Source: Heliocidaris erythrogramma (Eukaryota; Echinodermata; Echinoidea; Camarodonta; Echinometridae). Taken from it: a DNA stretch of 64,000 nt. Where the stretch lies: NCBI GenBank assembly GCA_025617745.1, contig CM046861.1, positions 14,036,516 through 14,100,515 of the forward strand, written 5' to 3'. The notes under the pieces are model-generated. The model was not told where the DNA came from, did not search any database, and saw only the letters and a program-made list of their open reading frames with translations. Shown here piece after piece: positions 1 through 64,000 of the stretch (its first letter is position 1; the number at the start of each line of letters is the position of its first letter). Both the position numbers and the translations under genes were made by a program.

Positions 1-81
1 CTACCAGAGCAAGCGTGGAAGGTACAATGAGGAGCTGTATACTTTGTCCGCTTCTTTGTTCGCCATGTTCATAGTGTTAGT
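1..81 (-). repeat. Fragment of a foldback element family also present at 24664-24930
   Basis: The first 81 bases match, in inverse orientation, the left arm at about 24664-24747: both contain CTACCAGAGCAA, GGAAGGTACAAT and CGCTTCTTTGTTCGCCATGT. The window begins inside this copy, so its outer end is not visible. No coding content is seen. Confidence 0.7.
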
Positions 82-185
82 CCTGAGCTAAGTAGTGAGC
101 AAATTCAATATGAGTAGATCCCTCTAGATCTAACTTAGATCTACTAAGACCTAACTTAAATCTAGATGTCCTGATCTACCTAACA

Positions 186-221
<36 letters not shown>

Positions 222-1480
222 TAGAGAATAAAAAATTACAGCTGGTAGGTATCTCTAGTATCTTGCTATTTATGAACTCAAATCAAAGAAATCTGACGAA
301 AAAGTTTATAACTGTACATGAGCTATAACTTTTAATGGGGGGGGGGGGGGTACCAAGGATGTAGAGCTTTAAATTTACAGTAACGGAAAAAAGGAAATTA
401 TAAAAAAAATACAAAACAAAACAAACATAGCTAAAACAAATTTACCTTTCCAGCATCGACGCCTCCTTCGGGTAGGCCAGCGCAAAGCATGTTATCAGTG
501 ATTTCACCATTGAGGGACTTTTTGCACTGCACTGGGGGGACTAGCTGACAAGCATAATAACAAGTCCAATACACAAGACTTACGACAAGAGTGTCAATTA
601 TGTTACCGCACCGCACAAAATGTATCTCGAGGGCAGGGGGCAGATTGTGCCCTGGACGGCACTTGGAAGGGGCGTAAAAACGCAAAGGAGAGAAGAATCC
701 GGAGGGTAAATGCACTAGAAATCCACTTTTTGAAGGTTTGAAATGCGAAAATTGTCCAAAGCTCGGTCGCTTTGTTCTCTCATAATTATTTTCTTTCAAG
801 ATCTCGCGTCCCCATTAGGCCTATATATTTATTAAATAGCGTAAAGCCTTTGTTCTTAAAGTGCGGCCCATGGGCCACTTGCGGCCTGCGAGACGATTTC
901 ATGAGGCCCGCCAAAAATATCCAGTAAGAAAAAAAATGTGTTTAATAGATGAGCTATTCGGGTATGTATGATTAACATCCGAGGCGTGGGATTGGGGCTC
1001 AGGCCCTCTCCCCCGAGAAAATCAACATTCTCATGCATTCGGGCACCGCCATCTCATTTCCGGGCAGTGAAATGGTCTCTTTGTAATTTTTATACCTCAG
1101 ATGACCTAAATTAGCACATTTTGATGACGAAAATGAGATTTTCACGATTCTAAAGTGTCAATTTTTGATCTTTCCCTTTTTTCATTAGGATAGGCATCTT
1201 TTCAAAGAAAGATAATACGTAAGCTTGTCCGACATAGCAACCTGCATAATTCAAACTCTATGAAAGAAAGACCTCGTAGACCAGGTGACTAGAATAGCAC
1301 GTTAATGAACATTTGGGAAAGCGCATTGTTTGCAAGTTGGCTACATTTGGCAGACTGTCAAATACCGAGCATCAATGAACACTTTATCCAACTATACAGC
1401 CCCATGTCGGTTTATTTTGCTTTTCGTCACACTCTAGCACTCTGTTCGTTGTGAGCTTGATTTACTCATTTTACATTATC
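82..1480. other. Intergenic stretch without a supported gene
   Basis: It holds a GA-rich microsatellite at about 186-222, a run of 12 G near 339-350, and a segment at about 600-780 that resembles, in inverse orientation, the interior of the hAT-like element at 9892-10670 (shared CGGCACTTGGA and GGAGAGAA blocks). A GC-rich block at 860-920 (GTGCGGCCCATGGGCCAC) looks like a degenerate hAT relic. The two short minus-strand open frames here show no recognisable domain. Confidence 0.5.
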
Positions 1481-1830
1481 TTTTCTACTCAGGTGATCCC
1501 TCCTTACAAGCCTTTGAGGCTTTTTGGGACACCTTTTTCTTTCATATTAGCATGGGCGTTAATCGTTACGTAACTCTATTCATCATGGGGGGGGGGGGTG
1601 ACGGCTATTGTGTCGTCCCCCCCCCCCATGATGAATAGAGTTACGTCACGATTAACGCCCATGCATATTAGTATTATTGTATTTATTTATATAATTATTG
1701 CATGATATTTATTCATTTCAATTTGATGTAAATTTTATGTTACGCATACAATGTTCATTCGTTTGTAATGTTTTTAATTGTAATTTTTATATTGAAAGAA
1801 ATAAATGAAAGAAATAAATCAAAACTTTGT
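1481..1830 (+). repeat. Probable LINE 3' untranslated tail, split by a small foldback element
   Basis: The block contains a stem-like TTACAAGCCTTTGAGGCTTT segment followed by AT-rich sequence ending in two GAAAGAAATAAAT units, as in CR1-group LINE 3' ends. No reverse transcriptase coding sequence adjoins it, so the family is uncertain. The element at 1551-1663 is inserted within it. Confidence 0.3.
1551..1663. mobile_element. 113-bp foldback MITE with perfect 8-bp target duplication (hAT-like)
   Basis: Two arms of about 48 bp are almost perfect reverse complements: the left begins CATGGGCGTTAATCGTTACG and the right ends CGATTAACGCCCATG. They enclose about 20 bases, and each arm ends in a G or C run at the loop side. 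The 8-mer CATATTAG lies immediately outside both ends (1543-1550 and 1664-1671). An 8-bp duplication is typical of hAT elements. It is non-coding. Confidence 0.8.
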
Positions 1831-2153
1831 TGCTTTTCAGTGGGTTTAATGAAAAGTATAATTAAATGAATATATGAATAATCATTACATCACAGTCGAT
1901 GCTTATCTCAGTGAATTTTAAACGAACATGCCAGTTTATGTCAAATGACCTTTATCTGCTCATGTGCAAATCCTAATTACGAACTCGCTTATTAGCATAG
2001 CAATGTTTTCGGGTTGAGTGAACACACCCAAGGGGAGTGTTTCATCAAGCGTTTTGGCAGTGATTTTTACCGACAACTGACATAAGCTACTGAAATCCTT
2101 GCATCTGATTGGCTGAGAGCAAATTTGTCAGTAAATATCACTGACAAAAAGAA

Positions 2154-2478
2154 GGACTCTTTGTATTGATTGTTTTATTCGCCGACTATACACGATAAGC
2201 CGAGTGAAGACGCGATCTCGAGAACCTGTTGGCCCCGAAAAAAAGAGTCCAGTGCAATTGCTCCACGCTGACGACTTTCCCTGAGATTTTTCAGGGAGAG
2301 CAATTAAAATTGGCCGCACCTCCCCAGCTAAAGCGCTAGTGAACTTTGGACCCCTGACGTCAGCGTGGAGCAATTGCACTGGACTCTTTTTTTTCGGGGC
2401 CAACAGGTTCTCGGGATCGTGCCATCACTCGGCTTATCGCGTATAGTCGGCGAATAAAAAAATCAATAAAAAGAGTCC
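2154..2478. mobile_element. 325-bp palindromic MITE
   Basis: Arms of about 120 bp are near-perfect reverse complements. Shared blocks in order are GGACTCTTT, ATTCGCCGACTATA, CGATAAGCCGAGTG, AACCTGTTGGCCCCGAAAAA and GCAATTGCTCCACGCTGACG. The spacer is about 80 bp. The 4-mer AGAA flanks both ends (2150-2153, 2479-2482) and may be the target duplication, but four bases could match by chance. The minus-strand open frame across it is a by-product of the palindrome. Confidence 0.8.
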
Positions 2479-2499
2479 AGAACTAGACTAGGTCCAGCC

Positions 2500-2998
2500 C
2501 AGTGGCGGATCCAGAAAGAGGCGCCAAGGGCGCGGGCCCTTCTTTAATTTTTCTGTTTTGTGATATATATATATATATTTTTTACTCTTCGGTTCACTAT
2601 GAATATAGCGCGGGCTTTTCATAAATTTTCTTTGGTTTCATTACCAAGTATATAATTAATAGCAGCACACCACATTTTATTGTAACAAGCACCGCCCACC
2701 CCTTACTTTAAGATTTTAATCATGATAAAGCGCGAATTTAGCTAGATTGGTACCGAGGCTAAAAGTTTTAGGAAATTAGTTCGGATACAATTTATTTCAC
2801 GATTCACGAGCGTGCGCGCATGTACAATATAATACAGGCCACACAATTATGCAGACCAAACTGTACTCCGCTTGAATAATCCAGGCAGCAGGCGGGTAGC
2901 CCCACCAAAGCGCAAAGTAAATAATTAAAAGCGAGAGCGAGAGCGAAAAAGCGCGGGAAGAAAAAATCCTTAAAAGGCGCTACGAGCCGTTATCTTTC
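2500..2998. repeat. Degenerate repeat mosaic (hAT-type end and GCTACGAGCC family)
   Basis: It starts with CAGTGGCGGATCCAG, the terminal motif of the hAT-like MITEs at 14743-14922 and 44722-44900. It ends with an AAAGCGAGAGCG...GGCGCTACGAGCCGTTATC block that recurs at about 46560-46640 and 46755-46790. No second hAT end was found here, so this looks like a truncated copy. No gene is seen. Confidence 0.5.
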
Positions 2999-3297
2999 TA
3001 TAATAATATAATGTGTTCCATTTATATAACGCAGCTACTATATGAATATACTCTACTGCGCTTAATACAAAGTATCACATTATTACCCCGGCTTTAGCCG
3101 AGCTGCCATGATAGGCGCTAAAGCATTTCAAGGAATTTCTTCCTACCGGGTACCCATTTACTTCACCTGCGTGGAGAGTGGCAAATGTAGATGAATGTCT
3201 TGCCAAAGGACATTAGCGCCGTGGCGGGATTCGAACCGCGAACCATGATGTGAGCCACAGTCCGGTGACGTATCCACTAGACCACGACACCTCTATC
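2999..3297 (-). repeat. tRNA-derived SINE
   Basis: On the minus strand a tRNA-like head carries a box A-type sequence (GTGGTCTAGTGGATACG, near 3270-3290) and a perfect box B-type sequence (GGTTCGAATCCCGCC, near 3223-3237), the internal RNA polymerase III promoter layout. The body runs to an AT-rich tail containing GCGTTATATAAATGG and ATTATTAT units, close to the tail of the L2-like LINE at 38140-38190. That shared tail suggests it is mobilised by that LINE (inference). It is not a functional tRNA gene, because the acceptor stem does not pair. Confidence 0.75.
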
Positions 3298-3740
3298 AAA
3301 ATTTTCTGAAAGGTCAAAGCGGGAGGGGGGGGGGGAATATCCCTCTGAACCGCCCTCAACCCGCCCTCCACCCACCCTGAACCCACCCATGTTCCATCCA
3401 TACAGTGCAGAATTTTGTCCAAATAATTGAAAAGCAGTCCGGTTTGTCAATTCTTCAAAGAAGTGACAAAGACCTACAGCTGCTCTTAGATATCGACTCT
3501 GCGAGACAATGGGGCAGGCGCCTGGGAACGATTTTGTTACTGGGGGTGCTGTGAGCAAAAAAAAAAAGGTCCTCAGCATTTTAGTGTCTCTTCTTAAGTC
3601 CAAAAATCTCTGACAAGCAAAAAAAGAAGTCCTCAGCATTTTAGTGTCTCTTCTTAAGTCCCAAAATCTCTGACAAGCAACAAAAAAAAAAAAAAAAAAA
3701 AAGAGAGAAAAAAAAGGTCCTCTGCGTTTTAGGGTCTCTT
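3298..3740. repeat. Composite dispersed repeat with internal duplication
   Basis: Three parts recur elsewhere. The segment CAAATAATTGAAAAGCAGTCC (near 3418-3440) recurs near 46860. GTTTGTCAATTCTTCAAAG (3442-3500) recurs at 15863-15925. The unit CCTCAGCATTTTAGTGTCTC (3571-3680) occurs twice about 60 bp apart and, diverged and inverted, inside the MITE at 44722-44900. The piece also has G and A homopolymers. No coding sequence is supported. Confidence 0.6.
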
Positions 3741-3952
3741 TAAACTACTTGTTCAAGAATAACAAAATTGCACCCCCGGCTCCCAGGCCCCTGCAATGGG
3801 GGTGTAGCGTCTCTGGTGTGCCTCAATTTAATCGTTATTAAGGAGTTTCTATTCAAAAATTACATTCTGCTGTATATTACAATGTATTTGAATTACATTT
3901 AATGGCAAGAAATGGCATTTTTATGTATATAAACAAACACAAACTTTACAAG

Positions 3953-5122
3953 TAGTGACATTTTTAGGCTTCGTACCTATACGGTCTTGCCCGCGTCCTC
4001 ACTTCTGATTGGCTGGACTCCGAACTTGCGCGTCCTTGCTTCTTGATTGGCTGGATTTTCGGCTTCTGTGAACCGGGCGCGTAGTATAAAAGCCTTCCCT
4101 TCGAACTAGTTTTTCACCAGACCAGACCACACCACAACAATGCAGACACAAGCCACTACGCGCAGTTCAGACTCGGACTCTCGCACTGTCGTCGCCTATT
4201 AAAAAACGGACCTAGTTCTTGATTTTTATCAACAGTACAGAGGACCGTTCCCGTCGAGTGGAGCTTATCTACGTTAGCTCGAATATTTTGAAACTGCGAA
4301 TATTTTGTGACTGCGCTTGAACTCGAATATGTTGTGTGAAATTTCGATATTGAAACTGAAAGTGATCAAACTTGTTTCTGGACCTCCGCTTACCGTACTT
4401 CATGACTTCATTGAAACTTATGTGATTTCAACTTGCAAGAACATTTTGGAACAGCTTATCATGGACATTGTTCACGAATATTGTGTGACTGCGCCTGAGC
4501 TTTTGAGCCGTTGACCAGGAACATTTTATAACTTCATTTTTGCGACAAACTGATTCCTGGAAGTTCTGGAACTAGAGATTATCAAGTCTGCGAGGTTTAC
4601 GTCGTCTTCCTGCTTGATCAACGTCAACGAATCTTCTGTTGCGTTTTGAACTCTTTGGCTTGATGGACTAACTTCAAGTTTGTCTCGCCTCTCGGTCTAG
4701 CTTAACGAACTCCGACATTTGGACTTCCAGCTTCGTACTTGGACGCGATATTGCTTAATTAGTGTCATCTCGAAACATTTATTCATCGAGTTGTCTTGGA
4801 CTTTTAATTGGAGTAATATCTATTTATCATTTAACCATCGTACCTTTGGATATCATATAGGCCTAGTCTATTAATGCCTTTTGGAATTGATCCAATGTCG
4901 ATTCGCAAGTGATAAATATCTTTGGAATATTTCTCAGCGAGAACAACTTAGATGTCGACTCGTGAGTAAATAAATAAACTTAAAGTTAATACTATCATTT
5001 TGTTACTAAAAAGTCAATTTCTGAATTGTCGTTTAGTTTTACTTGAGTCAGTCTAGTCCTGTCTAGGGTAGGTTATTCGATTTAATTTAGATAGCTAAAG
5101 AGTAAATTTCCATTGCATAACA
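3953..5122 (+). promoter_or_regulatory. Promoter-like block, possibly a solo LTR
   Basis: Two GATTGGCTGG boxes (inverted CCAAT; near 4007 and 4044) precede a TATAAAA box near 4086. About 50 bases further is an ATG opening a frame of only 20 codons. A candidate polyadenylation signal (AATAAATAAA) lies near 4967. Promoter plus poly(A) signal within about 1.2 kb, with no adjacent gene, fits a solitary LTR or a retroposed first exon. The ends are not defined: TG at 3957 and CA near 5120 are only suggestions. If it is an LTR it is an isolated fossil with no internal region beside it. A non-coding RNA promoter remains possible. Confidence 0.4.
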
Positions 5123-5181
5123 GTAAAACTAAAAGGAGCTGGTGGAGGAAAAGTTCATTCACATTTTCCCCCCACCTAGCC

Positions 5182-5485
5182 AAAGGGGTACCAATATGGC
5201 TGCCATTTTGCATTGGTGGCTTTAGTTGTACAATAGCTATTCATTATGCAACATCTTATCCATTGTGTACAGGTAAATTGACATGTCCCGCAATGACATC
5301 AGTTTTTTTTTTCAAAATGGCAGCCCCCATGGGATAATATCTAGCAAAAAATCTGCAAACTTTAGAGAGACTGTTCTCCTTACTGAGTAATCAAATCAGA
5401 GTATTTTCAATATATTTTGAACAGGCCGACAATTTTCAACATGATTATCAACTATGTATGTTGAGTTTCATTCTCCTTTGGTATC
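5182..5485 (+). repeat. Dispersed repeat, copy 1 of a ~300-bp family
   Basis: It aligns over its whole length with 15933-16232: shared ATGGCTGCCATTTTGCATTG, AGTTGTACAATAGCTATTCA, TGGGATAATATCTAGCAA and TTGAGTTTCATTCTCCTTTG. The copies differ by scattered substitutions and small indels. No terminal repeats or coding potential are seen. Confidence 0.8.
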
Positions 5486-6243
5486 GAACGCGCTTGAAAA
5501 TGTAGCAGTACCAAGATGACTTCTTCTCATTTGTCAAGTGATGAAAGGATGTCATAAGTTACTTGCAAAATAACAGTTTCAACGCTATGAAATGAGCGGT
5601 AACCAGATTGTGACTTTAGAATATGCACTTACGTCGAACTCGAGGACGTGGGGTGTGCAGAGATAATAAAAGGGTCACTAACGATAACAAATTCCATCCT
5701 GTTAAAAATAAAGTTCAGAATTGGTGATGCTGTGAGGTTTTAAAGGAATCCCGACGAGAGGAAATCAAAATTATCAAATCAAAAATTATGCACAGATGTG
5801 TCGTAGTCCAGTGGTTTAACCACTTGACTGTAAATGCGAGGATCATGAGTTCGATTGGGGGGACACGTCGCCCCACGAAATTTTAAAAGACTGAAAAAAA
5901 GACTGAAAAAAGGAAATAACAAGCAAGGCCTGCAACATCCTTCCTGTTGAGGCTTTTAGGTGGTCTAAAATGCAAACTGAAAATTTTATTGCTTAGTCGC
6001 ATTGTAGTATTGAAAACTATACAATACTGCAAAGATCTCTAAACCATGCGTAAGAGGTATTATTTAGGCAGATATCTCCTGTGTTTTTAAATTGACATTG
6101 TAAAGTCACTATCGGACCTATTGCAATTCAGGGGGCCGGGGGACGCCTCTCCCTGAAATTTGTCGAGATTTTGCCCCCCCCCCCCTGAAAATAAGAAATA
6201 CCAGATTTTTCTCGTGTGTAAATGGTGATTTAAAGTTGAGTTC
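5486..6243. other. Intergenic stretch with a tRNA-SINE fragment
   Basis: At 5791-5870 (+) there is a tRNA-like head: box A-like TAGTCCAGTGGTTTAA followed by box B-like GAGTTCGATTG. It is probably a SINE fragment. A run of 10 C lies near 6175. Nothing else is recognised. Confidence 0.45.
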
Positions 6244-6475
6244 AGGGTGGTATTCTGAGATTGATTTTATCTTGATTTTAGTGAAAAGATTTTAATTTTC
6301 ATAACAACTTTTAAATTGCAACATTTCATTTATTAATTGGTGTTTGCGCTGATGAATTCCGCGTGCACCCCACTTTTGCGCAGTCATTAACCAATGATGC
6401 GCCATACGCGTATATTTTGTTATGACAACTTATTTCACTCAAATCAAGATAAAATAAATCTCAAAATACCACCCT
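6244..6475. mobile_element. 232-bp MITE with ~40-bp terminal inverted repeats
   Basis: The left end starts AGGGTGGTATTCTGAGATTG and the right end is its diverged complement (AATCTCAAAATACCACCCT). Similarity continues through TTTATCTTGATTT for about 40 bp. The ends resemble Harbinger/ISL2EU-type MITE ends from memory, but no clear target duplication is visible, so the superfamily is open. Confidence 0.7.
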
Positions 6476-8136
6476 TGGTCATGCGCTAACATCATGAAGG
6501 ATATCAATTGGGAAAGGTTGACTATATAGCACATAAGATTTGGTGTATGCTGTAAGATGTTGGAATCACCCAAATGAGAATAAATTGACTCAATCCTGCT
6601 GAGAGTCACATGCACTGCACACAGTTAATAATTTACATGGTACTACATACACATGTTCGGCCCGAACATTTCAGCTATTTCTCATCATATTTCGAATATT
6701 AGGGCATTTGAAGAGCAATCCTTTTCAAGATGTTCTGTCAAACTGACACAAAAGGATTGAGAAAGCTCACAAATAATTTTTTACCTTTCCCACAACTCGA
6801 CCTACGCTTTAACGCTTGGATTTGCCCTGTGTACGAAACGTACTTTGGTTGTTATCCTTCCTTGCCTTTTTCCCGGCCTTGAGGGAAGCAAACTTTTGAG
6901 TTAAGTAAACATTTGAGTTCACTTCACTCTATACACCTTGTGCAGATAAAATGGTGCAATGAACAAAATAATGATCAGAACGTTCTAGATTATCACGGGA
7001 CAGGAGAATTAGAAGGTTGTTAAACCAGTGAAGTGTACTCCCTGGTATAACAATACAATGGCAAGAATTAAGTGAAGATTAAAATATTAAAATATGTAAA
7101 TATGTAAATATTTACAGTTATTGTTTTTTTAAATAAAAAAACGCGCTTTATCATCATCTTTATCCTGGGGGGGGGGGGGGGGGGGGGGGACTGAGCCTTT
7201 TATAGTCATGTAGTCATGTAATTCGATATCATACACTCTTCATTGCTCACTTGACAATGAATGGACAATTCCCGCGCGCGGACATTTTGAATAGTTTGCC
7301 CCAATATTTTGATTAATTTGCCAATTATGGATATGAAGATGAAGCACCCACACTGAGTTACTACCTGCAATGTAAAGGCTTACCTACATAATATAATGAG
7401 AAATTCACCATGTTTTCGGCTGTTTTTGCGTCAAAACGTACGCACTAATAAAAATGAATTTTGTAACAAGCGCGTAATACACGTATGCTATACATATCGC
7501 ACTAAGATTAAACTTCAATAAGTATTATTGTTGAATAAATTATTCATATTTTTACAAATACTTCAGATTTTGAAAATCTGGGTAATCTATCGTGATGACT
7601 CGTCATAGCTTAAAGCTAGCATGGCTAGAGCAATTCAAACGTCAACATGCGTCGTAATACTTCTCATGGTATTGAACATGTATCGAATTACAAGACATGC
7701 TCTTTGCTCATTATAGAGGAAATTTCGTTATAAGAAAATATTGGTCATATAATTCGAAATTCAACCTGCTTTTGATGCCATTTTCTGTCAAAATGTACGC
7801 ATAAGATAAATCAATGTGGTAACCAGCGGGTAATACATGTATCCTAGTATCCATATCGTACTAAGATTAAACTTCAATAAGTTATAGGAGGAAAATAATT
7901 CATGTAAAGTATTATAGATGAATGAATTATCCACATTTTAGCAAAACATTCTAAAGTTTGATCTTTTTGATAATCCGTGTAATACTTATGAGATATGACA
8001 TGGCATGAATGAAGGACTTGATTTAACCATTATCAAGCATCTTGAATTGTTGAACCGTTTCTAAACGGAACTTCGTGAACGGAGTTTTTTGTTAATAACA
8101 GAGAATTGCCGTAATGGGATAACCTCGCTAGTCATA
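6476..8136. repeat. Non-coding stretch with a degenerate direct duplication
   Basis: 7388-7595 and 7745-7985 are diverged direct copies about 360 bp apart: shared AAATTCA, GTACGCA, GTAATACA and ACTAAGATTAAACTTCAATA. A pure run of 23 G lies at 7167-7189. The rest is AT-rich and no gene is supported. Confidence 0.55.
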
Positions 8137-8250
8137 AAGACCGCTATTCATAAGGGCAACTTATTCATAAGGATCGCTATTCATAAGGGCAACTTATTCA
8201 TAAGGATCGCTATTCATAAGGGCAACTTATTCATAAGGATCGCTATCCAT
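8137..8250. repeat. 33-bp tandem repeat, about three units
   Basis: The unit GGATCGCTATTCATAAGGGC plus AACTTATTCATAA repeats three times with almost no difference. A partial inverse copy (ATGAATAGCGGTCCTTCTAA) follows at about 8280-8300, so the array sits beside a short inverted segment. Confidence 0.85.
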
Positions 8251-8876
8251 AACGCGTGACTAAATGAATAGGGGTTTTGCATGAATAGCGGTCCTTCTAA
8301 ATAGCGAGCAAACCATAGACAAAATTACCTCGGTATTTATAAGGACCACTATTCATCAAAATAGATGTATTATATTTATATGTACGAGCAATCAAGAGAG
8401 GGAAAAATACTCATATCCAGAATTTATTAAAAGCATAAACAACAGGTCGATTCAAATGATAATTAAGAAAAAAGTGTAATTAAGCATTATGACATCACTA
8501 ATTGAACGCATGCAGATGATAAGTAAAACAAATATTGTGCTGAAAATTGCATACATTGTTTGGGAATATTGAGTCCATCGTTTGATCTGAATTCTGAAAA
8601 TCATTGATTGGTTTTGACTAGAAGGTATCAAAGCTGGGTATATATATTTCTAATACATACTGTTCTAAATCCAAAAAAAAGGAAAAAAAACGTTTTTTTG
8701 TTGAAGAAAATAAAATAATATAGAAATAAAAAATTAAAACTAAGAAAATAAAATGAAACGATATAGAAACTAATGAATAAAGTAAAATGAAATGAAAAAA
8801 TAAAATGGAATAGAATAAAAGAATGAATTAAAAAGGATAAAAAATAGCACATGGATATAAATCCTTACCTACATAC

Positions 8877-9048
8877 AATGAGCAGCTGTAATAACCCACC
8901 ATGGGTCAATTAAAGACGCACCAGACATGTGTTCTCCATTCTCAAGCATCGTAACCTGCCAGGGCCATGCATACTCCTCAGCGGGCTCACCCCCCTATGA
9001 TCTGTGTACTGATCCATCCATATATTCTACCACAATCACTGGATCTTG
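8877..9048 (-). pseudogene. S1 (chymotrypsin-like) serine protease exon, isolated
   Basis: On the minus strand a pyrimidine-rich acceptor ending in CACAG precedes an exon reading SSDCGR...QIIGG, then AEEYAWPWQVTMLENGEHMS and GASLIDPWWVITAAH, and a GTATGT donor follows. These are the family hallmarks: the linking prodomain cysteine, the activation site (I-I-G-G), the conserved PWQV block and the catalytic histidine in TAAHC. The exon border after this histidine is usual for S1 genes. A run of six G at the IIGG codons puts the two halves in different frames by one base, which could be a real break or a homopolymer sequencing error. I found no exon carrying the catalytic Asp or the GDSGGP motif nearby, so this is a stranded exon or part of a gene with large introns. 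Confidence 0.65.
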
Positions 9049-9891
9049 CTGTGTGAATGAAAGAGAAGAGAACGTTTCAGAAATATCAAATTAAACCGTT
9101 TATTGATAAATAAACTGGTTTAATACACTTAAATTGGTTTAATACACTCCTGGAATGCTAGGATTATCATAAAACAAGATTAGAACATCAGTAAATATAT
9201 TTTACATACAGGATGCCCCACCCCACCCCCCCCCCCCCAAAAAAAAAGATACCAAGATTGACAAATTTGGTTAAGGTCTTTTTTTCCGGAGCATTTTGTA
9301 ACGCAAGGTAGTTTCATATTTGAGTTCAAGTATCAATGAAACCGGTGTTTTTAACACATGTAGGCTCTTCATATTAATGTGTGTGGAATGTTACGTTTGT
9401 GTTCAGTTTGATATTTGTTAAAGCTTGCCCGAAGCTCAGACATAATACCATTTTCTGAAACTACACAATGATACGTTAATTTCTGCCAGGAGCACTGCCA
9501 GTGGATGTCTTCAACACTGTTTCACGAAAGTGCGTCTAGAATAAAAACCAAATTTGGCATCTTTTGCCTTCTAAAAATATCCTCTATATAATGTTACCGG
9601 TGAAATTTGCCACGCATTATTTCAAGCAGAGGGAGCCCCCAAAGTGGGCTAGCAAATTTCAAATAATGGGGGGCAAATCCATATACATTTACATTATATA
9701 TATAGAGAGAGTCATAATCTGCGAGCACAGACCCTCATATGACACTTTATCAGAAATCATTGTCTTGAGGGAATCCTAACCCAGCGACTTGTCAGGGGAA
9801 GCTATACGGGGCCTATGGTAGTCTTACAGTGCAGACAATTTTTTACGACTGACCAGGGTTTGTGCTTGAAAAATATAGTCGTCCCACCAAT
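9049..9891. other. Stretch without a supported gene
   Basis: It is AT-rich with one C run near 9226-9238 and a short AT microsatellite near 9690. The plus-strand open frame at 9564-9779 shows no domain. Confidence 0.5.
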
Positions 9892-10670
9892 CAGTCGCGT
9901 ATCTAGGTATTATGGCGTCCGGAACGAACAATGAAGTTGCGCCCCCCCCCCCCCCCCCCCCTCCGACTGCCCAAACTTATCTAGTTATTTTACAACCGAG
10001 GGAGCAAAGCGACCGAGCGGCAAATTTTTCCATATTTAATTCTACAAAAATACCATTTCTCGTGCATGTTAGCCAAGAAAATTTTGCAATTGACCACTGC
10101 AATTCAGCGGTAGAGAAGTTCGAATTTTGTACATAGATAAACGGTTTACCGTTCACTCACTTCTAAAATCGGGAGCATAATTTACGAAAACCTTGAAAAT
10201 TAGTCAAGAAATTCAGCAGGGCGACCAAACGTTAAGAGTTTTTCAAATGTTGAACCTTTGCAAATGCTGTTTCATATACTTATCCTATATCAGGGCGAAA
10301 CATTTAGCAAGAGTCAGATGAAACTTACACGAAAGCGAGCAAAGCAACGAAAATTACATCTTTATTTTTCAAGTTTTTAACCCTTTAAGCTATAGAAGAA
10401 CTATATACTGGGGGGCGCAAAACTACAAGATCCTGACAGAAAATTATTATGCGAGGGAGCAAAGCGACCGAGCTACAAATTTTCGCATTTCCAACCCTCA
10501 AAAGCTGTGTTTCTAAATGCATTTGCCTTGCGGATTGGGGCGCATAATGAGGATTATGATTTTTCTTCATTTCCCCCTTTTATTTCCTTTCTCTCTTTTG
10601 CGATTTTGCGCCCGCTCCAAGTGCCGCCCGGGGCACTTGCCCCCACCCCCGCCTCCTAGATACGCCACTG
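9892..10670. mobile_element. Non-autonomous hAT-like element, 779 bp
   Basis: The left end is CAGTCGCGTATCTAGG and the right end, inverted, CAGTGGCGTATCTAGG. Directly outside lie CCACCAAT (left) and CCATCAAT (right), an 8-bp duplication with one mismatch. hAT elements make 8-bp duplications and often begin CAG. The interior is non-coding but holds three related GAGGGAGCAAAGCGACCGAG blocks (near 9998, 10330, 10455) and a 20-C run near 9942. Copies of the interior recur at about 600-780 and, loosely, near 33350. Confidence 0.75.
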
Positions 10671-10918
10671 CCATCAATGAATTACCAGACCAACTCCTCG
10701 TCACGCAGGGTCTAGGATGACCATCTATACCAGGTTGACCATCCATTGACCAATAGAGGGTTCCCAGAAGCAGCCGTGCCTGAGCACTAGACCATGACAA
10801 CAATGGCTTTTCATAGTCTGATGCACAGGCTTTTATTGTTATGTCAAGCGTGGCTGCCGTGAGAACCTTCTTCCTTAAAAATTTATCTTGAAATCTTAAA
10901 ATTATAGACATACGTACT
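10671..10918 (-). repeat. Possible tRNA-SINE head
   Basis: On the minus strand near 10770-10800, GTCATGGTCTAGTGCTCAGG resembles a tRNA-derived box A region. A convincing box B was not found, so this is weak. Nothing else is recognised. Confidence 0.25.
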
Positions 10919-11547
10919 AAATATTTATTTATTTATTTCACATCTTTAGACAGAGTAACCTGTTCATGTACATATTAAAAATGACATTGATAAAAAAACA
11001 AAAACAAAACATTAATAGGCTGGTTTACAACAGGGCTCTGTAAATTAAAATTTAAAAGATGGCAATATACGACATACAGAACTGTCAGGGGTAACGCAGG
11101 CTTATAGACACACACGCATACACAACCACCAACATTCTCACCCCCCCCCCCCCCCCCCTCACATACACAGGTACACCTTCACACACATCATCTCACACAT
11201 GTACCCCCGTCACATCACTACCTGCTTACCACCGGTTTATAAAATACAGATTACACATTAAAAATCAAGCTTAAAATTAAGATGACATCACTGCACCCCC
11301 TTGTAAAAACAATTACTTGCCAGGGTTAATAAGCGTTTTTAAGATAGCTAAGGACTGGACAGATTGGCATTCATCAGACAAGAAATTCCATTGAGTTATA
11401 CCAACAGACACGAATGTCTTTGGGTAATATTGTGTTTTTACATTGAGGGGACTGGACAGATTGGCATTCATCAGACAAGAAATTCCATTGAGTTATACCA
11501 ACAGACACGAATGTCTTTGGGTAATATTGTGTTTTTACATTGAGGGG
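10919..11547 (-). mobile_element. 3' end of a non-LTR retrotransposon
   Basis: Read on the minus strand, this ends in ACAGGTTACTCTGTCTAAAG followed by four AAAT units, very like the tail of the LINE at 42460-42510 (GGTTACCCTGGGTAAACAAT then AAAT repeats). Upstream on the same strand the frame ITQWNFLSDECQSVQSLAIL resembles the extreme C-terminus of CR1-group ORF2 (the W-N-x-L-P/S-x-E region). The fragment is 5'-truncated, has an 18-C run near 11141 inserted in its UTR, and overlaps the tandem duplication at 11354-11547. Confidence 0.5.
11354..11547. repeat. Exact 97-bp tandem duplication
   Basis: The unit beginning ACTGGACAGATTGGCATTCA occurs at 11354-11450 and again at 11451-11547 with no difference I can see, which points to a recent duplication. 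Confidence 0.9.
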
Positions 11548-13681
11548 CACGCAATAATAGTCTGTTGGTACTACTTCGTGTTACACGTGTTGAGAATTTA
11601 CTACATAATTGGGATGGACAGGTGCTATCCCACTTACACACTTATACACCACACATGATATTGACTTTTTAGTGAATATTGAATCATTGATTGTGAAAAA
11701 TACATATGCCTATGGGAAAATCATCCGGCGATCGATAGTCCACTGTCTGGACTGTTTTCAGTCAGCGCTCCGTAATATGTATTATAAAACGGGTTCAAGA
11801 ATGTAGCCATCCTGATTGGTAAAATAACACCATGTGACCGTGCAAAAAAAAAATGATAACACACGGCAAAAAGGCTCTAAATCACGGCTGAGCTGCGCGT
11901 ACCTCTGGTGCGTGCAAACTTAAAACGCAATGAAATCGCTTCTGTGATGTCATCCAGGAAAGCAAATGGCAGCCTCCATGACTGTGCGACTCTTGGCGTT
12001 TCTATGGGGTTCATTACCATTTTTATAGACTTCATAATCATATTGCCGAACCGTTTTTATAAAACTATTAATACAATGTTGTGCATTAGTGCGATCTGGC
12101 AACACGCAGGTTTTTATCGTGGTGTCAAACACACTCGGCTTGCGCCTCGTGCGTATAGAAACTATAAAAACCTTTGTGTTGCCAGATCACACGAACGCAC
12201 TCCCAACCATGTATTAATGGTATACTATACGTACACTAGACGTTGATGGCGTGTGAGACTCGCACAAAGTTTTGATGGGTAAAATAAATAAAGTGGATAG
12301 GGTTATCGCGCTGTAGCGCGTGTATACTACATGATTGTAATAGCTGGCTTGCGTGCGATAGGTTTTGTATGGGTCTCACATGAAAAAAGAAAGGAAAGAA
12401 ACGGCCAGAACCTGGACTAGGCGATCGATTGCAGCTAGCACACGCATACTGCACGCTTATAAATACGCACAAGAAGACGACCGTTTTCTCATACAGCGCT
12501 TCGAGTAAAGAGTATTCCACGTGATATTTCAGGATGGTAATGGATGTTATATAATAATGGAGGGGAGACGGGATTATTATCCATATCCTATACGTATGCA
12601 TAAATTCAGTCGAAATATTTTCGACGGAAATTTTGGAGGGGGGGGGGGGGGGGGGGGAGGGGGGACCTCCTTTACACCCCCAAGAGGACCGGCGTGACCC
12701 CCAACATTACTAAGTGACGTGATCTCCTACCCCCCCCCCCCCCACCGAATGATGTGTCTACAGATCGGTTTAGTCTGTCATGAGGAAATGGATAATATAT
12801 TTGAAACGATATACAATAACATGTTTCTAACAGTATGAGGGCCTTTTTCCCCATTCATGTCAATTTAGTTGACAATAGGAATGACTTATGCGACAGCCAC
12901 CCAAATGTGCGGTTACGTAAACCCTAAACCCTAACCCTATATATTTGTTTTCATTTTGGGAGGCTGTCGCAAAAGGAAGTCTACCGTAGTAATGATAATA
13001 TGAGTAAAAAGTAGATGGATTAAATTGAAATAAAGAGTCCTAAAATATGAAGTAGCTGAAATCCCGTTCCCTTTTTTGTTACGTAATAGTTACATGTCCC
13101 TCCCCTTCACCCTGTCTCATCGAACATCGAGCCAACAAAAAAAAAAAATTGTAGCACACAAAGAAGTAAGTTCAACTATAAAGAAACAGTCTCCCCCCCC
13201 CCCCCCAAAAAAAAAAGAAAAAATAAATAAAAAATAAAAATAATAAAATTAATAAATAAATAACAAGAAATAAAAAATAAATAAACAATAAATAAATAAA
13301 TAAAATTAAAAAATGAACTTATAAAATATGGAAGGAATTGGAGCACTTCAAAAGTGCCTCCCAACCAGTCGGGATCATTCCCCGCCGTGGGTACCCATAG
13401 GAGGGGACCAAAAGAGTCAGGGGAGGCGCCTATTCAAACCAAAGAAAAGACCCGATATCCTTAGGTAGACAAAGATGACATGATAGTTGATAATTTCTTT
13501 TTTAATATGATAGGCTGCTCACCCAAAATGCGATCGTGGATGACTGAGCACTGGCCAATTTCTAAAAGCATGTCAAATTCGTCTTTGCCCAAGTTTGGCA
13601 GAATGGTTTTCAAAGTTACCGTTTCATTATCTGTGAATGGAAACATTCATCCGGCCTTGGGTTGACCGTCCATATTCATTC
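11548..13681. other. Intergenic stretch with hairpins and homopolymers
   Basis: No gene is supported. A hairpin is formed by GATCTGGCAACACGCAGGTT (near 12093) and its diverged complement near 12160-12195. Another short hairpin is formed by TGCGACAGCC near 12890 and GGCTGTCGCA near 12963, with three telomere-like CCCTAA/CCCTAAA units between them at about 12919-12937. Large G and C runs lie at about 12635-12662, 12731-12743 and 13193-13206. An A/T-rich low-complexity block (AAATAAAT) spans about 13207-13320. Confidence 0.55.
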
Positions 13682-15215
13682 AGGCTTGTCTCGAATGGGT
13701 GGGGTGCGGGAGCGGGATGGGAGCGGGATGGGAGCGGGAACGGGCACACCCTTTCGAGACAAGCCCCCCGGTTATCTCGAATGGACGCGTTCCCAGCGAG
13801 AAGTTCAATGAACGCGCCACTTCGAGACAACCGGGGGGGGGGGGCTTTCCTCGAATGAGTGTGTTGAGTAGACTTTTGTAACAGACGTTTTAGAATTTTT
13901 TTTTGAAAAATGTACTCTTGCTGGTTTTTTTCGTTTTTCTTTTGTCTAAGATGTAGAAAATATAAAAAAAACGGTATCTAAAAATGCTTTTGACAAGGAA
14001 ATCATTATTTGTGCAAAATAAATCGGAGAATTGAATAATTATGCATTAAAACACACGGGGAAGAAAGGGCAAGTGGCGTAGCTAGGATTGTTAATTTATT
14101 TTTATTTTTTTGGCGTGACCTGTTAAATATTGTGAAATTGTGTTACAGACATGTGCTGACATAAGCCAAGGTGTGTTTATCATCTTTCCAAAGTTAGAAA
14201 CACCTTTTAATGCCACTATCATTCTATCAATACCCACTATCAAAAGTCAAAACTCATATCAAAAGGTCGTTTGTACCCGCCCCCCCCCAACTCCCCATAC
14301 CAGGGGTAGGCCTATGCTCGTAACTCCTTTTCAAAAGTGACCCCCTATTCCGGAGAAGTTGGAATTTGTTTTACCCCCTATCCCGGGAAATTTTCTGAGA
14401 TATTGGACCCCCTATCCAGGCAATTTAGGAAATTACCCCCCCCCCCCCCCCACCTATCCCCGGGGAGGAAACCACCAGAGTCTGCGAAAATTGCCCCCTA
14501 TTTACATTTTCCCGGGAATATTTTTTCATCTTCCTCATTCATCTTCCTATTTTCTTATTCACCCACCAATAAGGGTGGGGCATGGCCATCTTGTGCCTCC
14601 CCCCCCCCCCCGTAAAAAAATACGCCGCAGTGAATTAACATTCTATTCTGGACTGTCTGCCCGACCAGACCTTTGACTTTTAAATGAACATTCCATTATG
14701 AATTCATGCAACCTCATACATTCATTTGACAACCCCGGTTATCAGTGACGGCCGGGGGGCATGGGGGGGGGGGGGGCATTTGCCCCCCAGTTGCCCCAAT
14801 AATTTTCGGAGTGAAAAAAATAAAAGGGTGGAAAATTTTGTTTGTCCGCCCTTGCCCCCAACAATTTCTTTTGCCCCCCCCCCCCCCCCCACCCCACTTT
14901 AAAAATCCTGGTGCCGCCACTGCCGGTTATATTTTCTACATCTTAGACAAAAGAAAAACGAAAAAACCAGCAAGAGTACATTTTTCAAAAAAAATGCTAA
15001 AACGTCTATTACAAAGTCTACTCAACACACTCATTCGAGGAAAGCCCCCCCCCCCCCCCCCCCCGGTTGTCTCGAAGTGGCGCGTTCATTGAACTTCTCG
15101 CTGGGAACGCGTCCATTCGAGATAACCGGGGGGGCTTGTCTCGAAACTGTGTGCCCGTTCCCGCTCCCATCCGCTCCCATCCCGCTCCCGCACCCCACCC
15201 ATTCGAGACAAGCCT
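13682..15215. mobile_element. 1.53-kb element with ~280-bp terminal inverted repeats and 7-bp target duplication
   Basis: The left arm (13682-13963) and right arm (14934-15215) are near-perfect reverse complements. The outer ends are AGGCTTGTCTCGAATGGGTG and its complement, with internal GGATGGGAGCGGGA repeats, a CTCGAGATAACC-type block and a shared AT-rich inner part. TTCATTC stands directly outside both ends (13675-13681, 15216-15222). The motif TCTCGAA recurs several times in each arm. The ~970-bp interior has no coding domain; most of it is C-rich repeat plus the nested hAT MITE at 14743-14922. Family unknown; a 7-8 bp duplication would suit hAT or a relative. Confidence 0.8.
14743..14922. 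mobile_element. 180-bp hAT MITE nested in the 13682-15215 element
   Basis: The ends are CAGTGACGGCCGGG and, inverted, CAGTGGCGGCACCAGG, and the perfect 8-mer CCGGTTAT lies on both sides (14735-14742, 14923-14930). The interior is dominated by C/G runs around TTTGCCCCC repeats. The insertion interrupts the inner edge of the host element's right arm, so it is younger than that element. It belongs to the same family as 44722-44900. Confidence 0.85.
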
Positions 15216-15222
15216 TTCATTC

Positions 15223-15862
15223 AAAACTTGGGCAGAGGTAAATTTTACATAAATAAAGAAAAATGCTACTTTTCAGCTGTTCATGCATGGTCGGATTTTT
15301 TTAATCAAGGTGTCAAATTAAAGGAAACATGATAGACTACAATACGAGTATATCTGTATGCACTGATTATACAATGATATTTAGGGTTGACTCACATATT
15401 TAAGACCTACACTGAGGAGATAGGCCTAGTAAGAACATCGTAAAGCCTCACAGCGACCTTTGGTGATGAGGGTACAGTAGTTCAAACGTAGTTAATGGTT
15501 CAAATATCAATATATGGACAGGAGAAAATCGATGAAACAAACACCGACTATAAATGCAGTCTATACGGAAGACAGCAGTTCAGTATACGCCCGGTATATA
15601 CATGTGTTTGTTAAAGGGGAATGAAAGCTAACAAACATTAACCTACAATCATGTAGATAATTGTCAGCCTATTACAAATAACTTGAAATTACTCCTTTTG
15701 ATTTTTCAAGAAGGATAACAGTGTCTCAAAAAGTTGCATGTACATTCAAATGAAGACACTTTACCCTGTTATATTACCTATTTATGTCAAGACATTTGTT
15801 TCAGCTATTTATTTTGTTAAGCAGGATTTGGCATGCACAAGTTGTTCTTTGGTCAGACAAAG
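15223..15862. other. Stretch without a supported gene
   Basis: AT-rich unique-looking sequence. It includes TTAAAGGGGAATGAAAGC near 15612, which resembles the ends of TTAA-type elements but has no partner here. Confidence 0.4.
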
Positions 15863-16232
15863 GTTTGTCAATTCTTCAAAGAAGTGACAAAGACCTACAA
15901 CTGCTCTTATATATCACCTGTGAGAGACAATGTGGGTACCAAGATGGCTGCCATTTTGCATTGGTGGTTTTAGTTGTACAATAGCTATTCAATCTGTCAA
16001 TATGCAACATCATATCCATTGTGTACAAGTAAATGGACATGTACTGATATGACATCAGTTTTTCAAAATGGCAGCCCACATGGGATAATATCTAGCAAGG
16101 AATCTGCAAACTTTAGAGAGATTGTTCTCTTTATTGAGTCATCAAATAGGAGTAGTTTCAAGATATTTTGAACAGGCTACCAATTTTCCACATGATTATC
16201 AGCTATTTGTTGAGTTTCATTCTCCTTTGCTC
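15863..16232 (+). repeat. Dispersed repeat, copy 2 (longest copy in the window)
   Basis: The first ~70 bases match 3442-3500 and the remainder matches 5182-5485, so this copy joins two pieces that are separate elsewhere in the window. It is probably the more complete family member. No terminal repeat or coding content is seen. Confidence 0.75.
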
Positions 16233-18337
16233 TCTTGCGAAAAGCTTATAACAAATGACACCCATTTGTTATAAATTGTCTTTATTAAAAAGTTTTGGAT
16301 GTTCGGAAGCTGAAAGTCATGAAAAGGGGGGTTATGAAAATTAATATATAATTTTTTCTCCATGTGTTTGTAGGTGTCCGCTTTCCCCAAAATGTGCCTT
16401 TTATATAATGACCCCCCCCCCTCCCCCTTTGAAAAATGATCAGCCACACCTGCTGTCATTTGGTTTTTGAAGACAGTGCCTACTTTCTTGTTTTGTGTGT
16501 GAACCTCCATTTTCTCCTTTTTATTATTAATGCCTTAATGGCCTTGGCATTGAGGCTTCAAGCCTTGTCCCTGACCTTGGCGTCGTTAGTCAATGCATTG
16601 GCCTTGACTATACACTGGCGTCTCCTAAAGGGGATAATAAACTATATATCGCAGAGTATTGCATGCTTTTTTTAAGTAAAACCGATATTACAAAGTAAAT
16701 TACACTATTTAGATGTGGTCAGGAGAATTATAAAACCAAGTTCTGAAAACAAGCTACTTTCGAGTGAAGCTCTTCGAATTTCGAACCATATTAAAAATTG
16801 ACTCTAGATATAACTCCACCTTTGGAATCAACAGTTAAAAGTTGATTCGTTAAACTAATAATGCATGAGAAGAAAGAAGCATACTATTATGATGGACAAA
16901 AACACTAGTCAAATATAATTATTTAGATTTAAACGGTTAAACTATAATTATCATAATTAAATAAACGAATGATTTTCGTTGCTGAAAATAAGACATGCTA
17001 TAACAAGTTTCTATTATTTCGGTAGTAAATGTTGAAATTCAATCGCTGTGAATGAGATTTTTGAGCAAAGATAAATTGCATATTTTTGTTTTAATTACTG
17101 ATGTATTGTTTTATTCTTTCTTTTCATCTATCCATTATTGTGACGCGGGATATTATGTGTTTTTTGTTTAATTTTTTTTGTGCACGGGCCGGCAGAAGAT
17201 CAGACCTCGGGCTGAGGTAGGCCTCCGTGCTTGGATAAAATCAAACAAGTTTGTTTTCTGTTAAAGATCACATTGCAAGAAAATCACAAATATGGCAATT
17301 AATGTATCACTAGAAACTGGGAAGCTTACAGATGGCAATCGTATAAGTTTTATGTCAGCTGTGTATCTGATGATAATAAAAACAACATAAATAAAAGCTC
17401 TTCTAAGCATCTGGAATATCCGAGGATTCGCCAGAAATATAGCGATGTTTTGATGTCGTCACACTAGGGATCGATCCTGCTTAAGCAGACGACGTCCTAT
17501 AATGAATGAACGTAATTGCAATGCAATTATCAAATTATAAAGAGTTTGGTATATTTAACATGACCTTATTTCACACCATTCTAAAAGGGAAAGTGAAACT
17601 CTTTCTGATAACTAAAACCGTTTGATTGTAAATACACAGGAGAAGGGTCAATGATCAATGAAATAAACCCCATTTTCAAATTGAAAAGCCCTCCGAATAA
17701 TATCACAGATTGTATTCGTTCCCTCTTGAAACGCCGAACATGCCCCGGTGCAAGCAGCTGAAAATACAATGGCGTCTTATTTTGTTTACAAATGACTGAT
17801 TCCTTTATTTTTTAACGCTGCATTTTTTCATCAAAATAATACCATACACGAAGTTAAGAGTGAGGCAACAGACTAACATTAAGACTGACGCTAGTCAAGT
17901 AAGAGAAATAAGTGAAGAGGAGATGACAAAACAGGCACTGAAAAATGTGTAAGATGTTATGGGACATCGTCTGCTTAGACAGGACTGGTCCTTCGTGTGT
18001 CGTCACACATCTCAGCAGCGTTCAAGGAGCTCTTCAGCTGCTATATCGGGGGCTGTATTTTACCGTTTTATAATTGATAATAATCATTAATTCAAATGTT
18101 TCCAAACGTTGAATTTGGATAACCTTTTATAATTTATGCCATCTATGCAATCATAAGTATTCAGCCAATATTTATTTTGATGGAATTTTCTTGCAATGCG
18201 ATCTTTAATGGAAGGAACTTATCTATCCAAAATGGAGGTTTGAGAAATAAACTTTCAACTATTCCATTGGGATATCGATTGCAGCTGTATGTGAACTCAT
18301 GGTTCTTTGCTTTCTCCTTTCCCCATCTCGACCAGTG
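16233..18337. other. 5' flank of the SLC16 gene
   Basis: Mostly AT-rich unique sequence. 17455-17502 and 17955-18010 are diverged inverted copies (AAGCAGACGACGTCC against AAGCAGACGATGTCC, with GTCGTCACAC further out), suggesting an old ~555-bp inverted-repeat element. A possible splice acceptor (ATCGATTGCAG) ends at 18284, 53 bases before the chosen start codon, so a 5' untranslated exon may lie upstream. No TATA box or other convincing core promoter was identified. Confidence 0.4.
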
Positions 18338-18566
18338 ATGGAAATATCATCGAACCAAATCGAGAGAGGAAGTCCAGAGCGTCACTCTTCTTACGGATGG
18401 AAGCGATGGAGTATTTTAGCAGGACTTTTCTTAGTGGCTTTCTTCGATACAGGATTAACTAGAGCACTCTCTCTCTTCATCGACGACTTCAAGTATCAGT
18501 TTAATGTCACTACGTCATATCTAGGAACCGTCTTCGGTATTTTCTCGGGGATGCCATGTTTTCTAG
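18338..18566 (+). CDS. SLC16-like gene, exon 1
   Basis: Encodes residues 1-76 plus one base: a polar N-terminus (MEISSNQIERGSPERHSSYG), then membrane segment 1 and the start of segment 2 (LGTVFGIFSGMPCFL). The donor is CTAG|GTAAAG. The upstream in-frame ATG at 18299 would add 13 residues. Confidence 0.88.
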
Positions 18567-21500
18567 GTAAAGTTCTGTACCTCTGATGTCACTTCATATT
18601 CAAAGCTGTAACCCATTGTCGTTAGCGGAGTCGAAATTACCCCCTAGTTTGCATACTTTCAAGTACATTTTCCGCAAAACATGCCCCCTCCCCCACTGTT
18701 GGCTTTCGGGAAGGAGGGGGGGGGGGGGGGGGGGGGGTGGGTGTAGAGCCTACAAAGGTAAGAATAATCAACATCTAAACACATTGCACCCGCAAAAGTC
18801 AAATTAACCACAAATGTCATAATAGACTGTATGGGATGATCACTGAAATATTCACTTTTTCGTGGTCTGCGATTTCGCCCCACTTTCTCTTCTCAAATGT
18901 TACTAAAAATATCTACTACAAAAATGATCAATTTACTGCAATAAATCATATATACCTACCTATTATGATAGTCACTTGACTACGCTAACCCGTTCGAGAA
19001 CTTAACACAAATGAATCACAATATTGTGCGCACCACCCGTAATCCTATTGTTCTCCCCTTCGCCACTCATCCGCAGCAATACGCAACAATACGCAACGGC
19101 CATCTTCCTCTTTCTTGCTCGCCCCCGTCGGGTGCGGTCGTGCGTTACGGCGCTCCTGATTTCAGGTCATTTTGTATCTTTTCAGAGCGCTGTTACGCTC
19201 TTTTAAACACTTTTCTGTACTTATTTTCGTTCTAGATTATAGTACTCTTGTGTTTTATGTCACTTTTTTTTGCCTTTTACAAGGGAAAGTTTAGGTTCCT
19301 TTTCAGGCAGTTAATTTACAGTTTACGACCAGCCCCACGTAGTTATTTCTGTGTGTCTTGCTGGTGTTTCCGTTTGATCCGATCCAGTTTAGGTTCGGTG
19401 TTTATTTGAACGGTGTTTGTCTGTAGTAATTTGTGCGTATCCCCAAATTTTTAGGATTTATTTTTACCTGCTCTCTTAAAGTATTTCATATTTTTGTATA
19501 CTTTATTGTCTTGTTTTATTGCAGCATTATGAGTTCGGAAGAAGAAGCTGTTAGGTCGCGGAGACCTGCTTCTTCCGAAGAGTCGTCTCAGACCAGAGGG
19601 GGGAACGTCTGTTTCCCGCACGGTAGCGACGACTGGCATAAATCCGCTAGGGGGAGACGCGTGCCACTACTGCAGGGCAGCTCACGGGCACCGCCCATTT
19701 TGGTCTGGGTTCACATACCCTAGCCCTCGGCCGATGCCAAATGGGGGAGCGAGTACTACCCGGGCTGTTGCTTTTGCCAGCTGATGGGAGGCTCGAGCCA
19801 ACAATTATGGGCGCTCTACGGAGTGGTCACCTGAGTGCGCGACTATTAGTGCTCTCCTATTGTCGCCCACGGGCGGAACAATAGTGAGTTCACATACTAT
19901 TAGTAGTAGGTGGGCGAATACTGGCAGCTCGTCCCAGTCTGCCCTCGCACTGGGCGCCTCCAGCGCCCGGCCGCGTCTTTTGTAACCAAGCCTAGGCAGA
20001 TTTCATATTTTTTCATGAATATTCATGACGCAGGGTCGGGAAACGGTTCCAATTGGTCTTCATGAAAGCACGGTCGGTGGGTTGGGGGGAAAAAGTCCCT
20101 GGCCTGCACGTACGTACACATATTACGTGCAGCGCTATATTTCGATCGTGTGTGTTCAACGTGTAGGCGCCTAGCCTACGTTCATGTATGTATTGTTTAA
20201 TTCTCAACATATTCACCCCACCTATGCAATGTGACACGTAAAAAATTGGACTGAGCAGTCAATTTCAAAATCAAGTTTTGCATTAATTTATTGCATGTGC
20301 GTAGATCTAATTTAGTAGTTAGCTCTTTTGAGGACACCCTCCTTTTCCGACCAAAATTGACACTGCCACTGGCATTACTCTGAAAATAGGTCTAGACCTA
20401 GGCTATGCGTATATTGACAATTGCCCATCGTAATGTTCTCCACAAATGAACTTTACAACAATATGCAGAATCAAGACACAGACTCTAGGCTAGGTCTAAC
20501 AACGTTAGAGTCTTACTGTTCACGTTAGAAATTAAATTTCCTTGCATGCACACTGTAATTAGCACTTGCACCCTGCTCCTGTAACGCACATTGCCCTGAG
20601 TTAGAAGAACTGCAAGAGTCTTCAGGACTGAAAGAAGCAGACTACTACTAACGTTCCAATAGTAGTACTAACGTTAGTACCAAGAAAACAAACTATTTTG
20701 GGGACCTTTTAGCTGATGAAAACAAAGTGCGTAACTAGTTATTGTAGGTAGATCTAAAATCATCTAGATGTAGATCTACCCCCATTATCAATCATTTACT
20801 AGTACTGATTAGATCTAGGTCTAACTCATCATGCTCATTGACCTTAAAATAACATTCACTTTAATCTAAACTTAACTGAAATTGAAAATTGTAACAAAAT
20901 TAGCCTAGTTAGAGTAGATCTAGAGTAGTTAGAGTCTTGGCTAGACATAACTGCAAATTTGATGATATCACACCATCACATTCCGATTCCATTTTGAAGT
21001 TGGGTCTACCACACGTCTATTATTAGGCCAGCATTTTGAGGGATACGTGGAGGCAATTCTAACTCTTATATTAAGATCTAACTTAGATCGATAATAGATT
21101 CAGTGCAAAAACGTAGGCTAGGCGCCTACGTCACGTTGAACACATACGATCATAATATGCGTACGTGCGTGCAGGCCAGGGACTTTTTTCCCCCACCGGC
21201 GACCGTGCTTTCATGAAGACCAATCGTAACCGTTTCCCGACCCTGCGTCATGAATATTCATGAAAAAATGCGAAATCTGCCTAGGCAAGCCTAGGCACAT
21301 CAAATCTGGTCCCGCTTGAATTGATTGGGACAATGGTCCACGAACAAAAGACGCGAGCGGCCCATGGGAGTGTCCGCCTGTTTCGGCTTTTGTTCGTGGA
21401 CCATTGTCCCAATCAATTCAAGCGGGACCAGATTTGATGTGGCTTCTTCTCAAGCTTCGGTTTCTGAATCGACATTGTTGGAGCAGGCAGGGCCTCAATC

Positions 21501-24500
21501 GCTCTCCCTTTGTGGGGCAGAGGCGATTGCATTGTCCAAATATCTCCCTGAATTTCAGTCAGCCCGCGCGCAGGGTTCGACTTCGCGTTGGTTCAGGCAC
21601 AAGGTTTTCTCTCCGACCTCAGGTCCAGGGCGGAGGAGTTGAACGTCACTGATGGTGATAAGCTGGTTATTGATGACCTGCTGCACACTTTGTTTGCAGT
21701 GGTCACAACTTTCCAGTAAGGCGGCTTCGGTTACGTTCGTCGCAGGGTTTTGGCCTCTCTCCCCTAGTGGTTAAGGAGACTGACATTGCGTCACTTCTCC
21801 GGGATGTCCCGTATCGGGGTCCTTTTCGCTTTCGCGCTCTTCCCTTCGGGCTGCGTCCAGCCCCTCGGGTGTTTACGCAGGTTGTAGCCGTCTTGGCAGC
21901 CTCGCTGAGGCGCCGCGGCCTTCGGCTATTTTGCTATTTGGATGACTGGCTCCTCTTAGCGGAGTCGCACGATCGTTTGTTAGACGAGGCACGTTTGCTC
22001 GTCAAAGTTACTCAAGACTTGGGTTTCCTAATAAATTGGGAAAAGTCAGTTGGTTCCTACTTGTAGCCCGTGTTTTCTGGGGCTGTTAGACATTCGGAAT
22101 CAATTAGCTCGGCCCAGTCGAGACAGGATTCTGACTATTGTCTCTGCAGCTAGCAAGGTCACTCTGGCCAGAAATGTCAGGGCCAGACAGTGGCTTCAGT
22201 TCTTGGGTTATCTAGCCAGTCTAGTCGATGTTCTAGAGGATTGCCGGCTCCTTATGAGGCCTTTTCAGAGGCATCTCCTCAGGTTTTACAAACCGTGCAA
22301 TGATTCTCTCTTGGTCTGGATTCCAGTACCAGTAGAAATCAATTCCCTTCTCTCCAGTTGGACGAACGTGGAGTTTCTCGCGCGAGGCAAGTCCTTCCGT
22401 ACCCCCTTCCGTCGATCTCGGTTTCGACGGACGCCTCTCGGCTGGGGTGGGGCGGACATTGCAACGACAGCACGGTTTCGGGGGATTCGTCTCATCTCGG
22501 GACTCTACCACAGTCATATCAATGTCCTGGAATTCATGGCAGTCTTCTTAACCCTGCTTCACTTCAGAAGTCGACTTCCCCCAGTCGTTCAGTTCTGATC
22601 CTCACGGACAATGTCACAGTGGGGACTTTAACAATCGGCAGGGAGGCACTCGTTTTGCCACCCTGAATGCCTTAGCAGCGCAGCTGTGGAGATGGTGTCA
22701 TCACATGGCGATCATGCCCGTTGCCTCTTTTCATCCCCGGTCAGGAAAACCTCATTGCGGATTTTCTATCCCGGGGCAGGTGTCTTCCATCAGAATGGGA
22801 GCTCCATCTAGAGGTCTTTTCTCGCATTTGCAGTTGCCTGGGCCCACTGAAAGTGGACCTGCTTGCGTCAGCTCTGTACCACAAGCTTCCGAATTACTAC
22901 TCCCGTGTTCGCGACCGGGAGGCTTGGGCTCTGGATGCTTTCTCTCTCAGTTGGGAGAATCTTCGAGGGTTTGCCTTTCCTCCCTTCCAGCTGTTCCAGC
23001 GAGTCTTGCAGAAGATCAGGGAAGATCGGGCTCGGGTGCTTGTAATAGCTCCCTTTTGGCCCAGGAGGATTTGGTTCCCGGAGTTAGTGAGCCTTCTGGT
23101 GGCTCAATCGTTCCTTCTTCCGCTCAGAGCGGATCTGGTGTCGCAACCCCTCTCGGGGATTCTTCCCCACAGTCCGTCGCGTCCCTTCATTTGACTGCTG
23201 GCCCCTGTCGGGGAATCCGACAGTCAGGTCTCTCTGAAAGGGCCGCTGACTTTTTAATGTCCAGTCGTAGACTCTCTACTAGGGAAATTTATAATTCCCG
23301 TCTTTCAGTCTTTTTCGAATGGTGTAAAGCGCGGGATCAAACCCCGTCTAAGGCTCCTATTGGTTCAATCGCGGATTTTCTAATCTCGCTGTTTGACAAA
23401 GGAAGGTCCATCTCTACTATCCGCTGTCTACTGTCTGCGATCGGCGCCATTCATTCGGGGTTTTCGGATGGCTCGGGGATTTCTAATTCCCCGCTGTTGA
23501 GTGGATTGATTCGGTCTTTCTTTCTGAAACTTCCCCCTCGTTCTCAGTTGGTCCCGTATTGGAGTTTGCCTCGGGTCCTAGAAGCCCTAGCCAAGCCTCC
23601 TTTCGAATCGTTACGTGAAGCTTCGCTTCACCATCTTACGGTAAATACGCTCTTCCTGATAGCCATTGCCTCTGGCCAGAGGTGCAGTACCCTTCATGCC
23701 CTCTGTCTTACTCCTGGCCATGTTCGTTGGGAGAGAAAAGGCGTTAGATTGATTCCCAAAGCTTCTTTCATTGCCAGGAATCAGACGACTTCTTCTGGCC
23801 CTGTTGAGATTTTTCTTTGTCCGGTATCTGACTTTTCGTCAGTGCGTGAGGACAAGGTTTGGTGTCCTGTTAGAGCTCTCAAATGGTATATTGATAAGAC
23901 TAAGTCTACAGTCGTAAAGATGATCAGTTGTTCCTGATCACTCGAGAGCCTTTTTCTCCTGCTTCTCTTGATTCCACTTCTAGATGGATTGTCGAGGCTA
24001 TTCGGGCCGCCGCGACGGCACAGATGCCCTCTTGTCAGATAGTTAGCCCCATGCTCTTGACACTCGTAGTGTCAGCTCCTCTTGGGCTCTGTTTCAAGGT
24101 GTGACTCTTAATGATATTTTGAAGGCTGCCTATTGGCGTTCGCCCAATTCCTTAATTTCTTGCTACCTTGGGGATGTCCCTGCAGGTGAGGCGATTTTTG
24201 CGTCAGCTACCTTGAAGGCCGCTGTGTCTTCTTTGTAATCCTGTTCCCTTCTTCTCTTAAAACATGCCACCTTGTTTTTGAATGGGTGCTAATCAGCATT
24301 GATTTTCTTGTTTACTATATAAATCTATATACACCTACCTATGACCCCCCCCCCCCCCCCCCCTCCTTCCCCTCGCCTTGCAAGCAACATGTTTTTCTAC
24401 TTGGGGTTGCTCGCAAAAGAGGAAGATGACCGTTGCGTATTGCTGCGGATGAGTGGCGAAGGGGAGAACAATAGGATTACGGGGGTTCGCACAATATTGT

Positions 24501-27500
24501 GACTCATTTGTGTTAAGTTCTCGAACGGGTTAGCGTAGTCAAGTGACTATATAGCATAATATGTAGGTATATAGATTTATATAGTAAATGAGAAAATCAA
24601 TGCTGATTTGACAATTTTGTAGCTCAAAAGGAAGCTTCAAAGTTTCACGACAACATGGAGTTTAACCATAATACTGTGAACATGGCGAACAAAGAAGCGG
24701 ACAAATATACAGCTCCTATTGTACCTTCCACAATTGCTCTGGTAGACAAAAGAACATCCCTTCATTGTTATTATGTAAAAATATGTAGAACAGGTGTCAC
24801 ACGCATATTCACTTGTTCTACTTATTTTACATAACAGCAATGAAGGGATGTTCTTTAGTCTACCAGAGTGGAGGGTACAATGAGTTTGTCAGCTCTCTTT
24901 GTCATCATTTTCATAGTGATAGTTTAGCACAATTCACCCCATGCGTTTATACATGCTGTATGTGTCTATGATATCTTATGTATTGTGTATTCTGTGTGCA
25001 ATGTACATGGTGTATGGGGAAGTGCCAGCCTCGCTCACTCACATGTGATCTGCCTGCATGACAGTGCAAGCAACATAACATAACCAATGATTTCATAATA
25101 AGGGGCTTATTCAGACGTATGAGCTTAAAATTGTAAACTGTAAAAGGAAGGAGAAGGGAGAAGGACAACACTTTTGAAGAGAGAATAGGTGAAAAATTAT
25201 CTGTTGCCAGCTGTTTTGATGGGCCATTACAAAGAATTTGTAGAAAGTGTAGTCTGCTACCCATCGTGAATACACAGTGAAACTGCCACAGCAGGCATTA
25301 TTGAGTTCTGTCGTTCGCGCTGTGCCTTGTTTAGTTGGAGGAAGATTTGCAACAATGAATTATTTCGTCAAACTCCTCAGACTTATCTCCTACATTAATT
25401 CAATGAAGAACTAGCACATCAATGATGTGGCGCTCATCAGGCATCCAGCAAAGAAATTCAAGCAATTTGTACTTTGAACAAAATACACATAATGGACTTC
25501 TTTCAACAATTTTCTTACATCAGTAACAGCATTTCACCTTGAAAACTAGGGCCGAAAGGGTGAACTACTTCTCTATTGCAGCCTGTAGAACTCAGGAGTA
25601 GTACCACGTCCACACACACCGATGGGTGCTATGCCAAAACTCATTGTGTAATACAATAAAGAGTCCATATTAGCCATTTTTGTGATCTTTTTAATAAATT
25701 TCGAAAATTAGCATAATTAATTTTCTAGACAAAATTTCAAAAATTCCGAGTGGAAGTTCAATGAACCTCATGAAAGTGTTTCAGATGGAACAAAAAAAAA
25801 TCGAAATCGGTCAATAAATGAGGAAGGAGAAGCAATTTTTGTGATTTTTGAGAAATGCGCATAAATTAGCATATTTAATGAGTTTCAAAATTCTGTGTAG
25901 AAGTTTCGAATCCCCCACCTAGTGCTATCATATAAAGCAAAATTAAAATCGGGTAAGAAATGTCAAAGAATAAGCATTTTGAAATTGTGGACGGACGACT
26001 GGGGGGGGGGGGGGTACTCCCCTAATAATATGATATACGGGGTGTGCCGCTCTAATGGGTCGCTATTTTGCCAGAAATCCCTAAACATGGGGTATGATTT
26101 TGTGCCGGAAAATCTTAAGCATGCCTCCACTTTTTTAAACAGCAGTAACATAATTGTTCAGAATGATGTTCTTGCCATATTGTCGCTATAGTACACACCA
26201 GAGAAGCAAAACAAATAAATAAATAAATAAATGGGTATGGAGGCTCCAGCGGCACACCCGAACCAAATCTGAGTATCCCCCCTCCGGTATTTTCAGTAGA
26301 TTAATTTAACAATGCTCATTTACATACTGCCGAGTGGCATTCCGATATGCCTGTATACATGTCTAGCTCATAGGCCGTCTTAAGGAATGGGGCACACAAC
26401 ATTAATGTGCCCCATCCCCCCCCCCCCCCCCACAAAACCCAAGTGGCATAACTTATACAGCTCAATGAGTATACTTTTTCTGCTTCCTTTATTCAATTTA
26501 TTCATTAAAATTCATTTATTTAACTTAATTCTGTGCTAGTCACCTGCACATGGCTCAGACCACCCCCAACACACAGGATCCCCTGCATGGCTTGGAATTG
26601 TTCACAATCAGCTAACGAAATTCAAATTCTTAGAAACAAATTTTGACTGATGGGATGGTGTTTGCACGGAAATAGGCGGAAATATATCTTCACTTGAAGG
26701 GCGTCCCCCCTTATTTCGCCATTGGATTTTGAAGAAATTTGCATAAGGACTAAAGAGTCACAGTACAGTGATGAATTGCCAGATTCATGCTTGGCAACAT
26801 TCATAATTGAATTCAACACCAAATTGTACCCTAGTATACCAATTAAAAACGAAGCCTTTTCCATGTCATCCCATGGTCTAATGGTTGCTATGTCAGAAAA
26901 TCCTTTGCAAGCTTATGGTTGACAGTAGCAAGTGTTGTATTTGAGACATATGTTTAAGATACATGTAAAAATACAGGCCTACAGTGAGCAAACTGAATAT
27001 TGGTATTGATGAAGCTCCGTTCTAGTAGCTAATTTTAGCAAGTTAATTGCATAAATTTGCATATTTTTTTCCTAACGAAAATATCTTTAAATGAAAAACA
27101 TGACAAACTTAAGTACTAATTGCCTATTTAAAATGGAAAAAGGAAGTGATAACCAAACTTTCTCCAACTAAAAAAACAAACTTTTTGAGCACATAAATTT
27201 GCATATAATTAAGTCCTGCTTAACTATGAAGTGTGCATTCATAAAGATTTTTATCACAAGCAATGATTGCTGTTAGGCTCACTCAAAGATTAACTTTGCA
27301 GGTCTACTTGAGAAATATACTTTCAGTACATAAATTACCAAATATCGTTTTTTTTTTCTTTCATGAAAATCTTTATTTTTGCATAAATTTGCAAATATTT
27401 AACAGAATGCTGACATTATTTGAATTCAGTATTCAAAATTTTCATGCAGTTTGCCTTCAAGTCATGAAACATCATGTGACAAACTGTTCAGTTAAAGTCG

Positions 27501-30500
27501 GACTTAGAGGGTGAAATAAATTGTTTTGTGCAACAGTATAATATTTCCATTTTGCATAAATATATCATAAATATATCACGATATCATGAAACATTGCAAG
27601 TTTACAGCTTGGCAATATTCATATTTGAATTCAGCACAAAAAGCTACCCTAGTCTACCAATTTCCATGTAGGGCGAAAATGTGGACCACGAAAATCAAAT
27701 ACGGAGCCCTTTTTTCCATGTCATCCCATGGTGTATAACATGTCAAGCACAAGTGTAAATATAACCGCTTTATTGTAAAACATTTCGCCCTCAAATGTAA
27801 AAATCTGTTTAACCGCAAATGTAAAAACACTTCGCCTACAAATGTAGATATTTCCATATTTACCTCAAATGTCAAAGCATGTAAACTGCAAATGTAAAAA
27901 CTCATTGCTTACATAACACTGATGTATTAAATGATACTAATAATGTCAGAATGAAACAGAATGACATTAAAGGTCCCCTTTTATGAAATTATAATTCTTG
28001 GTAGTTTGTACATGCATCTCATCTAAATTGAAAAATGACATCCGTTTGCAATAAATACGTATCAAAATATTTTAAAAATAATATTTCCCCCAGGTATTCA
28101 TGTCCAAAACAGTCTGCTAAGCTCCGCCCCCTTTTAAACCCCGAATTCTCGTTCCGCGAGCCTGATTGACGTGTGACGTCACAAACCGACATTACCGATG
28201 CTTGTTTACAATATTGCATATGTATCACATGTGCAAACTAACTTGCTGTTGTGTATACCACCTCGAAAACCACCTCTAAAGCGAAGTATGCCGCAACGCT
28301 GCGTTGTTGCAGGTTGCAGCAACACCACAAAGGAGGGTGTCACTCTACATTTATTCCCTAAAGACCCAAATATAAGAAGGAAATGGACCGCAAAAGTAAA
28401 ATTAGCTCGCGCCCATTGGAAGGGGCCAAGTGACCGCAGTGTTGTGTGCTCCGAGCACTTTTGTGCGGAGGACTTCGTCGATAGCACGGGGCTGCATTCG
28501 GCGTATGGCATCAAGAAGAGGCCGTCCCTGAAACAAGTTTGATCATAGTACATGTATCAATAATATGAAATTTGGCGACTCTGAGCTTTCCCTCACAAGC
28601 ACCTCTCTCAATTGGTCTTTACTATTAATTTTTTTTTGTTCTTGATGAAGAAAAAGATCTTTCTCCATAAAGAGGGTGTTATAAAAATGTTTATCATGGT
28701 AGAGTGGAAACTCAGTATAAAGAGGTCTGATACAACAATATTTCTGATATAACAAGGTAATATTTTGGTCTCAACTCTAATATTGATTTTTGTTACCACC
28801 CTGAATGTAGTGAAAATGTAACGGCCAATTTTCAACCTACAAGCCCCCCCCCCCCCCCCCCCCCGGCAGGAAAAACATCACTACAGTTACAGTTACTTCT
28901 CTACCTTATACATGTAGTTCATTTGACAGAAAATCTATTTTCCAGTGATTCCCTCTTTCACCATTTCTTCTCTTGTGCTTTCCCTCCATTTCTCCCTCTT
29001 TATGCCCAAAATTCTCCACTTTCACACATCTTCCCTCAACTTTTTTATCTCTCCCTTTTTCCCCCAGTGATTCCCTCTCTTTTTCACTATTTCTTCTCTT
29101 GTGCTTTCTGTCTCCCTTTCTCCTTCTTTTTGCCCAATATTCTCCAATTACACACATCTCCTCTCAACTTTTTATCTCTCTTTTTTTTTCTTTTTCCATT
29201 CTGCCAATTGTTGGTTTTAATCTCATTCACGCACTCACACCTTTCTTTTCAATTGTTAGCTTCATTCACGACAAGCCTTGCATAGTAAATATGTTTGAGC
29301 TCTTCCAGAGATGACAAAAATATTCAATTGATTTGAAATATATTATTACTTCTGGAGAAATGTAGATATAGATGTTGTATCCAGGAAATGGTTGTCTTAC
29401 AATTGAACATCAAAAATTCAATAGGAGAATGCCCACCCCCCCCCCCCCCCCCAAAAAAAAACATAACAAAACAAAACAAACAAAACTGATTAGCTTCCAA
29501 AGTGTCTTTCATTAACAAATTAAACAACAAATGCCATAAAAAATAACAGACCTCATTTGCCATTAACAATAGAGTTATCATTCTTAACTGAGATACATGC
29601 ATCTTTACAACATCAATTACAAAAAATGCTCTGGGCAAATACTTAGATGTGAACTCAGTTACCCAATTTCAATTCTTTTTCTGACAGTGAAAATGAATAT
29701 TCAAAATAAGCCTCCTAGACTCCTCTTTTCCTCTGATACTTGAACCAAAAACAGCAATAAAATTTTTACCACATTGTCACAGTGTAGCACACCCTCATGT
29801 AATAAACCCAACTTTCAGGGAAACTGATATCCATGTATAGGAATTAAATATCATGAAAAGATAGAAATGACGTACTAGCATTTTTAACATTTCTTATAAA
29901 CAGTTATGTACATGATAAATGTATATGCTATGTAAGCGTTATCAAGTTAACAACTAGACCAACATATATAAGTACATAATAATAAATACAACAATGAATC
30001 AAATGAAAGAAGAAAAAAAATCTGTAGAAAAAATAATGTCAATTTGAAAAGAAATATGATGTGAAGCAACAATAATGATGATCACATGAATGACCCGAGT
30101 AAATAAAAGATCATGTTTGCCAGTCATTAGTACTGAATAATTTTTTCTTTCAAATAATGAAACTTTGTGTAAATGTTTACACTGACGGAACAACAGTTCT
30201 GATACATAAATATTTTTCAAATGTTCAATTCTACTATCACCTTTGCATAATGTTGAGATTTGTGCATGTCATATCCAAGCCCAGTAAAAAAAAAATATGA
30301 GAATAATGGTTGCATAGCTTAAAGTTCCACAGAGCTGTTCTCCCTTTTGATTTTTTTGCAAAGGTTAAAAATATATATATATATATACAGTAAACTTTGC
30401 AAAGAAGATATCCTAAAGAGGTAAAATGCAGGGAATATTTCCAATTTAAAAAAATTATCTTTGAAAATCTATCCTAGAACAGTAATAAAAATCTCAGTAA

Positions 30501-33500
30501 TAAGGTGGAAGTAAAACATATATTTCTCTGTAAACATAGATCTTGACAAGGTGGGGGAAAAGATATCAACAGCAAAATTGTATGTAGGTCTACGCCTCTT
30601 CAAACTTCAAAGCCCCTGTATTGTTCTGATATTCGCCAAACCTTCAAAAATCCCTCAGTAGGGGTTATTGGGGTCCAGTTTCCCTCCATAATTCCCTGAC
30701 AAGCAAAAAAAAAATCATACTTCTCTTCCAAAGGGGGGGGGGGGGGGGGGGGGGGGGACCGGGCCGGCTGTGCACCCTGGATCCGCCAATGGTTCTGATA
30801 GAAATGCTGCACGGATTCTTGTCACGGCCGCACAAGATGGGAGAGGAACACGTCCTGCCCTGCCCAGGAAACTCCAACACCATCGTACAAGCTGCCTATA
30901 GGCCACATGCCTGGCTTCCCTATAAAAGATTTTTTTTAAAGAGTACAAAGGAAACTATGATTAGACAACTTCAAAACAATGCACAGTGTAGTCTATAATG
31001 TAGGTGATAGTGAGGTAACTTTTACTTTGAAATTCACAAATAAACAATAGAAGATTATCTAATAATTTAGTTGTCAACATCGCAGTGTAAAATGTTGTGA
31101 TGGGGAAAGAGGAAACAAACGTTAATCTGCACATAGGACAAGAAAATACATGTACACTGCAAATAGAATAATCTTCCTCTATTTACATTAAGGCTAAAAC
31201 ATTATTTTCTTTTATAGAATATCGTAATATTAATTTCATAAGGAGCCAAATTGGCATTTTGCATCCAAACTGCTTTATATAATACAGGAATACTGCAGTA
31301 AGGATTAAAACAAAAAATATGGTGTACTCACCGATTTTCAGTTGCATCCTGCCTTGCCTGTCCGCCATACTGCTGCCGATACAGATAGTAAGCAGTTTCC
31401 ATCACATACCGCTCCAGACACACTGGATGAAACCCTGGGTGGAGAAGAAGAAGAAGAAGATCATATCTATTGTCAACTATAACGGTACCTACACTTACTT
31501 AGTGTAGCAGCACAAAGAAAACAAGCACGATAACAGGAGAGCTAAGAGTTTTCTGGATATCAATGTTAGAATTTACTGGAATCAACCACCCCATGCACCA
31601 GTAAAACTGCCCAAGCGCAATCCCAGGCAGGGTCAGCAGGCGAACAACCAAACGGCGCGGCGTGTACCCCGGCCCTGCGCACATCGAGCTCACTGCCTCG
31701 ATCATCGAAGTATCAGCTCAGCCTCTCGGGCAATTTGCAAGCGTAAACAAGATTCATAATACGTGGATATGCGTAAATTAAACTTTAATCGGTAAATTAT
31801 TATCAAAAAATAATTACCAATTGTTATTCCCAAGTCTCCAGTCGATATCCTCTCCGTTATTAAAATCAGGGACGTCTCTGTCATCATCAGAATCTTGCCC
31901 AGAATCCGACATGTCTGGCTCAAACATAGTATACGGCCGGGCCCCTAATTCCTCTTCAATTTCTTCTGGGACTTGATGCTCCAAATCAGATATATCTGAT
32001 CCTGAATAAGTGTCCTGGCTGAAGAAGATGATGCCATCGTTGATGTAGGATTTTGTCTTTAAAAAGCTAAAATGAAGGGCTGAAGTGGCACGAAGTCGAA
32101 GGGATCTACACGAAGCTCAATAGCCTATTACACACACACATCGATACTGATCCAGCTTGTGTGAGTTGAGCGTTCTGTGTGTGACGTCACATGACGTCAT
32201 CGATCGCTGGACCGATTTTCCAAAATTTTTAGGGGCGTTCCCAGATATTTTTTTATTTTCAAGTTTACAGATTAATGAATGGAATTCAGGTAATATGGTT
32301 GACAGATCTGGATTCACAGTAGAAAAGTCTATTAAATGAAGTTCTTTTGTAATTCCATAAAAGGGGACCTTTAAATCCAACGAAATAAAAAAAATGAAAT
32401 AAATTAAAATAAAATGAAATAAAACATATTTCTCCTAAAATCTTATATAATATAAAGAAATTTATTTCAGCTGAACAAACAAACAAAATTAATTATAATT
32501 TTTTTTTAAATAATAATAAATAGTGCATCTTCCCATTGCAATGACGCACCTACACCCCAGGGCGGGGTGCGTTATGGAAGGGTCATTACAATAAAAAAAA
32601 GGGACCTACAGTGCGCCATTTTCGCACCCTCTTTCTTAAAAAGTTTAGAATGACAATTTATGTCCCGGTGGCAGCAACTAGAGACATATGGAGAAAAACT
32701 TATTTTACCTTGTCCCTAGGGAGTTTTATTGCAATGTAATAATTGATAAAAAGAAGGGTTTGGTAATTGTATCACTCCCCAAGTACTTGATAGTTATTTA
32801 GAAACTTTTTAAAAACATTTTTATGGACTCGCCTCGGTGCTGGGTCATGTGACTTCTGCATCATTTTTCTGACACACACATGTGCGTCACAAAAATGATG
32901 CACATGTGCCTCAAGGTTGTCCATTGTATGTCATTTTTTTGTTACTGTCATTATTTGTGACTGTGGTGTGGGTTATTTTCAGTGTATCAGTCAACAAAGT
33001 GATGGAGGTGTGCCTTAAGTTCAATTTCAAATTGACAAATTACGCACCACATCCGTTGTATAGGGCGCGTCATTACCATTAGCACGTGCATAAAAAATTG
33101 GACAAAATATAACTTTGTCCTTTGTTCTGAAAAACCAATCAATCATCATTTAATAATAATCTAAAAAATGAGACTGAATTTTTTATTGTCTATTCAATTT
33201 TGGTTTAAATATTGAATAAAATACTTCCCTTTATACACATGCACACTTGATAAATATCACCATGGGCGTACGGGCACATTTCTTCTTCTTTTTTTTGGGG
33301 GGGGGGGGGGGACTGACGTCTTTATTTCCAGTTTACAATCTTTGGGAGCGAGCGAAGCGAACGAGTGAGAATTTTGGCACTTTATGTAATTTCATCAAAA
33401 TTTTATATTCTCGAACCTCGATGGCAAACTAATTATGGGGCATTCGGCATCTCGCTTCCCGAATATCGGAACTATGAAAAATCCTCGGGGGGGGGGGGGG

Positions 33501-36500
33501 GGGGGGTGACTGCGGCCTCTCCTGTGAATATAGACCTATTGTTTCAAAGATAAATCACAGTCTTGGGCATAACAATCTTGGCGTGAATATTTCGCTTGAT
33601 TTGGATGCATGGTTGAACACAGGGGTTTGAACGGAATCGTTCTGGAGTTCTGAAGTAATTTTAAAACTGGCAAAATGATAAATTAAAACAAATCATTTTC
33701 TATGAATGTTGAGTTAGTCTTTAAAGAATGCATACTTTTGAATCCGTTCACTCCATTCTTTTGTTAAATTGTTTGGAATAAAGAAATGGTTGTTTTGGGG
33801 GTTTTCCCAAAATAATAAAAATATTAAAATTAAATAATAAAATGCGCCATCATGAGTTACTAACGGTTTTACCGCGCCGTATTCTTAATCCAAACAGCAT
33901 GCAGCGTGCGCCGTATTTGGTACAAACAATTTGTGTTAGTTTTGATTATCACTAGATTCAATCGATAACATGCAGGTTTCAGGCATTTAATTTCATTTCA
34001 ACCATTAAATACTGCATCATAAAAAAGTCTCGTAAATAAAGAGTGAAAAATTACATTCAAATTTGATTTAAATAAAGCGCCCTCTTGAGATTGATAAAAT
34101 AAAATGCTGTTCTATTGCGATTATGTGAATTTTTCCCGCCATTAACGTTTAGAATCAGCTCCTCTACCTGCCCCTTTAAACTTATCATAAAAAGCAACCA
34201 CTATCAAACCACTAGTTTAATGAGTTTTTACAGTTTGCGGCTGACTTTTTTTTACCTTGGTGGTAAAGAGTCTGTCAATATTTAGAAATTTTAATGATCA
34301 GACAAACCTCACACACACGCACGCATGCGTATATCGAGGGCCCGGTCGAAGATTATGACCCCCCCCCCCCCCCCCCGCCCCCCCCCAAAAAAAAAACAAC
34401 AACAAACAAACAAACAAAAACAAACAAACAAACAAACAACAAAACAAAACAAAAACAAAAGCAAAAAAAAAAAAATGTCTCAACTTTAAGTTCTATCACC
34501 TTGAACACAAACTAATTTGTGTATTGTAAGCTCAGAAACGTAAATGAGGCATTTCTGATTCAGCTAGCATTTGTGGACCTTTAACACTAGCCTAGTCAGT
34601 ATAACTGATGCGATTTCTCGGTACTTTCTTAATACTTACTGTGCCATTCTGCCGTTTGGCACAGACTCTTCACATATATCCCATAGAAGAGTATTTATAA
34701 ACATGGCAAACAAAGAGTTAAACCCACCGTTGTTTCGCCTTACAAGTAGGTGCATGCATCTAAGCTAAGAAAATCAAAGGACTATTCATTTCTTCCCTCT
34801 CAAATTTTTACTAAGGCTGTGCTCGTCATATAACATTGACGCTATGAATATCATCTTGATGGTGCCAAACATTCGAAAACGTTCCATAATATATATAAAC
34901 GGCTATTTGATACCATTTGTGAGTTTTCTTTTTTTATCGATATACAGGTTTGGTGAATATACCTCTACTCCGTTACTTCTCTGTTCGACAGCTTACGATA
35001 TTTGGTGGTGTCTTGGCATCGGGAGGGCTTATCGCGGCTTCGTACGCTCGGACATACGTTGAATTAACTGCCTTTTTGATTGCTAATGGTAAGTGATTCG
35101 TTACAAGAACAACTGAATATAGTGCTGACGCGTGAGATATTGTTTGTGGGTTAACATCCCTATTTCACTAAACATATAGCCTATCATAATATCAAAGACA
35201 TAAATGAACTTGAGGCGCGCGAGCCCTTTTAATTTTGTGTGTGTTTTTTTAGTTGACGTGGAAAATTTTAAAGATCATGTTGAGTTAAACGTGCACAGAA
35301 ATGTTTGTGAGTTTTTAGTTTTATTCATGCCTGTGTGGAAACATATCATAGAAGCAAAGTCGTATGAAAAGGATTTCTCTTCAAATGCCCTGAGCCCCTG
35401 ACCCTCGAAATATAAACAGAAAGTGTTGATTTTTATTGACAGATTTTATGACTGTTTTTGATAGAGATCGCAATTTAAGTTATTTAAATTTTCTGTTTTT
35501 CTAAAAGAAAATAAAATTGCTTTTGATATCTTGGCTTCCATTCAGGCGTTGGGTTTACCTTTGTTCTATTACCAACAAACACCTGTCCAGCTGATTATTT
35601 TCCCGAGAAATTCGACATCGCCAATGGGATTTTCATCTCTGGTGGGAGCGTCGGTGTCATGCTCCTACCCTGGATCACCGAGACCCTGATGGACTTTTTC
35701 GGATGGAGGGGCTCCCTATTGCTGCTAGGTGGCATGGAGCTACACCTCATTATTGTTGGCGCGCTCCTGAAACCAGTGAGAAGCCAACGTTCAAGAAAAC
35801 ACAAACCTTCATCTCAAACTGATATTGAAATCTCAGGTGGCTACACCAAAGTCTCGTGTCAGGTAGATTTACCTGATGATGAAGGCATGGTGTTCAGAGA
35901 CAGTACTGTAGGCCCTTCAGCGACAAAATACTACCTTGTAGGAGAAAAAGCCGTCTTAAATACTGAAGAACACAGAGATCCAAACTCAGCTTTCTGTGTG
36001 GTGGACACTAAGGATATTGCTATTGGTGATTGTAACTCTATCAGAAAGACAGAACAGCCAGATAACAGATTAAATGAACACGACGAGGCAGAAGAAGTTG
36101 CTACCTCAGTTGATAAATGTAGTTCAAACCTGCAATTAAAATCTACCAAATGCTGTAGAGGCGGTTCCATGAAGTGGATTATATTTGCGGTGAAATTCTT
36201 CAAGGAGCATCCTCTCATGATCATCGTGTGTATTCAGGTATACCTTTTTACTCTGCCATACGGAACATGGCTGATGTTCACTATCCCTAATGCTCAATCC
36301 AAAGGTCTCACTGACCTCAGATCTACTCAGCTGTCACTCGCCGGTGGAGTCGCCAACTTCATTGGACGTTTCACATTTGGATTTATCATTTCCAGGAAAT
36401 TCGCTCGAATCGAAGTCTTGTATTTGATCGCCAACTTGATTTCATCGCTGGCATTTTTCATGAACTATGTGGTGGATTCCTTCGGGTTCTTGGTGATTCT

Positions 36501-39403
36501 TTCTCTCCTATTTGGATATACGATGGGCTTCAAGATTCCAGCACAGCTTACCCTAGTGATGAATGCTGTTGGACACAAGCATTTCAAGACGGGGACAGGC
36601 TTACTCTATCTGTGCTATGGCACCGCCTTCCCACTGCTCGGGTTTATTTCAGGTTTGCTGAAATTCTTTTCAATTAAGTACATAATTCTTAAGTTTTAAT
36701 TTCAACCCCCAATATTTTTTTTTTCATTTTTGCTCATAATTACAAAGAAAGAACATATAGATGAGCCATAATCTCTAAAAAGAGCGAGGGCTTTGTGGTC
36801 TCTGGAATTGCCTTACAGACACAATGCAACTCGATTCTAAACACAGCTGTGGTTCACTTACATTTTCGGTTTATTGCGGACTACCACACGGTAGCCACCT
36901 AGGTCCACTTCTTTTTATTATTTACATAAATGACATTAAAAAAAATTCTTTCAACTGTAGACCTAGTTTTTGCAGATGATTCCAACATATTTTGCCGTAC
37001 AAATGCAAACAAACTCCTTAAGGTAACATATTGGATCGAGATCAATTTATAAACAATCCCTAAACCCGTAGAAGATTAGATTTTCGCTACAAAATTACCA
37101 TGATGACCAGTCTTCCGTGCAACATCATTCTCTAGAACGTTTCTACATCTACAATTCCTAGAAGTCCTAATTATCCTGGCAATCCCTAAGTAATATAATG
37201 CACAACATACATGCGAAACTACCGCCCGAAAGACTTGAGTTATCAAAACACTAAAATACTTTGTCCTTCTTTCGCCTACTGTACTGACAGTGTATTATAC
37301 ATAAATTGCCAGTGAATTGTAAACTATCACCAAGGGGAAGGGCAACACAAACAAAATAAGATATTGAAGTTTAATGTGATTTCTGTTTTTTGTGACTGTC
37401 TCATATCATTATGCACATGTATTGTAACGGGTTCATGTCTCATGTTGGACAACTGATTTTTTTCGATGTCATTATGATCATGATACAGGCATAATAAAAA
37501 AATAGTGTAATTATGTTTGACTCATATAATTATGACAATGTCTAATCAAATTTCAAATATCTGCAGATCAGTTGGGTACCAATTACGTAATGTCGGTTTT
37601 ATTGCGAAATATTTGTCCAAGTCTGCCACTGAAAAGATAGTTCACGCCTTAATTTCCTCCTGTCTCGACTTTGGCAATGCCCTTCTGTTCAATATACCCC
37701 AAAATCTGTTGTCCAAGCTTCAGAAGCTTCAAAATGCTGCGGCTCGCATTGTTACTCTGTCCACCAAGCCTACTCATATATCCCCTGTTTTGCAGTCGCT
37801 ACACTGGCTCCCTGTCAAACATTGCATTATTTTCAAAATTTTGTTACTCACTTTTCACTGCGTTCACGGTTCTGCTCCCCAATACAATACCTCTTTAATT
37901 CAAAATTACACCCCCGTAAGATCTTTGCGCTCATCTACTTGCAGTTTTCTTGTGATCCCTAGAGTCGCAAGATCTGGGGGGGGGGGGGGGGGGGGGGGAG
38001 ATCATTTGCCCATGCGCGTCCTAAATTATGGAATAGCCTTCGTGACACATCAAAAAGTGCATAACATCTGATTCTTTTAAAAATCATGTAAAAACATTTC
38101 TGTTTAATTCTTAATTAATTGCGCCTTGAGCACTCCACAGAGTGGATTTGGCGCTATATAAGTTACATTTATTACATTATTATTATTATTAATTGAACAT
38201 CCAAATTTTTTTTTTTTTTTTTTTTCACATTTTGATCCAGTTAATTTTAATATTTTTTTACTTGTATACAATAAATGATATATTTACAGATATACTGTAT
38301 GTACACTGGAGAGCTTCTAATCATAAACATGGTGTGATATATCTGGTACAGAGAAAGTATCATGGAACCCGATCCGACTTGACAATGACTGTGTAATTAT
38401 TTGTGTGCTCAAAATGCTGAAGAACATTCAATCCCAAATCGCATGTTATGTGTATTAGTCATGAATCAAATTAATAAAGAAATTAAGTAAAGAATGTGGT
38501 TGTTGTGGCATAACCATTTTTGGGACGTCTCTGTCAAATAATGGCAAATGCACAAGACCACCCTTTTCACGTTATAACCCATTGACATAAACTTCCATCA
38601 TAAAAACCAGTCTTGAGTTCTGATGTTTAAATTATGCATAAAACAAATAAAAGAAAAAGAAAATGTAGCACTCTGCTGGTCTTAAAAATATAATCAGTAA
38701 AAACAAATTATGGTGCAAGGACAAGGGCTAACGATCCGCTTTTTACGCCAAAGTGTCAAAATTCCACAGCAGCAATTTACAGCTTCTTTTAGTTTAAGAA
38801 AATGTAGAGCCAGATGTATATTTGCTGGTAGAGAACTCATCCGGTTCATTAGGAGTGATCTATATATTGACAGTAGTAATTGCAGCTGTTGTGAAAATTG
38901 TGAATGAGGCTTATAAAAAAATTGGGAGTTCTGCCAATGTGTAAAGTTCATGTACAGGTGGCCATTTTTCTTGGTATAGCTGCCAGCTTATAGGCATATT
39001 AATATCTTTCTTTTTTTTTAATTGTGTATTTATTGAGAGTTCACAAACATAAAAAAACTTTCAAGCAGATACAAACATGTTTATATATAAAAATTAATGA
39101 CAAATCAAGATATTTACAATTAATTAAGATGATAAAAAAAAAGACGCCAAAAAACAGAAAAAATAAAATATAATAAAAATAAAAATAGCAGAGTACATGT
39201 ATAGAAATAAGTTATAAGACTTTCATATTATGTACATGAGCCAGAACCCCAAGATCGGATTGCATCAAAATCTGACAATTACGTTGGACCCAACGTAAAA
39301 CTAAATACATGTATTGCCGTCCACAATACAAATGGAAGCTCAGGCCATCAAAAAGATTGGAAGGAGCAGAAACGAGAAATGAGACGATCTGCCATACTCC
39401 CCC

Positions 39404-39439
<36 letters not shown>

Positions 39440-40346
39440 CACACAACCCCACCCCACATACACACCCCCTACCCACAATTCCATACCCTCACCCTAACAC
39501 TCAATCACACAACCACCCCTCCCCACCTCCCTTCGCAAACTACACAATCAATCTCCACAACACGTGACAGACAGATCGCCCAACAGCATCCCGATCCCGC
39601 CCATTCCCGCCATCAGGCAGTCAAAACAAAAACTGCTGAGCGTGAGAAAATCAAATGGACAACACATTCCTGAAAGTAACGTAGGAAAACATGCATAAAC
39701 CAATGACCCAATTCCAGTTCGAGGTTATCGCTCATGTTGTACAGTGGCAGTGTGACTTATGAACAAATGTTACACATGCAGACATGCATGTAATACAAAA
39801 AATTCACTATAGAATTCCCAATGGAATTCTATAGTTATGTAATGGGGAAAATTATCTCTGTATAGCGGGACAGGAATATTAGTAGAGAAGTTGACAAGAC
39901 AGTACATATTACATCTAATACTTAGTATTACATACATGTATCAGATCATAATAAAGTGAGGAAAGGAAGGAGTTATAAGTAGACATAGAATGGCAAAACT
40001 AGATTTCAAAACGCCATTTTTTAAAGTGTATAGATAGTTTCTCTTTTTGGCTATCAAATACTCTAAATCTTTTTGTTTCTTAACAAAAGATTTAAATATG
40101 ACAAAATTGGGAGGCAAATTGTTAAACTTGCAGTAATAAATATGATATTTCAACAGCCTCCAAAATGATATTTATTGTGACCACTCTACTTTCTTTTCAG
40201 GAGCCATCTTTGATCTTACTCAGTCTTATAACATCGCGTTCTGCGTTATGGGAGCTCTGGACCTCTTTACTGGTTGTGTTGTCGTTTCCCCCTTAGTCTG
40301 GAACCGCTTCTGCAAAAGACCCGATTCTCCACATCTCAATTTATGA
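18338..40346 (+). CDS. SLC16-family (monocarboxylate transporter-like) membrane protein, 4 exons, 540 aa
   Basis: Spliced coding sequence 18338-18566, 34948-35088, 35546-36652, 40201-40346. Every intron is phase 1 with GT/AG ends, and the four pieces sum to 541 codons with the stop. The predicted protein has 12 membrane segments with a ~120-residue polar loop between segments 6 and 7, the standard layout and length of SLC16 transporters, which move small organic acids or related solutes across the plasma membrane. Family marks are the aromatic-rich YGWKRW before segment 1, YFPEKFDIANGIFISGGSVG matching the second SLC16 signature, and Arg in segment 8 (VANFIGRFTF). The Asp that pairs with this Arg in lactate/proton MCTs reads Asn here, as in several orphan members, so the substrate is not predictable. 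The start at 18338 is preferred over 18299 because the extra 13 residues are hydrophobic and unlike the family N-terminus. Intron 1 is 16.4 kb and full of transposons. Confidence 0.9.
19990..21286. mobile_element. Non-autonomous inverted-repeat DNA transposon nested in the DIRS fossil
   Basis: The left arm (about 19990-20182) and right arm (about 21110-21286) are ~190-bp diverged reverse complements: GCCTAGGCAGATTTC, TTCATGAATATTCATGA, CAGGGTCGGGAAACGGTT, AGTCCCTGGCCTGCACGTAC and TAGGCGCCTAGCCTACGTT. AA stands on both sides, and the palindrome GCCTAGGC follows again on the right, so the target duplication could be AA or AAGCCTAGGC. The ends alone cannot decide. The interior is AT-rich with AGATCTA repeats and no coding domain. 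Confidence 0.75.
21296..21441. repeat. Perfect 55-bp inverted repeat (hairpin) in the DIRS gag region
   Basis: 21296-21350 is the exact reverse complement of 21387-21441 (CACATCAAATCTGGTCCCGC ... GAACAAAAG), with a 36-base spacer. The left arm begins only ten bases after the nested transposon ends. It looks like an inverted duplication of element sequence made at or after that insertion. Confidence 0.9.
24610..24663. other. Short spacer between two mobile elements
   Basis: Nothing recognised. Confidence 0.4.
24664..24930. mobile_element. Foldback MITE, ~120-bp arms
   Basis: The left arm (about 24664-24791) and right arm (about 24806-24930) are diverged reverse complements sharing CTCTGGTAGAC / GTCTACCAGAG, AACATCCCTTCATTG and ATGTAAAA..GTAGAACA. 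The spacer is about 15 bases. The outer boundaries are not sharp. A further copy begins the window at 1-81. Confidence 0.7.
24931..27966. other. Intron 1 stretch without a supported gene
   Basis: AT-rich sequence with repeated GCATAAATTTGCATAT-type phrases (25860, 27055, 27190, 27380), suggesting a dispersed family. There are runs of 12-15 G or C near 25999 and 26417, a short inverted GGGGCACA / TGTGCCCC pair near 26389-26410, and a series of AAATGTAAA phrases at 27730-27900. Short open frames here have no domain. Confidence 0.5.
28122..28181 (+). promoter_or_regulatory. GC box and CRE upstream of the THAP exon
   Basis: CTCCGCCCCC (28122-28131) and the full CRE palindrome TGACGTCA (28174-28181) lie within 170 bases of the THAP start codon at 28288. 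The latter is the consensus for CREB/ATF factors. The matching right-end promoter carries two more copies (32182-32199). Confidence 0.55.
28288..28542 (+). CDS. THAP zinc-finger protein or first exon
   Basis: An 84-residue frame forming a complete THAP domain, a C2CH zinc-coordinating DNA-binding fold used by transposases and by host regulators derived from them. Seen are MPQRCVVAGC (Cys pair), LHLFPKD, RRKWTAKVK with the invariant Trp, VCSEHF (Cys and His ligands), the following DF, and a basic end, KKRPSLKQV. The Met at 28288 is chosen because THAP proteins begin within a few residues of the first Cys; an upstream in-frame Met at 28198 would add 30 unlike residues. A possible donor (CAA|GTTTGA near 28536) means this may be only the first exon of a longer protein. 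It lies 317 bases inside the left end of the TTAA element and is probably its DNA-binding component rather than an SLC16 intron-nested host gene. Confidence 0.8.
   Translation: MPQRCVVAGCSNTTKEGVTLHLFPKDPNIRRKWTAKVKLARAHWKGPSDRSVVCSEHFCAEDFVDSTGLHSAYGIKKRPSLKQV
28543..30599. other. Interior of the TTAA element, no domain recognised
   Basis: Contains a C/T-rich low-complexity block (28920-29240; TTCTCTTGTGCTTTC- and CCCTCTTT-type units repeated about 125 bp apart) that yields long but meaningless open frames. It also has 18-20 C runs near 28845 and 29436, and AT-rich sequence with a short TA microsatellite near 30375. No transposase motif was seen on either strand. Confidence 0.5.
30600..30790 (-). 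repeat. Dispersed GGCGGATCCAGG repeat inserted in the TTAA element
   Basis: On the minus strand it starts TTGGCGGATCCAGGGTGCAC, continues into a 25-G/C run, then TTTTTTGCTTGTCAGGGAAT and GGAGGGAAACTGGACC. The same order occurs at 44026-44130. It directly abuts the last recognisable ballast codons and so truncates or interrupts that exon. Confidence 0.65.
30791..30919 (-). CDS. P2X7-type ballast domain gene, 3' exon (truncated)
   Basis: After a TTTTATAG acceptor the minus strand reads REARHVAYRQLVRWCWSFLG then RAGRVPLPSCAAVTRIRAAF. This lines up with the C-terminal cytoplasmic region of vertebrate P2X7 (RHCAYRCYATWRFG ... ILPSCCRWRIRKEF), the zinc- and nucleotide-binding ballast domain. In invertebrates that domain occurs in stand-alone and THAP- or nuclease-linked proteins. 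Joined to 31332-31434 it stays in frame (CG|G completes Arg). A dispersed repeat begins immediately after F-L-S-E-P, so the natural end is lost. Confidence 0.75.
31332..31434 (-). CDS. P2X7-type ballast domain gene, internal exon
   Basis: 103 bp between a CACCCAG acceptor and a GTGAGT donor, reading FHPVCLERYVMETAYYLYRQ then QYGGQARQDATEN. It matches the helical segment that precedes the RH-x-AYR block in ballast domains. The clean splice borders and frame continuity with the 3' exon are the main support. Spacing to the upstream exon is normal for a compact gene. Confidence 0.7.
31540..31620 (-). pseudogene. Possible eroded cysteine-cluster exon of the ballast gene
   Basis: The minus strand reads YWCMGWLIPVNSNID near 31575-31605, where ballast proteins normally carry a W-C-x-C-G-x-C-x-P cluster binding two zincs. 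The Trp-Cys, the Pro and the Asn-Ile spacing are reminiscent, but three expected cysteines are absent and no good splice acceptor fits the frame. This is a guess from position and pattern. Confidence 0.3.
31818..32037 (-). CDS. P2X7-type ballast domain gene, 5' exon
   Basis: The minus strand reads QDTYSGSDISDLEHQVPEEI, then EEELGARPYTMFEPDMSDSG and GEDIDWRLGNNNW split by a GTAATT donor. Acidic N-termini containing RPY-x-x-EP and ending RLGN-x-x-W directly before the cysteine cluster are typical of invertebrate ballast-domain proteins (from memory of the family). The first ATG (32035-32037) gives MASSSS in a frame one base off from QDTYSG, so either the start lies elsewhere or a single-base indel separates them. 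Strong acidity suggests a disordered N-terminus. Confidence 0.65.
32182..32199 (-). promoter_or_regulatory. Two adjacent CRE palindromes upstream of the ballast gene
   Basis: TGACGTCA occurs at 32182-32189 and again at 32192-32199, about 145 bases upstream of the first ATG of the ballast gene. Together with 28174-28181, both inward-facing genes of the element have CRE consensus sites at similar distance from their TIR (about 170-200 bp). Confidence 0.6.
32375..34947. other. Distal part of SLC16 intron 1
   Basis: No gene is supported. It has G/C runs near 33297, 33488 and 34361, an AAC-rich low-complexity block (34388-34470), and a GGGAGCGAGCGAAGCGAACG phrase near 33346 like the interior of the hAT element at 9892-10670. 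CCCCTTTAA near 34172 is a lone TTAA-type end without a partner. Confidence 0.5.
34948..35088 (+). CDS. SLC16-like gene, exon 2
   Basis: Residues 77-123: LVNIPLLRYFSVRQLTIFGG then VLASGGLIAASYARTYVELT, covering the end of membrane segment 2, the conserved R-x-x-x-x-x-GG turn and segment 3. Acceptor TATACAG, donor GTAAGT. Confidence 0.92.
35089..35545. other. SLC16 intron 2
   Basis: 457 bp, AT-rich, nothing recognised. A short open frame at 35204-35401 has no domain and no conserved pattern. Confidence 0.7.
35546..36652 (+). CDS. SLC16-like gene, exon 3 (main exon)
   Basis: Residues 124-492. It includes membrane segments 4-6 with the signature YFPEKFDIANGIFISGG, then the polar cytosolic loop (about residues 198-320) rich in Asp, Glu and Ser with several possible phosphorylation sites. 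Segments 7-11 follow, including PYGTWLMFTIPNAQSKGL, GRFTFGFII and TMGFKIPAQLTLVMNAVG. The donor is TCAG|GTTTGC. Coding quality is high with no break. Confidence 0.93.
36653..36825. other. Start of SLC16 intron 3
   Basis: Nothing recognised apart from a T run. Confidence 0.5.
36826..38191 (+). mobile_element. L2/CR1-like LINE fragment
   Basis: 36850-37000 encodes a reverse transcriptase core (CGLPHGSHLGPLLFIIYIND, then FADDSNIFC in a neighbouring frame). 37540-38090 encodes the ORF2 C-terminus (KIVHALISSCLDFGNALLFN, LQNAAARIV, HISPVLQSLHWLPVKHCIIF). The 3' end has GCGCTATATAAGTTAC then ATT repeats, the L2-type tail. A ~500-bp unrelated segment separates the two coding pieces and a 23-G run near 37977 interrupts the last part. 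It is a dead, 5'-truncated copy in intron 3. Confidence 0.85.
38192..40200. other. Rest of SLC16 intron 3
   Basis: No gene is seen. It has T runs near 38204, a (CA)n microsatellite of about 17 units at 39403-39436 flanked by CCCCA-rich sequence to about 39540, and AT-rich DNA before the TTTCTTTTCAG acceptor of exon 4. Confidence 0.6.
40201..40346 (+). CDS. SLC16-like gene, exon 4 (last)
   Basis: Residues 493-540: GAIFDLTQSYNIAFCVMGAL then membrane segment 12 (FTGCVVVSPLVW) and a short tail NRFCKRPDSPHLNL with TGA at 40344-40346. The cytosolic C-terminus is much shorter than in vertebrate MCT1-4. Confidence 0.9.
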
Positions 40347-41696
40347 AGACAAATCAGTGGCGTATCACGAATTTGATTAGCAGGGAGGCGAAAAGGAGTT
40401 CATTTTAAAAGCATTTCAGTCATTTTCCTGGAAATCCGAAGCATACAGCATACTTGTGTGAAATGAAAATTAGTGGGGAAAGTCAGGATTGCGTAAGCCG
40501 CACACACTCGTACACAAAGTTTGTGCGTCGAACGCGTACATCATCGATCTCTACCTTCGACTGCACGAAGCCGACCGAATTTCGCACGAGCGGCTCGAGC
40601 TCAGGCGGAGCGTGCATGTTGCGCGGCGATCAGTCTCTCCGAAGTTTGCGCCTGCGGGGCAAGGGCATGATCACGTATAGAGCCCTTCATACACAGGGCT
40701 CTGATCAGGTAACGATCACGGTGCCCTCTCGCGGCATAAAAACGTCCACAATCTGGGTTAAATATCCATTTAAATCAAAGTTCCCCAGTGACCCGGGTTC
40801 GATTCCAGGCGGAGACACTTTTTTAACTTTTGCAAAAATATCAAAAGTGAGGACAGCTCTGGGGAACTTTGATTTAAGCTACGCAATCATTATTCTCGCA
40901 TTTTCATTTCTCACAATTGTATATATTTTGCACGAGAGTTTCAAGGTTTCTTTTTTTTTCCACATGTTTTTCCCGTGTTTTACATATAATATACACAAAT
41001 TTATATTACATAATATCAAACAAAATTACGATAAGAAGTGTTCACATAAATGGAAAATTTTTAAAACAATTATACTATCATAATTTCGGTGATATCAGGG
41101 ATAGTAAAGAAACAAAAGTGGAGGAGTCTATTAAAAAGCACAGCTTGTATTTTATAGACCCCTTTGTGAGAAAAAAATATACTTACAAATGCTCTAAGTT
41201 TATGGAAATAATTACGAAATATATATACTTTGCACTATCCCCCCCCCCCCCCCCCCCCCTTACACTACAAAACAGAATAATTGTGACAGTGGTATGTGTA
41301 CAAATAAATATATTGGAAATGATAACATGCGATGTCTTCAGTAGGAGAGAAGAAAGAGAGAGAGAGACAGACAGAGAAGGAAGATGAAAGATGGGGACGT
41401 TATACATTTTAATCCTTTCTGCAATGATGTTCTTTTCATTCCAGCTCAATTTTTGGTTCGAAATGATATTTTCCCTGTTATTTTTTACCATTTAGCAATT
41501 ACATTTATATCTATTCAGCAGGATTTTTTTTAGTCTATATACGTTTAAATGAAAAAATGGTGGGAGCTGATTTAATAGTATTATTTAAGGAGTTCCAGAA
41601 CTGTGGTCCGGTATATATAAAAGTCTTTTGTGCAGTAGCTGTCCTGGTCATTGGTAGATGTAGCATATTTGATTGTCTCGTGGTTATTTTCTTACA

Positions 41697-41729
<33 letters not shown>

Positions 41730-41730
41730 T
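40347..41730. repeat. 3' flank of the SLC16 gene made of repeats
   Basis: CAGTGGCGTATCACG (from 40354) is a hAT-type end just after the stop codon. CCGAAGCATACAGCATACT (40424-40454) recurs at 43351-43379. AAATCAAAGTTCCCCAG (40773) and its complement CTGGGGAACTTTGATTT (40860) enclose a box B-like GGGTTCGATTCCAGG. 40855-40940 recurs at 49678-49760. C runs and a TA microsatellite lie near 41239 and 41701. Open frames in this block lack domains. Confidence 0.6.
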
Positions 41731-42512
41731 TGTCTGCAAAGGGTAAATACATATAAATATCTTGGTGTCTGGATGGACGAAACACTATCTTGGCAAAATC
41801 ACGTTGAAGAGACAATGAAAAAGATTGCTTCCCGACTTGCGCTTTTTGGTAGGCTTAGGAAATTCCTAACAGTTGAAAGTTCAAAAATCTTAGCCAACTC
41901 ACTAATACAACCTTACTTTGATTATTGCAGTAATGCATGGTCAACTTGTACGCAAGGCCTCAGAGACGGTTTAACTAGACAGCATAAGAAGATGGCTCGA
42001 TTTGTTTTAAAGGTTGACTATACAACTCCTATCGGACTAGTGTATAATCAATTGAGATGGGTCCCTATCGAGGATAGGTGGAAATTCCACAAATGTAAAA
42101 TGATGTACAGTATTCTTCATGGGGAAGCACCTGTTTACCTGTCTGAGCTTGTTGTAAGATCAGACAACCTCCATGCATATCGGACAAGAAATTCTGTTCA
42201 CAATGGTGTTGTGGGGCCACTTGTCCGTACTCAGGCAGGTAAAAAAGCCTTCTCCCACAGCACTTCAATATTATGGAACCATATCGATAGTAGGATTCGT
42301 TGTGCTACTTCGAAAAAATCTTTTGTTATTTTGTACTGGAGACTACTTAGAAACAATATTAATTGAATTTTCGCCCATGATTATATGTGTATATCATTTT
42401 GTTTGTATGTGTTTCATTTTTGTGTTATGCAGGGCCTGCAAGTATAACAGTGTGTTACTCACTGATGTGGTTACCCTGGGTAAACAATACTAAATAAATA
42501 AATAAATAAATA
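41731..42512 (+). mobile_element. 3' part of a CR1-group LINE
   Basis: From about 41735 a continuous frame to the stop at 42366 reads YKYLGVWMDETLSWQNHVEE, LIQPYFDYCSNAWS, LRWVPIEDRWKFHKCKMMYS and TRNSVHNGVVGPLVRTQAGK. This is the conserved thumb and C-terminal region of non-LTR reverse transcriptases. The 3' UTR ends GGTTACCCTGGGTAAACAAT then AAAT repeats. The frame is intact over more than 200 residues, so the copy is fairly young, but it is truncated at its 5' side by a TA microsatellite. It is related in its tail to the fragment at 10919-11547. Confidence 0.85.
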
Positions 42513-43919
42513 GTATATATATATATATATATTCATTTATTTATTGTTCAGTTGGTTGAATTTGTTTTTCTGAAAAAAAAAATGTGGCCCTGTCATAGAG
42601 TTTGGGTGTATGTTTGTGTGTGCAGTTAATATGTTGCTGGAGTGTGGATCAAATTGTTCTCGGTTCGAGTGTCAGCAAGTTCTTTGGCAACACATTAATC
42701 GACATCAATTTTGCCATTTACTATATAAATTTGAGAGGGTATAATATTTATATATTTCTTACTACATGTATATAAATTTGTATGCAGGTATATTTATATA
42801 CATTCTTTTCTTAGATCATATGAAATAAAAGATGAAGTCGACCCTGATATCAAGTTGGATTTAAAAGAAGCAGAAACAAAGAAGCAGAAACAAAGAAAAG
42901 GATTAATTAAATTCTGAGTAAAATCCTATAAAAAAAATAAGAACGATATGCATTTTTGATGTAATCAATCAAACACATATTGGCAACTACGTGACGTAAC
43001 TTGCTAGGTCCTCTCCCATTCGCCCTTTTCTAATAAAATCATATATTTCCATTTTTTCTGATGAAAATGTTTAATCATACACGCATCGTCCATATAATCA
43101 TTACACATATGTTTTTACAAAAAACCTGTATGAAACAAATGCATCACTTCATCAACAACTAAGAAAAACAACTTTTATGACTTTTTCTCTCACTGAGCAA
43201 ATACAGTAAATAAGATACGTCATGGAGTTGCTAATTTGCGTTTGACTGATTACAACTTCAAAGACTCATAACTTTCTTGTTTTTTTTTATTATTCCAATC
43301 AACTGAATATCAGGATGGATTTCCCCTTCAATAATTAATTTCTTATTTTCCTGGAACCCGAAGCATACAGCATACTGCTACCAACAGACTTTTTCTTTCG
43401 GTTGTGTTGATTATTTTTGGACAAAATCGGGCCTGTTTAGGGTTCTGGTGTGTGAGTGTTTGTGTGTGTAGTTAATATATCGCTGGACTGTGCATCAAAA
43501 CTGTTCGCGGTTCGATGTCATTTGTCATTTACTATATAAATGTGTATAACATGTACTTGTGTGTTTATATATTTTCTGAGATTGCTAAAAAGAAGTTCCA
43601 TCGTGAACAGAAGATCGACATATTAGGCAGAATCAACAGCTATGGCATCTTTCATACTTTTAAAATGTTTTCTTTTTACTACATGTATACTGCAATTCAC
43701 CAACCATGGACTTTACTTTCATTATAAGTCCATCTGCCCCTCCCCCATCTCTCTCTCTCTTTTCTACCTGAATGTTTTAGATCTTGTGTTCTACCCTCAA
43801 AATAATCTAGGCCTATAATGAAAAATAAAAAACCCCAATAAATGATATTGACTAACCCATTTTTTAAACCAACACTGAATGGCATTTAACCAATATCGGA
43901 TAGAGAGACATACATGTAA
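42513..43919. repeat. Non-coding stretch with paired tRNA-like repeats
   Basis: About 42600-42760 and 43440-43560 are diverged direct copies: GTGTGTGCAGTTAATAT, GCTGGA, GATCAAA..TGTTC, CGGTTCGA and CATTTACTATATAAAT. The CGGTTCGA box suggests a tRNA-derived SINE. No gene is supported. Confidence 0.5.
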
Positions 43920-44560
43920 AGCATAGTCATGACGATGGTATTTGTGATAATAATGATGATGTTGATGATGTTGATGAGGTGGCTGATGATAGTTTTCTAT
44001 GTTCATGATCATGATCAGTGGCGGATCCGGGGAGAAAAGTATGCATTTTGACCGTAAAGGATCCGCCCTTTTTTTGCTTGTCAGGGAATTATGGAGGGAA
44101 ACTGGACCGCATAACCCACCACTGAGTGAAAACTTTTGTCGCCACCCCCTCTCCCCCACTGAGCGACTTTTCGAGAAGCTGGCAAGACCAAAAAAATACG
44201 GGTCTACCTTTTCCAAAAGTTGACAAACCTGCATTTGATAAAAATAATGATGGAGATTATAATGATGATGCTGCTGCTGATTATTTTTTTGTATGTTGAT
44301 GACAATGATGGTGATGGTGACGCATGCAATGATAATGATAATGATGTTGATGAGGTCGATGATGATAGTTTCCTATGTTCTTGATCATGATAATTATAAA
44401 ATGATAATGTTGGTAATTATAATAATGATGTTGATGCTGGTAACAATGATGGTAATGATAATGATAATATAATGCTGCTGCTGCAGATAATAATGATGAA
44501 GTTTATTACGTTCTTGATGATGGTGAGGGCGGTGGCAATGATGACAACACCGTACAGTCA
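43920..44560. repeat. GAT/AATGAT-rich degenerate microsatellite with inserted repeat
   Basis: Irregular GATGAT, AATGAT and GTTGAT units span the block. GATGATAGTTTTCTATGTTC near 43985 and GATGATAGTTTCCTATGTTC near 44369 are repeats of a longer unit. A CAGTGGCGGATCC-type element (about 44026-44220) is inserted and shares TTTGCTTGTCAGGGAATTAT with 30600-30790. Confidence 0.65.
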
Positions 44561-44721
44561 GCATGGGCCTATATGTTATTTATGTTGAAGGACATATTGA
44601 ACTCGCCTTGCCAGTCTTGTGTATTTGCAGGAGTTATCAAAGCCAGCAAACACGCCAGAGATAGTGCCGGCATTGTCTTCCTGTAAATTAAACATTAGCT
44701 TGCAAGAATAGAACATAATCA

Positions 44722-44900
44722 CAGTGGCGGCTCCCTACCCTGGAACCAAAAGGGACCCCCAAAATGCTGAGAACCCTTTTTTTTTCTTGTCAGATTTTTT
44801 GAGGTGAAAAGAGACCCAAAAGGTTGAGGATTCTTTTTTGCTTTGCAGACTTTTTTTGAATATTAAGCCCCTCCCTCAAGAAATCCTGGATCCGTCACTG
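44722..44900. mobile_element. 179-bp hAT MITE
   Basis: The ends are CAGTGGCGGCTCC and, inverted, CAGTGACGGATCCAGG. Immediately outside lie CATAATCA (left) and CATAATAA (right), an 8-bp duplication with one mismatch. The interior has T runs with TTGTCAGATTTTTTGAGG, a diverged inverse of the unit repeated at 3571-3680. Confidence 0.75.
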
Positions 44901-47640
44901 CATAATAATAGGTGTCTAGTAGGCGTAGTAGCGGCAGCAGCAGTGGCGGTGTTAGTGTCCAGTGGTGGTATGAGTAGTACATGTAGTATAAATAGCAGCA
45001 GCAGCAGAAAAGGAGTAGTATTGATATTCATATTCATGAATCACTAACACGATGATTACTACGAATTAATTGAACATATTTGTTATATTTTATTTAGCAC
45101 ATGGATACTACCCACAATATCCAATTTAATTACTAAGAGGCTACTGTAACTTGCAAACATGATTTCACCTTTCAGTCACAAGTTTTCTAAAAGCAATTAA
45201 ACGGATGAAGTAAAAACGGTGATAAACCATAATTTTATGCCCAATACCATTGATGAGAATAAACCTTATGTAGATTGGCTAATAGGAAAGATCACATTTG
45301 GCCTTCTATTCCAACTTCAAAAGTTGTTTTCTCTGTGTTTAATCTCCCAAGCTAGTATCACTGGTGTAGACGCTCATGTCCTTCCGCAATAGTATAATAC
45401 GGCAATCGGGACACTTCATCAAACTCTGTTAACTATTACACACTATTTGCAATTTTGAGTCTTGTGGACGTGAAACGCCAAGCTTAGTGTGCATGTTTAA
45501 TCAATTTTACTAAAGAGTAATTACAGCTGTGATCTTGCTGAATGAAACTGGTTAACATTTAATGAAGAGGGAATTATTGTCTTGTTAATTTTTGACAGGG
45601 ATTCAGGGTCTGTGTATATGTCGTAAAGTTAGATCATGATCTCCGTTTTTGTATGCCCCAGTGGTGTCGCTTTATAATGACTTTGTGTGTGCATGATATA
45701 ATATCACGTATTAAAGAAAGGTGTAACTTTCGGGGATGTTTGCAAACATTTTTTTTTTTTAAGAGCAAATATTTCTCGTATAAGGAACACATTTTCCCAA
45801 TTTCCGCAAACATGTGCATGCGCATTTATCTGGTTGTTTTTAAAAATATGGCGCTTTTTGTGATTGGAGAAGCCAAGACATGCAGGGGTCGTCTAAGAAG
45901 CCCAATTTTTACTTGTGTTTACTCAAAAAGAGTCATATTTTGTGGGAAATGTTCTTGAAAGTATGCAAAATAGTGGATCATTTTCGACTCCGCTAACGAT
46001 CATGCAGTACACCTTTGAATACGAAGTGACATTCCAGGTTGTATGCATTCGAATAAATTTATTTGTCCAGTGGCCTTCTGCAAATAAGACGATACTTTAT
46101 GGGGAGAATAACGGCCATGATCTGTATGCTTAAAGGGGACGTCCGGCCCTTGAATTCACTGGTTTTAATAGAAGCAGAAAAATCAGATGAACAGATCAAA
46201 AGGTTTAAGGAATGGTAAGGTTAAATATCTTTATCCTGCTTTTCCACTATTCCTTCATCAACATTATTGTTACTGGTAGTTTTATTGCACATTATTTCAA
46301 ACTGGTGACCGTTTATTTTTTGAGCCTCTATTTTGTACTTTTACATAATCGACTTTTTTATTCAATAAAAACATTAAAGAGAAGTTTGAGGAAAATAGAC
46401 AACTAATCGGAAAGTTATGACATAAAATTCTAGGGAAAACAATGAAAAACACTAGACAAAATTATTGGCAACTCGGCAATGGGTTTGTGACGTCCACTTG
46501 CGTAGACATGGGGGGTACAGGGGAGCCACCCCCCCCCCCCCCATTCAGCCACTTTAAAAATAAAAAAGCGAGGGCGAAAAAGCGGGGGAAGTGAGAGCAA
46601 AAGGCCTAAAAAGGCGCTACAAGCCGTTATCTTTCTCTCAAAATTCGCGCGGGAAGGGGGAAATAAATCTCCTCTCCCTGCACCCACCCCTGTTACATAC
46701 AGTGAAGTGTTGCATCCAAATGTAATTGAAAACTGTAACTTTCCGCCTAAAAAAATTGTTCGCTACGAGCCGTTATCTTTCTTTCAAATTTCGCTTCGCG
46801 CGGGAAAGGGGAAACCCCCCTTACCTGCCCCCACCACTGTTACATACAGTGCAGTATTACGTCCAAATAACTGAAAAGCAGTCCGGGCGTCGAACTATAC
46901 CTTTCCGCAAAAAAAAAAAGGGTTACGCTTTGCGTGCTCATCACCAATTTCGCACTCTTCGCGTCCCCTGCTATGAAATCCTGGCTATGCAGTTGGATCC
47001 TTCACGTCTGCCCGCTCCCTCCCCATTGAAAAATCTTGGCTACGCCTGTGATGACGTCATTCCCTCACAACTCACCAATCATTTTGTTTATATTGATAAC
47101 AAAAATTCTATCCAACAGTGTGACTTCCTCAAAACTTGAACCAAATTGTATTCATGTAGTCATATACATTATACAGAGTTAATTATTTTCTTTTAAAAAA
47201 TCATGAGAAATATGAATTTTAAAATAAAATATACATAAAAAATTAGTGATTATATATGTAACATTTTAAAAACTCAATTATTTTTAGTTCATTCAATATT
47301 TTGTGAAGGTGTATGGCATGCCAAAGTTATTCGAAAATCATATTCTGGGACAAAAAACCTCTTGAGAATTTTTTATTTTGCTATCAATTTTGTCAAAGAC
47401 TGGAAGAGTTCAAAGAGGTATTCAAAATCGTCACCCGGTCGTTGTAAGGTCCTGTCTATGTGACGAATTGAATGACAATTTCTTGAAATCGACTTCCCAA
47501 AGATGGATTTGATGATAAAATTTTGCAGCGGATTGCCAGGTTGGACGAATTCGAATGAAATCTGACGAAAAAAAATGAACCTGTTGAATGACATTTTTAA
47601 TAATGAACTATCTTTGACATCTGACATTTGGATGTTATTG
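44901..47640. other. Stretch without a supported gene
   Basis: GTAGTA/GCAGCAG-rich sequence lies at 44910-45010. TTAAAGGGGACGTCCGGCCC near 46131 is a lone TTAA-type end. Two copies of the GGCGCTACAAGCCGTTATCT family (46560-46690 and 46730-46880) carry CAAATAACTGAAAAGCAGTC, as at 3418-3440. The rest is AT-rich with no recognised coding sequence. Confidence 0.5.
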
Positions 47641-47649
47641 ATTCCTATC

Positions 47650-48708
47650 AGACTATATAAAGGATATCAGCACCCCTTTTTATCCTTTACACAAATGCAA
47701 GGCGTCATCTGAAAATGTCATATTGAAATATGCAGACGATACAGCCATTGTGGGCCAGATTGTAAAAAGTAATGAGCAGGCATATAGAAATGAGATAGCA
47801 ACATTTGAAACATGGTGGGACCAAAATTTTCTCGTCCTAAACACGACTAAAACAAAAGAATTGATTTTTGACTTCCGCACCGCCAAAAGAGACCCGATGA
47901 TACCGGTAAAATTAAAGAATGAAAATATTGAAGTAGTTGAATGTTTTAAATATCTCGGAACAATGGTTGACAGCAAGTTGTCATGGGATGATCAATGTAG
48001 GGCAATTGTTGCAAAATCCCAACAAAGGATGTACTTTCTGAGACAGAACCATATTAAATCTTTTTTATCAGTCAGTTATAGAAAGTGTCTTACTATTCAG
48101 TTCAGTTGTCTTGTGTGGTACAAAGGGTGCAAAAGGAGGGAGTTTGTAAAACTACTAAGAGTCGTTAAACAAGCTGCAAAGTTGACGGGAGAAGTCAGGG
48201 ATTTGGATAGGTTATGTGAAAGAAGAATCTTAAAGCAGGTTAGAACTATTGTGGACAATGCAAATCACCCCTTTCATTATTGTTACATTCTCATGCGCTC
48301 AGGGAAAAGATTTCGTTCCTTGAATTGCCGCACCCAGCGCTTCCTAAATTCGTTTGTTCCTTTCTCGATTCGTTTATATAACCAATCTAATTAGACATTG
48401 CAAACCCATCTCCTTTCCATTTTTAATTTTAGCAGCTTCATAATGTCATGATTAGTATTTATTCAGGATTTAGTTAAATCGATTATAATTGATGATATTT
48501 GTGTAAAATTTAAATCATATCACACATTTGAACTCGTATATTGTAGATTTCATTGCTACTACACTATTTTCTTACGTGAATTACTTTTAAAAATGTCTAC
48601 CATGTATTATATGTATTGTATTGTATTGTACATATATCTGTATGCGAGCGAAATGAATTTCCAAATTGGACAATAAATGAAAATTGAAATTGAAATTGAA
48701 ATGAAACT
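47650..48708 (+). mobile_element. Non-LTR retrotransposon fragment (CR1/Rex1-like)
   Basis: 47665-48394 encodes the RT palm and thumb: SENVILKYADDTAIVGQI with the catalytic YADD, TTKTKELIFDFRTAKRDP, VECFKYLGTMVDSKLSWDD, KSQQRMYFLRQ, and a C-terminus ending SFVPFSIRLYNQS. The 3' UTR ends GGACAATAAATG and TGAAAT repeats. The open frame is intact for over 220 codons. It is 5'-truncated: the segment before the YADD keeps only a few residues. It differs from the other two LINEs in both protein and tail. Confidence 0.85.
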
Positions 48709-49159
48709 TAAGTGCTCAATGATGCATTTTGATCTTTAAAAAGTGTTAGATTGGACATGAAATCCTTACAATACAAGGAGATAGATTGCTTGAAACATCA
48801 TACAAAGATTACATGGGAAGATAAGCAGTGATAAGCATAGAAAGACTCAAATTAAATCTGTGGTAATGGCATATGATAATGAATATAGAAACCATACTGG
48901 AAAAGAGAGAGATGGGTATTTTTTATTGTGTCTGTTCACTTAAAAATTGAAAATTTTCGCGCTCTCAAGTTGCATGGAGTACTCCAGGCGGACCCGGTCA
49001 AGTCATTCAGGCCCTTTAATTATGGACCTATATAATATAGCCTGTTCAACCGAAGTGCCATGTGACTATTTTATAAAACATCGACTTCTTGGAAACTATA
49101 ATTAGAAATAACAAGATACTCCAATATAACACTTGGGGTGTTTTGGAAATATTATTTGG
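48709..49159. other. Stretch without a supported gene
   Basis: AT-rich, nothing recognised. Confidence 0.5.
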
Positions 49160-49680
49160 GAGATAGTAAAATACGTTTTCCGTCGCTCGCTTCGCTTTAA
49201 TCACAAAACTTTGAAATAGTTTCAGGCAGCGAGGACCATGAATATTTCCACAGTATTTATTGTAATATGTCCATGAATGTTCAATGTTAAGGCACGTCAC
49301 TGCCTTATTATCGCCATGGCGCCCAGGTATTAGGGTTAACTTACTTTCTATATTGAAATTAGCAACAGCAAATTAAAGTTCATTTTTCTTCGCTCGCTCG
49401 CAAATCTTAGAAATTAATTTCAGGCAACGAGGTGCATGAATATTTCCATAAGATGATACTGCAATATTCAGGTACGTCGCTGCCCTATCGCCATGGCACC
49501 CGAATACTCGTTAGGTCCACTTTCTATATTGAAAGTAGCAGCAGCAAAGTAAAGAGCATTTTTCCTCGCTCACAAACTTTATAAACCTTATAAACCGGAT
49601 AGTTCCATGCAGCGACTCCGAGGTCCATGAATATTCAATGTTACGACAATTTTCAGGAACGTCACTGCCCTATTGCCATG
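49160..49680. repeat. Degenerate tandem repeat, three ~180-bp units
   Basis: Landmarks recur in order three times: CGCTCGC / CTCGCTC, TTTCAGGCA(A/G)CGAGG, CATGAATATT, ACGTC(A/G)CTGCC (near 49295, 49472, 49660) and ATCGCCATGG (near 49310, 49488, 49674). Spacing is about 180 bp. The units are diverged, so the array is not young. Confidence 0.7.
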
Positions 49681-49762
49681 GACAGCTCTGGGGAATTTTG
49701 ATTTACGTTACGCGCAACCATTATTATCTCATTGTATTTATTTCCACGAGAGTTGCCAAAAC

Positions 49763-49982
49763 CAAGTAGGGGTGACGGGTGGCGGGGTCAGGGGGCGTGC
49801 CTCTCCAGGGGGTATGGGCACAAGCGTTCCTGCGCCAAGCGACCAAGTAGGGGTGGTGGGTGGCGGGGTCAGGGGGCGTGCCTCTCCAGGGGGTATGCGT
49901 GCCCGTGCCCATGGGCACGCATACCCCCTGGAGAGGCACGCCCCCTGACCCCGCCACCCCTACTTGGTCGCTTGGCGCAGGA
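49763..49982. repeat. GC-rich direct repeat and long hairpin
   Basis: A ~56-bp GC-rich unit (CAAGTAGGGGTG, GGCGGGGTCAGGGGGCGTGC, CTCTCCAGGGGGTATG) occurs at 49763-49818 and 49844-49899. It then occurs inverted at 49913-49970, making a ~70-bp hairpin (49828-49904 with 49913-49982) with an 8-base loop and one 7-base bulge. Base composition is sharply different from the surrounding AT-rich DNA. The long open frames over it are by-products. Confidence 0.85.
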
Positions 49983-50099
49983 AGGTCCACTTTTTCAAAT
50001 GTTGACCCCCCGCCCCCCCCCCCCCCGAAAAAATCCTAGTTTCAGGCCTGGAGGGTAAAGGGTCAGTTGATCATAAAGAACCAATTACGCGAGAAGATT

Positions 50100-50960
50100 A
50101 TTTGAAAATCAAGTCATCAACAGCAACTGATGTTAAACACCCCCAAAGGACTTCAAGTTTTTATGGACATTATGATGCATTTGTGCAATCGAGGGAGAGA
50201 AAACTTGCGCAGTTTTTCCAAAACAGACTTTGTAGTTGTGACAGATTCAACAAATGAGAAATATGCTTACCTCGCCAGTGACAAATTGACCAAGAATCAT
50301 CGTGGGGAATCAGTCGACGCAGTCAACAAGGATACCATAAGCCTGACAGTCCTGTAAAGACATTTGAAACCTATATTTCCCATCTGAATCCACAGTGTGA
50401 CCTTTTCCAGCGTCCAAAGATGAATGTGGAAAGTGATTAACAAGTGTGGTATTACAACTCTCCTTTTGGAAAGAATACTTTTATTAGGGGAAAAGATGAA
50501 GAAAATATCCCTTGAAGCGCATAGATCTACATCGAAGGTTTACACAAACCACTGCCTGCGCGCAACTTATATCCATGCATGTTCTGGATGCGAGTGGATT
50601 TGAAGCAAGACATGTATAACGCCGTATTCGGACACACATCTGAAAGTAGTATCAAACACTATTCTTACGTCGATGAAGCTAAGAAAAGATGCATGAGCAG
50701 ATGCCTTTCATCAATGAGTGATGGTCCAACAGCTTGCCCATCTACAGCACCGTCCACTCCTTGCATTCACATCGCTAGCTTAACTAGTCCAGGAACTGGT
50801 CCAGGACCTAGTAGTACAGCTCTCGTTCCAGTGCCAGAAGATGCATCATCACAATCTCAGTCATCACCCCAAATAAATGTTGTATCCTTCAAGCTGGCCC
50901 TAGACAAGAAGCGACAGTACAATTTTTGCAATAGGACAGTTAATTTTTACAATTAATCTC
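50100..50960 (+). pseudogene. Decayed Crypton-type tyrosine recombinase (DUF3504-like)
   Basis: Pieces in neighbouring frames match the KIAA1958/Crypton recombinase domain. In order: LCNRGRENLRSFSKTDFVVV and KLTKNHRGES (50180-50310); SPVKTFETYISHLNPQCDLF and QRPK (50346-50420); WYYNSPFGKNTF (50440-50480); KKISLEAHRSTSKVYTNHCL with RAT carrying the catalytic Arg (50500-50570); and GHTSESSIKHYSYVDEAKKR with the His and final Tyr (50635-50690). A Ser/Pro-rich tail follows. At least three frame changes separate the pieces, so it is a dead copy. Cryptons are DNA transposons that recombine through a tyrosine enzyme; host genes of the KIAA1958/ZMYM type derive from them. No terminal repeats were found. 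Confidence 0.75.
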
Positions 50961-51133
50961 TAACTTTTTACTAGGCCTATATGACTAAATCTAGACAGAG
51001 ACTAGGCCTATTCAGCATTACAGTTGGAGTTGATCTTTTTTCGGATTTTTTATAATAGTCCGCTGCAACTACGGAAATCAAATGGTGAGTCAGCACAATT
51101 TTCTATTTTATCTTGTTTCGTATCTATATAGGT

Positions 51134-51949
51134 TGTAGAAATACTGAGGTTTAAAGTTAAATGTTAAAGTCAGTTTTCTACTCACCTAGTAGAAGGTGCA
51201 AAGGAGAATTCAGGGACAAAGGGACAAAGGGAAGATGTTGGAGTCCGTCTAACAGATGATCTCGGCAGGAGAATCCAGGCGATTAGTCTCGCGAGAGTCG
51301 CGACTCTTTATTAACTAACCGCGAAGGTGGTCCAGTTATTGCGCAAATCCCGGTATAAAAATCACAATAAACGATGCATGAAATCCTTCAGCGAAATGAT
51401 AATCCAAAGTGCATTAAAATCCAAGAATAGTAAATCCAAGGGAAAGAGTAAAAAGTTCCCGTTGATGGCGAGGAAGACTTACTCCTAACACGTGACAACA
51501 CACGAAACTTTCGCGACGGTGTCCAAGAAGCAAGTGAATTATGTCGTGGACGCGACTTTGGAAAATCGGTGACCACATCCAAAAATAATGTTCATTGGTT
51601 GAGCTAATTAATGTCGTGAAAATTTGAACTCTGATGGCTTGATAAAGAAGATGAGCTCTGATTACAGCCTTGAAAAGTTCAGGGAACTGAAGAAGCAACA
51701 TGTGAGATGCATCAAACATGTGGTATGCTAAAAATAAACTTGTCACGATGTTATACATTGAAGCGCGATCTTAATGTCAAAATAAGGTCAAGAATGTCTG
51801 TTCGCGCGTAAACTCGAATAGATAAAATAAAGATATAGGAAGTAGGTTGTCTGCTGACCTAGTAGATGCAGTCCAATGAAGAATAAACAAGGTCTTGTTT
51901 TGACGAGAGTTTTGATGATGAAATATATAAAATATGCCAGGTCACTACA
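51134..51949 (-). repeat. 3' LTR of the gypsy-type fossil, 816 bp
   Basis: It begins TGTAGAAATACTGAGG (plus orientation) and ends AGGTCACTACA, giving the TG...CA frame typical of LTRs. It aligns with 63314-64000 over its first ~690 bp. A purine-rich tract (AAGAAGGGGTAGA on the minus strand) abuts it at 51950-51962. Confidence 0.9.
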
Positions 51950-52155
51950 TCTACCCCTTCTTAGAGGGTTGCGAAGTGTAATGAAGTAACAATCGATGAA
52001 AATACAGTGCAGTAAGAACATGTACAGTGCAGTAATAACGTATATATACAAACAATCCATGTAGAAGAACATACTGTAGCTGGTTACACCATGAAGTGAA
52101 ATCGGCACAAGGGGTTAAAAATGAGGAAGATCCAAAATGTAAAATGTGAGTCCCT

Positions 52156-53423
52156 TTATCCAGTATCAAAATAGTCCACGTATCTAGCCGGCCACCTAAC
52201 ATGGCGACCTGAATGAGTCCTTTGAATCTCGGGGTGGTCGTTAGCGGGTGTTTGCGGCGTGATCGTGGCTGTCGATGATGATGATGGCTCAGTACGATTT
52301 TGGTGATCTTCCAAAAATGCAGGCTTAATGCGATCCACACTGACATTTTCACGTTTACCATCTATGTCAATGGTGAAAAAACTTGTCATTGCGGCGAAGC
52401 ATTGCAAAGGTTTGCGCACGGCATCATGGCGGAAAAACACATGACTCGTCGAGTGTAATTCTGGGTGTATCCGTGATGTAGTGTGTTGTTTTCGGGCGGG
52501 GGTGGGGCTCAAATCCTGCATGAGTTGCTTCAAACGATGAACATAGTCAGTGGGGTCTATGAACTCGTCGGGCTTCGCTGGTGCAACAAATTGGGCTGGT
52601 AACTTGAGTGCAGTCTCCAAAACCAACTCAGCACAGGAACATTGGATGTCCGACTTGATGGCTGTGCGGATGCCAAGTAAGACCAGTGGTAACACCTCTG
52701 TCCATCTATTGATGTTGTAAGTCTTGATGGCTGCTTTAAGCTGATGATGCAGGCGTTCAACTAAGCCGTTTGAAACAGGGTGGTACAATTTCGTACGTAT
52801 ATGCGAATTGTCCCAAGCAAATTTGTGAGTTCATTGAAAAGCGATGACTTAAATTGACGTCCTCGATCGGTGGTGATCGTGGTCGGAGCGCCAAATATCG
52901 CTACCCATCTGGCCACAAAAGTCCGTGCAATCGTCTAGGTAGTGATGTCCGGGATCGGTATCGCTTCTGGCCATCTTGAATAGCGATCGACACATGTCAA
53001 TAAATAGCTGTTGCCTTCAGAAGGAGGGAGGGGCCCAACAATATCAATGTGAACATGTGAAAACTTTGCGTCTGGTAGTGTGAACGTGCCAAGTGGTGCT
53101 TTGTTGTGTCTGTGCACTTTACACTTCTGACACTCAAGGCAAGTGCGAGTCCAGCTTCTGACATCACGATTGATTCCAGGCCAAATGAATCTTTCAGTAA
53201 TGAGTTTCTGCGTGGCCTTGATACCAGGATGAGACATGTCATGAAGCGCATGAAAAACCATGTCCAGTAGAGTCATCCCACCAAATATGGCCGTCATCAG
53301 CTGGTAAGGGGACACGCTTGAATGAGAGAGAGGGTGATTGACGAATGTCATTCCAGTCCTCGTCATCCTCCTGATCAATGGCGAGTTAATGAAAATCAAC
53401 GATGAAGGGAGTATGTAGTGCAT
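52156..53423 (-). pseudogene. Integrase region of the gypsy-type fossil
   Basis: 53423-52935 contains the zinc-binding H/H/C/C module (HALHDMSHPGIKATQKLI ... CLECQKCK) and the start of the catalytic core (HVHIDIVGPLPPSEGNSYLL, TCVDRYSRWPEAIPI). 52788-52156 contains the later core (PVSNGLVERLHHQLK) and the C-terminal domain. Fossil remains only. Confidence 0.85.
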
Positions 53424-54260
53424 CTACATGCAGGCGAGATAGAGCATCGGCTACAGCATCAACTCCTTTAACGTCTTTAATGTCTGAAGTGAATTGTGAA
53501 ATGTTGTCCAGATGTCTTATCTCACGAGGGGAGTGCTTGTCCGGCTTGGAACGGAGAGCGTACGTTAAAGGTTTGTGGTCAGTGTAGAGTGTGAACGCAC
53601 CTCCCTCCAACAAATAGCGAAAATGCCGTACACCGAGGTAAGCAGCGAGTACCTCCCCTCCAAAGTTCCAAATGTGCTATATCGCCTCTCCGGCGGTTTC
53701 AAACGCTGGGAGAAGAAGGCTATTGGCTTCCATACTCCATCTAACAGTTGTTGAAGGACGCCCCCTACTGCTGAGTCTGAAGCATCTACCATGGTGAAGG
53801 GCTTGCTTCACTTGAGTGAAAGCTGCAGCTCGTTCATCCGTCAAGTCAATGGGCTTCATAGACCGATTGGGGAGATCTCTCAAGGCATCAGTCAATGGAG
53901 TGAGAATGTCGGCTGCCTTGGGAATGAAACGTCTGTAGAAGTTAATCAAACCCAGGAACCTGCGCAGCTGCCGGGCAGATGAAGGGCGAGGAAATTCACG
54001 AATTTCCTTGACTTTGACGCTGAGAGGGCGAATACCGTGCTCATCAACGTGGTGGCCAAGAAAATCGAGGCTGTTCGCACCAAAGACGCATTTCTTGGGA
54101 TTGATGATAACACCGTACTCAGAGAGGCGTTTGAACAGGGCGTGAAGATGACGTTCATGCTCCACAGGCGTTTCGCTGGCAATCAGCAGATCGTCTATAT
54201 AGGCATAGAGGAGAGAGAGAGACCACGCGTTACCCCGTCCACGAAACGCTGGAAGCTCTG
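53424..54260 (-). pseudogene. RNase H and C-terminal reverse transcriptase of the gypsy-type fossil
   Basis: Reverse transcriptase signature YAYIDDLLIASETPVEHERH near 54190-54215 and FLGHHVDEHGIRPLSVKV downstream. The RNase H block is recognised by VDASDSAVGGVLQQ, FTLYTDHKPLTYALRS and DAVADALSRL. The region ends at 54260, where the TACCACA element is inserted in the RT domain. Confidence 0.85.
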
Positions 54261-55689
54261 CCCTTACAAAAATTTTCTGTGGTATACCACACAACGTTAC
54301 CACAGGATATACCATAGGATATACCATAGGAAAATTCCTGTGGTATACCACAGAAAATTCCTGTGGTTTTTGGGGACATTTACCACATAGAAGTACCACA
54401 CATAAATACCACACGGGATTACCACATAGAAAATACCACAAGAAAAATACCCATGGAATTCACCTGTTGATCTTGTGGTATTTTGGGACGTATACCACAG
54501 AACCCCGGGCCCATTACCACATGTTAATACCACAAAACAATACCACAAAGCAATACCGCATGCCAGTACCACACAGCAATACATGTGGTATTTTGGGACA
54601 TATACCACACAAATCACGTCAATACCACACACCTGTACCACACAGCAGTACCACATGGCTGTACCACACAGCAATACATGTGGTATTTTGGGACATATAC
54701 CACACAAATCACGTCAATACCACATGGCTGTACCACATAGCAGTACCACATGGCTGTACCACATATCAGTACCACATAGCTGTACCACACAGCAGTACCA
54801 CATAGCAGTACCACATGGCTGTACCACATAGCAGTACCACATGGCTGTACCACATGGCTGTACCACACAGCAGTACCACATGGCTGTACCACACAGCAAT
54901 ACATGTGGTATTTTGGGACATATACCACACAAATCACGTCAATACCACATGGCTGTACCACATAGCAGTACCACATGGCTGTACCACATAGCAGTACCAC
55001 ATGGCTGTACCACATGGCTGTACCACACAGCAGTACCACATGGCTGTACCACACAGCAGTACCACATGGCTGTACCACACAGCAGTACCACATAGCTGTA
55101 CCACATAGCAATTCCTGTGGTATACCATAGGGCAATACCACAGATGTTTACCACATACCGCATAGCAGTACCGCAAACCAGTGCCACACATATGTACCAC
55201 ACAACAATACCTGAGTTCATCTTTGGACATAGGCCAATACCACAGAGAAGTACCACACAAAAACACCATACTGAATATGAGAGTACCACACAGCTACTCT
55301 CATATGGTATTACTATGTGGTACTCCCTTGTGGTATTGCTTTGCGGTACTCCTCTGTAGTATTGCTGTGTGGTACTTCTCTGTGGTATTACTGTGTGGTA
55401 CTCATCTGTGGTATTGCTGTGTGGTACTCGTCTGTGGTATTGCTGTGAGGTACTCCTGTGGTACTGCTATTTGGTATTCCCCTGTGGTATAGCTGTATGG
55501 TACTCCACTGTGGTATAGCTGTGTGGTACTCCTCTGTGGTATAGCTGTGTGGTACTCCTATGTGGTATTGCTGTGTGGAAGTCTTGTGCCGGTGTCAATA
55601 TGTGATACTCTGTGGTATCGCTCTGTCATACTACTGTGTGGGTTTTCTGTTTGGTACTGATGCATGCTACTGGTGTGCGGTTTTGCCAA

Positions 55690-56930
55690 GTACAGTGCCT
55701 GTCACAATTCTTCTTCTACCTGTTAACCTGCAAAAGCTTATCACAATAGGATCACAGTGGGATCACCGGACCATATCTATTGAATTCAGCGCTTGCAGGT
55801 TAACAGGTAGAAGAATTGTGACTTGTACAATGAGCTTATGAAGAGACCATTGTGAATTTTGAAGAGCGTCTTCCTGAGCAACTATTGCAAAGTAAATTTT
55901 ATTAGATCCTCCGGATTCGTCATTAAATTTGATACATCTAACAAAATTTATGCACCGAATGATCAGATGCAACTCAACCTACCCCCCCCCCCCCCTTGCC
56001 GGGCATGCAGCCTCTACATAATGTTTGAATAATTTTGGCTCTTTTCAGGGACACTATAGGTCTATCTACTCATAAAATAACGTAGCATCGCTTATTTGAT
56101 TTATGAAACATGCATGCAGAAAGTTGATACCCACCATAGGACAAAAACAACGAATACATGTATATGAATAGGTGGAACTACAAGCTTAACTGTCTTAAGT
56201 ACTTAAACCTTCATTCATTACTCTCACTCATCAACTGTCGAGTGATGCTCAGTACAAAAATACCCATCAAGAAAGTGAATAATATTAAATGAATTGCTAT
56301 TACTTCATAAAATACATTGCCATTGCTCACCTTTGAAATGAAGTTTATAATCCAGAAATCTTGTAGGCACATGTTCTGCCTTTCACTTGCAATCACTGGC
56401 TGTTGTAGATCATTTGAATCTCTAGCTAGCTGCGCATGCCCGAACTGCATGCATGCAAAGACCGCGTTAATGTAACGGCTGGCATATTGCCAAATATGTC
56501 TGCCATAGTGTCTGCCATAGAGTTATACACAGAACTCAACTCTATGGTGTGTACCGGTTTTCCAATACATGTGTGTGTCTGTGTGTGTGCAGTTGCTTGT
56601 GCATAGTCTATTAGATTCAGACCATTTTGCAATGAAATGTAATATGTTGGTAATCAATAGGCCTACGCGTCGCGATGGTATTGATGCTTAATAGCACTTT
56701 AATTTGGGGCCCGTAACATAAAGAGATAACTCAATCTTACGATTGATCAATCGTAAGTCTATGGCAAACCATGTACTAAAGAGTTACAATTGATTGTAAG
56801 ATTTATTGTATCTTTATAAAATTTAATGATACAGGACCCTGATATTAAACATACTAAAGTGTTCAGAATTCACTAACTGATTGAAATAATTCAATGTGTT
56901 TCGAGCTATTCATTCTGAGGCATCTTCTGA
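55690..56930. other. Non-repetitive core of the TACCACA element
   Basis: About 1.2 kb of ordinary AT-rich DNA between the two repeat fields. CACAATTCTTCTTCTACCTG (55696) and its inverted copy near 55800-55821 form a local hairpin with TTAACCTGCA in each arm. No domain was found. ATTCATTCATTA and TGTGTGTC runs are minor. Confidence 0.5.
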
Positions 56931-57279
56931 GGGTATGAAAAATTTCATAGAAAATACCACAAAGAAAAACTATACCACAAATTACCATACAGCGGTGCTG
57001 TGTTATTTATATAGTACAGTGGTATGAAAAATACCATAGGAAATACCACAAAGAAAAACTATAGCACAAAAATACCATACAGCAGTGCTGTGGTATATAT
57101 ATAGTACAGTGTAATACCACAGGGATGAAAAGGCCCACACAGATTCCTGTGGTACTGCAGATGTGATCGCCTGTGGTAGTCATGTGGTAAAAGAAATACC
57201 ACAGGAAATACTACAAAGAAAAATGTACCACAGAAATATCATACGACTACTATACCACAGCACTGCTGTATGGTATCTC

Positions 57280-57884
57280 TTACAGCCTTGTCACACTGTA
57301 CAACAGTGTTGTACTGTTGTACAGTGTGACAAGGCTGTAAGAGATACCATACAGATTCCTGTGGTGCTGCAGAGGAGTAGCCTGTGGTACATACTTGGAC
57401 CTAAAAATACCACAGGGATGAAAAGGCCCACACAGATTCCTGTGGTATACTGCAGATGTGATCGCCTGTGGTAGCCATGTGGTAAAAGAAATACCACAGG
57501 AAATACTACAAAGAAAAATGTACCACAGAAATATCATACGACAGTGCTGTGTTATTTATGATTTATGTGGTATCTTTTACAGCCGTGTACACTGTACCAC
57601 ATAAATAACACAGCACGTACTGTTGTATGATATTTCTGTGGTACATTTTTCTTTGTAGTATTTCCTGTGGTATTTCTTTTACCACATGGCTACCACAGGC
57701 GATCACATCTGCAGTATACCACAGGAATCTGTGTGGGCCTTTTCATCCCTGTGGTATTTTTAGGTCCAAGTATGTACCACAGGCTACTCCTCTGCAGCAC
57801 CACAGGAATCTGTATGGTATCTCTTACAGCCTTGTCACACTGTACAACAGTACAGCACTGTTGTATGATATTTCTGTGGTAAAT
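57280..57884. repeat. Near-perfect 258-bp inverted repeat inside the TACCACA element
   Basis: 57280-57537 read on the minus strand and 57627-57884 read on the plus strand encode the same nonsense peptide for over 70 residues, so the DNA arms are practically identical. The spacer is about 90 bp and itself contains ACATAAAT / ATTTATGT inversions. A second palindrome centred near 57310 (CAGCCTTGTCACACTGTACA) lies in the left arm. Confidence 0.85.
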
Positions 57885-58391
57885 TTTCTTTGTAGTATTT
57901 CCTGTGGGTAAATGGGTACCACATGGGTACCACAGGCGACACATACCACAGGAATCTGTGTGGGCCTTTTCATCCCTGTGGTATTTTTAGTTCCAAGTAT
58001 GTACCACAGGCTATACTCCTCTGCAGTACCACATGAATCTGTGTGGGCCTTTTCATCCCTGTGGTATTTTTAGTTCCAAGTATGTACCACAGGCTATACT
58101 CCTCTGCAGTACCACATGAATCTGTGTGGGCCTTTTCATCCCTGTGGTATTTTCTGTGGTATTACACTGTACTATATAAATACCACAGCACTGCTGTATG
58201 GTATTTTTGTGGCATAGTTTTTCTTTGTGGTATTTCTTATGGTATTTTTCATACCACATGGGTACCACAGGCTACACCTCTGCAGTACCACATGCTTATG
58301 TGTGGTACCTCTTCATCCCTGTGGTATTTTCTGTGGTATTATAAAGTACCATAGAAATACCACAGGAATACCACAGGATATTTTGTAAGGG

Positions 58392-58906
58392 TGGGCAGCA
58401 TTTCGCAGACCGAACGGCATTCGGACAAACTCGAACAGCCCAAAAGGGGTGGTGATGGCAGTCTTGTTAATGTCATCTGGGTGGACTGGGATGTGGTGGT
58501 ACGCCCGAACCAGATCGATCTTGCTGAAAACATGCCTGCCTTCAAGTCTGGAAGTGAAGTCATGTAGGTGTGGAATGGGGTAGCAATCTGGCACAGTCCT
58601 TGCATTCAGCGCCCTATAATCACCACAGGGCCTCCAGTCACCTGGCGTCTTCTTCGGTACCATGTGAAGAGGGGAAGACCAATTGCTGCTGGATTGCCGA
58701 ATGATTCCTAAGTCCAACATGTGATCAAATTCCCGCTTGGAAATGTTGAAACATTCCTCAGCAAGACGACGAGGGCGGGCTGCGACTGGTGGACCTCGCG
58801 TGGCGATGTAATGTGTGACAGAATGCTTCACAGCTGTGTGATTGTAATCTGGACGCGTTATCTCAGGGAATTGTTGGAGAAGAGCATCGTAATGGTGAAC
58901 TGCCAT
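58392..58906 (-). pseudogene. N-terminal reverse transcriptase region of the gypsy-type fossil
   Basis: Minus strand: [60 protein letters not shown] and [17 protein letters not shown], the classic fingers and palm motifs of Ty3/gypsy RT. The TACCACA element starts immediately after the last motif. Confidence 0.9.
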
Positions 58907-59997
58907 TCAAACGCGAAATCACCGGACTGATGGAGGGTGAGTCCGAACTGATGCAAATTCCATGGACACTCAAACCCGTTGTAGCATCGTAGAGCTTGTG
59001 ATGCTTGACGTCAACGAGCAGATTAAAGTGCTCTAGAAAATCTGCACCAATGATGGTCTTTCTGATGTTGGCAATGATAAAAACCCACCGAAATGTCCGA
59101 CGTAAACCCAAGTCCAGGGTGATTGAACGCTCTCCATAGGTGGTAATGGGTGAATCATGCACCGCTTGCAAGTCACTGAAGCACTGGAAGCACGGTGCTT
59201 ATCGGAGGTATGACACTAACCTCAGCACCTTTGTCAATGAGAAAACGTGTGCCAGAAAGTTTGTCAGTGATGTAGAATAGGCGACTACTGGTTGTCCGCC
59301 GGCTGTACTTGTCGCCGCTAGTTGCCGGCTGGCGGGTTTCCCGACGAGGAAGGGTGGTGTTTCTGCCAGGAACAAGGAGGAGCACACTTCTTAGCACTAT
59401 CGCCAAAAGACCAGTGATACCAACATTCACTGTCAGGATGTCGCTGTCGGCTTGCGCTACTGCTGGACTTGCGGGAACGCGATGAACTGCGACTTGGGTC
59501 GTAAGCTGGGCGACTTGGGCAGTGAGGCGCTGCATACCATCGGGGAGGCCTGCCATACACACCTGTGGGGCCCGCGGCTGTGTGTGAGATGACTGCAGGG
59601 GCTGTGTATCCGCGCTGGCGACGGAGGGCGGTGATCCTGCCTCCAAAAATGCGGTCGACCAGGGCTGCCACATTATTGATGTTCATCGTCTCGCTGGTGG
59701 AGGCAAGGATGAGTTGGCCGTTCACAGGGAGCCGCTGAATGAACAGGTGCTTGAGAACGCTTGACTCCAGCTTCCTGTCGCCGAGATGTTGCTGCATCCT
59801 GCGGAGGAGCTGCGATGGTGTGCGGTCACCCAATTCCTCACTGATGAGCAACTTGTTGAGCTGCTTCTGCTCAGAAACCGACAGTCGGCGGATGAGCTCA
59901 GCCTTGAGCTTGGTATATGGCTGGTCCTCAGGGGGCGGGGTTGACAATGAGGTCCCTGACCTCCATCGCCACATCAGGCTGGAGCGAAGAAATGACA
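58907..59997 (-). pseudogene. Protease and C-terminal gag region of the gypsy-type fossil
   Basis: The retropepsin-like part is marked by FYITDKLSGTRFLIDKGAEV (near 59220-59280) and TIIGADFLEHFNLLVDVK (near 59000-59060). The gag part is marked by RRLSVSEQKQLNKLLISEEL and RRMQQHLGDRKLESSVLKHL (59740-59900). Confidence 0.8.
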
Positions 59998-59999
59998 TA

Positions 60000-61100
60000 G
60001 GGTAAACCGGGGGAATATGGAGCCTCGGGGTAATATGGAGCCATGCACAGAAATCTGTCTGTAGAAAAGTGTTATAGCCCCCTCTGTGGTTTAAATGCCT
60101 GTTATGTGACCTGTTGCACCCACTGCCACTCTGTAAACACGAAGTTAGCTGGTAGGTCTCGGATATCCACAACAAAATCCAACATATTGGAGAAAGGTAA
60201 GCGATTTTCTAGCCATTTTTTGGCTCCTTTTAAGACCGAAAATGTAAAGATTGCTGTTGTATAAAACCTACTTTGCGTAATCATTATTTTGATTGTATCA
60301 TAATAAGTGCATAATGTGGGTTGTATACTGGTGCTGAGTGCATGTGTATTGATGATTGAGTGAATGGCCTGTACAATCCATTTACATAGCCACAATATCT
60401 TTGGGGTAATATGGAGCCCCTTGTAAAAATGCAGCATTCATGCACTGTTGACTGTTGATGGCTAGTGCAGTATTGTTCTGTTGTGTAGTTATAATCATTA
60501 CATGATGTATAATTTATAGTTTGTAGAGAACTTTCACTTATTAAAAAAATTAATTGTTATTTGTATACCAATTACGAGCGTAATCAAATTTCAGTATAGA
60601 TTGTTTTATGGGCTCCATATTACGCCGTTCATTGGGGTAATATGGATCCCGTGACACTTTTGTTTATTTTGTCTTTTATTTATACAAGGAAATTCAGCAT
60701 TCATGCACTGTTGACTGTTGATGGCTAGTGCAGTATTGTTCTGTTGTGTAGTTATAATCATTACATGATGTGTAATTTATAGTTTGTAGAGAACTTTCAC
60801 TTATTAAAAAAATTAATTGTTATTTGTATACCAATTACGAGCGTAATCAAATTTCAGTATAGATTGTTTTATGGGCTCCATATTACGCCGTTCATTGGGG
60901 TAATATGGATCCCGTGACACTTTTGTTTATTTTGTCTTTTATTTATACAAGGAAATTAGTTTTTTTTTCTAACTTTAGTGATTTTATGTAGGCAATAAAT
61001 AGTTCTTCCACTAGTAAAAGAGAGAAGTGAAAAGAATGTTTGTTACATGTTCAAAACTATCATTTTGTGCTTAAGGGCTCCATATTCCCCCAGTTTACCC
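60000..61100. mobile_element. 1.1-kb TA-flanked MITE in the gag region (mariner-type ends)
   Basis: The left end is GGGTAAACCGGGGGAATATG and the right end, inverted, GGGTAAACTGGGGGAATATG, followed by GAGCC on both. TA lies directly outside both ends (59998-59999, 61101-61102). TA duplication suits Tc1/mariner-pogo relatives. The phrase GGGGTAATATGGA recurs at least four times inside, in both orientations. No transposase is seen. Confidence 0.85.
60432..60957. repeat. 263-bp tandem duplication inside the TA-flanked MITE
   Basis: 60432-60694 and 60695-60957 both run from CAGCATTCATGCACTGTTGA to ATTTATACAAGGAAAT and differ at only one or two sites (for example GATGTATAAT against GATGTGTAAT), so the duplication is recent. 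Confidence 0.9.
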
Positions 61101-61275
61101 TACGAGAACCTAGTCTTCTCCCTATGGATCCTCTTGGTGTTGAAGATGGCCTCCACCTGGGCAAACCATATCGCCGGGTCGCTGGCCCAGAACGGTTGCA
61201 AGTTCAGGAGCCCACGGACCGCTGCTCCGGCATCGGCGACAGGGCCCGTGGCAGTGATAGCGGCGTCCGCCGACG
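61101..61275 (-). pseudogene. N-terminal gag region of the gypsy-type fossil
   Basis: Minus strand reads LLNLQPFWASDPAIWFAQVE then AIFNTKRIHREKT, the conserved P-F-W-x-x-D-P-x-x-W-F-x-x-V/E-x-x-F start of gypsy gag in animals. The region is bounded by the two insertions at 60000-61100 and 61276-63230. Confidence 0.8.
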
Positions 61276-63230
61276 TAGACCGAAAATTCTGTCTCTCGTT
61301 CGTTAGCTCTTCACTTATAAGAGACAGAAACGGCCGTATCCACTCTGCTGTGCAAACCGAATACACATTGACTTACACACTATAACAGTTTGAATACGGA
61401 TGGAAGATTTTCAAACGGAGAAAACCTTGGACCCTGAATTACCTGAAAAAGGAGCAAAAAGGAATAAAACAGTCAAATTGGTAAGTTGAACATGTTCGTT
61501 TAAGTATAGGGCCTAGGCCTTATTAATTTATACAAATATTTTTAAAAATCGTAATATTCACATTTTAACAACGACATGCCTACTGTTCCTCGGCGGTCAG
61601 TGAGTTTGCACACGCGAGTGTATGGAGCGTTTCTGTCTCTAAGTGAAGAGCCGACCCTATCCAAATAAGAGGCTATAACCCAGGTTATTTTTCAATGAGT
61701 GAAAATAATCTATTTTCCCCCTATTTTCTTTCTATTTCTTGAAAACATGGCTATTTTTTTTACTATTTGTCCTGATAAAATAGGGGGGAAATAGAATATT
61801 TTCACTCATTGAAAAATAACCTGGGTTATAGCCTCTTATTTGGATAGGGTCGGCTCTATTTTTTTCTTGAAAGCTATTTTCCCCCTATTTCCTACAAACA
61901 AGTAAAACCCTTGGACTATTTTTCTGCTATTTTTTACACACTCGTAAATCAGAAGACTATTTTCCTTCTATTTTTTTCAACTTGTTCTTTTCGCCATATT
62001 CGAAGCTGAAGAAGATATAAAAATAGAGAAAAAAAAAAAGAAAATTAGTGAAAAAATGAATTTTCACGCAATTTGTGTAGTCTCGGAAACTATACCAAAT
62101 TCAAGTTTGGGAAATTTTGAATTTAATCATCCTCCTGTGAAAATGATAGAATAAGTTATTTTAATGACCTATCTGTTTATTTCTTACTGAATCAACCTGT
62201 CTAACCTCACACTAGAATAATATCCATTTTTTAAAAACATTAACGGGATAGCAAAGTCTGAAGCTGGACTAATTCATACATGAGCCAATCAGGTTGCAGG
62301 GCTGAATATTTCAAATTCATTTGGAGGCTGTGTAGAGATAGTGTACATGCTGTTGACAGCTATGGATATTTTACTCTAAATTTCTTACAAGTTAGTGTAA
62401 GTGTGCAGACATCACGTTCTTTCATGTTCTCTATTCATCTTCCTTTAGTGTGAAGCGTGTGAAAGTGAAAAGAATGTGTGAAAATGAGGCATTTCTTAAT
62501 ATGCAAAATGAGAGCATAATTTATGGTTGCAGTCCCATGTACTAGTGCTTGTGTGTGGTACGTATTCTGGACCACATGTGCATAGCCTACAACCTAGCTC
62601 CCATCATTCTTTGAAAATAGCATTCAAATCTTATTCAAAGCCAATTTATCTTTTGGGAAAAGTATTTTAATTTGTTTCTTCTCAGGTGTTTATTAAATGT
62701 ATTTTTAAAAAAAATATGTAAATTAGTGACAGAACATATACATGTATGATAAAAATAGTCAAAAAATATATTTTAAGAAATATGTCATTTTTCTTGGTCT
62801 ATTTTTCAACTATTTTTCATCTCTATTTTTTGTCTATTTTTATGTATTTTTATCCTTATGTTAATTTGTTAAAAATATATGTTTTTGCTATTTTTCACCG
62901 ATTTTTAGTATATTTCTGGACTATTTTGTCCCTATTGTGGACGAGAGAATAATTTTTCTTGGTCTATTTTTCGTCTATTTTTCAACTATTTTTCATCTCT
63001 ATTTTTTGTCTATTTTTTGTTGCAAAACATATATTAGGGTAAAAATATATTTTAAACCTATTTTTATCACTATTTCCATCATATTCCTGAAATATTTTCT
63101 CACTATTTTTTAAAGCAAAGAAATAGTAAGAAAATATATTTTCTGGGTCTATTTTCTTTCTATTTTCCATCTAATTTTAAACTATTTTATTTCGACTGGT
63201 TAACGAACGACAGACAGAATTTTCGGTCTA
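61276..63230. mobile_element. 1,955-bp element with perfect 9-bp target duplication (Mutator-like size)
   Basis: CCGCCGACG stands on both sides (61267-61275, 63231-63239). The ends are TAGACCGAAAATTCTGTCT on the left and its complement on the right, with similarity continuing through TCGTTCGTTA for about 30 bp. Nine-base duplications are typical of Mutator-like elements. The interior has no transposase: it holds a second inverted pair (CTCTTCACTTATAAGAGACA near 61307 against its complement near 61622-61650), the hairpin at 61647-61857, and a CTATTTTT-rich simple-sequence field at 62760-63190. Confidence 0.8.
61647..61857. repeat. Long hairpin, ~75-bp arms
   Basis: AGAGCCGACCCTATCCAAAT at 61647 and its inverse at about 61838-61857 begin a near-perfect stem that continues through AAGAGGCTATAACCCAGGTT and CAATGAGTGAAAAT. 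The loop is about 55 bases of TTTCTATTTC-type sequence. Confidence 0.85.
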
Positions 63231-63239
63231 CCGCCGACG

Positions 63240-63313
63240 CAGACTCCCCTTCCTTTGTGTCCGTCTGATCTTGATTGCTCATGATTGAAGGTGCGCGAAA
63301 ATCGGGTCACCAA
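63240..63313 (-). other. Leader and gag start region of the gypsy-type fossil
   Basis: On the minus strand TTGGTGACCCGATTTTCG directly follows the 5' LTR, the expected place and style of a tRNA primer-binding site (TGGTGACC is common in animal LTR elements). A Met codon follows within 30 bases. Confidence 0.7.
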
Positions 63314-64000
63314 TGTAGAAATACTGAGGTTTCAAGTTAAATGTTAAAGTCAGTTTTCTACTCACCTAGTAGAAGGTACAAAGGAGAATTCAGGGACAAA
63401 GGGAAGATGTTGAGATGATCTTGGCCGGAGAATCCGGGCGATTAGTCTCGAGAGAGGCGGGCGACTCTTTATTAACTAACCGCGAAGGTTAGGTCCAGTT
63501 ATTGCACAAATCCCGGTATAAAAATCACAACAATAAACGATGCATGAAATCATTCAGCGAAATGATAATCCAAAGTGAATTAAAATCCAAGAATAGTAAA
63601 TCCAAGGGAAAGAGTAAAAAGTTCCCGTTGATGGCGAGGAAGACTTACTCCTAACACGTGACGACATACGAAACTTTCGCGACGGTGTCCAAGAAGCAAG
63701 TGAAGTAATAATGAATTATGTCGTGGACGCATCCACATCCAAAAATAATGTTCATTGGTTGAGCTAGCTAATTAATGACGTAAAAATTTGATGAACTCTG
63801 ATTGGTTTGATAAAGAAGATGAGCTCTGATTGGGGCCTTGAAAAGTTCAGGGAACTGAAGAAGCAACATGTGAGATGCATGTGGTACGCTAAAAATAAAC
63901 CTGTCACGATGTTATACATTGAAGCGCGAGGAATGTCAAAATATAAGGTAAAGAATATCTGTTCGCGCGTAAACAAAGGAACTCGAATAGATAAAATAAA
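63314..64000 (-). repeat. 5' LTR of the gypsy-type fossil, cut by the window end
   Basis: It aligns with 51134 to about 51833 throughout: CTCACCTAGTAGAAGGT, GCGATTAGTCTCG-like, CGACTCTTTATTAACTAACC and CCAAGGGAAAGAGTAAAAAG. Small indels separate the two copies. About 115 further bases are expected beyond the window. Confidence 0.9.

Follow-up and report, generated by a model that had tools for sequence, protein, structure and literature searches.

The window, i.e., the whole stretch of 64,000 nt that was analysed, harbors a TTAA-flanked element of 4,400 bp at 27,971 to 32,370, which very probably represents a non-autonomous, deletion-derived family of KolX-bearing (Kol0) Kolobok DNA transposons with a transposase supplied in trans. 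Its parent would have carried two converging genes, one for a transposase starting with a THAP domain and one for KolX, a zinc-binding protein with a ballast fold. The transposase body would have been lost just past the THAP domain, together with the first zinc half of KolX, with both ends being retained, and movement into TTAA sites would proceed in trans via a Kolobok transposase made elsewhere.

The boundaries and matching inverted ends reported in the initial annotation were confirmed. The arms (27,967–27,994 and 32,347–32,374) comprise 28 nt including the TTAA and are 93% complementary, the outermost 15 nt being the same at the left and right end (Table 1). Within the window, exact matches to this 15-nt end were restricted to the two element ends, and up to three mismatches resulted in four matches versus 1.9 expected, which is not unusual. 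In the own genome (1.06 Gb, 26 contigs), TTAA followed by the end sequence with at most two mismatches was found 431 + 444 (875) times, versus 72 + 68 (140) times for the reversed pattern used as control. Based on the near-perfect arms and this difference, a chance inverted repeat was rejected.

Table 1. Features of the TTAA-flanked element (positions in the window)
Feature	Position	Strand	Basis
Left TTAA target-site copy	27967..27970		Sequence
Left terminal inverted repeat, starts AG (5'-RR)	27971..27994	+	Inverted-repeat pair
THAP frame, truncated (84 codons plus TGA), ends before AVPTIF box	28288..28542	+	Pfam PF05485
Interior expected to hold transposase body; DDE domain absent from scanned frames	28543..30622		Pfam scan
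CT-rich minisatellite, period 128, two units	28942..29187		Repeat analysis
160-bp nested insert with poly-G run, flanked by 9-bp repeats GTTCTGATA	30632..30791		Repeats at 30623-30631 and 30792-30800
KolX last exon (EARHVAYRQLVRWCWSFLGR..LPSC..)	30793..30919	-	PF20478 profile 142-183; P2X7 ballast match
Truncated KolX middle exon (exon B; GFHPVCLERYVMETAYYLYRQQYG..), first zinc-cysteine half absent	31332..31434	-	Start set by pyrimidine-tract acceptor
KolX N-terminal exon (exon A; DISDLEHQVPEEIEEELGARPYTMFEPD..RLGNNN)	31818..32037	-	Comparison with related copy
Right terminal inverted repeat, finishes CT (YY-3')	32347..32370	-	Inverted-repeat pair
Right TTAA target-site copy	32371..32374		Sequence

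A complete THAP frame reading inward from the left had been proposed, and the HMM search suggested with it verified the frame and its direction, but not its completeness: PF05485 was matched with 52.6 bits over profile positions 1–62 of 87 only (E = 2.3e-13 with the entire frame as query and 8.3e-14 when starting at the ATG). THAP2 and THAP1 chains matched the frame as well. Its stop lies directly after LKQV; in copy L057, the THAP domain continues as LKQDAIPKI and fills profile positions 1–86 of 87, with DAIPKI at the position expected for the AVPTIF box, which was described as a THAP feature of Kolobok transposases (PMC6004289). A Pfam scan of ten longer frames of the element, eight of them from the interior, revealed neither a DDD/E catalytic domain nor an H2CH finger, the sole match having 15.0 bits (cut-off 22). 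Inspection by eye of frames of at least 130 aa at 20 end-to-end places also identified no DDE transposase of the element's family; two of these places contain other inserted elements. The CT-rich minisatellite is expanded in copy L010.

Ballast-like exons reading inward from the right, also part of the initial annotation, are present, but the gene they belong to shows damage at three or more positions, namely its start, its first zinc half, and its split end. Joined by hand, the exons reached 27.2 bits against PF20478 (profile positions 113–183 of 192), so that the proposed search for the P2X7 C-terminal domain was positive for the joined exons but not for the last exon alone, which with 21.9 bits stays under the cut-off of 23.5. 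A P2X7 chain was not found with the joined exons, which gave a single chance-like match only. The ATG at 32,037 is out of frame with the remainder of exon A, and the whole stretch from W/CSC to CITE is missing (slashes mark exon borders). The pyrimidine-tract acceptor of exon B (after 31,435) is out of frame following exon A and runs into a stop, and one weaker acceptor upstream (after 31,494) would join exons A and B in frame. The last exon, with its acceptor TTTTATAG/GGAAGCC, is split by the 160-bp insert, and its original end resumes from 30,619 downwards. Since the alignment breaks at this position in many of 20 copies, comparison of the copies suggests that the insert predates the spread of the window copy's subfamily.

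The predicted KolX ballast protein, partial in the window, appears to be whole in L061/L057. A relative at C11:33820364-33824981, with ends similar to those of the window element, encodes KolX over three exons (..RLGNNNW/CSCSGGC..VCC..CITEHPGFHPVCL../KARHVAYRQLVRWCWGFLGR..LPSC..EEYRGFEEA-stop) and retains WCSCSGGC, VCC, CIT, LPSC, and YRGF. Its joined exons matched PF20478 (P2RX7_C) at 76–191 with 53 bits and P2X7 chain 9e3m at 475–592 (E = 1.5e-4), and the cysteine clusters of the complete KolX resemble the list given by Rump 2020 (PMC7016195). A KolX search of the genome yielded 620 candidates; 19 of the best 150 covered the full 80-residue query with 86–99% identity, two of them holding an internal stop. 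Counted on 147 of these 150 matches, at least 89 start at residue 31 or later, i.e., past the first cysteines.

A DNA search of the genome with the element resulted in 137 matching pieces from the best 35 of 2,197 candidates. Internal similarity was used to retrieve 20 copies, 12 of which displayed both ends (at most two mismatches), all 12 with TTAA on both sides and differing neighbors, and the other eight were without one or both ends at this threshold. TTAA and different flanks were also found at all 20 places picked as end pairs, the TTAA being part of the search pattern in this case. A script counted 30 distinct flank pairs among 32, and comparison by eye left 28 sites, L046 being identical to L044 apart from one base and L051 being L049 reversed. 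The nearest copy, 280 kb away, has the same flanks as the window copy, as expected of a segmental duplicate. Copy L052 lies inside a retroelement-like frame, and its joined flanks are open across the insertion site; all 40 relatives of this uninterrupted site (best 40 of 274 candidates) cross the junction without the element, a comparison made for a different copy from the window element. Based on the TTAA and different neighbors of all both-ended copies and on these 40 relatives, the element is mobile, and an origin of the THAP and ballast exons from host genes was rejected because of the copies at many sites. The initial annotation would have been refuted by a lack of other copies sharing both ends, and the outcome of this check was in its favor. 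It was right that a Kolobok-like TTAA element is mobile and that its THAP and ballast sequences recur in many copies, but an intact two-gene element was an overstatement: no transposase domain was detected in the scanned frames, and both genes are damaged remnants.

For the THAP frame, 39 matching rows from 41 loci were compared, the local duplicate L009 being left out. The frame was free of indels in 20 rows, carried a frameshifting indel in 14 (11 of them with the same 7-bp loss) and another indel in one, and was partial in four; a stop occurred inside two of 21 ungapped sequences, the window counted. Private changes (27 non-synonymous, 11 synonymous, one stop; ratio c. 0.85) are near neutral, and shared changes revealed a ratio of 0.86. 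For exon B, frameshifted in comparison with the window in 26 of 41 rows, the ratios were c. 0.60 on 13 private changes and 0.75 for shared changes, both on small counts, and for exon C no ungapped rows remained for a ratio. Because of the near-neutral change and the frameshifts, neither gene seems to be required in cis, the best reading being that the element would be moved in trans. The ungapped THAP frame in 20 of 39 rows counts against this, and could also be explained by weak selection. A non-autonomous element in which a THAP-only peptide or a zinc-less KolX is kept for a function, e.g., a THAP peptide that sits on the ends and represses the transposase, would draw on the same indel-free rows of the 84-codon frame and on the scarcity of stops among the ungapped sequences; with the ratios of the THAP frame and exon B, the shared 7-bp loss, and the many frameshifted rows against it, we consider it very unlikely. 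Even less probable is an intact autonomous two-gene transposon, itself a possible donor of the ballast domain, though both ends, the TTAA, and two recognisable gene pieces fit it and the weak acceptor after 31,494 would keep exons A and B in frame. Such an element is at odds with the lack of transposase domains in the ten scanned frames, the early end of the THAP domain, the KolX start codon in a frame other than that of exon A, the stop reached from the pyrimidine-tract acceptor, the last exon split by the insert, and the absent first zinc half. To a piggyBac-type TTAA element that carries a KolX-like remnant, for which the TTAA and the lack of the first cysteines in the window KolX could be cited, we give practically no credence, as the ends are AG..CT (RR..YY), a THAP domain lies at the left, and the related copy with similar ends retains the cysteines.

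Returning to a deletion derivative moved in trans, its parent can only be inferred, since no DDE transposase bearing these ends was found at the 20 end-to-end places, among the best matches to a THAP query, or in the scanned frames of the interior. A THAP query including the AVPTIF box gave 4309 candidates, and ten of the best 150 reach residue 88, eight with 93–100% identity and two with 84–85% (C13:30603842 and C6:52237376). The longest open frame among these best 150 matches has 260 aa, so that there is no long intron-free transposase frame among them. A profile search of the genome with PF20700, a Mutator-like transposase domain that may mark Kolobok transposases here, gave 56 matches. Six weak ones cover the same part of the profile, and a P2RX7_C match (best 150 of 463 candidates in the PF20478 search of the genome) converges on them within less than 8 kb in three cases and at about 38 kb in one (C4); for the other two, none was found among these best 150. 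The three close pairs, which speak for the proposed two-gene parent, lie tail to tail, on C8 within 6.0 kb and on C11 and C5 within 7.9 kb, their PF20700 matches being weak (28–30 bits, cut-off 26.5), and the place on C8 also has a zinc-bearing KolX exon with 64% identity. On C3, a PF20700 fragment is situated upstream of a THAP match belonging to the element's family at a distance of about 5 kb, apparently outside that copy.

In regard to the origin of the P2X7 ballast, the suggestion that the element bears on it was right in spirit, but the idea has already been published (Kojima & Bao 2022, PMC9587614), and the copy in the window is broken. The derivation of the P2X7 tail from a transposon protein, as claimed in print, is supported by our analysis of a single chromosome-scale genome; the origin of P2X7 is not settled by it. 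This genome contains a KolX with all zinc-cysteine clusters, located in an element whose ends match, along with many decayed relatives, which show what is dispensable in cis, and such natural variants could serve to test the role of KolX. As a tentative and rather unlikely extension, the copies in this genome may represent a natural series of deletions in which many zinc-less KolX copies still spread, so that Kolobok movement would not depend in cis on the ballast gene or, at the least, on the zinc site, and the form with a THAP-only frame and a zinc-less KolX may be a successful parasite competing for the transposase of the full element.

Of the Kolobok characters, the element displays the TTAA duplication, 5'-RR..YY-3' ends (AG..CT), and a THAP domain, though one cut before the AVPTIF box, while the DDD/E catalytic domain and the H2CH finger are absent from the scanned frames; it is therefore filed only as a non-autonomous Kolobok derivative. 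RR..YY ends are the stated difference of Kolobok from piggyBac (PMC9587614), and piggyBac was rejected on this basis. Among the closest known systems is Kol0, of the Kolobok-1_XT kind, whose members encode a transposase and KolX according to Kojima & Bao 2022 (PMC9587614), the only source in the literature searched that names KolX. The TTAA duplication, the RR..YY ends, and a KolX with a predicted P2X7 ballast fold are shared with it; in contrast, the window element is without a transposase body and has a partial KolX, its placement resting on KolX and not on a DDE tree. KolobokP belongs to the same superfamily and also has a second gene downstream on the opposite strand, but this gene encodes a His-Me nuclease, unlike the ballast-type KolX found here (PMC9587614). 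Its long terminal direct repeats of c. 450 or 660 bp (PMC9587614) compare with a longest direct repeat of 62 nt among the largest 20 of 34 repeat families, and KolobokP was rejected. The Xenopus XKol and T2-MITEs (PMC6004289) share AG ends, TTAA, a THAP domain in the transposase, and non-autonomous members, but differ in host and end sequence, and the main text of that paper mentions neither KolX nor P2X7. The P2X7 ballast and nanor-like ZCD proteins (Rump 2020, PMC7016195) have the cysteine clusters, LPSC..IR, and the Y-x-GF end in common with the complete related KolX, whereas KolX has no channel part and the window copy is also without the first cysteine clusters. According to Kojima & Bao 2022 (PMC9587614), KolX matches region 476–595 of human P2X7, seven cysteines being conserved, and a P2X4-like gene fused with KolX to give rise to P2X7. 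With this link between KolX and P2X7 published in 2022, the window element is a further example and not a new kind of element.

The element, a TTAA-flanked, non-autonomous Kolobok-type copy, may lie within an intron of a gene for an MFS transporter; a frame of this family was found on one side of it and a frame resembling an earlier exon of such a gene on the other. The latter resemblance was judged by eye, and that frame had no match in a Pfam scan. Within the element itself, the last exon of KolX, the ballast-fold protein of Kol0 Koloboks, is interrupted by a nested insert of 160 bp, which includes a poly-G run of 25 bases and is bordered on either side by 9-bp direct repeats (GTTCTGATA), a pattern that a small transposon with target-site duplication would leave.

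Features in the window and at other loci of the same genome
Feature	Location	Strand	Evidence
Possible earlier MFS exon	window 18251-18586	+	by eye
DIRS-like frames	window 21677-23937	+	
Nested insert with direct repeats	window 30623-30800		
MFS transporter family frame	window 35527-36699	+	PF07690, 87.5 bits (Pfam)
Repeat arrays	window 53677-57474	both	
Family copy L010	G000:C2:7201000-7208300		
Ballast-domain frame L058, single-exon	G000:C11:58557539-58557886		88.2 bits
Ballast-domain frame L059, single-exon	G000:C7:8776252-8776638		82.7 bits

Elsewhere in the window, short motifs repeated in long arrays gave overlapping frames, surrounded by what look like retroelement pieces. In further frames we see a likeness to the reverse transcriptase and tyrosine recombinase of DIRS-type elements; two of these frames had no match in a Pfam scan.

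In family copy L010, the element's internal CT-rich minisatellite has been expanded and extends over about 2 kb. Copies L049 and L051 (4,568 and 9,834 bp, one twice the length of the other) have identical flanks in opposite orientation, and their insertion site is duplicated. Copy L052 is inserted in a retroelement-like frame and carries inside it a second retroelement-like insert with a 596-aa frame.

Both single-exon ballast-domain frames, L058 and L059, contain cysteine clusters but are dissimilar to the element's family, and they may represent either host genes or other Kolobok lineages.
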